From Ruminiclostridium sp. (lineage in GTDB: Bacteria; Bacillota; Clostridia; Oscillospirales; Ruminococcaceae), in the NCBI GenBank assembly GCA_017635675.1, contig JAGBLA010000201.1:1-41932 (forward strand): a DNA stretch of 41,932 bases, written 5' to 3'. Made by a program: the position numbers and the translations under genes. Below, piece after piece: positions 1 to 41,932 of this stretch (the stretch's first letter is position 1; the number at the start of each line of letters is the position of its first letter). The notes beneath the pieces are model-generated. The model had not been told where the DNA came from, searched no databases, and saw only the letters and a program-made list of their open reading frames with translations.

Positions 1-205
1 ACTTTGCGTAGGGCATGAGTGCTCTTACTTCTGCCATGTTTGTGCTGTCTGCGTAGCCTGCCGCACGGTTCACTCTTTTACGCTTTGTTGCCTTCTGTGT
101 GAGTCTGTGACGGCGGTTTGTACGCTGATACTTGATCTTGCCCGTTGCTGTAAACTTAAAGCGCTTTTTGGCACCGCTGTGAGTTTTGATCTTATTCTTT
201 GCCAT
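1..205 (-). CDS. rpmI: 50S ribosomal protein L35 (3' end cut by window)
   Basis: This is a small, very basic ribosomal protein of the large subunit. Reading down from the ATG at 205-203, the protein opens [19 protein letters not shown] and continues through runs of Lys and Arg, which is the L35 signature. At least 68 codons are present, so only the last residues or the stop lie outside the window. A strong AGGAGG ribosome site sits at 211-220. The gene follows infC with a 22-base gap, in the usual infC-rpmI-rplT order; rplT would lie beyond base 1. It should share the infC promoter and leader control. Confidence is high. Confidence 0.97.
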
Positions 206-227
206 TTTTAGTTTCCTCCTTGTTATT

Positions 228-797
228 TTACTGCTCGCCGGAGTTGTCTCCGTCGGCGTTCTTGGCTTTTTTTGCAGGTGTCTGAGGCTTCGGGGAAATG
301 ACTATCATATAGTTCTTTCCTTCGAGGACCGCAGCCTTTTCTGTGCCACCGTATTCAGCACACGCTTCCACGAACTTTTTCATCAGGTCTTCACCGAGGT
401 TCATGTGGGTAAGCTCTCTCGCACGTCTGAAACGCACGCGCAGCTTCACCTTGTCACCGCCTTTAAGGAACTTGATAGCCTGGTTGACTTTGGTGTTGAA
501 ATCGTTGGTATCAATGTTGAGGGACATCTGTATCTCTTTGAGCTCAGCCTGCTTCTGATTCTTGCGGGCTTCTTTTTCGCGTTTTGCCTGTTCAAAGCGA
601 TATTTGCCGTAATTCATTATGCGGCATACGGGCGGATTTCCCTGAGGTGCGATAAGCACGAGGTCGAGTTCCTCCTCTTCCGCTTTTCTGATCGCGTCAG
701 CGGACGACATGACGCCGAGCTGTTCTCCCTCTGCTCCTATGACTCTGACTTCCTTTTCGCGTATCTCATCGTTGATGAGAAGTTCCTTTTTGCTGAT
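228..797 (-). CDS. infC: Translation initiation factor IF-3
   Basis: IF-3 binds the 30S subunit and proofreads the start codon and initiator tRNA. The N-terminal domain carries [14 protein letters not shown], the linker carries [19 protein letters not shown], and the C-terminal domain carries [15 protein letters not shown]; a charged Lys/Ala/Asp tail follows. I place the start at an ATC codon (797-795). It gives an initiator followed by [12 protein letters not shown], matching the usual IF-3 N-terminus, and it lies 8 bases after an AAAGGGAG ribosome site. The GTG at 806-804 is the only upstream in-frame alternative, but it directly abuts that site with no spacing. Rare start codons are a known device for IF-3 self-control. 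The family assignment is certain; the start is likely. Confidence 0.96.
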
Positions 798-827
798 GGT
801 GTACACTCCCTTTCAAAAGCAAAACAA

Positions 828-850
828 AAGCGCAGGACTCACCTGCGCTT
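828..850 (-). terminator. Leader terminator/attenuator upstream of infC
   Basis: On the minus strand a 9-bp perfect stem (850-842 with 836-828) and a 5-base loop are followed by a T-rich run (read as A-rich on the plus strand, about 812-828). It lies between the infC promoter and the ribosome site, so it can end transcription before the gene. A second stem with one bulge can form from about 920-912 with 902-894. This resembles the attenuation leaders that control infC-rpmI-rplT by L20 in Firmicutes; the L20 link is inference. Confidence 0.75.
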
Positions 851-959
851 AAAGAGACAATACAGTTCATCTGATTGTTTCTTATAAACGACCGCGCCCG
901 ACAGCCTTATGCGTCGGCGGGTGAGATCCGTATCTGCTTATGTTTATAATCACTCAGTT

Positions 960-988
960 ATTATACAACAAACTTCTGTGTTTGTCAA
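960..988 (-). promoter_or_regulatory. Sigma-A type promoter for infC-rpmI
   Basis: TTGACA at 988-983, a 17-base spacer, then TATAAT at 965-960, all on the minus strand. Both boxes match the consensus perfectly. Transcription would start near 953, leaving a leader of about 155 bases before infC that contains the two hairpins. Confidence 0.9.
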
Positions 989-1010
989 TACCTTTTTGCA
1001 ATTTTTTTCA

Positions 1011-1325
1011 TCACTGTTTTCGGTACGTTCTTCTTCCCGTCACTTCGCCCGATTCAAGCTTTCCGAGATACTTGTCGTATTCCTCGTCGATGTGGCGGAT
1101 AAGCGCTTCGTGTCCCTCGGCAGATTTATCTTCTTCGTAATCCGCGCACATTTCCGACAGCTCCGAGCACTTCATGCCATACCATATCGATGCTCTCAGC
1201 TTGTCATCATCGGGTTTTATTCGGAAGTTGAACGTGTTCTCGCTGCCGATGAACGGATTTCCCTCGGTGAACCATGATATTTCGGGTATATCGAAATACA
1301 TTGATATTTTCTTCTTGTCAGCCAT
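1011..1325 (-). CDS. Small hypothetical protein (104 aa)
   Basis: I do not recognise this family. The start is the ATG at 1325-1323, preceded by AAGGAAAGG; the reading frame extends upstream without a better start. The protein opens MADKKKISMYFDIPEISWF, has an Asp/Glu-rich middle, and ends in a basic stretch (GRRTYRKQ). No membrane segment, signal peptide or Cys motif is visible, so it is probably a soluble cytoplasmic protein. It lies 71 bases after secG on the same strand and may be read with it, across the hairpin at 1349-1372. Its stop is 22 bases before the infC -35 box. Confidence 0.75.
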   Translation of the reverse strand: MADKKKISMYFDIPEISWFTEGNPFIGSENTFNFRIKPDDDKLRASIWYGMKCSELSEMCADYEEDKSAEGHEALIRHIDEEYDKYLGKLESGEVTGRRTYRKQ

Positions 1326-1348
1326 GTGTTGCCTTTCCTTACAAATAC

Positions 1349-1372
1349 GCGGCACGGAGGATTCCGTACCGC
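1349..1372 (-). terminator. Hairpin between secG and the 104-aa gene
   Basis: A 10-bp stem with one G-T pair (1372-1363 with 1358-1349) and a 4-base loop follows the secG stop on the minus strand. The T-run after it is poor, so it may be a weak terminator or an mRNA-stabilising hairpin rather than a full stop. Confidence 0.45.
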
Positions 1373-1396
1373 GTTCAATCTTTATTCTGCCGTAAT

Positions 1397-1822
1397 TTAC
1401 TGTGCTGCTGATGTTTCAGCCGCTTCAGATGTCTCTGCCGCTTCTGTTTCCTCGGGGATAGTCTCCGCGGGGGTGTCGTCATCTGCCGCTGTGTCGGCGC
1501 TTTCAACGCTTATATCACTAATGTCAAGGTCGTCGCCGAGAGAAACCGCGGAGCTGTTGCCTGTGCTGCTTCCACCCCAGTAAACCGAGATGAGGTTCAC
1601 TGCGATAGCAGCCACGAATACGATGACCGCGGCTATCTTGGTCGCGCGTGAGAGCTTGGCTTCCTTTGTTCTTCCGCTGTTTTTCTGGAAATAGTTGTCA
1701 GAGTTGCCGCCCGAGATGACATTGGACATACCCTGCTTGGACTCCTGCATAAGTACGACTGCGATGATGAATACGCAGGAAAGTATAAGAAGTATCGCGA
1801 AAATTATTTCAATGACTGACAT
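1397..1822 (-). CDS. secG: Preprotein translocase subunit SecG, with long acidic tail
   Basis: SecG is the small membrane partner of SecYEG in protein export. Two hydrophobic segments are visible at about residues 4-25 and 62-81. The loop between them carries LMQESKQGMSNVISGG, the family's conserved region. The ATG at 1822 is preceded by GGAGGA. The family usually has about 75-85 residues, whereas this protein has 141. The extra C-terminal part, from about residue 84, is low-complexity and rich in Ala, Thr, Asp and Glu. That tail is probably disordered and has no visible role. The gene has its own promoter at 1869-1897. Confidence 0.93.
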   Translation of the reverse strand: MSVIEIIFAILLILSCVFIIAVVLMQESKQGMSNVISGGNSDNYFQKNSGRTKEAKLSRATKIAAVIVFVAAIAVNLISVYWGGSSTGNSSAVSLGDDLDISDISVESADTAADDDTPAETIPEETEAAETSEAAETSAAQ

Positions 1823-1868
1823 TGCTCATTCCTCCGATGATAGCTCATTTTTTCATAACGTAGATTAC

Positions 1869-1897
1869 ATTATAACACACTTTGCAGACAAATGCAA
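1869..1897 (-). promoter_or_regulatory. Promoter for secG
   Basis: Minus strand: TTGCAT at 1897-1892, 17-base spacer, perfect TATAAT at 1874-1869, 47 bases before the secG start codon. Confidence 0.75.
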
Positions 1898-1912
1898 GTG
1901 TTTTTTGAAATT

Positions 1913-3043
1913 TTAATCAACTTCCTCGTAATTGCCGAGAAAACGATAGAATTTCGTGCCTTTTTCAAGCCCTGTCAGCAGCTTCACTACATTTTCGTCC
2001 TTGACGCTTCCGATGAAATCGAGGTAGAAGATGAACTCGAACGCGTCATCTTTGAGATACGCGAGAGCGCCTGGCAGGGGCTTGCTCTCTATGTGGCACA
2101 GGTTGAGACCGCAGTAGGCGAACCGTGTAAGTATGCGGTACAGGCTTCCCGCGGTGTGTGGCACCGTAAGACAAAGCGATACCACGGACGCGTTTTTCGG
2201 TATCTGAAGGTCTTTCGAGATAGTGATGAAACGTGTGTAGTTGTCGCGGATATCCATGATGTCGGTGACTATCGGCACCAGCCCGAAAAGCTTTGCGCAG
2301 GACGCGGAGCATATAGCTCCTATGGTGTTGTCGTCGGACGCCGCCACAGTTTCGGCTGCTTTCGCCGTGGAACTGGCATTTTCGGTGGAGTACCCGCTCT
2401 TTTCCAGAAAAACCGAGCACTGTTTGAGCGCCATTTCGTGGGACATGACAGTCTTTATGTCCTCGGGTCTTACGCCGGGTTTAGCGGCGAGAACATGGTC
2501 TATGCGTATTTTCGTGCTTCGGCAGATGTAGAACCGGTGGCGCAGCATGAGACCGTAGGTCGCGCTCACGTCGCCCGCGGTGGAGTTCTCTATCGGTATG
2601 ACACCGTAGTCCACTGCGTCGTCCTCCACAGCCTTGAAAACGCTTTCAAAGTCGCGGAAATACCGTATATTGCACCCGTTCCCGAAGAACTTTTCACAGG
2701 CGTCGGCAGTGTAGCTTCCCTTTGTGACAGCACCCACCAACGGATTTGCCGTTTCACACTCGGGTATGAACGGTTTGATCTCGGTAAGGAGCTGCTGCTG
2801 GCGGCACTTCGATATGTCCATGAGCGTCATGAAAAGCAGCTTCGCACCGTCGGCGTTCTCCGGGGAAACGCGATCTGCGGCACGCTTAAGTACCTCGTCC
2901 TCGCGCCCGCCCTGGAATATCTCCATTCCGTGAGCGCGCTTGTACTCCGCGATATCGCAGGCGATTCGGGTGCGTTTCTCGAAAAGCGCGGCTATCTCGT
3001 CATCTATATTGTCTATCTCATTTCTTAGTTCCGTGAGCTCCAT
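1913..3043 (-). CDS. pheA: Bifunctional chorismate mutase / prephenate dehydratase (P-protein)
   Basis: This enzyme carries out the two steps from chorismate to phenylpyruvate in phenylalanine synthesis. Residues about 1-90 form an AroQ-type chorismate mutase helix bundle (MELTELRNEIDNIDDEIAAL, then the ISKCRQQ region). Residues about 100-280 are the prephenate dehydratase domain, with PIENSTAG and the NYTRF motif. A C-terminal ACT domain follows, including AGSLYRILTRFAYCGLNL, which normally senses phenylalanine. I chose the ATG at 3043, one base after the stop of the upstream kinase-like gene. Its GAGGGA ribosome site overlaps that stop, so the two genes are probably translationally coupled. 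A TTG 12 bases upstream is less likely. Confidence 0.93.
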   Translation of the reverse strand: MELTELRNEIDNIDDEIAALFEKRTRIACDIAEYKRAHGMEIFQGGREDEVLKRAADRVSPENADGAKLLFMTLMDISKCRQQQLLTEIKPFIPECETANPLVGAVTKGSYTADACEKFFGNGCNIRYFRDFESVFKAVEDDAVDYGVIPIENSTAGDVSATYGLMLRHRFYICRSTKIRIDHVLAAKPGVRPEDIKTVMSHEMALKQCSVFLEKSGYSTENASSTAKAAETVAASDDNTIGAICSASCAKLFGLVPIVTDIMDIRDNYTRFITISKDLQIPKNASVVSLCLTVPHTAGSLYRILTRFAYCGLNLCHIESKPLPGALAYLKDDAFEFIFYLDFIGSVKDENVVKLLTGLEKGTKFYRFLGNYEEVD

Positions 3044-3044
3044 A

Positions 3045-4877
3045 TTATCCCTCAATGTCTATCGGTATCTCGTCGTCCGTATCTTCGCCGTCCACGGGTA
3101 TCTCTATTTCGGTGGTCTCGGCGGGCGGCTCGGTCTCGGGCGGTGCGGTGGCGGCGGGAGCTTTCGCGTAGTACACGACGATCTCCTCGTTCTCCGATAT
3201 ATATACCTTATCTCCCACGTTCTTGCTGCAGCGCACAACGTAGCCCTTCTTGACCTCGTCGGTCTCCTCCTCCTCGGTGCGGAAACGAACGCCGAGTGTC
3301 GTCAGCTTGTTCGTGTATTCGCTCAGCTTCATGCCGACATAATCGGGCAGATAGGTGTAAGCCGCGCCCTTGCTGACCTTAAGATGCACCGTGGTGCCTG
3401 CTGTCACCTGTGTCCCGCTCTGTATATCCTGCTCCATTATCAGGCTTTCGGCATACTCGTCGGAGTATTCCTCCTCGACCTCAAATATCAGCATGGAATA
3501 GCGGTTCTGAAGTGAGGTGTTGTAGAACCTGTTCACAAGATCGGGCATTATCAGCTTCTCGGCCGTCACTTCGGTCACTTCGGGCGCGTCGGTGATCGCT
3601 ACCGTCGTAATGCGCGGAGTTTCCTCGGTCACCTCCGGCGGAGTGCTTTCCGTGGAAACGGCGGTTATGGCATTTCTCTGTATATCCTGGGCGTTTTCAG
3701 AAAAGTAGATTATGCAGATGACCAGTGCCGCCACCATGGCAAGGAATATTATCAGTCCTGCCGCAGTGCCGATGTTCCTGCGTTCTTCCTGCTTCCTGCG
3801 CTTTTTCTTTGCCTCAGAGATGCGGTGTTGTTCATGATCTTCGATGTCAAATCTTACGTGGACTTCGGGAGTTATGGGACCGTCGTTCTCGTCGGATGCG
3901 TCGGGGACTTCGGGCTGCTCGGGCTCGTCACTGAGCATTGCGCGAAGTGTCCCGATATCATGCGCTCTCTCCGCCCGCGGAAGCTTCATTCCCGCGTTTA
4001 TTGCATCGGATACCTGCACGGGGATATCAGGCTCGGCAGTGTGCGCGGGTGTGAGCGCCGCGCCGCCCTTGCGGTCATTTGCGGAGGGAGGGACTATGCC
4101 GGTGAGCGCGCGGTAAAGCACCGCGCTGACAGCGTAAACGTCAGTCCAGCTTCCCTGTCTTTCCGACAGGTCGTACTGCTCGGGCGCCGCGTAATTATCG
4201 TAAATATCGCTGCTTATGCTTGAATCCGCGGTCCTTGCCGCCGATATTTCCAGAGATGTGAGCACAGTCCTTCCGTCAGGGGTTATAAGGATAGTCTCGG
4301 GGCTGAGTCCCCTGTGGACTATCCCTTTGTCATGCAGTGCCGTGAGCGTGTCCATGAGCGGCTGTATAAGTCTGCTCACCTCGCCCCAGCTCAGCTTTCC
4401 GCCGTGTGAAACGATATATTCCTCCAGCGGCACGCCGTTCACGTGCTCGGTGACAACATAGCCTGTGCCGTTCGCGGCGAAGATATCGTAGGTCTTTTTC
4501 AGCCCGCCGCTCTCGAAACCGGACATCAGCGATTTGTGCAGGTCGGCAAACTCCGACAGGTACGATTTGAACAGCGGCAGCGCTCCGTCCACCACTTCCA
4601 CGGACTCGCCGTCGGTACCGCGTCTGCACAGCATATCCGGCATGAACTCACGTATTTCCACCGTAAGCCCGAGCTTGGTGTCAAAAGCGATATACGCCGC
4701 GCCCTCGCCGCCGTGCTGCAGCACTCTGCCCAACACATATCTGTCTGCGAGGAATGTTTTCGGCGCGAGCCACTGTGACGGCTGTTCAGTTCTCCCATCA
4801 TACCCGCACACCTCACATGGACCTTCGTACAGCTTCTCGCTCATACAGCCCATGCATCGGTTTATCTCTTTTTTCAT
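3045..4877 (-). CDS. Membrane pseudokinase with N-terminal zinc ribbon and two PASTA domains
   Basis: The 610-aa protein has a zinc-ribbon (C8-x2-C11, C21-x2-C24), a protein-kinase fold (about 45-315), a basic linker, one membrane helix (about 371-392), then two extracellular PASTA domains (about 440-503 and 505-575) and an acidic Thr/Pro-rich end. This is the layout of PknB/PrkC-type receptors that sense muropeptides. The kinase core appears dead. VAIK reads VEIR (Lys replaced by Arg76), HRD reads HRG (residue 190), the catalytic-loop Asn is Thr195, and DFG reads SLE (208-210). The APE motif (231-233) and Asp246 in the DVYA stretch remain, so the fold is probably intact. It may act as a scaffold or sensor. 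It is followed directly by pheA. Confidence 0.85.
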   Translation of the reverse strand: MKKEINRCMGCMSEKLYEGPCEVCGYDGRTEQPSQWLAPKTFLADRYVLGRVLQHGGEGAAYIAFDTKLGLTVEIREFMPDMLCRRGTDGESVEVVDGALPLFKSYLSEFADLHKSLMSGFESGGLKKTYDIFAANGTGYVVTEHVNGVPLEEYIVSHGGKLSWGEVSRLIQPLMDTLTALHDKGIVHRGLSPETILITPDGRTVLTSLEISAARTADSSISSDIYDNYAAPEQYDLSERQGSWTDVYAVSAVLYRALTGIVPPSANDRKGGAALTPAHTAEPDIPVQVSDAINAGMKLPRAERAHDIGTLRAMLSDEPEQPEVPDASDENDGPITPEVHVRFDIEDHEQHRISEAKKKRRKQEERRNIGTAAGLIIFLAMVAALVICIIYFSENAQDIQRNAITAVSTESTPPEVTEETPRITTVAITDAPEVTEVTAEKLIMPDLVNRFYNTSLQNRYSMLIFEVEEEYSDEYAESLIMEQDIQSGTQVTAGTTVHLKVSKGAAYTYLPDYVGMKLSEYTNKLTTLGVRFRTEEEETDEVKKGYVVRCSKNVGDKVYISENEEIVVYYAKAPAATAPPETEPPAETTEIEIPVDGEDTDDEIPIDIEG

Positions 4878-4921
4878 ATCTTTACCTCCGCCGTCCTTTC
4901 AGAGGAACGGACAAATGTTTT

Positions 4922-5359
4922 CTATATCAGCAATGTGAACGGCTCTCCCGTCAGCCCTTCGGCTATCATGTTAGCCCAGCGCTCCGTAAAAAATCCGTAG
5001 TAAGAAAGTCCCGTTCTGCTCCTGTGCCGTTTGCAGGCGGGAAACATACACCATAATGCCGACGGCAGGACTATGACAGGCAGATAGAGCGGTCCGAGCA
5101 GCATCGACTGTACGGAATGACCGTACTCGTGGGCGCAGAGCTCCTCGCGGAGCCTGTCCTGTGCCTGTTCAGAGATGAATATGAACATCCCCAGTGACAG
5201 GCTCTCGCCGCGTCCCCACTCGCAAGCAACGCTGCCGCGGTATATGAAGTGCCGCCGTTTTATCAGTATCAGCGTGAGAACGGCTCCGGCAGTCGTCTGG
5301 AGAGCTCCCCACGTAAATTGCAGCACTGCTGTGATGATTATTTTACAGGTCGGTATCAT
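4922..5359 (-). CDS. Small membrane protein with HExxH zincin-like motif
   Basis: The 145-aa protein has a hydrophobic N-terminal part (about 7-33) and a second hydrophobic stretch (about 86-108). Between them lies CAHEYGHSVQS, an HExxH motif typical of zinc metallopeptidases, followed by LGPLYLPVIVLPSALW. A late Glu/Arg stretch (FFTERWANMIAE) could supply a third ligand. It resembles uncharacterised clostridial proteins that carry the same HEYGH-LGPLY pattern. Its substrate and activity are unknown. The start is the ATG at 5359, which lies only about 3 bases from the predicted transcription start. The pseudokinase gene begins 44 bases downstream on the same strand, so the two may form an operon with pheA. 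Confidence 0.75.
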   Translation of the reverse strand: MIPTCKIIITAVLQFTWGALQTTAGAVLTLILIKRRHFIYRGSVACEWGRGESLSLGMFIFISEQAQDRLREELCAHEYGHSVQSMLLGPLYLPVIVLPSALWCMFPACKRHRSRTGLSYYGFFTERWANMIAEGLTGEPFTLLI

Positions 5360-5368
5360 ATATAGTTT

Positions 5369-5397
5369 ATTTTAACCCATTACCGCCCCGATGTCAA
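5369..5397 (-). promoter_or_regulatory. Promoter for the HExxH protein / pseudokinase / pheA group
   Basis: Minus strand: perfect TTGACA at 5397-5392, 17-base spacer, TAAAAT at 5374-5369. The start codon at 5359 begins 10 bases after the -10 box, which implies a leaderless or nearly leaderless message. Confidence 0.8.
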
Positions 5398-5613
5398 TTG
5401 TATGTATGCACAAAACCGTCCCGTCCGCTATGGGCGCAGATACGATATTTTTACCAATTAGGCGCTGAAACTTCCGACTTTTCCCGACATGGACGCTTAC
5501 GCGGCGACAGCAATTATGCACGCAGCTTGACGGTTTATGCGGAAAATGCGCATATAACGGCTTTTTTCCACGTTTCGCGGGGAATAATTTGTGTGGATTT
5601 CCGGGTATATATG

Positions 5614-5622
5614 TGCTATCAT
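5614..5622 (+). promoter_or_regulatory. Probable extended -10 promoter for the ParB-family gene
   Basis: TGC followed by TATCAT (5617-5622) forms an extended -10 element 25 bases before the start codon. The -35 region (TGGATT at 5594-5599) is poor. Confidence 0.5.
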
Positions 5623-5646
5623 GGAGAAAACAAAGGAGGTCATAAA

Positions 5647-6468
5647 ATGGCAATTTTTCAGAAACCCCAGACCGACGGACGTGCAGTCAACAAGGTGGTC
5701 GAGATACCGATAAGCGAGATAGTCCCCAACCCCGCACAGCCCCGCGTTATTTTTGACGATTACGAGCTTTCGCGGCTCGCCGTGAGCATACAGCAGAACG
5801 GCATTTTACAGCCTCTCACCGTCCGCAGACCCGAGAACGGTATGTACTACGAGCTTATCTCGGGCGAGCGGCGGCTGCGGGCGTGCAAGCTTCTGAACAT
5901 GAGTATGGTGCCGTGCATCGTCATAACCGCGTCGGTCAAGGACTCCGCCGTGCTTGCTGTGCTGGAGAATTTACAGCGCGCCGACTTAAGCTTCATGGAG
6001 GAGGCATACGCGATAAAGAACCTTATCGACTACTATGGCTTTACCCAGGAGGAGACTGCCGCGCGTCTCGGCACCGCACAGTCCACCATTGCCAACAAAC
6101 TTCGGCTGCTGAAACTTACCGACGATGAAAAAGCGCTTGTGGTCAAGTACAAGCTCGGTGAGCGGCAGGCGAGGGCGCTGCTTCGTCTGGAGTCCGACAA
6201 ACGCCCCGACGCGATACACTACATAGGTTCAAACCAGCTCAACACCGCGCAGACCGACGCGTACATAGACGAGCTGCTAAAGGAGAAACCGCCCAAGCCT
6301 GCCGTTCACCGCCGCTGGAGTTTCCGTGCCGTGAACCTTTACATCAACACCTTCAACAAAACTATCGACGCTATGAAGGAAGCGGGCATAAACTGTGACG
6401 CCTCGCGCAGCCGGACCGACGATTTCATCGAATACGTGGTCAAGATACCTCTCAAACAGACTGATTGA
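5647..6468 (+). CDS. ParB/Spo0J/Noc-family DNA-binding protein
   Basis: The 273-aa protein has the ParB N-terminal CTP-binding fold, with GERRLRA at residues 73-79 and ENLQRADL at 107-114. A helix-turn-helix follows (FTQEETAARLGTAQSTIANKL, about 132-152). ParB proteins bind parS-type sites and slide as CTP-dependent clamps; Noc uses the same fold to keep division away from the nucleoid. No ParA gene is adjacent, which leaves Spo0J, Noc or another role open. The start is the ATG at 5647 behind AAAGGAGG; the open frame extends upstream but has no better site. The stop codon lies inside the -35 box of the recG promoter. Confidence 0.88.
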   Translation: MAIFQKPQTDGRAVNKVVEIPISEIVPNPAQPRVIFDDYELSRLAVSIQQNGILQPLTVRRPENGMYYELISGERRLRACKLLNMSMVPCIVITASVKDSAVLAVLENLQRADLSFMEEAYAIKNLIDYYGFTQEETAARLGTAQSTIANKLRLLKLTDDEKALVVKYKLGERQARALLRLESDKRPDAIHYIGSNQLNTAQTDAYIDELLKEKPPKPAVHRRWSFRAVNLYINTFNKTIDAMKEAGINCDASRSRTDDFIEYVVKIPLKQTD

Positions 6469-6493
6469 CATTTGTTAGTGATTATGGTATAAT
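6465..6493 (+). promoter_or_regulatory. Consensus promoter for recG
   Basis: TTGACA (6465-6470), 17-base spacer, TATAAT (6488-6493), both perfect. The TGA stop of the ParB-family gene is part of the -35 hexamer. Confidence 0.9.
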
Positions 6494-6525
6494 CTTACTG
6501 TAATGCGAAGAAAGGCGGTGTGAAA

Positions 6526-8550
6526 ATGCGGGAGAGCGACAGCGTAACAGCGATAAAGGGCGTGGGCGGCAAGCGTGCGGAGACATTCGCGTCTATGGGT
6601 ATAACTACCGTCGGCGGACTTCTTCGCAGCTATCCCCGCGACTACACCGACTATACAAAGCCCGTGCCGATATGCGGGCTCCGACCCGACGAAACGTCGG
6701 TGTTCTCGGGTACGGTGATACGCAAGCTCAGTCCGTATATCTCTCCGCGCTATTCGATATTCAAGCTCGTGGTGAGCGACGGCACGGGCGACCTGCTTAT
6801 CACCATATTCAACAGCAAGTACAGCTTCGACTGCCTCGAACAGGGTAAGGACTACCGCTTCTGCGGGAAGATAAAGGGCTCGGAGCTTGCCATGGAGTGT
6901 ATGTCGCCGTCATTCATAAAGCTCGGAGACCCCAACGTATTGGTACCGAAGTATCATCTCACGGCAGGGATAAGCATGAACATAATGTCCAACTGCGTGA
7001 AGGACGCACTGGATAGGTGTACGCTCGAAGAACCGCTCTCAGACAGCGTCCGTGAGCGGTTCGGGCTTGCGGAGTATGCCGTGGCGCTTAAAAATGTGCA
7101 TTTTCCCTCGGGACACGAGGAGCTTGCCGCCGCAAGACGGCGGCTGGCGTTCGATGAACTCCTGACGCTCCAGATAGGCTTGCGCACGATGAAAAGAAGC
7201 GCAAAAAAGACTACCCCCGCAGTCATGAAGGACGCGGATATGGAACGCTTTTACTCCGCATTGAAATTCTCTCCCACAGGTGCGCAGATGCGCTCGATAG
7301 GGGAGTGCATCTCCGATATGAAGAGCGGGAGCCCGATGAACAGACTGCTCCAGGGCGATGTGGGCAGCGGCAAGACGCTTGTGGCGGCTGCACTCTGCTA
7401 TTTTTCGTCTGAGAACGGCTTTCAGTCCGCGCTCATGGCTCCCACCGAGATACTCGCAAAGCAGCACGCCGCCACCCTCGCGGACTTTCTGGAGCCCCTC
7501 GGTATAACCGTGGCGCTGCTTACGGGAAGCACCGTCAAAAAGCCTGTATATGCCGCCGTAGAAAGCGGTCAGGCACAGGTGATAGTCGGCACTCACGCGC
7601 TTATACAATCCGCGGTGCATTTCCGCGCACTCGGGCTCGTTATAACCGACGAGCAGCACCGTTTCGGCGTGCGGCAGCGCACGGTACTCAGCTCAAAGGG
7701 TATTTCGCCCCACACCCTCGTAATGTCTGCCACCCCAATACCGCGCACCCTTGCTTTCGCGGTCTATGGCGACCTTGACGTGTCGATACTTGACGAAATG
7801 CCGAAGGGCAGGATACCCATACGCACCTACGCGGTGGATCACAGCTACCGCGAGCGGGTGTTCAGCTTCATCATAAAGAACATAAAAGCGGGATTTCAGG
7901 CGTACATCGTCTGTCCGTTCGTCGAAAAGAGCGAGGCTATGTCGGATAAAGCCTCTGCCGAGGAATACTACGCACAGCTGCGCGATACATGGTTCAGCGG
8001 CATACCCATAGGTCTGCTGCACGGAAAGATGAAGCAGGCGGACAAGGATAAGACCATGGCGGCGTTCAAGAGCGGTGAGATAAAGCTGCTTATCGCGACT
8101 ACCGTTATCGAGGTGGGGATAGATGTACCCAACGCCGTGATAATACTTATCGAGAACGCGGAGCAGTTCGGGCTCTCACAGCTGCACCAGCTTCGCGGAC
8201 GGGTGGGGCGCGGCAGCGAGCAGTCCCACTGTATCCTTATGACCGACAGCAGGTCGGATTACACGAAAGCCCGTATGGATACTATGGTGCGTACCTCGGA
8301 CGGGTTTGAGATAGCTAATGAAGATCTGAAACTGCGGGGACCCGGAAACTTCTTCGGGGCGCAGCAGCACGGACTTCCCGAGCTTAAGATAGCCGATATA
8401 ACGGCGGACACCATGCTCCTGCATGACACATCTGAGCTGGCGGAGGAGATACTTGACAGCGACCCTGAGCTGAAAGCGCCGGAGAATGCAGGACTGCGCA
8501 GGCTGGTGGGTGAGCTTTTCGCAGGCAGAGAGATTTTCGGGGTGAACTGA
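6526..8550 (+). CDS. recG: ATP-dependent DNA helicase RecG
   Basis: RecG remodels stalled replication forks and branch-migrates recombination junctions. The 674-aa protein has the N-terminal wedge/OB region (about 1-250). Walker A is GDVGSGKT near residue 277, and motif II is DEQH in TDEQHRFGVRQR. The ATPIPRTLA and HQLRGRVGRG motifs of the helicase core follow, and length is normal for the family. I chose the ATG at 6526, which is 7 bases after AAAGGCGG; the GTG at 6520 is too close to that site. The THUMP methyltransferase gene starts one base after the stop, so co-transcription is expected. Confidence 0.96.
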   Translation: MRESDSVTAIKGVGGKRAETFASMGITTVGGLLRSYPRDYTDYTKPVPICGLRPDETSVFSGTVIRKLSPYISPRYSIFKLVVSDGTGDLLITIFNSKYSFDCLEQGKDYRFCGKIKGSELAMECMSPSFIKLGDPNVLVPKYHLTAGISMNIMSNCVKDALDRCTLEEPLSDSVRERFGLAEYAVALKNVHFPSGHEELAAARRRLAFDELLTLQIGLRTMKRSAKKTTPAVMKDADMERFYSALKFSPTGAQMRSIGECISDMKSGSPMNRLLQGDVGSGKTLVAAALCYFSSENGFQSALMAPTEILAKQHAATLADFLEPLGITVALLTGSTVKKPVYAAVESGQAQVIVGTHALIQSAVHFRALGLVITDEQHRFGVRQRTVLSSKGISPHTLVMSATPIPRTLAFAVYGDLDVSILDEMPKGRIPIRTYAVDHSYRERVFSFIIKNIKAGFQAYIVCPFVEKSEAMSDKASAEEYYAQLRDTWFSGIPIGLLHGKMKQADKDKTMAAFKSGEIKLLIATTVIEVGIDVPNAVIILIENAEQFGLSQLHQLRGRVGRGSEQSHCILMTDSRSDYTKARMDTMVRTSDGFEIANEDLKLRGPGNFFGAQQHGLPELKIADITADTMLLHDTSELAEEILDSDPELKAPENAGLRRLVGELFAGREIFGVN

Positions 8551-8551
8551 T

Positions 8552-9670
8552 ATGACATACAAACTTACAGCACCGTGCCATTTCGGGCTGGAAAAGACGC
8601 TGTCCTTTGAGATAAGGCGCGCCGGCGGCGAAAACATAACCGTAAAGGACGGGCGCGTGGATTTTGAGGGCGATGAGAGCGTCATCGCAAAGGCAAACAT
8701 CACCTGCTCGGTGGCGGAGCGCGTTGGCATAGTGCTGGCGCGGTTCACGGCGCGCACTTTTGACGACGTGTTCGAGAACTGCAAAGCCATAGAGATAGAG
8801 CGGTTCGCCGCCAAAGCGGACAAGCTGCACATTGTAAAGGGTCATTCGCTGAACTCGAAGCTCACAAGCATACCCGCGCTTCAGCGTACCATTAAAAAGG
8901 CACTGGTGATTCGTATGCAGGGCGCTTACAAGCTGCACACACTGCCGGAGACGGGGGCGGTGCTGCCAATACATTTCCTGCTGATGAAGGACGAAATGAC
9001 CGTGACGCTGGATACTTCGGGCGAGGGGCTCCACAAGCGGGGCTACCGTGCGTTCTCAAACGCCGCGCCGATAAAGGAGACCCTTGCGGCGGGGATAGTT
9101 GACCTTGCGAGAGTGCGGGAGAATGATACCGTCATCGACCCGTTCTGCGGCAGCGGCACCGTGCTTATCGAAGCGGCACTTAAAGCTCTGAACATCGCGC
9201 CGTGTCTGAACCGCGGATTTGCGGCGGAGAAGTGGAGTTTCACGGATAAGCGGGTGTGGGCTGACGCGCGTGAAGCCGCAAAAGCAGCGGTGCGCACGGA
9301 ATGCGGGTTCACAGCTTACGGCTATGACATCGACCCGCAGGCTGTGGAGCTTACCGCGGAGAATGCCCGCAAGGCGGGAGTTTCTGCCCGCGTGAAGGTG
9401 CAGGAGCGTGCGATACGCGATTTTCACTATATCTCCGGGGTGTCGAAGGTGATAACCAATCCGCCCTATGCCGAGCGCATGGGCGAGACAGACGAGGTGC
9501 GGGAGATATACCGCACTATGGGAGATGTGCTGCTCCCGCGGGGGGACAGCGAGATATACGTGATAACCGCGTCGGAGGAGTTTGAGGAGCTGTTCGGGGA
9601 GAAAGCCGCAAAGAACCGCAAGCTGTACAACGGAATGATAATGTGCAGGCTTTACAGCTATAATAAGTGA
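8552..9670 (+). CDS. THUMP-domain class I SAM-dependent RNA methyltransferase (YpsC/RlmL-like)
   Basis: The 372-aa protein combines an N-terminal ferredoxin-like/THUMP RNA-binding region (about 1-155) with a Rossmann methyltransferase domain. The SAM loop is DPFCGSGT near residue 196, and the catalytic NPPY tetrapeptide is near 303 (TNPPYAERMG). NPPY is typical of N2-guanine and N6-adenine methylation. Homologues such as YpsC or the N-half of RlmL methylate 23S rRNA; the exact base is inferred from family only. The gene starts one base after the recG stop with a weak ribosome site (GGGGTG), suggesting coupling to recG. Confidence 0.9.
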   Translation: MTYKLTAPCHFGLEKTLSFEIRRAGGENITVKDGRVDFEGDESVIAKANITCSVAERVGIVLARFTARTFDDVFENCKAIEIERFAAKADKLHIVKGHSLNSKLTSIPALQRTIKKALVIRMQGAYKLHTLPETGAVLPIHFLLMKDEMTVTLDTSGEGLHKRGYRAFSNAAPIKETLAAGIVDLARVRENDTVIDPFCGSGTVLIEAALKALNIAPCLNRGFAAEKWSFTDKRVWADAREAAKAAVRTECGFTAYGYDIDPQAVELTAENARKAGVSARVKVQERAIRDFHYISGVSKVITNPPYAERMGETDEVREIYRTMGDVLLPRGDSEIYVITASEEFEELFGEKAAKNRKLYNGMIMCRLYSYNK

Positions 9671-9683
9671 AGGGGAGCTATGT

Positions 9684-10922
9684 ATGACCGACGTTGCTGT
9701 GATAGGTGCCGGAGCCGCAGGTATGTTTGCTGCGGTGACCGCGGCGGAGAGCGGTGCGGGCGTCATAGTTATCGAGCGCAATGACAAGGTGGGACGAAAG
9801 CTCGCCATTACCGGCAAGGGACGCTGCAATGTTACAAATGACTGCGGTGCGGACGAGGTGATGAAGAACCTGCCGAAAAATCCGAAATTCATGTACAGTG
9901 CGCTGTCGGAGCTGCCGCCCGCGCGGATAATGTCGTTTTTTGAGGGCGAGGGAGTACCGCTCAAGACCGAGCGCGGCAGCCGTGTGTTTCCCGTGTCCGA
10001 CCGCGCGTACGATATTGTAGATGCGCTGTACGGGAAAATGAAAAAGCTCGGCGTAAAGCTGTTCAACGCAAGGGCAACAGGCATAAAGACCGAAAACGGA
10101 GCTGTCACGGGAGTTGAGACCGAGCGGGGCTTTATCGCCGCAAAGTGCGTCATAATCGCCACGGGCGGCAAGTCCTACCCGGTCACGGGCTCCACCGGCG
10201 ACGGGTACCGGTTCGCGGAGGAGCTGGGGCATACGGTCACGGAGCTCAAACCGTCGCTGGTGCCGCTTGAGACCCCCGGCGGCTGTGCGGAGATGATGGG
10301 GCTCAGTCTTAAAAACGTGACACTCACGGTGCGGGAGAACGGCAGGAAAAAGCCTGTATTCAGTGAAATGGGGGAGATGCTGTTCACACACTTCGGGATA
10401 TCGGGACCGCTGGTGCTGAGCGCAAGTTCGGTCATGGGCGCTGTAACTCCAGGGCGCTATACCGCGTACATCGACTTCAAGCCCGCACTCGACGTGCAGA
10501 CGCTTGACAGGCGGGTGACGCGGGATTTTGACGAGCGGAAGAATATGCAGCTTTCCAACGCGCTGCGCAAGCTCCTGCCGGAAGCGGTGATACTTCCCGT
10601 GCTCAAAGCCGCGGGTACAGATCCGTCAAAGCAGTGCAACTCCGTCACGAAAGCGGAGCGGGCGGCGCTTGTGAGTACGCTGAAAGCATTTCCGCTGGAT
10701 ATCACATCTTACCGTCCGATAGAAGAAGCCATAATCACCGACGGTGGTGTGTCCGTGAAGGAGACAGACCCGAAGACTATGCGCTCGAAGCTTGTGGGCG
10801 GGCTGTACTTTGCGGGCGAGATACTCGATGTCACCGGGTTTACGGGCGGGTTCAACCTTACCGTGGCTTTCGCGACGGGGTATGCGGCGGGAAAGGCTGC
10901 TGCGGCTGAGGTTTTGTATTGA
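9684..10922 (+). CDS. HI0933/BaiN-family FAD-dependent oxidoreductase
   Basis: The 412-aa flavoprotein has the dinucleotide-binding motif GAGAAGM at residues 8-14 and the family hallmark GRKLAITGKGRCNVTN (about 36-51). A second FAD-contact region is near ATGGKSYPVTGSTGDGY, and the C-terminal GGVSVKETD and TGFTGGFNLTVAFATG motifs are present. Members are annotated as aminoacetone oxidase-like or BaiN-type proteins. Real substrates are mostly unknown, so I assign only the family. The ATG at 9684 sits behind AGGGGAG (9671-9677), 13 bases after the methyltransferase stop, so it continues the recG operon. Its TGA stop is embedded in the -35 box of the polC promoter. Confidence 0.9.
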   Translation: MTDVAVIGAGAAGMFAAVTAAESGAGVIVIERNDKVGRKLAITGKGRCNVTNDCGADEVMKNLPKNPKFMYSALSELPPARIMSFFEGEGVPLKTERGSRVFPVSDRAYDIVDALYGKMKKLGVKLFNARATGIKTENGAVTGVETERGFIAAKCVIIATGGKSYPVTGSTGDGYRFAEELGHTVTELKPSLVPLETPGGCAEMMGLSLKNVTLTVRENGRKKPVFSEMGEMLFTHFGISGPLVLSASSVMGAVTPGRYTAYIDFKPALDVQTLDRRVTRDFDERKNMQLSNALRKLLPEAVILPVLKAAGTDPSKQCNSVTKAERAALVSTLKAFPLDITSYRPIEEAIITDGGVSVKETDPKTMRSKLVGGLYFAGEILDVTGFTGGFNLTVAFATGYAAGKAAAAEVLY

Positions 10923-10948
10923 CAAATCTTGTCATTATGTGGTATAAT
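10919..10948 (+). promoter_or_regulatory. Promoter for polC
   Basis: Perfect TTGACA (10919-10924), 18-base spacer, perfect TATAAT (10943-10948). The start codon follows at 11004, giving a leader of about 50 bases. The -35 hexamer contains the upstream TGA stop. Confidence 0.85.
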
Positions 10949-11003
10949 ATAGTTTACGACGTTTTGACATACGTTGGTATGTTTTTGTGAAAGGATAGTA
11001 ATT

Positions 11004-14000
11004 GTGCCTGCAACACTGAAAGAACTGTTTGAGAAAATTGAATTTGGCGAGGCGTGTGAGAAGGGTGTTGTACTCTCTGTCGTCCGCCGCGAGGAAGAGG
11101 ACTCTCTCCTGCTCCAGACGGAATTTGAGGAGAGGGTGCCTTTTTCACTGCTGTTTGAGGCTGCCGACAAGATACGTGACGAGCTCGAATGCAAGAAGGT
11201 AAGCATATACCCGAAGTATAGTCCCGGGCTTTTCGACAAGGACGCTCTGCTTGACGTGGGAAGCTTCCTGCGCCGCGAGGGATATCCCGTCAACGGTTAT
11301 TTTGACGGGGCGCACGCCGAGATCTCCGACGGCACGGCCCGGATTGAGATAATGCAGAACGGCGCGTCCATACTGCTGCGCGACGGTATCGACAAGCAGA
11401 TGAAGAAGTTCATCAAGGGCTTTTATAACATCAATATAGATGTGGAGTTCACCGGTCACACGGATTTTGATACCGAGGAGTATAACCGCAAGGTGGAGGA
11501 AGCAGACGCCGCGCTTCCCGTGCCGCCTCCTCCTCCGCCTCCTCCGGATACTTCCGCTGACAGCGGAAGGAGCTACAAGGGCGGCTCCGGCGGATACGGC
11601 AGCTCCGGAGGGTCGGGTGAGACCGGGGGCGGTGAACGCCGTCAGAGCCGCGGACCCGTGATACACGACCCGCCTAAGCACATAAAGCTTGCGTTCTCGC
11701 ATGACGCGTTCGGTGACGAAGCTGACCTTATGGTGGGCAGGGAGATCAAAGAGCCGCCCATGCGTATGCTCGACCTCACGGATGCACGGGAGAACGTCAC
11801 CCTGTGGGGCGAGGTCTTCCAGACAGAGGATAAGTCCATAAAGGACGGCAAGTATATCAAGCGCACGGTATATTTCACCGACAAGACCTCTTCACAGATA
11901 CTCAGCATTTTTACCGGCGCTGAGAAGATAGACGGATACAGCTTCGTCCGCGAGGGCGCTGTGCTGCTGATAAATGGGGACGCGATCATAGACAAGTTCG
12001 CGGGGAACGCGCTCATAATCGAGCCTAAGTCCATAATGACCGTCAAGACCTCCGAGCGCACGGATAACTGTGAGGAAAAGCGCGTCGAGCTGCACATGCA
12101 TACAAATATGTCCGACCTTGACGCGATAACTCCGCCTGCCGACATGGTCATGCAGGCGTATAAGTGGGGACACCCCGCCGTGGCGATAACAGACCACGGC
12201 AATGTTCAGGCGTACCCCGAGATAATGAACACCATTGACTCCATTCGCAAGAAGGATCCCGATACGAAGTTCAAGCCTATCTACGGCATGGAGGCGTATT
12301 TCGTCAACAACGAGGAGCCTATTATAGACAGGGGCGCGGAGCGTCTGATAGATGACGAGCTTATAGTGTTCGACACAGAGACAACAGGACTCAAGCCCAC
12401 GGAATGCAGGCTCACCGAGATAGGCGCGGTGAGAATGAAGGGCATGGAGATAATCGACGAGTTCCGCACGTTCGTTGACCCCGAACAGCCCGTACCGGCG
12501 GAGATAACAAAGCTTACCGGCATCACCGATGAAATGGTGAAGGGTGCTCCGAAGGAAAAAGAAGCGGTGGAGAAGTTCATCGAATTCTGCGGAAGCGCCT
12601 GCCTTTGCGCGCATAACGCGAAGTTTGATATGTCGTTCATAAACGCGGTGTGCAAGCGGCACCGCATAGCCTTCCGACCGGATTATTTCGATACCTTGGC
12701 GCTGTGCCGTGCGTTTGTGCCGGCATCATCGAAGCATACTCTCGACGCCATGGCAAATCATTTCGGGCTGGGCGATTTCAACCATCACCGCGCCGTTGAC
12801 GATGCGAGGATGCTCGCCATGGTATATCAGAAGCTCATAGCTGAGAGCCGCCGCGGACGTGATATCCGCAAGCTCGGAGACCTTAATCAGTTCGGCGGCA
12901 CCGACCTGCGCAAGCTCCCGACATACCACATGATAATCCTCGTGCGCAATAATACCGGACTTAAAAACCTGTACAGGCTCATAGGGCTTTCTAACCTGCA
13001 GTACTTCTATAAAAAGCCCCGTATCCCAATGTCAGAGCTGAAGAAGTACCGTGAGGGACTTATCATCGGAAGCGCCTGTGAGGCAGGTGAGCTGTACCGA
13101 GCCATAGTCGGCGGCAAGTCCGACAATGCGATAGAGGAGATAGCACAGTTCTACGACTACCTTGAGATACAGCCGATAGGCAACAACCGTTTCATGATAG
13201 ACAAGGGTATAGTGAGCTCGGAGCTCGACCTGCGAAGCATAAACAAGCGTATCTGCGACCTCGGCGACAAGCTCGGCATACCCGTTATCGCTACCACCGA
13301 CGCGCATTTCAAGGACAAGGACGACGCTATCTACCGCGAGATAATGCAGGTGGGTCAGGGCTATGACGAAAAAGAGACCCAGCCGCCGCTTTTCTTCCGT
13401 ACCACCGACGAGATGATGCAGGAGTTTCTCTATCTCGGCGACGAAAAGGCAAAGGAAGTCGTTATCGACAATCCGCGCATGATAGCCGATATGATAGAAT
13501 ATATCCGTCCTATCCCGAAAGGCACATTCACCCCGTTCCTCGAAGGCGCGGAGGAGGAGCTCCAGAGACTTTGCTGGGACAGAGCAATGGACTGGTACGG
13601 TTTTGAGGGCAAGATACCCGAGATAGTGTCAAAGCGTCTTGACCGCGAGCTGCAATCCATAATAAAATACGGCTTCTCGGTGCTTTACATGATAGCGCAG
13701 AAGCTGGTGGCGTTCTCGGAAAAGAACGGCTATCTGGTAGGTTCGCGTGGTTCCGTAGGCTCGTCGTTCGTGGCGATAATGTCCGGTATATCCGAGGTGA
13801 ACCCGCTCCCGCCGCACTACCGCTGCAAGAAGTGCCGTTACAGCGAGTTCATTGAGGACGGCTCTGTGGGCTCGGGATTTGACCTGCCGGAGAAGAACTG
13901 CCCGCATTGCGGTGAGCCCATGTTCCGCGACGGTCACGACATACCGTTCGAGACGTTCCTCGGCTTCTACGGCGATAAGGCACCCGATATAGACCTTAAC

Positions 14001-15404
14001 TTCTCGGGCGAAGTCCAGAGCAAGGTGCATAAATACACCGAAGAGCTGTTCGGCTCCGACCACGTGTTCAAGGCAGGTACTATCACCGCCGTGCAGGAGA
14101 AGTCCGCTCAGGGATATGTACGAAAGTGGCTTGAAAAGAAGCAGATAATGGTGAACAACGCCGAGCTTACACGGCTTGCGAGAGGATTCACAGGTGTCAA
14201 GAGCACCACCTCACAGCACCCGGGCGGTATGGTCGTAGTACCGAACAACTACGACATTTACGATTTCAGTGCCGTTCAGCACCCTGCCGATAAGGTCGAT
14301 GAGGACGAGGGCGAAGTGATAACCACGCATTTCGACTTCCACGCGCTGCACGACACCATATTAAAGCTCGACGAGCTCGGTCACTATGCGCCGACGCTTT
14401 ATCACCACCTTGAAGAAATGACAGGCATCAAGATCGCCGATGTTTCGACCTCCGACCCGAAGGTTTATACACTGTTCACATCGCCCGAGGCTCTCGGCAT
14501 CACCGAGGCGGATACAGGCATAAAGACAGGAACTTTCGGACTTCCCGAGCTTGGCACGAACTTCGTTATCGGAATGCTGCTCGAATCAAAGCCGAAGAAC
14601 TTCTCTGATATGCTTCAGGTATCGGGACTTTCCCACGGCACAGATGTATGGCTCGGCAACGCCCAGGAGCTTATCGCCAAGAAGATATGCACCATAAGCG
14701 AGGTCATCGGTACCCGTGACAACATCATGGTATATCTGCTGCACAAGGGACTTGAGCCGTCAATGGCGTTCAAGATAATGGAGATAACCCGTAAGGGCAA
14801 CGCGAAAAAGCTGTTCGACGACAAGATATACGCGGCATTCAAGGAGCATAATGTGCCGGACTGGTATGTGGAGAGCTGCAAGAAGATAAAGTATATGTTC
14901 CCGAAAGCGCACGCTGCCGCATACGTTACAGCCGCGGTAAAGCTCGGCTGGTTCAAGATATACTACCCGTCGGAATTCTACGCCGCAACTTTCACAAAAC
15001 ACACGGAGAATATCGAGGTCGATGTGGTGCTGAAAGGCAGAGACGCAGTGAAGCAGCGTATGCTTACAGCAAGCGCCGAAGACGACTCGAAGAAGGTAGT
15101 AACTTATCAGCTCGTGTATGAGATGCTGTGCAGAGGAATAAAATTCCTGCCGCCGCACTATCTTAAATCCCACGCCACCAAGTATATCATCGAAGACGGT
15201 GACCTTCGGCTGCCGCTCCTTGCCGTGTCAGGCTGCGGTGAGACGGCTTCCCAGATGTTATATGACGCGATACAGAAGGGCGGCTTCATAAGCGTCGAGG
15301 ACATCATATCAACCTCGGGAGTGAACTCCTCGGTCATCGAAAAGCTCAAAGCGCAGGGAGTTTTCGAGGGGCTTCAGGATACCGCCCAGCTTTCCTTCTT
15401 CTGA
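11004..15404 (+). CDS. polC: DNA polymerase III alpha subunit, PolC type
   Basis: This is the main replicative polymerase of low-GC Gram-positives, with its own proofreading. The order is: an N-terminal domain; a low-complexity linker (about 172-214) with eight consecutive prolines and then Gly/Ser repeats; an OB domain; PHP domain motifs (HMHTNMSD near 363); a DnaQ-like 3'-5' exonuclease inserted in PHP (FDTETTGL near 456); a Cys4 zinc motif (CKKC and CPHC, about 941-970); and the palm/fingers region with APDIDLNFSGE near 992. At 1466 aa it has normal PolC size. I chose the GTG at 11004, preceded by AAAGGA; the frame's earlier TTG has no ribosome site. hisE follows after 53 bases. Confidence 0.97.
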   Translation: MPATLKELFEKIEFGEACEKGVVLSVVRREEEDSLLLQTEFEERVPFSLLFEAADKIRDELECKKVSIYPKYSPGLFDKDALLDVGSFLRREGYPVNGYFDGAHAEISDGTARIEIMQNGASILLRDGIDKQMKKFIKGFYNINIDVEFTGHTDFDTEEYNRKVEEADAALPVPPPPPPPPDTSADSGRSYKGGSGGYGSSGGSGETGGGERRQSRGPVIHDPPKHIKLAFSHDAFGDEADLMVGREIKEPPMRMLDLTDARENVTLWGEVFQTEDKSIKDGKYIKRTVYFTDKTSSQILSIFTGAEKIDGYSFVREGAVLLINGDAIIDKFAGNALIIEPKSIMTVKTSERTDNCEEKRVELHMHTNMSDLDAITPPADMVMQAYKWGHPAVAITDHGNVQAYPEIMNTIDSIRKKDPDTKFKPIYGMEAYFVNNEEPIIDRGAERLIDDELIVFDTETTGLKPTECRLTEIGAVRMKGMEIIDEFRTFVDPEQPVPAEITKLTGITDEMVKGAPKEKEAVEKFIEFCGSACLCAHNAKFDMSFINAVCKRHRIAFRPDYFDTLALCRAFVPASSKHTLDAMANHFGLGDFNHHRAVDDARMLAMVYQKLIAESRRGRDIRKLGDLNQFGGTDLRKLPTYHMIILVRNNTGLKNLYRLIGLSNLQYFYKKPRIPMSELKKYREGLIIGSACEAGELYRAIVGGKSDNAIEEIAQFYDYLEIQPIGNNRFMIDKGIVSSELDLRSINKRICDLGDKLGIPVIATTDAHFKDKDDAIYREIMQVGQGYDEKETQPPLFFRTTDEMMQEFLYLGDEKAKEVVIDNPRMIADMIEYIRPIPKGTFTPFLEGAEEELQRLCWDRAMDWYGFEGKIPEIVSKRLDRELQSIIKYGFSVLYMIAQKLVAFSEKNGYLVGSRGSVGSSFVAIMSGISEVNPLPPHYRCKKCRYSEFIEDGSVGSGFDLPEKNCPHCGEPMFRDGHDIPFETFLGFYGDKAPDIDLNFSGEVQSKVHKYTEELFGSDHVFKAGTITAVQEKSAQGYVRKWLEKKQIMVNNAELTRLARGFTGVKSTTSQHPGGMVVVPNNYDIYDFSAVQHPADKVDEDEGEVITTHFDFHALHDTILKLDELGHYAPTLYHHLEEMTGIKIADVSTSDPKVYTLFTSPEALGITEADTGIKTGTFGLPELGTNFVIGMLLESKPKNFSDMLQVSGLSHGTDVWLGNAQELIAKKICTISEVIGTRDNIMVYLLHKGLEPSMAFKIMEITRKGNAKKLFDDKIYAAFKEHNVPDWYVESCKKIKYMFPKAHAAAYVTAAVKLGWFKIYYPSEFYAATFTKHTENIEVDVVLKGRDAVKQRMLTASAEDDSKKVVTYQLVYEMLCRGIKFLPPHYLKSHATKYIIEDGDLRLPLLAVSGCGETASQMLYDAIQKGGFISVEDIISTSGVNSSVIEKLKAQGVFEGLQDTAQLSFF

Positions 15405-15457
15405 TAAACTCCGGGCATTCCGCCCGCGGAAATAACTGAATAAAACGGAGAATAAAC

Positions 15458-15784
15458 ATGGAAAACGTATTAAAGGAGCTCTACGATACGGTCGTAGAAA
15501 GAAAAGGCGAGAAGCAGGAGGGCTCGTACACCTGCTATCTGTTTGAGAAGGGCATCGACAAGATACTCAAAAAGTGCGGCGAGGAGTGCACCGAAATGGT
15601 CATCGCAGCCAAGAACGCCGACAACAACGAGCTTAAGAATGAGATAGCCGACCTTATGTACCACATCATGGTGATGTGCGTTGAGCGCGGTCTCGCGTGG
15701 GAGGACGTTGAAGCCGTTCTGGCGGAGCGCAGCCACAAGACCGGCAACTTAAAGCAGTTCCACACGGTGGACAAGAACACATGA
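15458..15784 (+). CDS. hisE: Phosphoribosyl-ATP pyrophosphatase
   Basis: HisE removes pyrophosphate from phosphoribosyl-ATP, the second step of histidine synthesis. The 108-aa all-alpha protein shows the MazG-like metal-binding pattern EECTEMVIAA, then NELKNEIADLMYH, and the C-terminal RSHKTGN. The ribosome site is ACGGAG, 7 bases before the ATG. No promoter is visible in the 53-base gap after polC, so it is probably co-transcribed with polC. The other his genes are on the opposite strand and end facing it. It is a separate gene here, not fused to hisI. Confidence 0.95.
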   Translation: MENVLKELYDTVVERKGEKQEGSYTCYLFEKGIDKILKKCGEECTEMVIAAKNADNNELKNEIADLMYHIMVMCVERGLAWEDVEAVLAERSHKTGNLKQFHTVDKNT

Positions 15785-15789
15785 GAACA

Positions 15790-15815
15790 CCCCCGCAGAG
15801 TGATATCTGCGGGGG
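15790..15815. terminator. Shared hairpin between convergent hisE and hisI
   Basis: A perfect 10-bp GC-rich stem (15790-15799 with 15806-15815) and 6-base loop lie between the facing stops of hisE and hisI. It can form in both transcripts. T-runs are weak on both sides, so termination may be only partial. Confidence 0.7.
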
Positions 15816-15821
15816 AGCTGT

Positions 15822-16229
15822 TTATATGATGTTTTTGTTTTTCAGCTTTCCGCTGTCCATGTCAAGCTCGCGGTAGTAGCAGTTGTTCGGTACGCCGTTG
15901 AAGCTCGTGTGGCATATACCGCCCTTGTCAGGGGTAGCCTGGAATACCAGCGAGTTCTGTTCGCAGTTCACGAAGATGTGATGCAGCGTGAAGGTATTGC
16001 CGCTCTCCGCGCCCTTGAACCACAGCTTGTTGCGGGAGGTGCTCCAGAGTATCACCTTGCGCTGTTTTATGCTTTCTTTGAGGGCAAGCTCGTTGACGTA
16101 GGCTATAAGTATTACCTCTTTGGTGTCCATGTTCTGCACCGCCACGGGAATAACGCGGTTCGACGGGTCTATCTTCGCAAGCTTGTCAAAGTCGAGCATG
16201 AGCTCGTCGGTCTCTTCTATCATTCCCAT
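15822..16229 (-). CDS. hisI: Phosphoribosyl-AMP cyclohydrolase (variant metal site)
   Basis: HisI opens the purine ring of phosphoribosyl-AMP, the third histidine step. The 135-aa protein matches the family in LWSTSRNKLWFKGAESGNT and keeps cysteines near 106 (GICHTS) and 117 (NNCYYREL). The usual Asp-rich metal motif (DCDxD) reads NCEQN at about 88-92, and there are extra residues between the two cysteines compared with common HisI. It is the last gene of the his operon. The start is the ATG at 16229, one base after the hisF stop, behind AAGGAG that lies inside hisF. A second ATG two codons later is possible. Confidence 0.9.
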   Translation of the reverse strand: MGMIEETDELMLDFDKLAKIDPSNRVIPVAVQNMDTKEVILIAYVNELALKESIKQRKVILWSTSRNKLWFKGAESGNTFTLHHIFVNCEQNSLVFQATPDKGGICHTSFNGVPNNCYYRELDMDSGKLKNKNII

Positions 16230-16230
16230 G

Positions 16231-16992
16231 TCAGACGCTCCTTACCGGGATATTCTTCTCCCGCAGATGTGCTTTGACCTCGCCTACTGTGAGCTCGCGG
16301 AAGTGGAAAAGCGATGCTGCAAGCGCGGCGCTTGCGGGGGTCTTTTCAAATACCTCCGAGAAGTCGGTGAGCTTTCCGCAGCCGCCGCTCGCTATCACGG
16401 GTATCTTCACGCGGCTGCATACAAAGTTCAGCATCTCAAGGTCAAATCCCGCTTTAGTGCCGTCGGTATCTATGGAATTCAGGCATATCTCGCCCGCGCC
16501 GCGCTCCTCTATCTCTTTCACCCAGTCGCCGAGGTCAAGCCCCATGTCAAGGCGACCGCCGTTGATGAATACCGAAAAGCCGCCTTTGTCATTACGTTTC
16601 GCGTCTATGCCGACCACCACGCACTGGCTGCCGAATACCTCAGCCGCGTCGCTTATCAGTTTCGGGTCCCTTACTGCACGGGAATTTACCGAGACCTTGT
16701 CCGCTCCCGCGCGCAGAGTATCGCGGAAATCCTCAACGCTCCCGATGCCGCCGCCGACGCACAGCGGTACGAATACCTTCTTTGCGGTCTCGCGCACCAC
16801 ATCGAGCATGACTCCGCGCCCCTCGTGAGAGGCTGTGATATCATAGAAAACTATCTCGTCCGCGCCCTGTCTGTTGTACTCAAAGGCACATTCCACCGGG
16901 TCGCCCACATCGCGTATGCCCTCGAAATTCACACCCTTGACCACCTTGCCGTTACGCACGTCGAGACAAGGGATAATTCGCTTAGCTAACAT
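16231..16992 (-). CDS. hisF: Imidazole glycerol phosphate synthase, cyclase subunit
   Basis: HisF uses ammonia made by HisH to convert PRFAR to imidazole glycerol phosphate and AICAR. The 253-aa TIM barrel opens [20 protein letters not shown], with the catalytic Asp in CLDV, and carries the second catalytic Asp in [12 protein letters not shown]. Phosphate loops GGGIG and ASGGCG are present. The ribosome site AAGGAG precedes the ATG by 5 bases. The gene lies 9 bases after hisA and hands over to hisI with one base between them. Confidence 0.97.
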
Positions 16993-17001
16993 ATTTTCTC
17001 C

Positions 17002-17718
17002 TTACTCCGCGGCTTCCGCTATCGCTTGTTTAAGGTCAAGGGTGCCGCTGTATATCGACTTGCCGCAGATAGCTCCGTACAGCCCGAGCCCGCGGCATTT
17101 TCTTATGTCGTCTATGTTCTTCACACCGCCGCTCGCGATGATGTCCGCTGAGCAGGCTTCGTTTATCTCACGGAGCTGCTCGGTGTTCACGCCCGCAAGT
17201 GTGCCGTCCTTCGATATGTCGGTGAAGATGATGTATTTCACGCCGATATCTGACATGGCTTTTGCGAGGTCGGTGAACCTTACGTCCGATGTTTCAAGCC
17301 AGCCCTCCGTGGCGACCATGCCGTCCTTCGCGTCGATGCCTACCGCGATATGTCCGCCGTACTCCTTAACAAGGGTTTTCACCAGTCCCGGATCCTTCAC
17401 CGCCGCCGAGCCGATTATCACACGCTCCACGCCGCCGGACAGGTACATCTCCGCCGCCTCGGGTGTCCGTATCCCGCCGCCTACCTCGACTTTGAGCTTC
17501 GTGTTTTTCGCCACGTCGAGGAAGATGTCGCGGTTGCGCTGGTTCGCGTCCTTCGCGCCGTCAAGATCCACCATGTGTATCCACTCCGCGCCGCAGCTCT
17601 CAAACATTCTCGCGGTGTCCATGTAGCTGTCGGCAACCTTGTGCGCAGTGCCGTAGTCGCCCTTCACAAGGCGAACGCAGTTTCCGTCCTTTATATCAAT
17701 TGCCGGTAAGATTATCAT
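17002..17718 (-). CDS. hisA: Phosphoribosylformimino-AICAR ribotide isomerase
   Basis: HisA opens the ribose ring of ProFAR to give PRFAR. The 238-aa barrel starts MIILPAIDIKDGNCVRL with the catalytic Asp in AIDI. It also carries VEVGGGIR, the FTDISKDGTLAG motif with the second acid, and IIASGGV. I chose the ATG at 17718 behind AAAGGAG. The frame continues upstream into the stop region of the preceding membrane-protein gene, whose end (17696) overlaps this start by 23 bases. Confidence 0.96.
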   Translation of the reverse strand: MIILPAIDIKDGNCVRLVKGDYGTAHKVADSYMDTARMFESCGAEWIHMVDLDGAKDANQRNRDIFLDVAKNTKLKVEVGGGIRTPEAAEMYLSGGVERVIIGSAAVKDPGLVKTLVKEYGGHIAVGIDAKDGMVATEGWLETSDVRFTDLAKAMSDIGVKYIIFTDISKDGTLAGVNTEQLREINEACSADIIASGGVKNIDDIRKCRGLGLYGAICGKSIYSGTLDLKQAIAEAAE

Positions 17719-18742
17719 TGTCTGTCTCCTTTTTGTCATTGGCAGCTTCGGGTCTGTGCTGTCTCACGATTATCACGATCATCACGATAGTCATCGGTAA
17801 AAGTGCCAGGAAAAACGTCATCAGAATCGCAATGAACGTTGTGTTCAAAGGCGTCTGATGTATCACGCTGTAAGACCATGCCGAGAAGAATGCCGACCAT
17901 ATAAGCTTCAGCCCGTCAATGTTTTCCGAGATAAGCCCGCGTATCTTTACTTCGCCGTCCTCGTCAACGTTCAGCCCGATGCGTCTTATCTTTTTGAGAG
18001 CGAACGACAGCAGGCAGAATATCGCAAGCAGTCCGAATCCCGCTGCTAAGGGATAGAAACCGAACACCTTGTACGAGTAAACGTCAAAGCTCCCGTCTGA
18101 GGCAAAATGCACCCCGATGCGCTCGGGAAGGCTCTCATAAGAGATAAGGAACCACGCGAGGAATACTCCGAGGCTGCCGAAAGAGATGACGTTCGCGGCG
18201 ATATGCATATACCTGCTTTTCTTTGAGAGCTTCGGGACAGCGCGGTCTTCACGCGGAGCCGTGCGGTACCGCTCACGTATCTCCGAGAAAAGTATCGGTG
18301 ATGACAGCAGTACAGTTATGAAGAATACGCGGAATATGCCAAGCGGCGTGCCGTCGCCCATTCCGGTCTGGTGTACTACGCAGTATGTCCAGTATGAGAA
18401 GAAAGCCGACCATATAAGTTTCATAACATCGAGCAGCAGGACTGCCGAGCAGCGCATGACGATGCTGCCCTTTTCGGTGATGTCGAGACCGCTCTTTTTC
18501 AGCTTTTTCACCGCAAGGGTGAGCAGACTGAATATGCCCAGCAGCGTGAAACCTGCCGCGAAGGGATAGAACCCGAACACCTTATACGAGTAAACATCAA
18601 GCTGTCCGTCAACTGCGCTGAAATGTACCCCGATACGTTCGGGAAGCCCGCCGTAGGACAGCAGAAAATACACGAGAAAGGCTCCGAGAAGTCCGAAAGC
18701 GATGATGTTTGCGGTCGTATGCATTATCCGGTATGCTTTCAT
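17696..18742 (-). CDS. Tandemly duplicated DUF1648-like membrane protein inside the his operon
   Basis: The 348-aa protein consists of two similar halves (about 1-165 and 175-335). Each half has the pattern LPERIGVHF, a short Asp-rich loop, then DVYSYKVFGFYP-AAG, three or four hydrophobic helices and a KLIWSAFFS-W stretch. This pattern is reminiscent of DUF1648-type membrane proteins, which usually have one copy. The C-terminal tail is hydrophilic (about 325-348). It overlaps hisH by 4 bases upstream (ATGA) and hisA by 23 bases downstream, so it is fully embedded in the operon. No histidine-related function is known to me; transport or a sensor role would be guesses. Confidence 0.85.
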   Translation of the reverse strand: MKAYRIMHTTANIIAFGLLGAFLVYFLLSYGGLPERIGVHFSAVDGQLDVYSYKVFGFYPFAAGFTLLGIFSLLTLAVKKLKKSGLDITEKGSIVMRCSAVLLLDVMKLIWSAFFSYWTYCVVHQTGMGDGTPLGIFRVFFITVLLSSPILFSEIRERYRTAPREDRAVPKLSKKSRYMHIAANVISFGSLGVFLAWFLISYESLPERIGVHFASDGSFDVYSYKVFGFYPLAAGFGLLAIFCLLSFALKKIRRIGLNVDEDGEVKIRGLISENIDGLKLIWSAFFSAWSYSVIHQTPLNTTFIAILMTFFLALLPMTIVMIVIIVRQHRPEAANDKKETDNDNLTGN

Positions 18743-19338
18743 AGCGCGAGGAAATTGCGAAGTATCGCGAGCCCTGTTTCGCCGCTTTTTTCCGGGTGGA
18801 ACTGGCAGCCGAACACGTTGCCCGCGAACACGCAGGCAGGCACATTACCGCCGTAGTCGGTGTATGCCGCCACATTCTCCGAGGCGCACTTAGCCGCGTA
18901 AGAGTGTACGAAGTACACGTAAGGCTCGTCGCCGAGCCCGTCGAGCAGCGCGCACTTTTCATTGTATATAAGCCTGTTCCAGCCTATCTGCGGTATCAGC
19001 AGTCCAGGCGGCGTCATCAGCTCCACCGTACCGTGGATAAGCCCCAGTCCTTCTGTCTCGCCGAATTCAAAGCTCTTGTCGAAGAGCATCTGCATACCGA
19101 GACATATCCCGAGCAGCGGCTTTTTCTTAGCCTGCTCCTTTATCGCGGGTATCAGTCCCGTTTCCCCCAGAGCTTTCATAGCGTCCGGAAAGGCTCCCAC
19201 TCCGGGGAGTATCAGCCTGTCGGCGCTTTCAAGCTCCGACGGGTCTTTGGTGACAGTGCAGGGAGCCCCGATGTAGTCAAGCGCGTTTTTCACGCTGAAC
19301 AGATTGCCCGCGCCGTAGTCTATTATTGCAGTTTTCAT
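18739..19338 (-). CDS. hisH: Imidazole glycerol phosphate synthase, glutaminase subunit
   Basis: HisH hydrolyses glutamine and channels ammonia to HisF. The 199-aa class I amidotransferase starts MKTAIIDYGAGNLFSV, has the oxyanion region LPGVGAF and the nucleophile Cys in LLGICLGMQ. The His-Glu pair is in GCQFHPEKSG. The ribosome site is weak (AGGC, 7 bases before the ATG). The stop overlaps the start of the duplicated membrane protein by 4 bases. HisH and HisF are therefore separated by two genes, although their proteins form one complex. Confidence 0.96.
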   Translation of the reverse strand: MKTAIIDYGAGNLFSVKNALDYIGAPCTVTKDPSELESADRLILPGVGAFPDAMKALGETGLIPAIKEQAKKKPLLGICLGMQMLFDKSFEFGETEGLGLIHGTVELMTPPGLLIPQIGWNRLIYNEKCALLDGLGDEPYVYFVHSYAAKCASENVAAYTDYGGNVPACVFAGNVFGCQFHPEKSGETGLAILRNFLAL

Positions 19339-19355
19339 ATATGTTGCCTATGTGC

Positions 19356-19538
19356 TCAGAAACCGCTCTTGGGTCTTATGTTCGGAATAGCGTTCATTTG
19401 TCTCACTACTCTGTCATAGGTCTCGTTGTAAAGCTCGACAAGCTCTTCCGGGGTCTTGTCCTTTATGTCCTGCTTTTCAACGTACAGATAAGCCAGTGCC
19501 TCCGCCTTGTTGGAGGGATAGAATTTGATTTCGTTCAT
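19356..19538 (-). CDS. Small acidic hypothetical protein in the his operon (60 aa)
   Basis: I do not recognise a named family. The protein opens MNEIKFYPSNKAEALAYLY and has a strongly helical, charged middle (about 22-45), ending with INPKSGF-like residues (NIRPKSGF). No membrane segment or Cys motif is seen. The start is the ATG at 19538, preceded by a purine-rich GGAAAGG-type region; an upstream TTG overlapping the hisB stop is less likely. It sits between hisB and hisH with 26 bases before and 17 bases after, so it is part of the operon. Its coding reality is supported by position and spacing, not by a known function. Confidence 0.75.
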   Translation of the reverse strand: MNEIKFYPSNKAEALAYLYVEKQDIKDKTPEELVELYNETYDRVVRQMNAIPNIRPKSGF

Positions 19539-19564
19539 GTTTTTTCTTTCCTTTCCTGTTATGG

Positions 19565-20149
19565 TCAAAGTGTGCCTTTTGAGCTGAGCGCTTCACCCGT
19601 GCCAAGCGGAGTTACCGCCGCTTTCAGCGCGTGTGCAAGCGCCTTGAACAGCGCTTCGGTGATGTGGTGATCGTTCTTCCCGTATTCGCAGCGCAGATGC
19701 AGCGTGATGCCCGCGTTGAACGCGAACGCCCGCATGAATTCCTCGGTGAGACAACTGTCGTATTCGCCGATGCGCTCATTTGTAAACTGCGCATTGAACA
19801 CAAGGAACGGTCTTCCGCTTATGTCCAGCGCGCAGAAACCAAGTGCCTCGTCCATGGGAATGTACGACGAGCCGTAGCGGGATATCCCCGCGCGGGTGCC
19901 GAGAGCTTTCGCGAACGCCTGTCCCAGCGTTATACCCACGTCTTCGACGGAGTGATGCCCGTCAACGTTCAGGTCGCCGTCGCAGCGTACATACAGGTCA
20001 AATCCCGAATGAACGGACAGCGCCGTGAGCATGTGGTCGAAAAAGCCGATGCCTGTGTTAATATCGGGCTTTCCGCTGCCGTCCAGCTCCAGCTTCACCG
20101 TGATGTCGGTCTCCTTGGTCTTTCTTGAAATTTCCGCGTTCCTGCCCAT
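19565..20149 (-). CDS. hisB: Imidazoleglycerol-phosphate dehydratase
   Basis: HisB removes water from imidazole glycerol phosphate. The 194-aa protein is the monofunctional bacterial type, without a phosphatase domain. It has the manganese-binding signatures FFDHML, DGHHSVEDVG and KNDHHITEALFK, and the internal duplicated fold expected. It starts one base after the hisC stop. A separate histidinol-phosphatase is therefore required elsewhere in the genome, because none is in this window. Confidence 0.97.
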   Translation of the reverse strand: MGRNAEISRKTKETDITVKLELDGSGKPDINTGIGFFDHMLTALSVHSGFDLYVRCDGDLNVDGHHSVEDVGITLGQAFAKALGTRAGISRYGSSYIPMDEALGFCALDISGRPFLVFNAQFTNERIGEYDSCLTEEFMRAFAFNAGITLHLRCEYGKNDHHITEALFKALAHALKAAVTPLGTGEALSSKGTL

Positions 20150-20150
20150 G

Positions 20151-21218
20151 TCACGCCTCCTGTAAAATCTCGTCGAGCGCCTTGTACAGCGCGTTCATCT
20201 CATCGTCTGTACCCACCGTTATGCGCAGGTAGTCGCCGATAACGGGCTTGTCCCAGAAACGCACGTATATCCTGCGCTTTTTCAGCTCCGCGAATACTGT
20301 CTTTGCGGGGAGCTTCGGCGGCTTCGCAAATATGAAATTGCTCTGCGAATCGGGGAACTCAAAGCCGCGCGCCGACAGCTCGGACTTCGCGTTCTCGCGG
20401 GTCTTCACTATCTTTGCCACGGTCTCCTCAAAGTATGCAGTGTCGCGCAGCGCGGCGGCTCCGCATTTTATGGTGACGCGGTTCATGGTGTAGGAATTCA
20501 CCGAGAACTTCACATCGTTCATGTATTTTATCAGCTTTTCGCTGCCTATGGCGTAGCCTATGCGCATACCCGCCATACTGCGGGATTTTGAGAATGTCTG
20601 CACCACCAGCAGGTTCTCGTACTTTGACACAAGCGGCAGCACGCTTTTCCCGCTGCCGGCAAAGTCAATGTAGGCTTCGTCGATGATGACCACGCTGTCG
20701 GGGCTGCCGCTTATGACCTTTTCTATCATCTCCGTGCTTTCAAGCACGCCCGTGGGAGCGTTCGGGTTCGGGAAGATGATACCGCCGTTGGGGCGGATAT
20801 AATCCTTCGGGTCAATGTGAAAGCCGGCGGTCAGCGGCACTCTTTCGTACGGTATGCCATAAACCTCCGCCCACACATCATAGAATGAATAGGTGATGTC
20901 GGGGAAGAGAATGGGTCTGTCCGAGCCGAAAAACGTCATGAACGCCATTGATATTACGTCGTCGGAGCCTACTCCCACGAATACCTGAGAAGGCTTGACA
21001 CCGTATGTCTCCGCTATCGCTCCCACAAGCTCCGACGCGTCGGGAGCAGGGTACAGCCGCATATCCGCACAGTCAAACGCGTCATACGCGGACTTCACTG
21101 CGGGGGACGGAGGGTAGGGGTTCTCGTTGGTATTGAGCTTGATTATCCCGCTTTCCTTAGGCTGTTCGCCGGGAGTGTAGGGGACAACCTTTCTGACATG
21201 ATTTTCCCAGTATGGCAT
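20151..21218 (-). CDS. hisC: Histidinol-phosphate aminotransferase
   Basis: HisC transfers an amino group to imidazole acetol phosphate using PLP. The 355-aa fold-type I aminotransferase shows LNTNENPYPPSP near the start. It also has the PLP-stacking region GSDDVI, the Asp of VIIDEAYIDF, and the Schiff-base Lys in TFSKSRSMAGMRIGY. The ATG at 21218 follows GAGGA. It is 13 bases after hisD and just before hisB, as expected in an operon. Confidence 0.96.
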   Translation of the reverse strand: MPYWENHVRKVVPYTPGEQPKESGIIKLNTNENPYPPSPAVKSAYDAFDCADMRLYPAPDASELVGAIAETYGVKPSQVFVGVGSDDVISMAFMTFFGSDRPILFPDITYSFYDVWAEVYGIPYERVPLTAGFHIDPKDYIRPNGGIIFPNPNAPTGVLESTEMIEKVISGSPDSVVIIDEAYIDFAGSGKSVLPLVSKYENLLVVQTFSKSRSMAGMRIGYAIGSEKLIKYMNDVKFSVNSYTMNRVTIKCGAAALRDTAYFEETVAKIVKTRENAKSELSARGFEFPDSQSNFIFAKPPKLPAKTVFAELKKRRIYVRFWDKPVIGDYLRITVGTDDEMNALYKALDEILQEA

Positions 21219-21231
21219 TGCTTTATCCTCG

Positions 21232-22527
21232 TTATTTCCTTATATCCTCGATGCGCACCTTTATGGAATTTGCGTGTGCGGTAAGGCGCTCGCGCTCCGC
21301 CACTCTTATGATGTCATCGGCTGCCGCGCTGAGTGCGTCGGCGGTGTAGTAGATGTAGCTTGACTTCTTGATGAAGCTGTCAACGGACAGCGGCGAGAAG
21401 AAACGAGCCGTGCCGCTTGTGGGGAGCACGTGATTAGGCCCCGCATAGTAGTCGCCAAGCGGCTCGGGAGCATACTCCCCGAGGAACAGCGAGCCGACGT
21501 TCACTATGCGTCCGATGAATTCCAGCGGGTTCCTTGCCACCACCTCGCAGTGCTCGGGAGCAAGTGCGTTGGCGATGTCGCAGGCTTCATAAATGCTGCC
21601 GGTGACGATTATCTTGCCGTAGTTGGTGAGGGAATAGTCGATTATCTCCCTGCGTTCGAGGGAAACTATCTGACGCTCGATCTCCTTGGTCGTCTCCTCG
21701 GCGATGCGTTCGCTCGTGGTTATAAGTATCGCGCTTGCGAGCTTGTCGTGCTCCGCCTGTGACATAAGGTCGGCGGCAAGGTATTTCGGGTTCGCGGTGT
21801 CGTCCGCAACCACAAGTATCTCGCTGGGACCCGCTATCATGTCTATATCCACCGTGCCGTACAGGAGCTTCTTGGCTGTTGCCACAAAGATATTGCCTGG
21901 GCCGACTATCTTTGACACCTTCGGTATCTCTTCCGTACCGAACGCGAGGGCTGCCACAGCCTGTGCGCCGCCGCACATGAAGATACTGTCAACTCCGCAG
22001 AGCGCCGCGGCTACAAGTATATCCTTGTTCGGAGTGCCGTCCTTGAGAGGGGGTGTAGCCATGACTATCTCGCCTACGCCCGCTATTTTCGCGGGAATTG
22101 CGTTCATAAGCACAGAGGAGGGGTAAGCCGCTGTACCGCCCGGAACATAGAGCCCCACCTTATCAAGCCCGCGGACGCGCTGACCGAGTATAGTTCCGCT
22201 CTCGTCGGTCATCATGTAGCCGTTCTGTTTCTGACGCTCGTGGAACGCGGTTATCTTCTCGATGCAGTTGAGCAGCGAGTCCACAAAGTCCTTGTCCGCT
22301 TCGGTGAGCGCGTCCTGTATAACTTCCTGCGGGACGCGGTAATACTTCACGTCGGGGCAGTCAAACTTCGCTGTGTATTGCTTTACAGCCTTGTCGCCGT
22401 TCTCCTTTACGTCCGCTATGATAGCGCGGACTGTCTTTTCCACATCGGCGTTTATCTCGCCGCTGCGCTTCTCTACTTCTTTGAGGAAAGCCTTTTCGCT
22501 TCCGTCTGCCTTTATCGTCTGTATCAT
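21232..22527 (-). CDS. hisD: Histidinol dehydrogenase
   Basis: HisD oxidises histidinol to histidine in two NAD-dependent steps with a catalytic zinc. The 431-aa protein has LYVPGGTAAYPSSVLM, the VGPGN-FVATAK region, the zinc-site segment SQAEHDKLAS, and the C-terminal YAGPNHVLPT motif. I chose the ATG at 22527, which follows AAGGAAA. The longer open frame would start inside the end of hisG and has no good ribosome site. Confidence 0.97.
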   Translation of the reverse strand: MIQTIKADGSEKAFLKEVEKRSGEINADVEKTVRAIIADVKENGDKAVKQYTAKFDCPDVKYYRVPQEVIQDALTEADKDFVDSLLNCIEKITAFHERQKQNGYMMTDESGTILGQRVRGLDKVGLYVPGGTAAYPSSVLMNAIPAKIAGVGEIVMATPPLKDGTPNKDILVAAALCGVDSIFMCGGAQAVAALAFGTEEIPKVSKIVGPGNIFVATAKKLLYGTVDIDMIAGPSEILVVADDTANPKYLAADLMSQAEHDKLASAILITTSERIAEETTKEIERQIVSLERREIIDYSLTNYGKIIVTGSIYEACDIANALAPEHCEVVARNPLEFIGRIVNVGSLFLGEYAPEPLGDYYAGPNHVLPTSGTARFFSPLSVDSFIKKSSYIYYTADALSAAADDIIRVAERERLTAHANSIKVRIEDIRK

Positions 22528-22550
22528 TGATATTTCCTTTCTTTGCGCGC

Positions 22551-23186
22551 TTACAGAGCCTTCTGCATCGCGCTGCACAATTCCTCTATGCGCTCTTTTC
22601 TGAGTTTCATGCTTACCGTGTTCACTATCAGTCTTGCGGAGATAGGCACAACGTCCTCGATGACTTCAAGCCCGTTTTCTTTGAGGGTGGTGCCTGTCTC
22701 TACGATGTCAACTATGCCGTCCGCTATCTTCAGCAGCGGGGCAAGCTCCACCGAGCCCTCTATCTTCACGATGTCAACGTCCATGCGCTTGCTTTCAAAG
22801 AAATGCCGTGTGACGTTGGGGTATTTGGTGGCTACGGTCTTTACGCCCACGCCGCCGTAGAAATCGGTGCCTTTCTTGCCTGCAAGCGCAAACCTGCACC
22901 TGCCGAAACCGAGGTCGGCTACCTCGAAATATTTTCCGCCGTGTTCAAGTATGGTGTCCTTGCCCACTACGCCGAGGTCGCAGGCTCCGAGCTCCACATA
23001 GGTTATCACGTCCGCCGCCTTTGCGAGCACAACTTCGATGTTCTGCCCCGGAATGCCGAGGATAAGCCGTCTGCCTTTTTCGCGGAGCTCCGTTACGTCA
23101 AATCCCATTTTCTCGAAAAGACCTACTGTGTCCTTTTCAAGTCTGCCCTTGGTGAGGGCGATACGTATAGCTTTATTGTCAGTCAT
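22551..23186 (-). CDS. hisG: ATP phosphoribosyltransferase, short form
   Basis: HisG starts histidine synthesis by joining PRPP and ATP. At 211 aa it is the short form, lacking the C-terminal regulatory domain, and therefore needs HisZ. Motifs include IALTKGRL at the start, the periplasmic-binding-like GACDLGVVGKD, and the PRPP loop IVDIVETGTTLKENGL. A GGAGGG ribosome site precedes the ATG. hisZ lies directly upstream, which agrees with a HisZ-HisG complex sensing histidine. Confidence 0.97.
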   Translation of the reverse strand: MTDNKAIRIALTKGRLEKDTVGLFEKMGFDVTELREKGRRLILGIPGQNIEVVLAKAADVITYVELGACDLGVVGKDTILEHGGKYFEVADLGFGRCRFALAGKKGTDFYGGVGVKTVATKYPNVTRHFFESKRMDVDIVKIEGSVELAPLLKIADGIVDIVETGTTLKENGLEVIEDVVPISARLIVNTVSMKLRKERIEELCSAMQKAL

Positions 23187-23198
23187 GATGCGCCCTCC

Positions 23199-24401
23199 TT
23201 ATCCTATGCTCTCGGTTTTCACGCCGTCGGCGGTCACAATGTCGAGCCGCTTGCAGCCGCGGGACTTCGCAAGCTCGCGGGCTTTATCGGCGTCCGCCAG
23301 GTCGGCATACTCGGCGGTCATGCCGTCAGCTATGAGCCTGCGGCAATGGACGATAGCCGGCACTATGCTTTCATCGTCCGCGAATATCATCACGTCGGGA
23401 GCAGGGAGCAGCATACCGCCCGAGCGTTTCAGAAGCACCTGAGCCGCCGCGTTCTCGTTTACAGCAAAGCCTGTGGCGGGAACGTCAACTCCGAAATCCG
23501 CGATGAGCTTGTCGTATCTGCCGCCGGAAAGCACGGGCATACCGTATTCCGCGATATAGCCGTTGAAAACTATCCCGGTGTAGTAGTTGCTGCTTTTCCC
23601 CGCAAATCCGAGGTCAACCGTCACCTTGCCGCCCATTCCGAGTGCGCACAGGCTGTTATATACCTTTTCGAGCTGATGCAGTATCGGCAGAGCGTCCTCC
23701 GGCAGCAGCCGCGCTGCCTCTCCGAATACCTCGTTTCCGCCGAACAGCCTTGTGAGACAGCCGACAGCACGCGCGTACCTGTCGTCACCGAACTTTGCGA
23801 GCATTTCGTCGAGAGCGGGGTAGTTCTTCGACATCACGTATTCGCGCAGGTCGTCGAGCTCCTGCTCTTTGAGCGGGAGCTTTGAGGATAGCAGCGTGAA
23901 TAGTCCGCTGTCACCTATCTCAAAGCGGTAGTCATCTACATCGAATGACTGCATGACCTCCGCGGCTACCGAGAGCGCCTCCATATCGGCACGCATGGTC
24001 TCGCCGCCGATTATCTCGACGCCGCTCTGGTGGAACTCGTCGTCGCGTCCGCTCTCTTTCGGGTTGGCGCGGTAAATGGTCTGGTCGTAGAACAGCTTAA
24101 GCGGCAGCGGCGCTGTACGCAGCCTTGTGCCGACGAGTCGTGCTATCGGCATGGTGGTGTCCGGGCGCATGACCATGAGCCGTCCTTTTCCGTCGGTGAG
24201 CTTATACAGCACTTCCTGCGGGTAATGTCGGGACTTGTTGTTGAATACGTCGAAGAATTCCAGTCCGGGGGTTATGACCTCGGTACAGCCGTGACTTGTG
24301 AATATGCGGCGGAGCTTTTCGCTTATGCTGCGAAGTGCGGCGCTCTCGTCAAATATCAGGTCACGGGTACCCTCAGGGGTCAGCAGGTCGTATTTTTTCA
24401 T
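23199..24401 (-). CDS. hisZ: ATP phosphoribosyltransferase regulatory subunit
   Basis: HisZ is a histidyl-tRNA synthetase paralogue with no aminoacylation function that activates short HisG and mediates histidine feedback. The 400-aa protein has LLTPEGTRDLIF, the class II motif 2-like MRPDTTMPIARL and FYDQTIYRANP, and the late LSGGRYDKLIADFG motif. The C-terminal part (about 320-400) is shorter than a true HisRS anticodon domain. It is the first gene of the operon, with AAGGAG before its ATG, downstream of the promoter at 24469-24497. Confidence 0.95.
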   Translation of the reverse strand: MKKYDLLTPEGTRDLIFDESAALRSISEKLRRIFTSHGCTEVITPGLEFFDVFNNKSRHYPQEVLYKLTDGKGRLMVMRPDTTMPIARLVGTRLRTAPLPLKLFYDQTIYRANPKESGRDDEFHQSGVEIIGGETMRADMEALSVAAEVMQSFDVDDYRFEIGDSGLFTLLSSKLPLKEQELDDLREYVMSKNYPALDEMLAKFGDDRYARAVGCLTRLFGGNEVFGEAARLLPEDALPILHQLEKVYNSLCALGMGGKVTVDLGFAGKSSNYYTGIVFNGYIAEYGMPVLSGGRYDKLIADFGVDVPATGFAVNENAAAQVLLKRSGGMLLPAPDVMIFADDESIVPAIVHCRRLIADGMTAEYADLADADKARELAKSRGCKRLDIVTADGVKTESIG

Positions 24402-24468
24402 ATCGCGTCTCCTTGCTGTTTACGATTTACTTTAATGTACTACTATGCTAATCAATTATCATGGTAGT

Positions 24469-24497
24469 ATGATACCATATTTTTTCTTCCTTGTCAA
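24469..24497 (-). promoter_or_regulatory. his operon promoter with overlapping palindromes
   Basis: Minus strand: perfect TTGACA (24497-24492), 17-base spacer, TATCAT (24474-24469). Two palindromes overlap the -10 or the start region: ATGGTA-N6-TACCAT (24461-24478), and a 10-base imperfect repeat with arms 24438-24447 and 24460-24469. Such placement suits a repressor. A TrpR-like HisR (YerC) repressor is known for his genes in Firmicutes; whether it binds here is inference. Confidence 0.8.
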
Positions 24498-24575
24498 GTA
24501 TAATTATGATTTTTGCCGTTTTGCACAATTTTCAACAAGAACGTGGTTGTTAATTGTAAGTCGCAGCAATACCAT

Positions 24576-24604
24576 ATTATAGCATATTTTGTGTTTAATT
24601 GCAA
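24576..24604 (-). promoter_or_regulatory. Possible second, distal his promoter
   Basis: Minus strand: TTGCAA (24604-24599), 17-base spacer, perfect TATAAT (24581-24576). A transcript from here would cross an imperfect inverted repeat (24527-24559) and then the proximal promoter before reaching hisZ. Confidence 0.5.
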
Positions 24605-24625
24605 TAGCCGACGGAGATGTTGTAC

Positions 24626-24654
24626 TTGATTTTTGCGCAGAAATGTGGTAGAAT
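24626..24654 (+). promoter_or_regulatory. Promoter for the 75-aa gene
   Basis: Plus strand: TTGATT (24626-24631), 17-base spacer, TAGAAT (24649-24654), 38 bases before the start codon. It diverges from the his promoters. Confidence 0.7.
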
Positions 24655-24692
24655 ATACAAAAAGGACATCAGACGCGTGAAAGGAGCGCAAT

Positions 24693-24920
24693 ATGAGCAA
24701 GTACAGAAAGCTTTGGTATTACCTTGAGGACAACTGCCTCGGAACAGAGACCCTTTCGTTCAGCGACATATACATGATATGCGGGGGAGAGGTGAACTCG
24801 GAGTTTATGGACTGCCGGCGCGAATGCGAGGATTTCGGGTTCAGCATTCAGCGCATAGACATGAACAGGCGAACGGTCACCTTTGCACGTAACGCGGGAA
24901 ATATCAGACGCCGCCGATGA
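24693..24920 (+). CDS. Small hypothetical protein (75 aa)
   Basis: The protein opens MSKYRKLWYYLEDNCLGTE, with TLSFSDIYMICGGEVN following and a basic end (NAGNIRRRR). The pattern KY-L--YL followed by LSFSDIY-I resembles small bacterial proteins of the DUF7662 type, but conserved residues further on are not clear, so I do not assign the family. GAAAGGAG lies 6 bases before the ATG. It is a single-gene unit with its own promoter and a strong terminator, divergent from the his operon and separate from the galactan genes. Confidence 0.8.
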   Translation: MSKYRKLWYYLEDNCLGTETLSFSDIYMICGGEVNSEFMDCRRECEDFGFSIQRIDMNRRTVTFARNAGNIRRRR

Positions 24921-24931
24921 ACGCGTTCCGG

Positions 24932-24975
24932 CGCGGTGCGATGACTGTTCGGGCATCGTACCGCGTTTTCTTTTT
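24932..24975 (+). terminator. Intrinsic terminator of the 75-aa gene
   Basis: A 12-bp stem with one G-T pair (24932-24943 with 24954-24965), a 10-base loop, and the T-run TTTTCTTTTT (24966-24975). This is a textbook factor-independent terminator. Confidence 0.9.
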
Positions 24976-24997
24976 GCGCAAATGCGCAAATTGCGCA
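24974..24997. promoter_or_regulatory. Cluster of TGCGCAA half-sites upstream of the galactan locus
   Basis: Three TGCGCA motifs overlap as two palindromes: TTGCGCA-AA-TGCGCAA (24974-24989) and TGCGCAA-A-TTGCGCA (24983-24997). The half-site TGCGCAA also occurs in the proposed operator at 25129-25146. It could be an auxiliary operator; that is inference. Confidence 0.45.
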
Positions 24998-25072
24998 TCT
25001 GAAGTCCGCTCGCTGTGCGGGATTTGTGCAAAGAGAATAAAAATTATTAACGAAATTTATAATAAATGTCGA

Positions 25073-25101
25073 TTGACACTATTGGAAATTTATGATATCA
25101 T
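25073..25101 (+). promoter_or_regulatory. Promoter of the galactan utilisation operon
   Basis: Perfect TTGACA (25073-25078), 17-base spacer, TATCAT (25096-25101). Transcription should begin near 25107, about 70 bases before the galactanase start codon. Confidence 0.88.
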
Positions 25102-25128
25102 TTGCTTAAACAAGAAAGACGCAGCTTG

Positions 25129-25146
25129 TGCGCAACCGATTGCACA
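25129..25146. promoter_or_regulatory. Probable LacI-family operator in the galactanase leader
   Basis: TGCGCAACCGATTGCACA is an 18-bp palindrome (7 of 9 positions per half) centred on CG, with the GCAA-N-CG-N-TTGC core typical of LacI-family sites. It lies at about +22 to +39 from the predicted start, a roadblock position. A LacI-family gene is encoded in the same locus (32508-33506). A longer imperfect repeat (25122-25151) overlaps it and could also form an RNA hairpin. Confidence 0.65.
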
Positions 25147-25176
25147 GGCTGATACAGCGACAGGAGCATACTACCT

Positions 25177-27219
25177 ATGAATATTGTCAGAAAGCTTTGC
25201 GCCGCGGCGGCCGCAGCTTCCGTCGTCATCGCGGCGGGCTGCTCGGGCAGTGCTCCGGCACAGACGGAAACGCAGCAGACCGGTGAAAATGCGCAGACAC
25301 AGGAAAGCGCCTCACGCGAGGTCAATGTGACAAGCGATACATTATATGTGAAAAAGGTCGAAGGGCTCGCGGAGGATTTCATTCTCGGAGCGGACATCTC
25401 AAGCGTTCTTGCGCTGGAAAAGTCCGGTGTGAAATTTTACGACTACGACGGGAATGAGAATGACCTGTTCGATACACTTGCGCAGTCGGGCGTCAACTAT
25501 GTACGAGTGCGCGTGTGGAATGATCCTTACGACGGCAGCGGCAACGGCTACGGCGGCGGCAACTGCGATATCGACGCGGCGTGCGAGATAGGAAAACGCG
25601 CAGCGGACGCGGGACTGAAGCTGCTTGTGGACTTCCATTACTCGGATTTCTGGGCTGACCCGGGAAAACAGATGTGCCCCAAGGCGTGGGTCGGCATGGA
25701 AATAGAGGAAAAAAAGCAGGCTCTTTATGAATATACCAAGGATTGCCTTGCCAAGCTAAAGGCAGCGGGCGCCGACGTCGGCATGGTGCAGCTCGGAAAC
25801 GAGACTAACGGCAAGATGTGCGGCGAAAAGATATGGATGAACATTTACTATCTTATGGCGGAGGGCTCACGCGCTGTTCGTGAGGAGCTTCCCGATGCGC
25901 TCGTTGCGGTGCATTTCACCAACCCCGAGTCAAAGGACAATATGCTCAAATACGCGTCGAAGCTCGCGTATTATGACCTCGATTACGACGTATTCGCAAG
26001 CTCCTACTATCCCTACTGGCACGGCACTCTTGACAATCTGACCGCGGTGCTCGGAGAGATATCTCAGACCTACGGCAAGAAGGTAATGGTGGCAGAGACC
26101 TCCTACGCTTACACTCTTGACGACGGCGACGGCAGCGGCAACAGCATCGGCGATGTGGTGAACTACGAAAAGCCTTACCCGTTCACGGTACAGGGACAGT
26201 CGAGAGAGCTCCGCGATATAGTTGAAGCCGTGACCAACGTGGGAGACAGCGGTATAGGAGTGTTCTGGTGGGAGCCCGCGTGGCTGCCCGTTCCCGGTGA
26301 AAGCTGGGAGGAGCGTTCGGCGCTGTGGGAGAAGTACGGCTCCGGCTGGGCTTCGAGCTTTGCGGCGGAGTATGACCCAGATGACGCGGGCATCTACTAC
26401 GGCGGAAGCTCATGGGAAAATCAGGCGATGTTCGATTTCTCGGGAAAACCGCTCGAATCGCTGAAAACATGGGCGCTTGTAAGGACAGGCAACGAGATAG
26501 CTCCCACGGTTGACGCGCTTATGGACGCGGAAATCACCGTAAAGCTCGGTGAACAGATAAAGCTCCCCGAAACGGTGTCGGCGGTGAACACCGACGGCAG
26601 TTCGGAGCAGGTGGCGGTGGAATGGGAATCGGCCGACCTTGATGCATGGACGAACGGCGAGCCTGCGAATTATAATCTCTCCGGCAAGGCGGGCGGCATG
26701 GAAGCGGTGTGCAGAGTACACATGGTCGATGCGAACTACGCCGAGAATTACAGTTTCGAGGACGAAGACCGCTCGATGTGGACTATTGAGAACATCAGCG
26801 ACAAGACCACGCAGATAGACTATCAGAAAAAGGCGCTCGACGCGGTGACGGGCGATTACGCGCTGCACTTCTGGGGCGAGAACGGCACCGAGTTCCGCGC
26901 TTACGAGACTGTGACGGGGCTCCCGGCAGGGAAATACACGCTTACGGCGTCGATACAGGGCGGTATCGACAGCGGCGATACAGAGCAGGATATATACATC
27001 TTCGCTTACGCGCATCCCGCCGATGACAGCGGTACAATGCAGGCTGCAATGCAGACAGCGCACGCCGAGCTTTCCGGCTATGCGCACTGGCAGGAGCCGA
27101 AGGTGCGTGACATAACCGTGAATGAAGGCGAGGCTGTCACGATAGGAGTTTATGTGAAGGCGGGAAACAGCTCGTGGGGAACGATAGACGACTTCCTTCT
27201 CAACCCTCAGAAGGGCTGA
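25177..27219 (+). CDS. Lipoprotein endo-beta-1,4-galactanase (GH53) with C-terminal accessory domains
   Basis: The enzyme cleaves beta-1,4-galactan side chains of pectin outside the cell. Residues 1-22 are a lipoprotein signal ending in IAAGC (Cys22), then a Ser/Thr/Gln linker. The GH53 domain runs about 65-430, with ILGADISSV, YVRVRVWNDPYD and DFHYSDFWADPGKQ. The predicted acid/base is Glu209 (QLGNETNG) and the nucleophile Glu307 (VAETSYAYT). A bacterial Ig-like domain (about 440-520) and a beta-rich C-terminal domain that may bind carbohydrate (about 525-680) follow. The CAGGAG ribosome site precedes the ATG. It is first in the operon, ahead of the ABC importer genes, which fits release of galacto-oligosaccharides for uptake. 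Confidence 0.93.
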   Translation: MNIVRKLCAAAAAASVVIAAGCSGSAPAQTETQQTGENAQTQESASREVNVTSDTLYVKKVEGLAEDFILGADISSVLALEKSGVKFYDYDGNENDLFDTLAQSGVNYVRVRVWNDPYDGSGNGYGGGNCDIDAACEIGKRAADAGLKLLVDFHYSDFWADPGKQMCPKAWVGMEIEEKKQALYEYTKDCLAKLKAAGADVGMVQLGNETNGKMCGEKIWMNIYYLMAEGSRAVREELPDALVAVHFTNPESKDNMLKYASKLAYYDLDYDVFASSYYPYWHGTLDNLTAVLGEISQTYGKKVMVAETSYAYTLDDGDGSGNSIGDVVNYEKPYPFTVQGQSRELRDIVEAVTNVGDSGIGVFWWEPAWLPVPGESWEERSALWEKYGSGWASSFAAEYDPDDAGIYYGGSSWENQAMFDFSGKPLESLKTWALVRTGNEIAPTVDALMDAEITVKLGEQIKLPETVSAVNTDGSSEQVAVEWESADLDAWTNGEPANYNLSGKAGGMEAVCRVHMVDANYAENYSFEDEDRSMWTIENISDKTTQIDYQKKALDAVTGDYALHFWGENGTEFRAYETVTGLPAGKYTLTASIQGGIDSGDTEQDIYIFAYAHPADDSGTMQAAMQTAHAELSGYAHWQEPKVRDITVNEGEAVTIGVYVKAGNSSWGTIDDFLLNPQKG

Positions 27220-27232
27220 ACAAACAGTTATT

Positions 27233-27305
27233 AAGCGGAAATTTCCGTTTGATATAAAGAGCGCGGGGCGCTCTCAGATAAACAAAAATGCGGTAAAATA
27301 CCGCA
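27233..27305 (+). promoter_or_regulatory. Three consecutive hairpins between galactanase and binding-protein genes
   Basis: The 110-base gap holds a palindrome (27233-27250, core CGGAAATTTCCG), a 6-bp hairpin (27259-27273) and a 7-bp hairpin (27289-27305), with the ribosome site just after. No T-run follows, so these are more likely processing or stability elements than terminators. Confidence 0.6.
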
Positions 27306-27329
27306 CAGCAAAACAGGAGGACAAACAGA

Positions 27330-28682
27330 ATGAAAACAAGAAAAGTACTTCCGATAATGCTCGCATTATCAATGCTTGCAGCTTCCGGCTGCGGCAATTC
27401 GACACCGGCAGGCACAACTGCGGCTCCCGCTCCGGCAGCGGAGAACAAAACTACCGACGCTGCTCCCGCGGACACCACAGCGGCAGCGGAAACTCCCGCG
27501 GCCGACGCCAACTCCGGCAGCAAGGCTACTATCACGGTATGGGCTCCGGACGCTGTTGTGGATCTCACACAGGATAAGCTCAACACATGGCTGGCAGGTC
27601 AGGCTGACTGGAGCGGCAAGTACGACATCAAGGTCTCCGCAATGGGTGAAGGCGATGCCGCTACACAGATGCTCACCGACGTTGAGGCAGGCGCAGATGT
27701 ATTCGGTTTCGCGCAGGATCAGCTCGCACGTCTCGTTGCGGCTGGCGCTCTCTCCAAGCCCGGCGGAGTGTTCCTTGACAACGTAAAGAACAACAATGAC
27801 GCAGGCTCCGTAGGCGCTGTAACTCTTAACGGCGAGATCTACGCTTACCCCGAGACCTCCGATAACGGCTACTTCCTCTACTATGACAAGTCCGTCGTTA
27901 CCGATCCTTCTACTCTCGAAGGCATTATCGAGCAGTGCGGCGCGGCAGGCAAGAATATGTATATGGATATCCAGTCAGGCTGGTATGACGTTGCGTTCTT
28001 CTTCGGCACAGGCGCACAGTGCTACTACGAGTACGATACAGACGGAAATGTTACCGGCTGTGTATGCGATTACGACAGCGATAAGGGTCTTGCCGCTATG
28101 AAGGCTATGGTAAACATGGCAAAGAGCAAGGGCAAGGGCTATGACCAGACTCCCGACGGCGCGGCTGCTCTCTTCAATCCCGACGGCGGCACAGCGGGCG
28201 CTCTCGTTTCCGGAACATGGGACGCTGCTACTGTAAAGGATTTCCTCGGCGACAACTACGGCGCAGTCAAGATGCCTACCTTCACAGTTGACGGCTCCAC
28301 ATACCAGATGAGCGGTTTCGGCGGATTCAAGCTCGTAGGCGTTAAGCCCCAGACAGACTCCGATAAGCTCACATTCTGCCACCTCGTAGCTGATTATATC
28401 ACTTCCGAAGAAATGCAGCTCGCAAGATTTGAAGCTAACGGCTGGGGTCCCTCCAACAAGAACGCTCAGCAGTCCTCCGGCGTACAGTCCGACGCGGCTC
28501 TCGCGGCTCTTGCCGACCAGCTCCAGTACTGCCCCGGTCAGGGTCAGTACCCCGGCGCTTACTGGGATCTCACTCAGGCGTTCGGTACAGACATCAACAG
28601 CGGCAAGTATGCCGATGCTGACGACGCGACATTAATGGCAGCTCTCCAGGATCTTACTTCCTCCATAAAGGCTGCTAAGTAA
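27330..28682 (+). CDS. Sugar ABC transporter substrate-binding lipoprotein
   Basis: This protein captures galacto-oligosaccharides at the cell surface for the two permeases encoded next. It has a lipoprotein signal ending LAASGC (Cys21), then an Ala/Pro/Thr-rich tether (to about 65), and a family 1 binding fold (ITVWAPDAVVDL onwards). Typical landmarks are EAGADVFGFAQDQLARLVAAGAL, GYFLYYDKSVV, ALVSGTWDAATV and a late YPGAYWDLTQAFGTDI. AGGAGG precedes the ATG. Codon use is noticeably more biased than in neighbours (frequent gct, ctc, tcc, aag), which suggests high expression. Galactan-derived ligands are inferred from the neighbours. Confidence 0.93.
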   Translation: MKTRKVLPIMLALSMLAASGCGNSTPAGTTAAPAPAAENKTTDAAPADTTAAAETPAADANSGSKATITVWAPDAVVDLTQDKLNTWLAGQADWSGKYDIKVSAMGEGDAATQMLTDVEAGADVFGFAQDQLARLVAAGALSKPGGVFLDNVKNNNDAGSVGAVTLNGEIYAYPETSDNGYFLYYDKSVVTDPSTLEGIIEQCGAAGKNMYMDIQSGWYDVAFFFGTGAQCYYEYDTDGNVTGCVCDYDSDKGLAAMKAMVNMAKSKGKGYDQTPDGAAALFNPDGGTAGALVSGTWDAATVKDFLGDNYGAVKMPTFTVDGSTYQMSGFGGFKLVGVKPQTDSDKLTFCHLVADYITSEEMQLARFEANGWGPSNKNAQQSSGVQSDAALAALADQLQYCPGQGQYPGAYWDLTQAFGTDINSGKYADADDATLMAALQDLTSSIKAAK

Positions 28683-28696
28683 GGCTTACGGCGATA

Positions 28697-28771
28697 CTCG
28701 CTCCCTTACGGGGGCGAGCCGCTTCCGGAGCGTGTCCCTTATCCGGGGCGCGCTGCGAAAACGGCGTTCGC
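28697..28771 (+). promoter_or_regulatory. Three consecutive hairpins between binding-protein and permease genes
   Basis: Stems at 28697-28718 (9 bp), 28729-28754 (10 bp) and 28755-28771 (5 bp) fill the 122-base gap. There is no T-run. The placement directly after the binding-protein gene suits 3'-end protection or partial attenuation that keeps the binding protein in excess over the permeases. Confidence 0.65.
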
Positions 28772-28804
28772 GCTGTTATCAAAAATACGAAAGGACGGCT
28801 GAAA

Positions 28805-30322
28805 ATGAGCAAATTATCGGAGCTTGATTATCTCGGTCTGCCGCCGTCAAAGCGAAAGCTGTACGATATCGGACAGTTTTTCGTGCGGCTCCCCGGGAAT
28901 ATCCTTGATTTCCTGAAAAAGATACCGCTGGGCATCTGGAAGGGGTTATGCGCGGTAGGACGGTTCTTCGCCGGCATTGGGAAGATCTTTGCCGACGGCG
29001 ACTGGAAAACGAAGCTGTCCTTCATTATAATGGGTTTCGGGCAGTTCTTCCGCAGACAGGTGGGACGCGGCATCATCTTCCTTATCATGGAGGCGGCGTT
29101 CATCGCGTTCATGTCGCTGTTCGGAGTGGGATATCTCGCGGGGCTCCGCAATCTCGGTGAACAGGCTACAGTAAAGACCCTCAATGCCTATGGCCTTGAG
29201 GTGGTGACATACAAGGACAACAGCCTTAAGATACTGCTGTACGGCGTGCTCACCATATTCATAATCATCGGATTTATCTGGACATGGTACATAAACATCA
29301 AGCAGAACTATACCGCTCAGAAGCTCATCGAAAAGGGCGTGCGCCCGAAGGCTTTCAAGGACGATATAAAGTCCCTTGCTGACGAGCAGTATTACAAGAC
29401 TCTGCTTGCCGTGCCGCTTCTCGGTATCACCATTTTTACTATAATACCTATATTCTTCATGATACTGATAGCGTTCACGAATTACGACTATTCGCATCTT
29501 CCGCCGGATAAGCTTTTCGGCTGGGTGGGCTGGGACAACTTCCAGACCGTGCTCGCTACCGACGCGTCGGGCAACAGCAAGTTCTCCTATACCTTCCGCG
29601 AGATACTGATATGGACTATGATATGGGCGCTTGTGGCGACATTCTCAAACTACTTCCTCGGAATGTTCGTGGCGATATGCATAAACCGCAAGGGCATAAA
29701 GTTCAAGAAGGTGTTCCGAACTATTCTTGTCATGACTATCGCGGTGCCGCAGTTCGTTTCGCTGCTGCTGGTGTCGAAGATGTTCGCAAATGAGGGTATA
29801 GTCAACGGTATCCTCAAGGAGCAGCTCCACTGGATAAGTGAGTCGATAGGATTCTGGACAACACAGGACATGGCGAGGATAATGGTGCTCGTTGTGAACC
29901 TGTGGGTGGGCATACCGTATCTTATGCTCATCGCTACCGGCGTACTTATGAATATTCCCGCCGACCTTTACGAGAGCGCGAAGATAGACGGAGCGTCGGG
30001 GATAAAGCAGTTCACGAAGATAACACTTCCGTATATGCTGTTCGTTACAGGTCCGTACCTGCTCACGAGCTTTACCGCCAACATCAACAACTTCAACGTC
30101 ATCTATCTTCTTACAGGCGGCGCGCCCAAGACCATGGCTTACGAGGGCGGCGCGGGAGGAACAGACCTGCTCATAACATGGCTGTACTCCCTCACAATAA
30201 CCAACAACGACTATAAGATAGCGGCGGTCATAGGTATTCTCGTGTTTGTGGTAGTCGCAGTGATATCGCTTATCGTATATAACGTATCGCCCGCGATGAA
30301 GAATGAGGAGGATTTCCAGTGA
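28805..30322 (+). CDS. Sugar ABC transporter permease, MalF/GanP type
   Basis: The 505-aa inner-membrane protein has an amphipathic N-terminal extension (about 1-65), two early membrane helices, and the six-helix transport domain of the MalF type (about 195-495). The EAA loop, which contacts the ATPase, reads ESAKIDGASGIKQFTKITLP. The stretch ANINNFNVIYLLTGGAP is typical of maltose/galactan-type permeases. AAAGGA precedes the ATG by about 8 bases. The next permease overlaps its stop by 4 bases (GTGA), so the two are coupled. Confidence 0.94.
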   Translation: MSKLSELDYLGLPPSKRKLYDIGQFFVRLPGNILDFLKKIPLGIWKGLCAVGRFFAGIGKIFADGDWKTKLSFIIMGFGQFFRRQVGRGIIFLIMEAAFIAFMSLFGVGYLAGLRNLGEQATVKTLNAYGLEVVTYKDNSLKILLYGVLTIFIIIGFIWTWYINIKQNYTAQKLIEKGVRPKAFKDDIKSLADEQYYKTLLAVPLLGITIFTIIPIFFMILIAFTNYDYSHLPPDKLFGWVGWDNFQTVLATDASGNSKFSYTFREILIWTMIWALVATFSNYFLGMFVAICINRKGIKFKKVFRTILVMTIAVPQFVSLLLVSKMFANEGIVNGILKEQLHWISESIGFWTTQDMARIMVLVVNLWVGIPYLMLIATGVLMNIPADLYESAKIDGASGIKQFTKITLPYMLFVTGPYLLTSFTANINNFNVIYLLTGGAPKTMAYEGGAGGTDLLITWLYSLTITNNDYKIAAVIGILVFVVVAVISLIVYNVSPAMKNEEDFQ

Positions 30323-31185
30323 GCGAAAACAAGAAATTCAGAAGCAAGTCGGGAAGAGAGCGGTTCACCCGCATACTTATCTACATCTTCCTTACCGTGC
30401 TTTGCATAATCTGGCTGATACCTTTCGTGTATCTGATATTCCAGGCGTTCCGCGGCGAGTCGCGGTCAATGGTCACCTACATTTTCCCGAAACAGTGGTC
30501 GTTTGATAACTTCATCTTCTTATCCACCAAAACCCCGTTCTGGAACTGGTACCTCAACACGTTCATAATCGCGCTGTTCAACGCGGTGCTGCAGAGCGTC
30601 ATAGTGCTGTGTGTGGCTTACGCGCTGTCGCGTATGAGATTCAAGGGCAGAAAGTTCATCATGAACCTCATGCTCGTTCTCGGAATGTTCCCGGGGTTCC
30701 TGTCCATGATAGCGACATACTTTATCTTAAAGCTCTTCGGACTTACGAGCGAGAACTCGGTGCCGGGTTTGATACTGATATACGCGGCAAGCTCGGGCAT
30801 GGGATACTACATAGCCAAGGGATTTTTCGACACGATACCGAAATCTCTCGACGAGGCGGCGAGAATTGACGGTGCTTCACGCGCCCGCGTGTTCTTCCGC
30901 ATAATAATGCCGATGGCAAAGCCTATCATCATCTATACTATAATGATGGCTTTCATAGCGCCATGGGGCGACTTCATGTATGCGTCGCTCATAACCTTCG
31001 GTCACGAGGAGGCGTACAACGTCGCCGTCGGACTTTACAAGTGGCTCGACAAGGAGCACATAAGCAACTATTTCACGGTGTTCTGCGCAGGCGGTCTGCT
31101 GGTATCTATCCCGATAACGGCGCTGTTCATGGCTTTGCAGAAATACTACGTCGAGGGCGTGACCGGCGGTGCCGTCAAGGGTTAA
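30319..31185 (+). CDS. Sugar ABC transporter permease, MalG/GanQ type
   Basis: The 288-aa protein has six predicted membrane helices and the EAA loop EAARIDGASRARVFFRIIMP near residues 175-195. It pairs with the preceding permease to form the channel. Translation starts at a GTG that overlaps the previous stop by 4 bases, with GAGGAGG 7 bases upstream inside the previous gene. A 75-base gap then leads to the ATPase gene. Confidence 0.94.
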   Translation: MSENKKFRSKSGRERFTRILIYIFLTVLCIIWLIPFVYLIFQAFRGESRSMVTYIFPKQWSFDNFIFLSTKTPFWNWYLNTFIIALFNAVLQSVIVLCVAYALSRMRFKGRKFIMNLMLVLGMFPGFLSMIATYFILKLFGLTSENSVPGLILIYAASSGMGYYIAKGFFDTIPKSLDEAARIDGASRARVFFRIIMPMAKPIIIYTIMMAFIAPWGDFMYASLITFGHEEAYNVAVGLYKWLDKEHISNYFTVFCAGGLLVSIPITALFMALQKYYVEGVTGGAVKG

Positions 31186-31260
31186 GCACAGTCGCTCCCG
31201 CGATATGGAACGGTCGGCTTTATCGGTGTGTATGACCGAATTTTGATAAAGGAGTTTATT

Positions 31261-32475
31261 ATGGCAGAGGTAAAGCTCAGAAACGTCAGGAAACAGTACG
31301 AAAACGGCTTTGTTGCCGTGCATGATTTCAACCTTGAGATAAAGGATAAGGAGTTCATAGTTCTCGTCGGACCCTCGGGCTGCGGCAAATCCACCACTCT
31401 CCGCATGATAGCGGGACTTGAGGACATAAGCGGCGGCGAGATAAGCATAGGCGAGAACGTTGTCAACGATATGGAGCCAAAAGACCGCGATATCGCAATG
31501 GTTTTCCAGAACTATGCGCTGTACCCGCACATGAGCGTGTACGAGAATATCGCGTTCGGACTGAGACTTCGCAGACTTCCCAATGACGAGATACATCAGA
31601 AGGTGTGCGAGGCGGCGGAGATACTCGGTATCACCGAGCTTCTCGGACGCAAGCCCAAGCAGCTTTCCGGCGGTCAGCGCCAGCGTGTGGCTATCGGACG
31701 CGCCATAGTGCGTGTACCTAAGGTATTCCTTATGGACGAGCCGCTGTCGAACCTGGACGCCAAGCTGCGCAATCAGATGCGCGCGGAAATAATCCTGCTT
31801 CGTCAGAAGATACAGACCACATTCGTGTACGTTACCCATGACCAGACCGAGGCTATGACACTCGGCGACCGCATAGTCATCATGAAGGACGGCTATGTTA
31901 TGCAGGTCGGTACGCCGCAGGAGCTTTTCAACCACCCCGCGAATCTGTTTGTGGCGGGTTTCATCGGTACGCCGCAGATGAACTTCTTCGATGCGGAGCT
32001 GAAAAAGGAAGGCGACAGGTTCGCTGCATATATCGGCAAGGCGAGAATATCCCTGCCGGAGAACATAAACACAGCGCTCGCAAAGAAGAGCAAGCTGCCT
32101 GAGAAGATAACCCTCGGCGTGCGTCCGGAGAACCTTATCATCTGTGACAACGGCACGCCCAACTCCCTTGACGCGGAGATAAAGGTCACCGAGATGATGG
32201 GAAGCGAGATACATATCCATGCAAAATGCGGCGGCGAAAAGGATATAATCCTTCGCGTGCAGATAGCGGATATGACCGACGAGGAGCAGCTTGAGCTGAT
32301 TAAGCGCAAGAACTTCGCGTTTACTCTGCGTGAACGCACGGTCAACATCTTTGACCCCGATGACGGCAGAAATCTTGCCGTTGAGGGCGCGGCGGCAGTT
32401 CCGAAGAAGGACGATACCGTATATGGCGCAGAGAAAGCTCCCAAGGCAAAGAAGGACAAGAAAAGCGGGAAGTGA
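31261..32475 (+). CDS. MsmX/UgpC-type sugar ABC transporter ATPase
   Basis: This subunit powers the permease pair. The 404-aa protein has Walker A GPSGCGKST at 37-45, the Q-loop MVFQNYALYPHM, the signature LSGGQRQRVAIGRA, Walker B FLMDEPLSNLD and the switch His in VTHDQTEAMTLG. A C-terminal TOBE/regulatory region (about 240-370) follows, then an Ala/Lys-rich tail ending KDKKSGK. I chose the ATG at 31261 behind AAAGGAG. In many Firmicutes one MsmX serves several importers from a distant locus; here it is in the operon itself. Confidence 0.95.
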   Translation: MAEVKLRNVRKQYENGFVAVHDFNLEIKDKEFIVLVGPSGCGKSTTLRMIAGLEDISGGEISIGENVVNDMEPKDRDIAMVFQNYALYPHMSVYENIAFGLRLRRLPNDEIHQKVCEAAEILGITELLGRKPKQLSGGQRQRVAIGRAIVRVPKVFLMDEPLSNLDAKLRNQMRAEIILLRQKIQTTFVYVTHDQTEAMTLGDRIVIMKDGYVMQVGTPQELFNHPANLFVAGFIGTPQMNFFDAELKKEGDRFAAYIGKARISLPENINTALAKKSKLPEKITLGVRPENLIICDNGTPNSLDAEIKVTEMMGSEIHIHAKCGGEKDIILRVQIADMTDEEQLELIKRKNFAFTLRERTVNIFDPDDGRNLAVEGAAAVPKKDDTVYGAEKAPKAKKDKKSGK

Positions 32476-32507
32476 GACCGTCGGCTGAAAACAGACGGCA
32501 GGGTGCA

Positions 32508-33506
32508 ATGAACAATAACATAAAGCTTGACGATATAGCGAGAAAGCTCGGCATTTCACAGACCACGGTCTCCCGCGCTATATCCGGCAAGGGCAGAGTA
32601 AGTGAGCAGACAAGAGCGCGTGTGCTCGAATGTATGCGGGAGCTTAACTACTCCCCGAACATGATAGCCAAGAGCTTTTCGGAGAACCGCACATACAATA
32701 TCGGCGTCGTGATACCCATGGACGATATGGAGTCCGAGGCTCCGTTTTTTCAGAACTGCCTTATGGGGATATCAAAATACTGCGGACTGCGCAGCTATGA
32801 TACGCTTGTGGTAGCCACCGAAAAGGGCGATGTTTCACAGCTCAGACGCGTGCTCGACTCACGCAAGGCGGACGGTATCATCATCACCAGACCTCTGCAG
32901 GACGGCACCATGGAGAAGCTTCTTGCAGACCGCGGAGTTCCGTATGTGACGGTGGGACAGAGCGCCGACATGGACGCGGTAACTATCGACAGCGCTCACA
33001 AAGAGGGCTGCTGTGAGCTTACCTCCTACCTGCTGATGAACAATAAGCCCGGCAAGATAGGGCTTATAATCGGGAGCATGGATCAGACCGTGAACAAGAG
33101 CCGCTATGAGGGTTTTGTCCGCGCGATAGAGAGCGGCGGCGCTCCCGTACCGAACAAGACAGTGTTCCTCGGTGTGACAGGTGAGCTTCAGCTGCGGCGT
33201 GCTATCGACGACCTGCTTCAGCGCGAGTGCGGCTGTATAATCTGCGGCGACGACATAATCTGTATGCACGTAGTAAATATGCTCGCCGCCATAGGAAAGA
33301 GCATTCCGCGGGATATACGCGTGGCATCGTTCTATAACAGTATGTATCTTGATATGTACTCCCCGCCGATAACCGCGCTTAGTTTCAAGGCAGGTGAGCT
33401 CGGAGCCGCCACCGCGAGCCTTCTGCTCGATATGCTTGAGGGACGGGATGCCGAGCATGAGACGCTTCTCGGTTTCGAGATGCTTATAAGAAGATCGACA
33501 ATGTAG
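32508..33506 (+). CDS. LacI-family transcriptional regulator of the galactan locus
   Basis: The 332-aa repressor has a LacI helix-turn-helix at the N-terminus (IKLDDIARKLGISQTTVSRAISGKGRVSEQTR) and a hinge near NYSPNMIAKSF. A periplasmic-binding-like sensor domain follows (from about residue 60, YNIGVVIP). I chose the ATG at 32508 because it puts the DNA-binding domain at the very start, as in the family; the ribosome site AGGGTG is modest. Its likely target is the CG-centred palindrome at 25129-25146, and its inducer is probably a galactan-derived sugar. Both are inferred from position. Confidence 0.92.
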   Translation: MNNNIKLDDIARKLGISQTTVSRAISGKGRVSEQTRARVLECMRELNYSPNMIAKSFSENRTYNIGVVIPMDDMESEAPFFQNCLMGISKYCGLRSYDTLVVATEKGDVSQLRRVLDSRKADGIIITRPLQDGTMEKLLADRGVPYVTVGQSADMDAVTIDSAHKEGCCELTSYLLMNNKPGKIGLIIGSMDQTVNKSRYEGFVRAIESGGAPVPNKTVFLGVTGELQLRRAIDDLLQRECGCIICGDDIICMHVVNMLAAIGKSIPRDIRVASFYNSMYLDMYSPPITALSFKAGELGAATASLLLDMLEGRDAEHETLLGFEMLIRRSTM

Positions 33507-33512
33507 AAAGGC

Positions 33513-33570
33513 AAGCCGCAGACCACCGACGCGAAAAACGAATACCAGTGTCGGTGTCCGCGGCTTTTTT
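33513..33570 (+). terminator. Terminator/attenuator between the regulator and GH2 genes
   Basis: A long stem in two parts (33513-33519 with 33560-33566, and 33524-33530 with 33550-33556) ends in TTTTTT (33565-33570). It ends only 12 bases before the GH2 start codon. It could end the importer-regulator transcript or attenuate GH2/galK. Confidence 0.8.
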
Positions 33571-33582
33571 CGGAGACAATAT

Positions 33583-36500
33583 ATGAAAAAACGACTGTTC
33601 TGTGACGGCTGGGAGTTTGCGCTCTGCGAGCTCGGTACCTGCTATGACGGCGCAAGGGGCTGGAAGAGCGTGGATATACCGCATGACTGGCTGATATACG
33701 ATGTGAACGACCTGTACAAGACCTCCACAGGCTGGTACAGGAGGAGATATATACACACACATGATGGGCTGCGCACCTTGCTGAGGTTTGAGGGTGTGTA
33801 TATGGAGAGCATGGTGTTCGTGAACGGAATTCTCGTCTGCGAACACAAGAACGGCTATACCACATTTGACGCGGATATAACTGACTATCTGCGTGAGGGC
33901 GAGAACCTTATCTCCGTGCGGGTGGATCACCGCGCACCGAATTCCCGCTGGTACTCTGGAGCGGGGATCTACCGTAAAGTATGGCTGTGCAGATATCCCG
34001 ATACCCACATACTGCCCGACGGGATATATGTTTCCACGAAGGACTGCGGCGATGCGAAATGGTGGAATGTGACGGTTTCCGTGGAAGTCGAGCGCCCCGA
34101 AAGTGAGACCGTTGACGGGTATTCTCTCGTTATCTTATACGGATACAAGGACGGCGAGCTTTTCAAGCAGGCGGAGCTTGCGCTTACAGCCTCGGATAAG
34201 GGAGAGCTTCCCGCATTGGTAGTCCGTGACGGCTGCAAATACTCGGTAAACACCTTCACTTTCAGGGACAGAGACCCCGATATCTGGTACGCAGGCGACA
34301 GCGGAGGTTTTTACATCTGCCGCGCGGAGCTGAAAAAGAACGGCGAGGTCATAGATGCTGACGAAGTAAAATTCTGTTTCCGCGAGTTTGAGTTCACCCC
34401 TCGCGGCGGCTTTTTCCAAAACGGCGAGCATCTCATAATACATGGTGTCTGCGAGCATCACGACCTCGGCGCTTTGGGCGCGGCTATGAATAAGAACGCC
34501 CTGCGCCGCAAGCTCACTAAGCTGCGCGCAATGGGCGTGAACGCGATACGCACCGCGCACAACCCGCCTGCCGTGGAGCTCATGGAGCTTTGTGACGAGA
34601 TGGGATTTCTTGTGCTGTCGGAGTTCACCGATGTGTGGGAGTACTCAAAGACCGAGTTTGACTATGTTCGTTTCGCAAAGGAATGGCGTGAGAAGGATAT
34701 CGCGTCATGGGTGCGGCGCGACCGCAATCACCCCTGCCTTATCGCGTGGAGCATAGGCAACGAGATACCCGATACCGGTGCCGACGAGCACGGACAGGAA
34801 CTCACCTCGCTGATGAAACGGCTGGTTCGGCAGAATGACCCGCGCTGCAACGGGTATGTCACCATAGGCTCAAATCAGATGCGCACGGAGAATGGAAAGA
34901 AGTGCGCGGATATTCTGAAACTGGCGGGATACAACTATGCCGAGGAGCTCTACGACAGTGACCATGCCGCACACCCCGACTGGTGCATCTACGGCAGCGA
35001 GACCTCCTCGATAGTGACGAGCCGCGGTATCTATCATTTTCCGCTTGAACAGGCGAATTTAGGCGATGACGACGGACAGTGCTCCGCGCTCGGCAACGGT
35101 TCGCCGATATGGGCGGCGAAGAACTGGGAATGGTGCATAACCAAAGACCGCGACGCGGACTACTGCGCGGGACAGTTCATCTGGACAGGCTTCGACTACA
35201 TCGGCGAACCTACCCCCTACGACAGCAAGAACAGCTACTTCGGTCAGTTCGACACTGCGGGATTCGAGAAGGACGGCGCGTATGTTTTCCGCGGTGCATG
35301 GACGGACAGCCGTACAGAGCCGTTCGTCCATATTTTCCCGCACTGGGATTTCGATAACGGCGACATCATCGACGTTCGCGTGGCATCAAACCTCCCGTAT
35401 GTGGAGCTGTATCTCAATGACAGGCTGATAAAAAAGCAGGAGTTTGACCGTGCGCACGGCGCGGAGCTGCTGCTTGACGCGAAAGTCCCGTTTGAGCCCG
35501 GCGTACTGCGTGCGGCAGCGCGCGGCGAGGACGGGCTGATATGCGAGGACACTGCGGAGACCTTTGGCAGCACCGCAAGGCTGTCGCTCGATGCCGACAG
35601 CACCGAACTTAAAGCTGACGGGTGTGACCTTGCGTTCGTAACGATAAGCGCGCTTGACAGTCGGGGGCTTGAGGTGAAAAATGCCAATGACCGCGTGAAT
35701 GTGGAGGTGTCCGGCGCGGGAAGGCTGATAGGGCTTGACAACGGCAACTCGCAGGATTTTGAGCAGTATAAGGGCGTGTCGAGGCGGCTGTTCTCCGGAA
35801 AGCTGCTGGCGATAATTGCGGCTAAGGATACTCCCGGCACGGTAAGAGTGAAGGTAACTTCTCCGTCGGCTGAGGGCGATGAGATAATCCTTACGGCAGT
35901 CCCCGCCGAGGTGCAGGAGGGCATAAGCTGTACCGAGGAAAACAGCGGTGAGTTCGTGAGCGATGATATCCCTGTCCGCAGGGTGTCGCTTATAAGCGAA
36001 AGCTGTACATTTACCCCGGAGCGGCGCACAATGAGGGTGCAGCTTGATATTCACCCGGCAAACGCGGCATACCGTGACATCGGGTTCCGCCTTACAAGCG
36101 GGAACGGTATTGATACCAAGCTCGCAAGGATAACTGAGAGCAACGGGGAGAGTGTTACGATAGAAGCGCTGAGCGACGGAGAATTTTACCTGCGGGCGCT
36201 GTGTAAGAATGGCTGCGGGAGAGCAGCGCTTATGAACGTGAAACGTTTTACGGCAGAGGGACTCGGCTGCGCGTTCATCGACCCGTACAAGACCGTTGAA
36301 GCAGGGCTGTACACGCTTTCCAGCGGAGAGCTGAAAAACGGTATAGGACACGGTATGCGCATAGGCGCGGGAGGCGGCTGGTTCGGATTCAGAAACATTG
36401 ACTTCGGCGGCGCGGGCTCCGATACTCTGACAATTCCTGTGTTCAGCGAGCAGCCTGCACCTATATATATAAAGGTATATGACGGAACGCCGGAGGACGG

Positions 36501-37020
36501 TGCGCTTATCGGGAAGTGCGAGGTCACAAAATCCGAGAACTGGCTTGAATACAGTCCTGTCACCTGTGTGCTGGACAAGGCGCTGCGCGGAGTGCATACG
36601 GTGAGCGTGGCGGCTGACGCAAAGCTCGATATAGGCGGGCTGCTGTTCACTCGGCGTAAGCGAGAGCGCTGCGAGATAGGTGCCGATGAGAATGAGAGCA
36701 TCTACGGCGACAAATATACTGTGGGTGACGGCGAAATAACCGGCATAGGCAACAATGTGACCATTGCTTTCGGTGACTTCGACTTCACGGAGGAGCCGCC
36801 GACAGGCATAGTGATAACAGGAAGAACGCGTCTCGAAAAGAACAGCATACAGCTTATGCTCGAAGGTGAGCACGGCGGACGGGTGCTGTGCGACTTTGAG
36901 CGCGCGGAGGAATACACCGGGCGGACATTCCCGCTCAGCGGGATAAGCGGCAGGGTAAAGGTATCGTTTGTATTCCTGCCGGGATGCGATTTTGACCTGA
37001 GTTCGTTCAGGTTTATATGA
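33583..37020 (+). CDS. Cytoplasmic GH2 beta-galactosidase with C-terminal domains
   Basis: The enzyme should split imported galacto-oligosaccharides to galactose. The order is: an N-terminal sugar-binding/jelly-roll domain (DGWEFALCEL, VDIPHDWL, WYSGAGIYRKVWL), an immunoglobulin-like domain, the GH2 barrel (about 285-590), then beta-rich domains. The predicted acid/base is Glu394 (SIGNEIPDTG) and the nucleophile Glu473 (YGSETSS). The HNPP motif is in RTAHNPPAVE. A CBM6-like beta-sandwich lies near 910-1025 and a further C-terminal domain to 1145. There is no signal peptide. GGAGA precedes the ATG. galK follows with a 17-base gap, so the pair forms a hydrolysis-phosphorylation unit. Confidence 0.92.
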   Translation: MKKRLFCDGWEFALCELGTCYDGARGWKSVDIPHDWLIYDVNDLYKTSTGWYRRRYIHTHDGLRTLLRFEGVYMESMVFVNGILVCEHKNGYTTFDADITDYLREGENLISVRVDHRAPNSRWYSGAGIYRKVWLCRYPDTHILPDGIYVSTKDCGDAKWWNVTVSVEVERPESETVDGYSLVILYGYKDGELFKQAELALTASDKGELPALVVRDGCKYSVNTFTFRDRDPDIWYAGDSGGFYICRAELKKNGEVIDADEVKFCFREFEFTPRGGFFQNGEHLIIHGVCEHHDLGALGAAMNKNALRRKLTKLRAMGVNAIRTAHNPPAVELMELCDEMGFLVLSEFTDVWEYSKTEFDYVRFAKEWREKDIASWVRRDRNHPCLIAWSIGNEIPDTGADEHGQELTSLMKRLVRQNDPRCNGYVTIGSNQMRTENGKKCADILKLAGYNYAEELYDSDHAAHPDWCIYGSETSSIVTSRGIYHFPLEQANLGDDDGQCSALGNGSPIWAAKNWEWCITKDRDADYCAGQFIWTGFDYIGEPTPYDSKNSYFGQFDTAGFEKDGAYVFRGAWTDSRTEPFVHIFPHWDFDNGDIIDVRVASNLPYVELYLNDRLIKKQEFDRAHGAELLLDAKVPFEPGVLRAAARGEDGLICEDTAETFGSTARLSLDADSTELKADGCDLAFVTISALDSRGLEVKNANDRVNVEVSGAGRLIGLDNGNSQDFEQYKGVSRRLFSGKLLAIIAAKDTPGTVRVKVTSPSAEGDEIILTAVPAEVQEGISCTEENSGEFVSDDIPVRRVSLISESCTFTPERRTMRVQLDIHPANAAYRDIGFRLTSGNGIDTKLARITESNGESVTIEALSDGEFYLRALCKNGCGRAALMNVKRFTAEGLGCAFIDPYKTVEAGLYTLSSGELKNGIGHGMRIGAGGGWFGFRNIDFGGAGSDTLTIPVFSEQPAPIYIKVYDGTPEDGALIGKCEVTKSENWLEYSPVTCVLDKALRGVHTVSVAADAKLDIGGLLFTRRKRERCEIGADENESIYGDKYTVGDGEITGIGNNVTIAFGDFDFTEEPPTGIVITGRTRLEKNSIQLMLEGEHGGRVLCDFERAEEYTGRTFPLSGISGRVKVSFVFLPGCDFDLSSFRFI

Positions 37021-37037
37021 AAAGGGAGGAAAACACC

Positions 37038-38309
37038 ATGAATATTTCGGAACTTAAAGCGAAGATTGAAGCTAAAGAGCTTGACGGTCAGCTTGTAAAG
37101 CTGTACGGTGAGTCGCAGCTCGAAATGCAGCGGTTCAGATACGCCGAGGCGTGCGACGAGTTCGCAAAGACATTTCCCGAGCGGAAGGACGCGCCTGTGG
37201 AGCTTTTCTCCGCTCCCGGCAGGACAGAGATATGCGGAAATCATACCGACCACCAGCACGGCTGCGTTCTCGCTGCCGCGGTTGACCTTGATGTTATCGG
37301 CATTGCCGCTTACAACGACAGCAGCGTTATCCGCATAAAGTCCTCGGGATATGACATGGACACTGTGGATATCTCAGACCTGACAGCCGTACCGGGTGAG
37401 AGCGGCACCTCCGCATCGCTGATACGCGGCGTGGCTGCGGGCTGCGCAAAGTACGGAACGAGAGTGTGCGGATTTGACGCCTATACCACCTCAAATGTAC
37501 TGAGCGGCAGCGGACTCTCGTCCTCGGCGGCGTTTGAGATACTGCTCGGCACAATGATCGATGACAAGGCTGACCCGGTGGAGCTTGCGAAGATAGGTCA
37601 GTTCGCGGAGAACGAATACTTCGGCAAGAAGAGCGGTCTTATGGACCAGACTGCCTGCGCGGTGGGCGGTGCTGTGTTCATCGACTTTGAGAACACCGAT
37701 GCTCCGAAGATACAGTCCTCGTCATTCGACCTTGACAAGTACGGCTACACCCTCTTCATAACCGACACCAAGGGCAGTCATGCCGACCTTTCCGACGATT
37801 ACTCCGCTATACCCGGCGAGATGATATCCGTTGCAAAGGCTATGGGCAAGGACTATCTGCGTCAGTGCGACGAGGAGGAATTTTACGCAAAGCTTGCCGA
37901 GCTGCGCAAGAGCTGTTCCGACAGAGCTATAATCCGTGCGGGGCATTTCTTTACGGAGAACAAGCGCGCCGCAATAGCCGCGAAAGCGATCGAGAGCGGC
38001 TCTATCGCGTTCTTCCTCGATATTATCAAGAAGTCCGGGCGCTCCTCGGCTATGTGGCTGCAGAACCTTTATTCCACCAAGGCTCCGCTTGAACAGGGCA
38101 TAACTTTAGCGCTCGCCATGAGTGAAAAGACACTGCACGGCGCGGGAGCATACCGCGTTCACGGCGGCGGTTTCGCAGGGACTATACAGGCGTTCGTGCC
38201 GAATGAGCTTGCCGAGACATACCGTGCGGCAATGGACGGACTGTTCGGAGCAGGTTCGTGCATTGCTCTGCGTATACGCTCATGCGGCGGTATCAAGCTG
38301 TGCGAATAA
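37038..38309 (+). CDS. galK: Galactokinase
   Basis: GalK phosphorylates galactose at C1 to enter the Leloir pathway. The 423-aa GHMP kinase shows the galactokinase signature SAPGRTEICGNHTDHQHG (about 65-82), the ATP loop VLSGSGLSSSAAFE, and motif 3 HGGGFAGTIQAF near the end. I chose the ATG at 37038, 8 bases after GGGAGG. An earlier ATG overlapping the GH2 stop (37017) lies before that site. galT and galE are not in the window. Confidence 0.95.
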   Translation: MNISELKAKIEAKELDGQLVKLYGESQLEMQRFRYAEACDEFAKTFPERKDAPVELFSAPGRTEICGNHTDHQHGCVLAAAVDLDVIGIAAYNDSSVIRIKSSGYDMDTVDISDLTAVPGESGTSASLIRGVAAGCAKYGTRVCGFDAYTTSNVLSGSGLSSSAAFEILLGTMIDDKADPVELAKIGQFAENEYFGKKSGLMDQTACAVGGAVFIDFENTDAPKIQSSSFDLDKYGYTLFITDTKGSHADLSDDYSAIPGEMISVAKAMGKDYLRQCDEEEFYAKLAELRKSCSDRAIIRAGHFFTENKRAAIAAKAIESGSIAFFLDIIKKSGRSSAMWLQNLYSTKAPLEQGITLALAMSEKTLHGAGAYRVHGGGFAGTIQAFVPNELAETYRAAMDGLFGAGSCIALRIRSCGGIKLCE

Positions 38310-38323
38310 TGACTGACGATCAG

Positions 38324-38367
38324 GAGCGGAGAGCGTTTGCAGTTCCGCTCTGCAAGCGGGCTTGCAG
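38324..38367 (+). terminator. Two adjacent hairpins after galK
   Basis: Stems 38324-38330 with 38344-38350 (7 bp, 13-base loop) and 38350-38356 with 38361-38367 (7 bp, 4-base loop) share one base. No T-run follows, so termination is uncertain; 3'-end protection is equally possible. Confidence 0.45.
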
Positions 38368-38437
38368 CATATCGCTGCGCCAGTTGTCGATTGTAATGTA
38401 TAAGTCGGCCCCGGTGAAAAAAGATTTCGGAAATGTC

Positions 38438-38467
38438 TTGACAAGCCGGTGATCGGTGTGCTATAAT
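38438..38467 (+). promoter_or_regulatory. Strong promoter in the galK-island gap
   Basis: Perfect TTGACA (38438-38443), 18-base spacer, perfect TATAAT (38462-38467). Transcription should begin near 38474. The next plausible protein start is 39220, so the transcript begins in non-coding DNA. Confidence 0.85.
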
Positions 38468-38473
38468 GTAGGC

Positions 38474-38934
38474 AGTGGTGAAGAGCAAACAAAATATTTA
38501 AGGCAAGGAATGTCTAAAAACCATTCAAAAGCCTGTCAAGAATAATTTGTTTGCAATTTAAAAAAATTTTTTAAAAATTTTCACCAAAAAAGCTAAAGTT
38601 TTCGATTTTTCTGCCGATATAATTTTAGTGAGCAGAACGGAGAATAACTCCGCGGAAACAAAAGCTCTTATCTGTCGCTTGATGCACCGGTTTCCCGGGT
38701 AAGACATTTAAGTAAGACTAATTGTAAACAAATTTAAAATCAGGAGGTAAACAGCACTGGCACAAAATCTATAAGGATCAATGAGATGATGCGGTGAAAA
38801 GCGCATCAAAATAGAGTTACCGGATTATTTACGGGATAGCTATGCAATTTTGACGATCCGAATAGATAGTGACTGACAGCTGTTTACAACAGTTGAATTT
38901 AGTTTTTGTTTACAATTAGTCTTTTTTGTTTTTT
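38474..38934 (+). ncRNA. Candidate structured non-coding RNA, about 460 nt
   Basis: I see a complete transcription unit without a convincing gene. A strong promoter comes first. Next are a 5' nested hairpin (38485-38554) and an A/T tract (about 38557-38580). A 210-nt rod is closed by a perfect 19-bp stem (38714-38732 with 38905-38923). Inside it are a 9-bp stem (38747-38755 with 38879-38887) and a 5+5-bp stem (38768-38779 with 38855-38866). Two inner hairpins follow (38788-38807, and about 38807-38854), giving a three-way junction. The closing stem runs straight into a T-rich tract (38921-38934), as an intrinsic terminator would. It matches none of the RNA classes I know (see rejected list). 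Existence of the RNA is inferred. Confidence 0.55.
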
Positions 38935-38943
38935 ATAAAACCC

Positions 38944-39170
38944 GTCCCGGCGGTTTCCCGGGACAAAGCTCCTTTACAATTGAAGCGCTTGCGGAAAGCG
39001 CGTCCGCCGTGAGGCGGTAAACCTGCCTTGAACAGCAAGTCCGCCGCTCGCAGCAAAGCGTCAGGGGGGAGGCTCCCCGCTGCGGTTCCCACAGGTGAGC
39101 CATAAGGGCAGTGCCCCGGAATGAAACCGCGTAATAGTTACGTCGGTCAAGCTTCCGGATCCGACCTGTA
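38944..39170 (+). promoter_or_regulatory. Hairpin-rich leader before the 238-aa gene
   Basis: At least six stems lie in a row: 38944-38964 (7 bp), 38985-39001 (6 bp), 39004-39017 (5 bp), 39049-39084 (6 bp enclosing a GGGGA/TCCCC hairpin), 39106-39116 (4 bp), and 39126-39147 (9 bp with one bulge). An alternative stem (39142-39146 with 39161-39165) competes with the last one. No known riboswitch core was recognised. The only promoter candidate just upstream (TTTACA-19-TATAAA, 38909-38939) is weak. Confidence 0.5.
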
Positions 39171-39219
39171 ACATTATAAAGAGATAAGAAACGCTGTTGA
39201 ATAAGAAAGGAGAAAACCT

Positions 39220-39936
39220 ATGACTAAGACTAACACCGTTCGCTCCGAGTTCGTGCTTGTTATCACCGGCTCCGCAAATAACGATACTGTGGCGGAGAGG
39301 GTCGCCGCCGGAGTTGCCGGTATCGTTCACCACAAGCTCACTTATGTTCCTGTTTATGGTGAGTTCGATCAGATCCGCAAGCTCCAGCTCAAGGTCAGGC
39401 GTTCTCCCTATGCCATGGGCAGGAGGATCTGCGCGGCGATAGACATCTCCGAATGGATAGGACATGAGGAGGAGGATTACTTCGTCGCCGCCGTTAAGTA
39501 TTTCCACGACCACAGCGACCGCATGAGCTACGTATTCACGGCAGGTGAGGGAAAAAAGACGGAGCTTAAGAAAATGTACGTTATGCTTCGTACATATATG
39601 CATGGAACGATGAGCATCGACGAGACTTTTATGAACGTAGAAGCGCTTGCGAAGTACATCGAGTCCCGCTCCGCCGAAAGCGACGCGGCTATGCTGCTTG
39701 CGGAGGTGCTTATGAGGGACGAAATGAAGTCTCTCAGAACGTACCCGGTGATAAAGAGTATCTGCTCCGACATATCCGAGCTCAGCTCCGCGGATAAGAT
39801 AAGTGTCGATGATGTCAAAACTTATCTTTCCTCCGAAAACTCGCTCATGTACCTTATTAATGAGAACCTCTCTCTCGAATACGCGAAGAGGACAGAAAAG
39901 GATACCGGAAAAACAGGCAGCAGCGATGCTGCCTGA
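39220..39936 (+). CDS. Unrecognised 238-aa protein coupled to a VirD4-like gene
   Basis: I do not recognise a named family. The N-terminus reads RSEFVLVITGSANNDTVAERVA, which is placed like a P-loop after a beta-strand but lacks the Lys. The middle holds AAIDISEWIGHEEEDYF followed by MSYVFTAGEGKK, and the last third is helical (about 145-235), as in the lid of AAA+ ATPases. A degenerate AAA+-like fold is possible but unproven. No membrane segment is visible. AAAGGAG lies 8 bases before the ATG. The end of the gene contains a GC-rich hairpin (39916-39933) overlapping its last codons, and the VirD4-like gene starts 20 bases later, so the two form an operon. Confidence 0.8.
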   Translation: MTKTNTVRSEFVLVITGSANNDTVAERVAAGVAGIVHHKLTYVPVYGEFDQIRKLQLKVRRSPYAMGRRICAAIDISEWIGHEEEDYFVAAVKYFHDHSDRMSYVFTAGEGKKTELKKMYVMLRTYMHGTMSIDETFMNVEALAKYIESRSAESDAAMLLAEVLMRDEMKSLRTYPVIKSICSDISELSSADKISVDDVKTYLSSENSLMYLINENLSLEYAKRTEKDTGKTGSSDAA

Positions 39937-39956
39937 TGTGGGAAAGGAGAAACACT

Positions 39957-41747
39957 ATGAACAGCTTTGATTATGTTTCCGACTGGTCGGAGTACGCTTA
40001 CCCCGAGACCAACGACATCACCTTTGAGAGCACTATCAAGAGCGTGTACCGCAAGGTCGATCTCAGAGCGAAGAAGTTTGCCGCGGGCGGTATCCCCATT
40101 CTTGTCAAGGACAATATCGCGTACCTCAACGATGCCGATCAGAACACGCTCATTTTCGGTCAGACCGGATCGAAGAAGACGAGAACTACTATCGGACCTA
40201 TGATCATTATGGCAGCAGGCGCGGGTGAGTCCTCGTTCGTTACCGATGTCAAGGGTGAGCTTAGCTCCAACCCGAAGATCATGGGATTCCTCGCAGACCA
40301 CGGCGTAAATACAGTGCTTATCGACTTCCGCACGTTCGACCAGGACGGCTTCAATATCCTTGAACACGCGTACAAACAGTATAAGGCGGGAAACAAGGAG
40401 AAGGCTATGGCGGAATGTGCGGTACTGCTGAATATGCTCGGCTTAAAGTATGAGCGCGGAGCGAAGGATCCGTTCTGGCACGGCAATGCGAAGCAGTACC
40501 TCAGACCGCTTCTGGAAATGGTGTTCCGCATGGGTGTTGAGACAGGGTGCGACGAGAAAGTAAATCTCCTTTCTCTCAGCAGTCTGTCGAACCGCTCAAC
40601 ATCGGATGTTATCGGAGGTATTTTCAGGCAGACACCGGAAGTATTCTTTGAAAAGCTCATGCCCAACAATGTTGCTTCCCTCCGTACAGTGGTGGATAAC
40701 CCTCCGAATACAATGGCAAATATCCTTTCCACCGTACAGACGATGCTTGAGGAGTTCACTCTTCAGCCGGATCTTACGAGAATGCTCTCCAAGACCACGT
40801 TCGATGTCGCAAGTATGTACGAGAAGCCGACCTGTGTGTTCCTTATAGTTCCCGATGAAACATCGGCGTATGATGCCACGGCGGGTATGCTTATCGATAA
40901 CTTTTACAACACACTTGTCGAAACATACGGGAAACAGTACATGAACAAGCATGAGCCGAAATGCCGGATCAATTTCATCTGCGACGAGTTCTGCAACCTT
41001 TCTGTGAACGATATGAAGGCTAAGATCTCCGCGAGCCGCGGCAGAGCGATGCGCTGGTACCTTGTATGTCAGTCGCTCAATCAGCTGGAAACTACATACG
41101 GCTCGGCAGCGGGCACTATCATCGGCAACTGTCAGAACACGCTGTTCCTCCAGAGCTGTGATGAGAGCCTGCTTGATTACATCTGCCGTCTCTGCGGGAC
41201 AACGGAGATCAGCCGTTCCGGAAGTGAGCGCCTTGTCACTCCCGAAATGTTAAAATCTCTGCGCAAGGAGAGATTGTACAAGGAAGCGCTTTATATCAAC
41301 GAGCAGGTGCATTTCTTTGCAAAGCTTCCCGATATTGACAGCTACGATTTTCTGAATAAGTACAATTCTCGGACAAACCGCGGATGCAGCTCCGGAAAGA
41401 ATAATTTCGGTGATCTTTCGGAGTTTAATGTCAATGACATCAGATCGGTGTTCTCGTTATCTGAAAAAACGCAGCTTGATTTTGACGACTTTGATTACTA
41501 TGAAGCCGAAGAAGAAGACTGTGACGATGAAGATTATGAGCAGCCCTGCGACGATGAAGAAGATCTCTTCGCAGACCGGTATGATTATGAAGACTATGAG
41601 CCCATAGATCTGTTCGATGACGAGGACGACGACGACAACGATGGGCTTGTTGAGTCTGACTGCGGCTGGTTCGACGGCAGCGAGTCTGATGATGACAACT
41701 CTGATGACAACTCTGATGACAACTCTGATGACAACTCTGACGAGTGA
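39957..41747 (+). CDS. VirD4/TraG-like coupling ATPase, soluble, with acidic repeat tail
   Basis: The 596-aa protein has the core of type IV secretion coupling proteins. Walker A is GQTGSKKT at 68-75, followed by the strand-and-loop SSFVTDVKGELSS. Walker B is FICDEFCNL near 340-348, and the SASRGRAMRWYLVCQSLNQLE and IIGNCQNTLFLQ motifs follow. Two things are odd. Walker A has Lys73 where Gly normally precedes the catalytic Lys. No membrane helix precedes the ATPase, although VirD4 proteins usually have one or two. The last 90 or so residues are extremely Asp/Glu-rich and end in four DDNS repeats. AAAGGAG precedes the ATG. No relaxase or mating-pore gene is in the window. Confidence 0.85.
   Translation: MNSFDYVSDWSEYAYPETNDITFESTIKSVYRKVDLRAKKFAAGGIPILVKDNIAYLNDADQNTLIFGQTGSKKTRTTIGPMIIMAAGAGESSFVTDVKGELSSNPKIMGFLADHGVNTVLIDFRTFDQDGFNILEHAYKQYKAGNKEKAMAECAVLLNMLGLKYERGAKDPFWHGNAKQYLRPLLEMVFRMGVETGCDEKVNLLSLSSLSNRSTSDVIGGIFRQTPEVFFEKLMPNNVASLRTVVDNPPNTMANILSTVQTMLEEFTLQPDLTRMLSKTTFDVASMYEKPTCVFLIVPDETSAYDATAGMLIDNFYNTLVETYGKQYMNKHEPKCRINFICDEFCNLSVNDMKAKISASRGRAMRWYLVCQSLNQLETTYGSAAGTIIGNCQNTLFLQSCDESLLDYICRLCGTTEISRSGSERLVTPEMLKSLRKERLYKEALYINEQVHFFAKLPDIDSYDFLNKYNSRTNRGCSSGKNNFGDLSEFNVNDIRSVFSLSEKTQLDFDDFDYYEAEEEDCDDEDYEQPCDDEEDLFADRYDYEDYEPIDLFDDEDDDDNDGLVESDCGWFDGSESDDDNSDDNSDDNSDDNSDE
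41691..41738 (+). repeat. 12-bp tandem repeat, four copies, in the VirD4-like gene
   Basis: Four identical copies of GATGACAACTCT encode DDNS repeats at the acidic C-terminus. The unit keeps the frame, so copy number can vary by slippage without breaking the gene. Confidence 0.95.
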
Positions 41748-41757
41748 TGTTCACAAC

Positions 41758-41781
41758 GGGACACGGGCGATAAGCCCGTCC
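41758..41781 (+). terminator. Hairpin after the VirD4-like gene
   Basis: A 6-bp GC-rich stem (41763-41768 with 41774-41779), extendable on both sides with a small bulge, follows the stop by 10 bases. No T-run follows, so it is a possible rather than certain terminator. Confidence 0.5.
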
Positions 41782-41794
41782 AGTGATATTATAA

Positions 41795-41932
41795 GGGAAC
41801 CTCTAAAAACCCATTTGAGAGAAAACGCGCCAGCCCCGCCGAATACTTTGTCAAGTCTCCTCGCCTTGCGTCAGCAAGCCTTCGGAGCCTTTCCTCGTCT
41901 TCAACGCGGCTGACACATTTTCTCTTTTCAAA
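41795..41932. repeat. Long imperfect inverted repeat at the window edge
   Basis: Arms 41814-41835 and 41908-41932 are complementary, with G-T pairs and a 3-base bulge when read as minus-strand RNA, around a loop of about 70 bases. The motif GGGAACCTCTAAAAACCC (41795-41812) lies outside the left arm. The structure looks like a miniature mobile or interspersed repeat, or the edge of an insertion sequence; the window ends before its boundary can be seen. No coding potential is evident in 41748-41932. Confidence 0.5.

Follow-up and report, generated by a model that had tools for sequence, protein, structure and literature searches.

A candidate sigma-28-dependent small RNA gene upstream of a VirD4-like operon in Ruminiclostridium

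Layout of the locus

The window, a 41.9-kb stretch of DNA, is taken from a draft assembly that totals 2.86 Mb over 223 contigs. A gap of 910 bp separates the end of a galactokinase gene (38309) from the start of a gene for a 238-aa protein (39220). The genes 5' of the gap are chromosomal, with histidine synthesis followed by a galactan-type sugar locus (GH53, ABC transporter, LacI regulator, and GH2). On the 3' side, the 238-aa gene is followed by a VirD4-like gene, and the contig ends 185 bases past the latter. Within the gap, a housekeeping promoter, a 5' hairpin, a predicted sigma-28 promoter, a long rod, a T tract, and a GC-rich leader follow one another in this order. The features are listed below, with identical alignment columns counted between the window and its single relative (genome G038).

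38438..38467, + strand: housekeeping (sigma-A type) promoter, TTGACA-18-TATAAT, with TG 5' of the -10 element; 12/12 consensus positions
38485..38554, + strand: nested 5' hairpin, arms 38485-38498 and 38541-38554; 3' arm AATAATTTGTTTGC
38592..38619, + strand: predicted sigma-28 (FliA/SigD-type) promoter, GCTAAAGTTTTCGATTTTTCTGCCGATA
38628..38713, + strand: presumed 5' part of the sigma-28 transcript, with a small CGGAG/CTCCG hairpin
38714..38755, + strand: outer rod, 5' side, conserved; 19-bp arm, then AGGAGGTAAACAG; 36/45 columns identical
38756..38876, + strand: rod interior, variable; 54/144 columns identical (38%)
38877..38923, + strand: outer rod, 3' side, conserved; CTGTTTAcaacagTTGAA, then 19-nt arm; 40/50 columns identical
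38922..38934, + strand: T tract (T6 G T6) abutting the outer stem; likely intrinsic terminator
38941..39181, + strand: GC-rich structured leader of the 238-aa gene; 204/263 columns identical
38969..38975, + strand: CTCCTTT, able to pair with the ribosome-binding site AAAGGAG (39206-39212)
39220..39936, + strand: 238-aa protein gene, first of the downstream operon, without recognised family
39936..41747, + strand: VirD4/TraG-like coupling ATPase (PF02534, 6.7e-28)

An earlier note on this DNA had described a consensus promoter, a nested 5' hairpin, and a branched rod ending in a T tract. The promoter (all 12 consensus positions at 38438-38467), the hairpin with both its arms, the rod with 19-bp ends, and the T tract were all found; the three-way junction that it placed inside the rod was not supported. 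At the equivalent position, G038 carries TTGACA-17-TAAAAT. The 3' arm of the hairpin is identical in 14 of 14 columns between the two genomes, and its loop in 23 of 44.

The coding capacity of the unit is small. Forward-strand open reading frames of at least 20 aa overlapping 38474-38934 have 29, 24, and 28 codons, and the longest reverse-strand frame contained in this interval has 49. A long open reading frame is thus absent, as expected of a sigma-28-dependent small RNA. A short frame following AGGAGG was dropped, as it ran for only a few codons by eye. A search of the window against the 4227 families of Rfam 15, a check that the earlier note had proposed, gave no matches at the gathering threshold. 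Relaxing the limit to E 10 gave four matches at the locus, all sub-threshold (best E 2.6) and none convincing. No match to 38430-39215 was detected by blast among plasmids and phages, and exact-pattern scans of IMG/VR did not find the rod.

The rod and its terminator-like end

The rod spans 38714-38923 (210 nt) and is closed by perfect 19-bp arms (38714-38732 and 38905-38923) centred on 38818.5. When 38474-38934 was shuffled 200 times with dinucleotides preserved, perfect inverted repeats reached a length of 14 at most. The fold of these 461 nt had a z of -8.2, with none of 100 shuffles equally stable, and the rod itself reached -8.8 (0 of 200 shuffles). For the G038 rod, the value was -5.4 (0 of 200), and the consensus structure of the whole rod gave -8.6, with none of 300 column shuffles as good. 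Given arms of 19 bp against at most 14 in shuffles and a z of -8.8, the statement in the earlier note that such order is hard to explain by chance holds for the rod.

The same cannot be said of the interior. Its consensus structure (alignment columns 48-193) had a z of -0.9, and 51 of 300 column shuffles were as good. The minimum-energy fold of the rod has an ensemble frequency of 0.0044, making the predicted junction one among many near-equal folds; the three-way junction was therefore not upheld. The outer rod is 80% identical overall between the window and G038, and its arms are mostly identical, in a comparison of two sequences. With two sequences and an interior lacking a common structure, a new RNA class, as the earlier note had suggested, is not claimable.

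At its 3' end, the stable 19-bp stem runs at once into T6GT6, and likewise in G038. The rod end is thus a likely intrinsic terminator as read from the letters, and the earlier proposal of an outer stem that acts as a terminator and is absent from Rfam is supported at that level. The stem is AT-rich and has 172 nt between its arms, unlike a textbook terminator with a GC-rich stem and a short loop. A terminator scan, which permits loops of 3-8 only, did not report it.

A predicted sigma-28 promoter between hairpin and rod

The predicted sigma-28 promoter, absent from the earlier note, lies between the 5' hairpin and the rod. Its core is close to CTAAAGTTTT...TCTGCCGATATAAT, common to 14 aligned sequences (the window, G038, and 12 others of the genus), which we take to be the textbook form of FliA/SigD promoters. 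The columns CTAAAG, TT, and CGATA were invariant across the aligned promoter-like sites. Between the window and G038, 21 of the 28 core columns are identical (75%). The stretch from 38620 to 38713 is poorly conserved (49/105 columns). Going by promoter-to-start spacing, transcription would presumably begin at about 38626-38628.

We inspected the open reading frames behind 7 of the 12 other aligned sites and behind five sites of a stricter form, and scanned for protein families ten proteins from nine of the loci behind sigma-28-like sites. Flagellar families scored above the Pfam cut-off at three loci, namely flagellin (L016), FlgK (L011), and FliD (L008). The L002 protein matched DUF5610 below the cut-off, and no Pfam family was found in the remaining six of the ten.

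We looked for the strict form, GCTAAAGTTT-N7-10-TCTGCCGATA, in six genomes. It occurred once in the 2.86 Mb of the window's own genome and once in G038, in both cases at the rod RNA. Three sites were found in each of G048 and G007, and none in G105 or G021, both of which bear flagellin. A reversed control of the form had no match in any of the six genomes. Flagellin-type genes are present in all six genomes tested, a flgL-like one being the only one found in the window's own.

Using a looser form, we detected a site upstream of flgN-flgK-flgL-fliW, which is followed by csrA, in the window's own genome, although a match also arose in 13 of 200 shuffled versions of the contig. In G038, a looser site lies about 150 bp 5' of a flagellin-domain match (0 of 200 shuffles), and none was found in an 8-kb flagellar stretch. 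The window contains a single one, at 38593-38619, with matches in 11 of 100 shuffles. Judged by sequence, the putative promoter at 38592-38619 resembles the flagellar promoters of the organism and stands directly upstream of the rod RNA, which would place the rod in the flagellar regulon.

Distribution among relatives

The rod was found in a single relative, on contig 1 of G038, among the 70 other genomes of the genus. Both the rod pattern and strong matches to a covariance model were confined to the same 2 of 71 genomes, own included, in a set that holds many incomplete drafts. In each of the two genomes, the rod occurs at one place. Weak model matches were obtained in five genomes (G005, G103, G008, G050, and G043; E 0.03 to 1); those in the first three looked like ordinary hairpins on inspection. 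In a blast search that covered 99 genomes and scored up to six candidates in each, the unit had matches in 35. In 33 of these, only positions 112-211 of the query matched, which comprise an A/T stretch and the sigma-28 promoter and lie outside the rod. Because the blast scoring was limited to six candidates per genome, our claim of rarity rests on the pattern and covariance-model searches. The rod was not found in 69 of the 71 genomes of the genus and so does not belong to flagellar control in general.

In G038, both promoters, the hairpin, the outer rod, the tail, the leader, the 238-aa gene, and the VirD4-like gene occur in the same order. The 5' neighbour differs, being galactokinase in the window and a VWA/TSP3 protein following a sugar ABC transporter in G038. 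Since the downstream genes are kept but the upstream gene is different, the unit belongs with the downstream genes.

The leader and the downstream genes

The leader is a second conserved structured region, likewise absent from the earlier note. Its consensus structure (38937-39222) had a z of -5.1, with 0 of 300 shuffles as good, and the hairpin at 39126-39147 shows two double changes between the window and G038. In the helix of CTCCTTT with AAAGGAG, the outer pair is C-G in the window and U-A in G038, which is one compensated pair. The leader had no Rfam match and might act as a separate cis-regulatory RNA. Pairing between the 5' arm of the rod and the leader was rejected, as shuffled leaders were as good in 91 and 129 of 300 cases.

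For the 238-aa protein, no Pfam family scored above the cut-off, and neither NCBIfam nor PADLOC gave a match. The gene is present at six places in 5 of the 71 genomes of the genus, and in 4 of 391 genomes, own included, from a wider draw of the class. At the seven places other than those in the window and G038, the covariance model found no rod within about 1.5 kb on each side (best score 9.3 bits, E 0.22). The VirD4-like protein matched the NCBIfam VirD4-like CD1115 family at 3.9e-59, below the cut-off (200.7/250 bits). The pair of 238-aa protein and VirD4-like ATPase recurs sparsely (window 39220-41747 and L039-L042).

The VirD4-like ATPase, behind which the window contig ends after 185 bases, is, among the proteins scanned, the sole one of transfer type seen near the locus. 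In G038, it is followed by genes for a TPR protein and for a large protein resembling AAA/FtsH. The latter, encoded shortly 3' of the VirD4-like gene (L044:1317-4811), has 1164 aa with Clp-like AAA, FtsH-like AAA, and peptidase M41 domains. Scans of 7 proteins around the G038 locus and of 20 more from the window revealed no relaxase. A transfer-related RNA, which the earlier note had raised, is thus unlikely, the next genes being those for the 238-aa protein and the VirD4-like ATPase, and a conjugative element is not indicated.

Two other structured or gene-poor stretches were observed before 238-aa genes. In G105, a different structured non-coding stretch (L039:2200-2620, minus strand; fold z -3.6) has two long hairpins and, by eye, promoter-like sites of its own. 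On contig 16 of G048, a long stretch without evident gene (L042:2200-2560, minus strand; z -3.0) contains a 42-nt repeat in two copies, 74% alike and 111 nt apart.

Interpretation

The locus looks like an undescribed small RNA gene. The reading that we favour, by a narrow balance of belief over doubt, is a gene of the flagellar (sigma-28) regulon for a rod-forming RNA of about 305 nt, ended by its own basal helix. We infer that sigma-28 RNA polymerase would start near 38628, past CTAAAG...GCCGATA, during flagellar growth, and that the conserved basal helix and the T tract would stop transcription near 38934. Most of the resulting transcript would fold into the rod. Its working part might be the conserved outer rod, which has a purine-rich internal loop (AGGAGG / CAACAGTTGAA) and would make contact with a protein or a second RNA. 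The housekeeping promoter, about 150 bp upstream, could yield either a short RNA that stops close to the 5' hairpin or a longer one of about 460 nt. The main product would be a stand-alone RNA, and read-through beyond the rod would feed the leader and the 238-aa/VirD4-like operon. The RNA may thereby link motility to the adjoining operon.

In favour of this small RNA are the perfect arms, the fold z, the same order in G038, and the small coding capacity, as well as the fact that the strict sigma-28 form is unique to the rod RNA in both genomes. Against it count the AT-rich stem missed by the terminator scan, the missing strict form in G105 and G021, and the missing looser form in the 8-kb stretch of G038. 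Of the earlier interpretation, the non-coding RNA with a terminator stem was retained, while the transfer-related RNA and the new class were not. The idea of a complete unit read from one consensus promoter likewise gave way, because the sigma-28 promoter between hairpin and rod suggests that a separate transcript is probably the main source of the rod.

A tentative alternative, which we regard as possible but doubtful, is a cis-acting attenuator. Here, the 238-aa/VirD4-like operon would have 38438-39219 as its 5' region and be served by both promoters, with the rod as a conditional terminator and the leader masking the ribosome-binding site to control translation. No sigma-70-type promoter reached the scan threshold on the + strand of the window after 38467 (in G038, one weak site, 9/12, lies within the rod). 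With no such promoter between the rod and the next gene, an attenuator leader fits as well as the small RNA. The RNA, the leader, and both genes also stay linked in two of two genomes while the upstream gene differs, and the leader has its consensus structure with a compensated pair in the ribosome-site helix; nevertheless, the relatives of the operon lack the rod RNA. The 5' hairpin, present in the housekeeping transcript only, would offer a 15-nt partner for the 5' arm of the rod and could loosen the terminator. This pairing of hairpin 3' arm and rod 5' arm amounts to -14.3 kcal/mol but is weaker than that of the rod's own arms (-23.1 kcal/mol), and whichever start is taken, the rod appears in minimum-energy folds as soon as its 3' arm has been transcribed. 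Moreover, a 19-bp helix followed by 12 T's resembles a strong, unconditional stop. A related proposal, which we hold to be unlikely, is a two-promoter RNA switch tying motility to the VirD4-like machine, in which the choice of sigma factor sets whether the rod terminates or admits transcription to the operon. It would build on a housekeeping transcript that carries the rod-pairing 5' hairpin and a sigma-28 transcript that lacks it, with the leader as a second, translational gate. A switch between hairpin arm and rod arm is not favoured by minimum-energy folds computed for the transcript as it grows.

The fold could also be a by-product of a DNA-level element, whose GYAAACA / TGTTTRC words would be protein-binding sites or arms, or of a small mobile inverted-repeat element. 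The 41.9-kb window holds 13 copies of these words, six of them within 38485-38913, and the arms are conserved as sequence beyond pairing. However, the T tract, the promoter order, and the spacing suit a transcript, a recent insertion would not be expected to combine a variable interior with a conserved flanking leader, and no strong model match was found in 69 further genomes of the genus. A miniature inverted-repeat element was rejected, as several genomic copies would be expected and one place was found in each of the two genomes. We consider any such DNA element quite improbable. More improbable again is that a flagellar-regulon RNA titrates CsrA via GGA motifs. Both genomes encode CsrA, the gene adjoining fliW in the window's own genome, and AGGAGG lies in a conserved rod strand, but it sits beside a helix rather than in a hairpin loop. 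This CsrA sponge was rejected, as GGA motifs showed no enrichment (6, compared with 4.9 on average in shuffles, 158 of 500 of which had as many, and 8 compared with 6.1, 100 of 500).

Comparison with known RNAs

As a small RNA under the flagellar sigma factor, the candidate resembles UhpU, MotR, FliX, and FlgO of E. coli, which are sigma-28-dependent (PMC10578931). Those RNAs are UTR-derived, Hfq-binding, and conserved among some Enterobacteriaceae (PMC10578931), whereas the present candidate is intergenic, is predicted to form a long rod, and belongs to Clostridia; the two are set apart here by description. CjNC1 and CjNC4 of Campylobacter are likewise sigma-28-dependent non-coding RNAs (PMC4626219), paralogues with 37/44 nt identical, a length that would probably allow no such rod. 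In Clostridioides difficile, from the same broad bacterial group, SigD, SigB, or sporulation-sigma promoters were predicted 5' of a few non-coding RNA starts (PMC7438776), and the comparison made here covers this promoter prediction. Palindromic, terminator-like candidate RNAs from the human microbiome (PMC8040213, among them examples of 109 and 132 bp) share a palindrome with a stem able to act as a terminator; the present RNA differs from them in its 172-nt gap between arms and its flagellar promoter.

Among the titles listed in our literature searches, none concerned this element, by which absence in print is not proven. The locus would encode either a new, narrowly distributed sigma-28-dependent small RNA or an attenuator through which flagellar control reaches the VirD4-like operon. 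The described sigma-28-dependent small RNAs that we found are from E. coli and Campylobacter; a clear candidate from flagellated Clostridia would add a further large bacterial group to their range. A further Campylobacter paper reportedly deals with sigma-28-dependent small RNAs. The fixed place before the VirD4-like operon offers a testable link from motility to a coupling ATPase with no conjugation partner seen nearby.

Another putative flagellar-regulon transcript with a long untranslated start was observed at L004:1575-1884, where about 300 nt of leader separate a sigma-28 promoter from a 263-aa gene resembling that of L002 (weak DUF5610).
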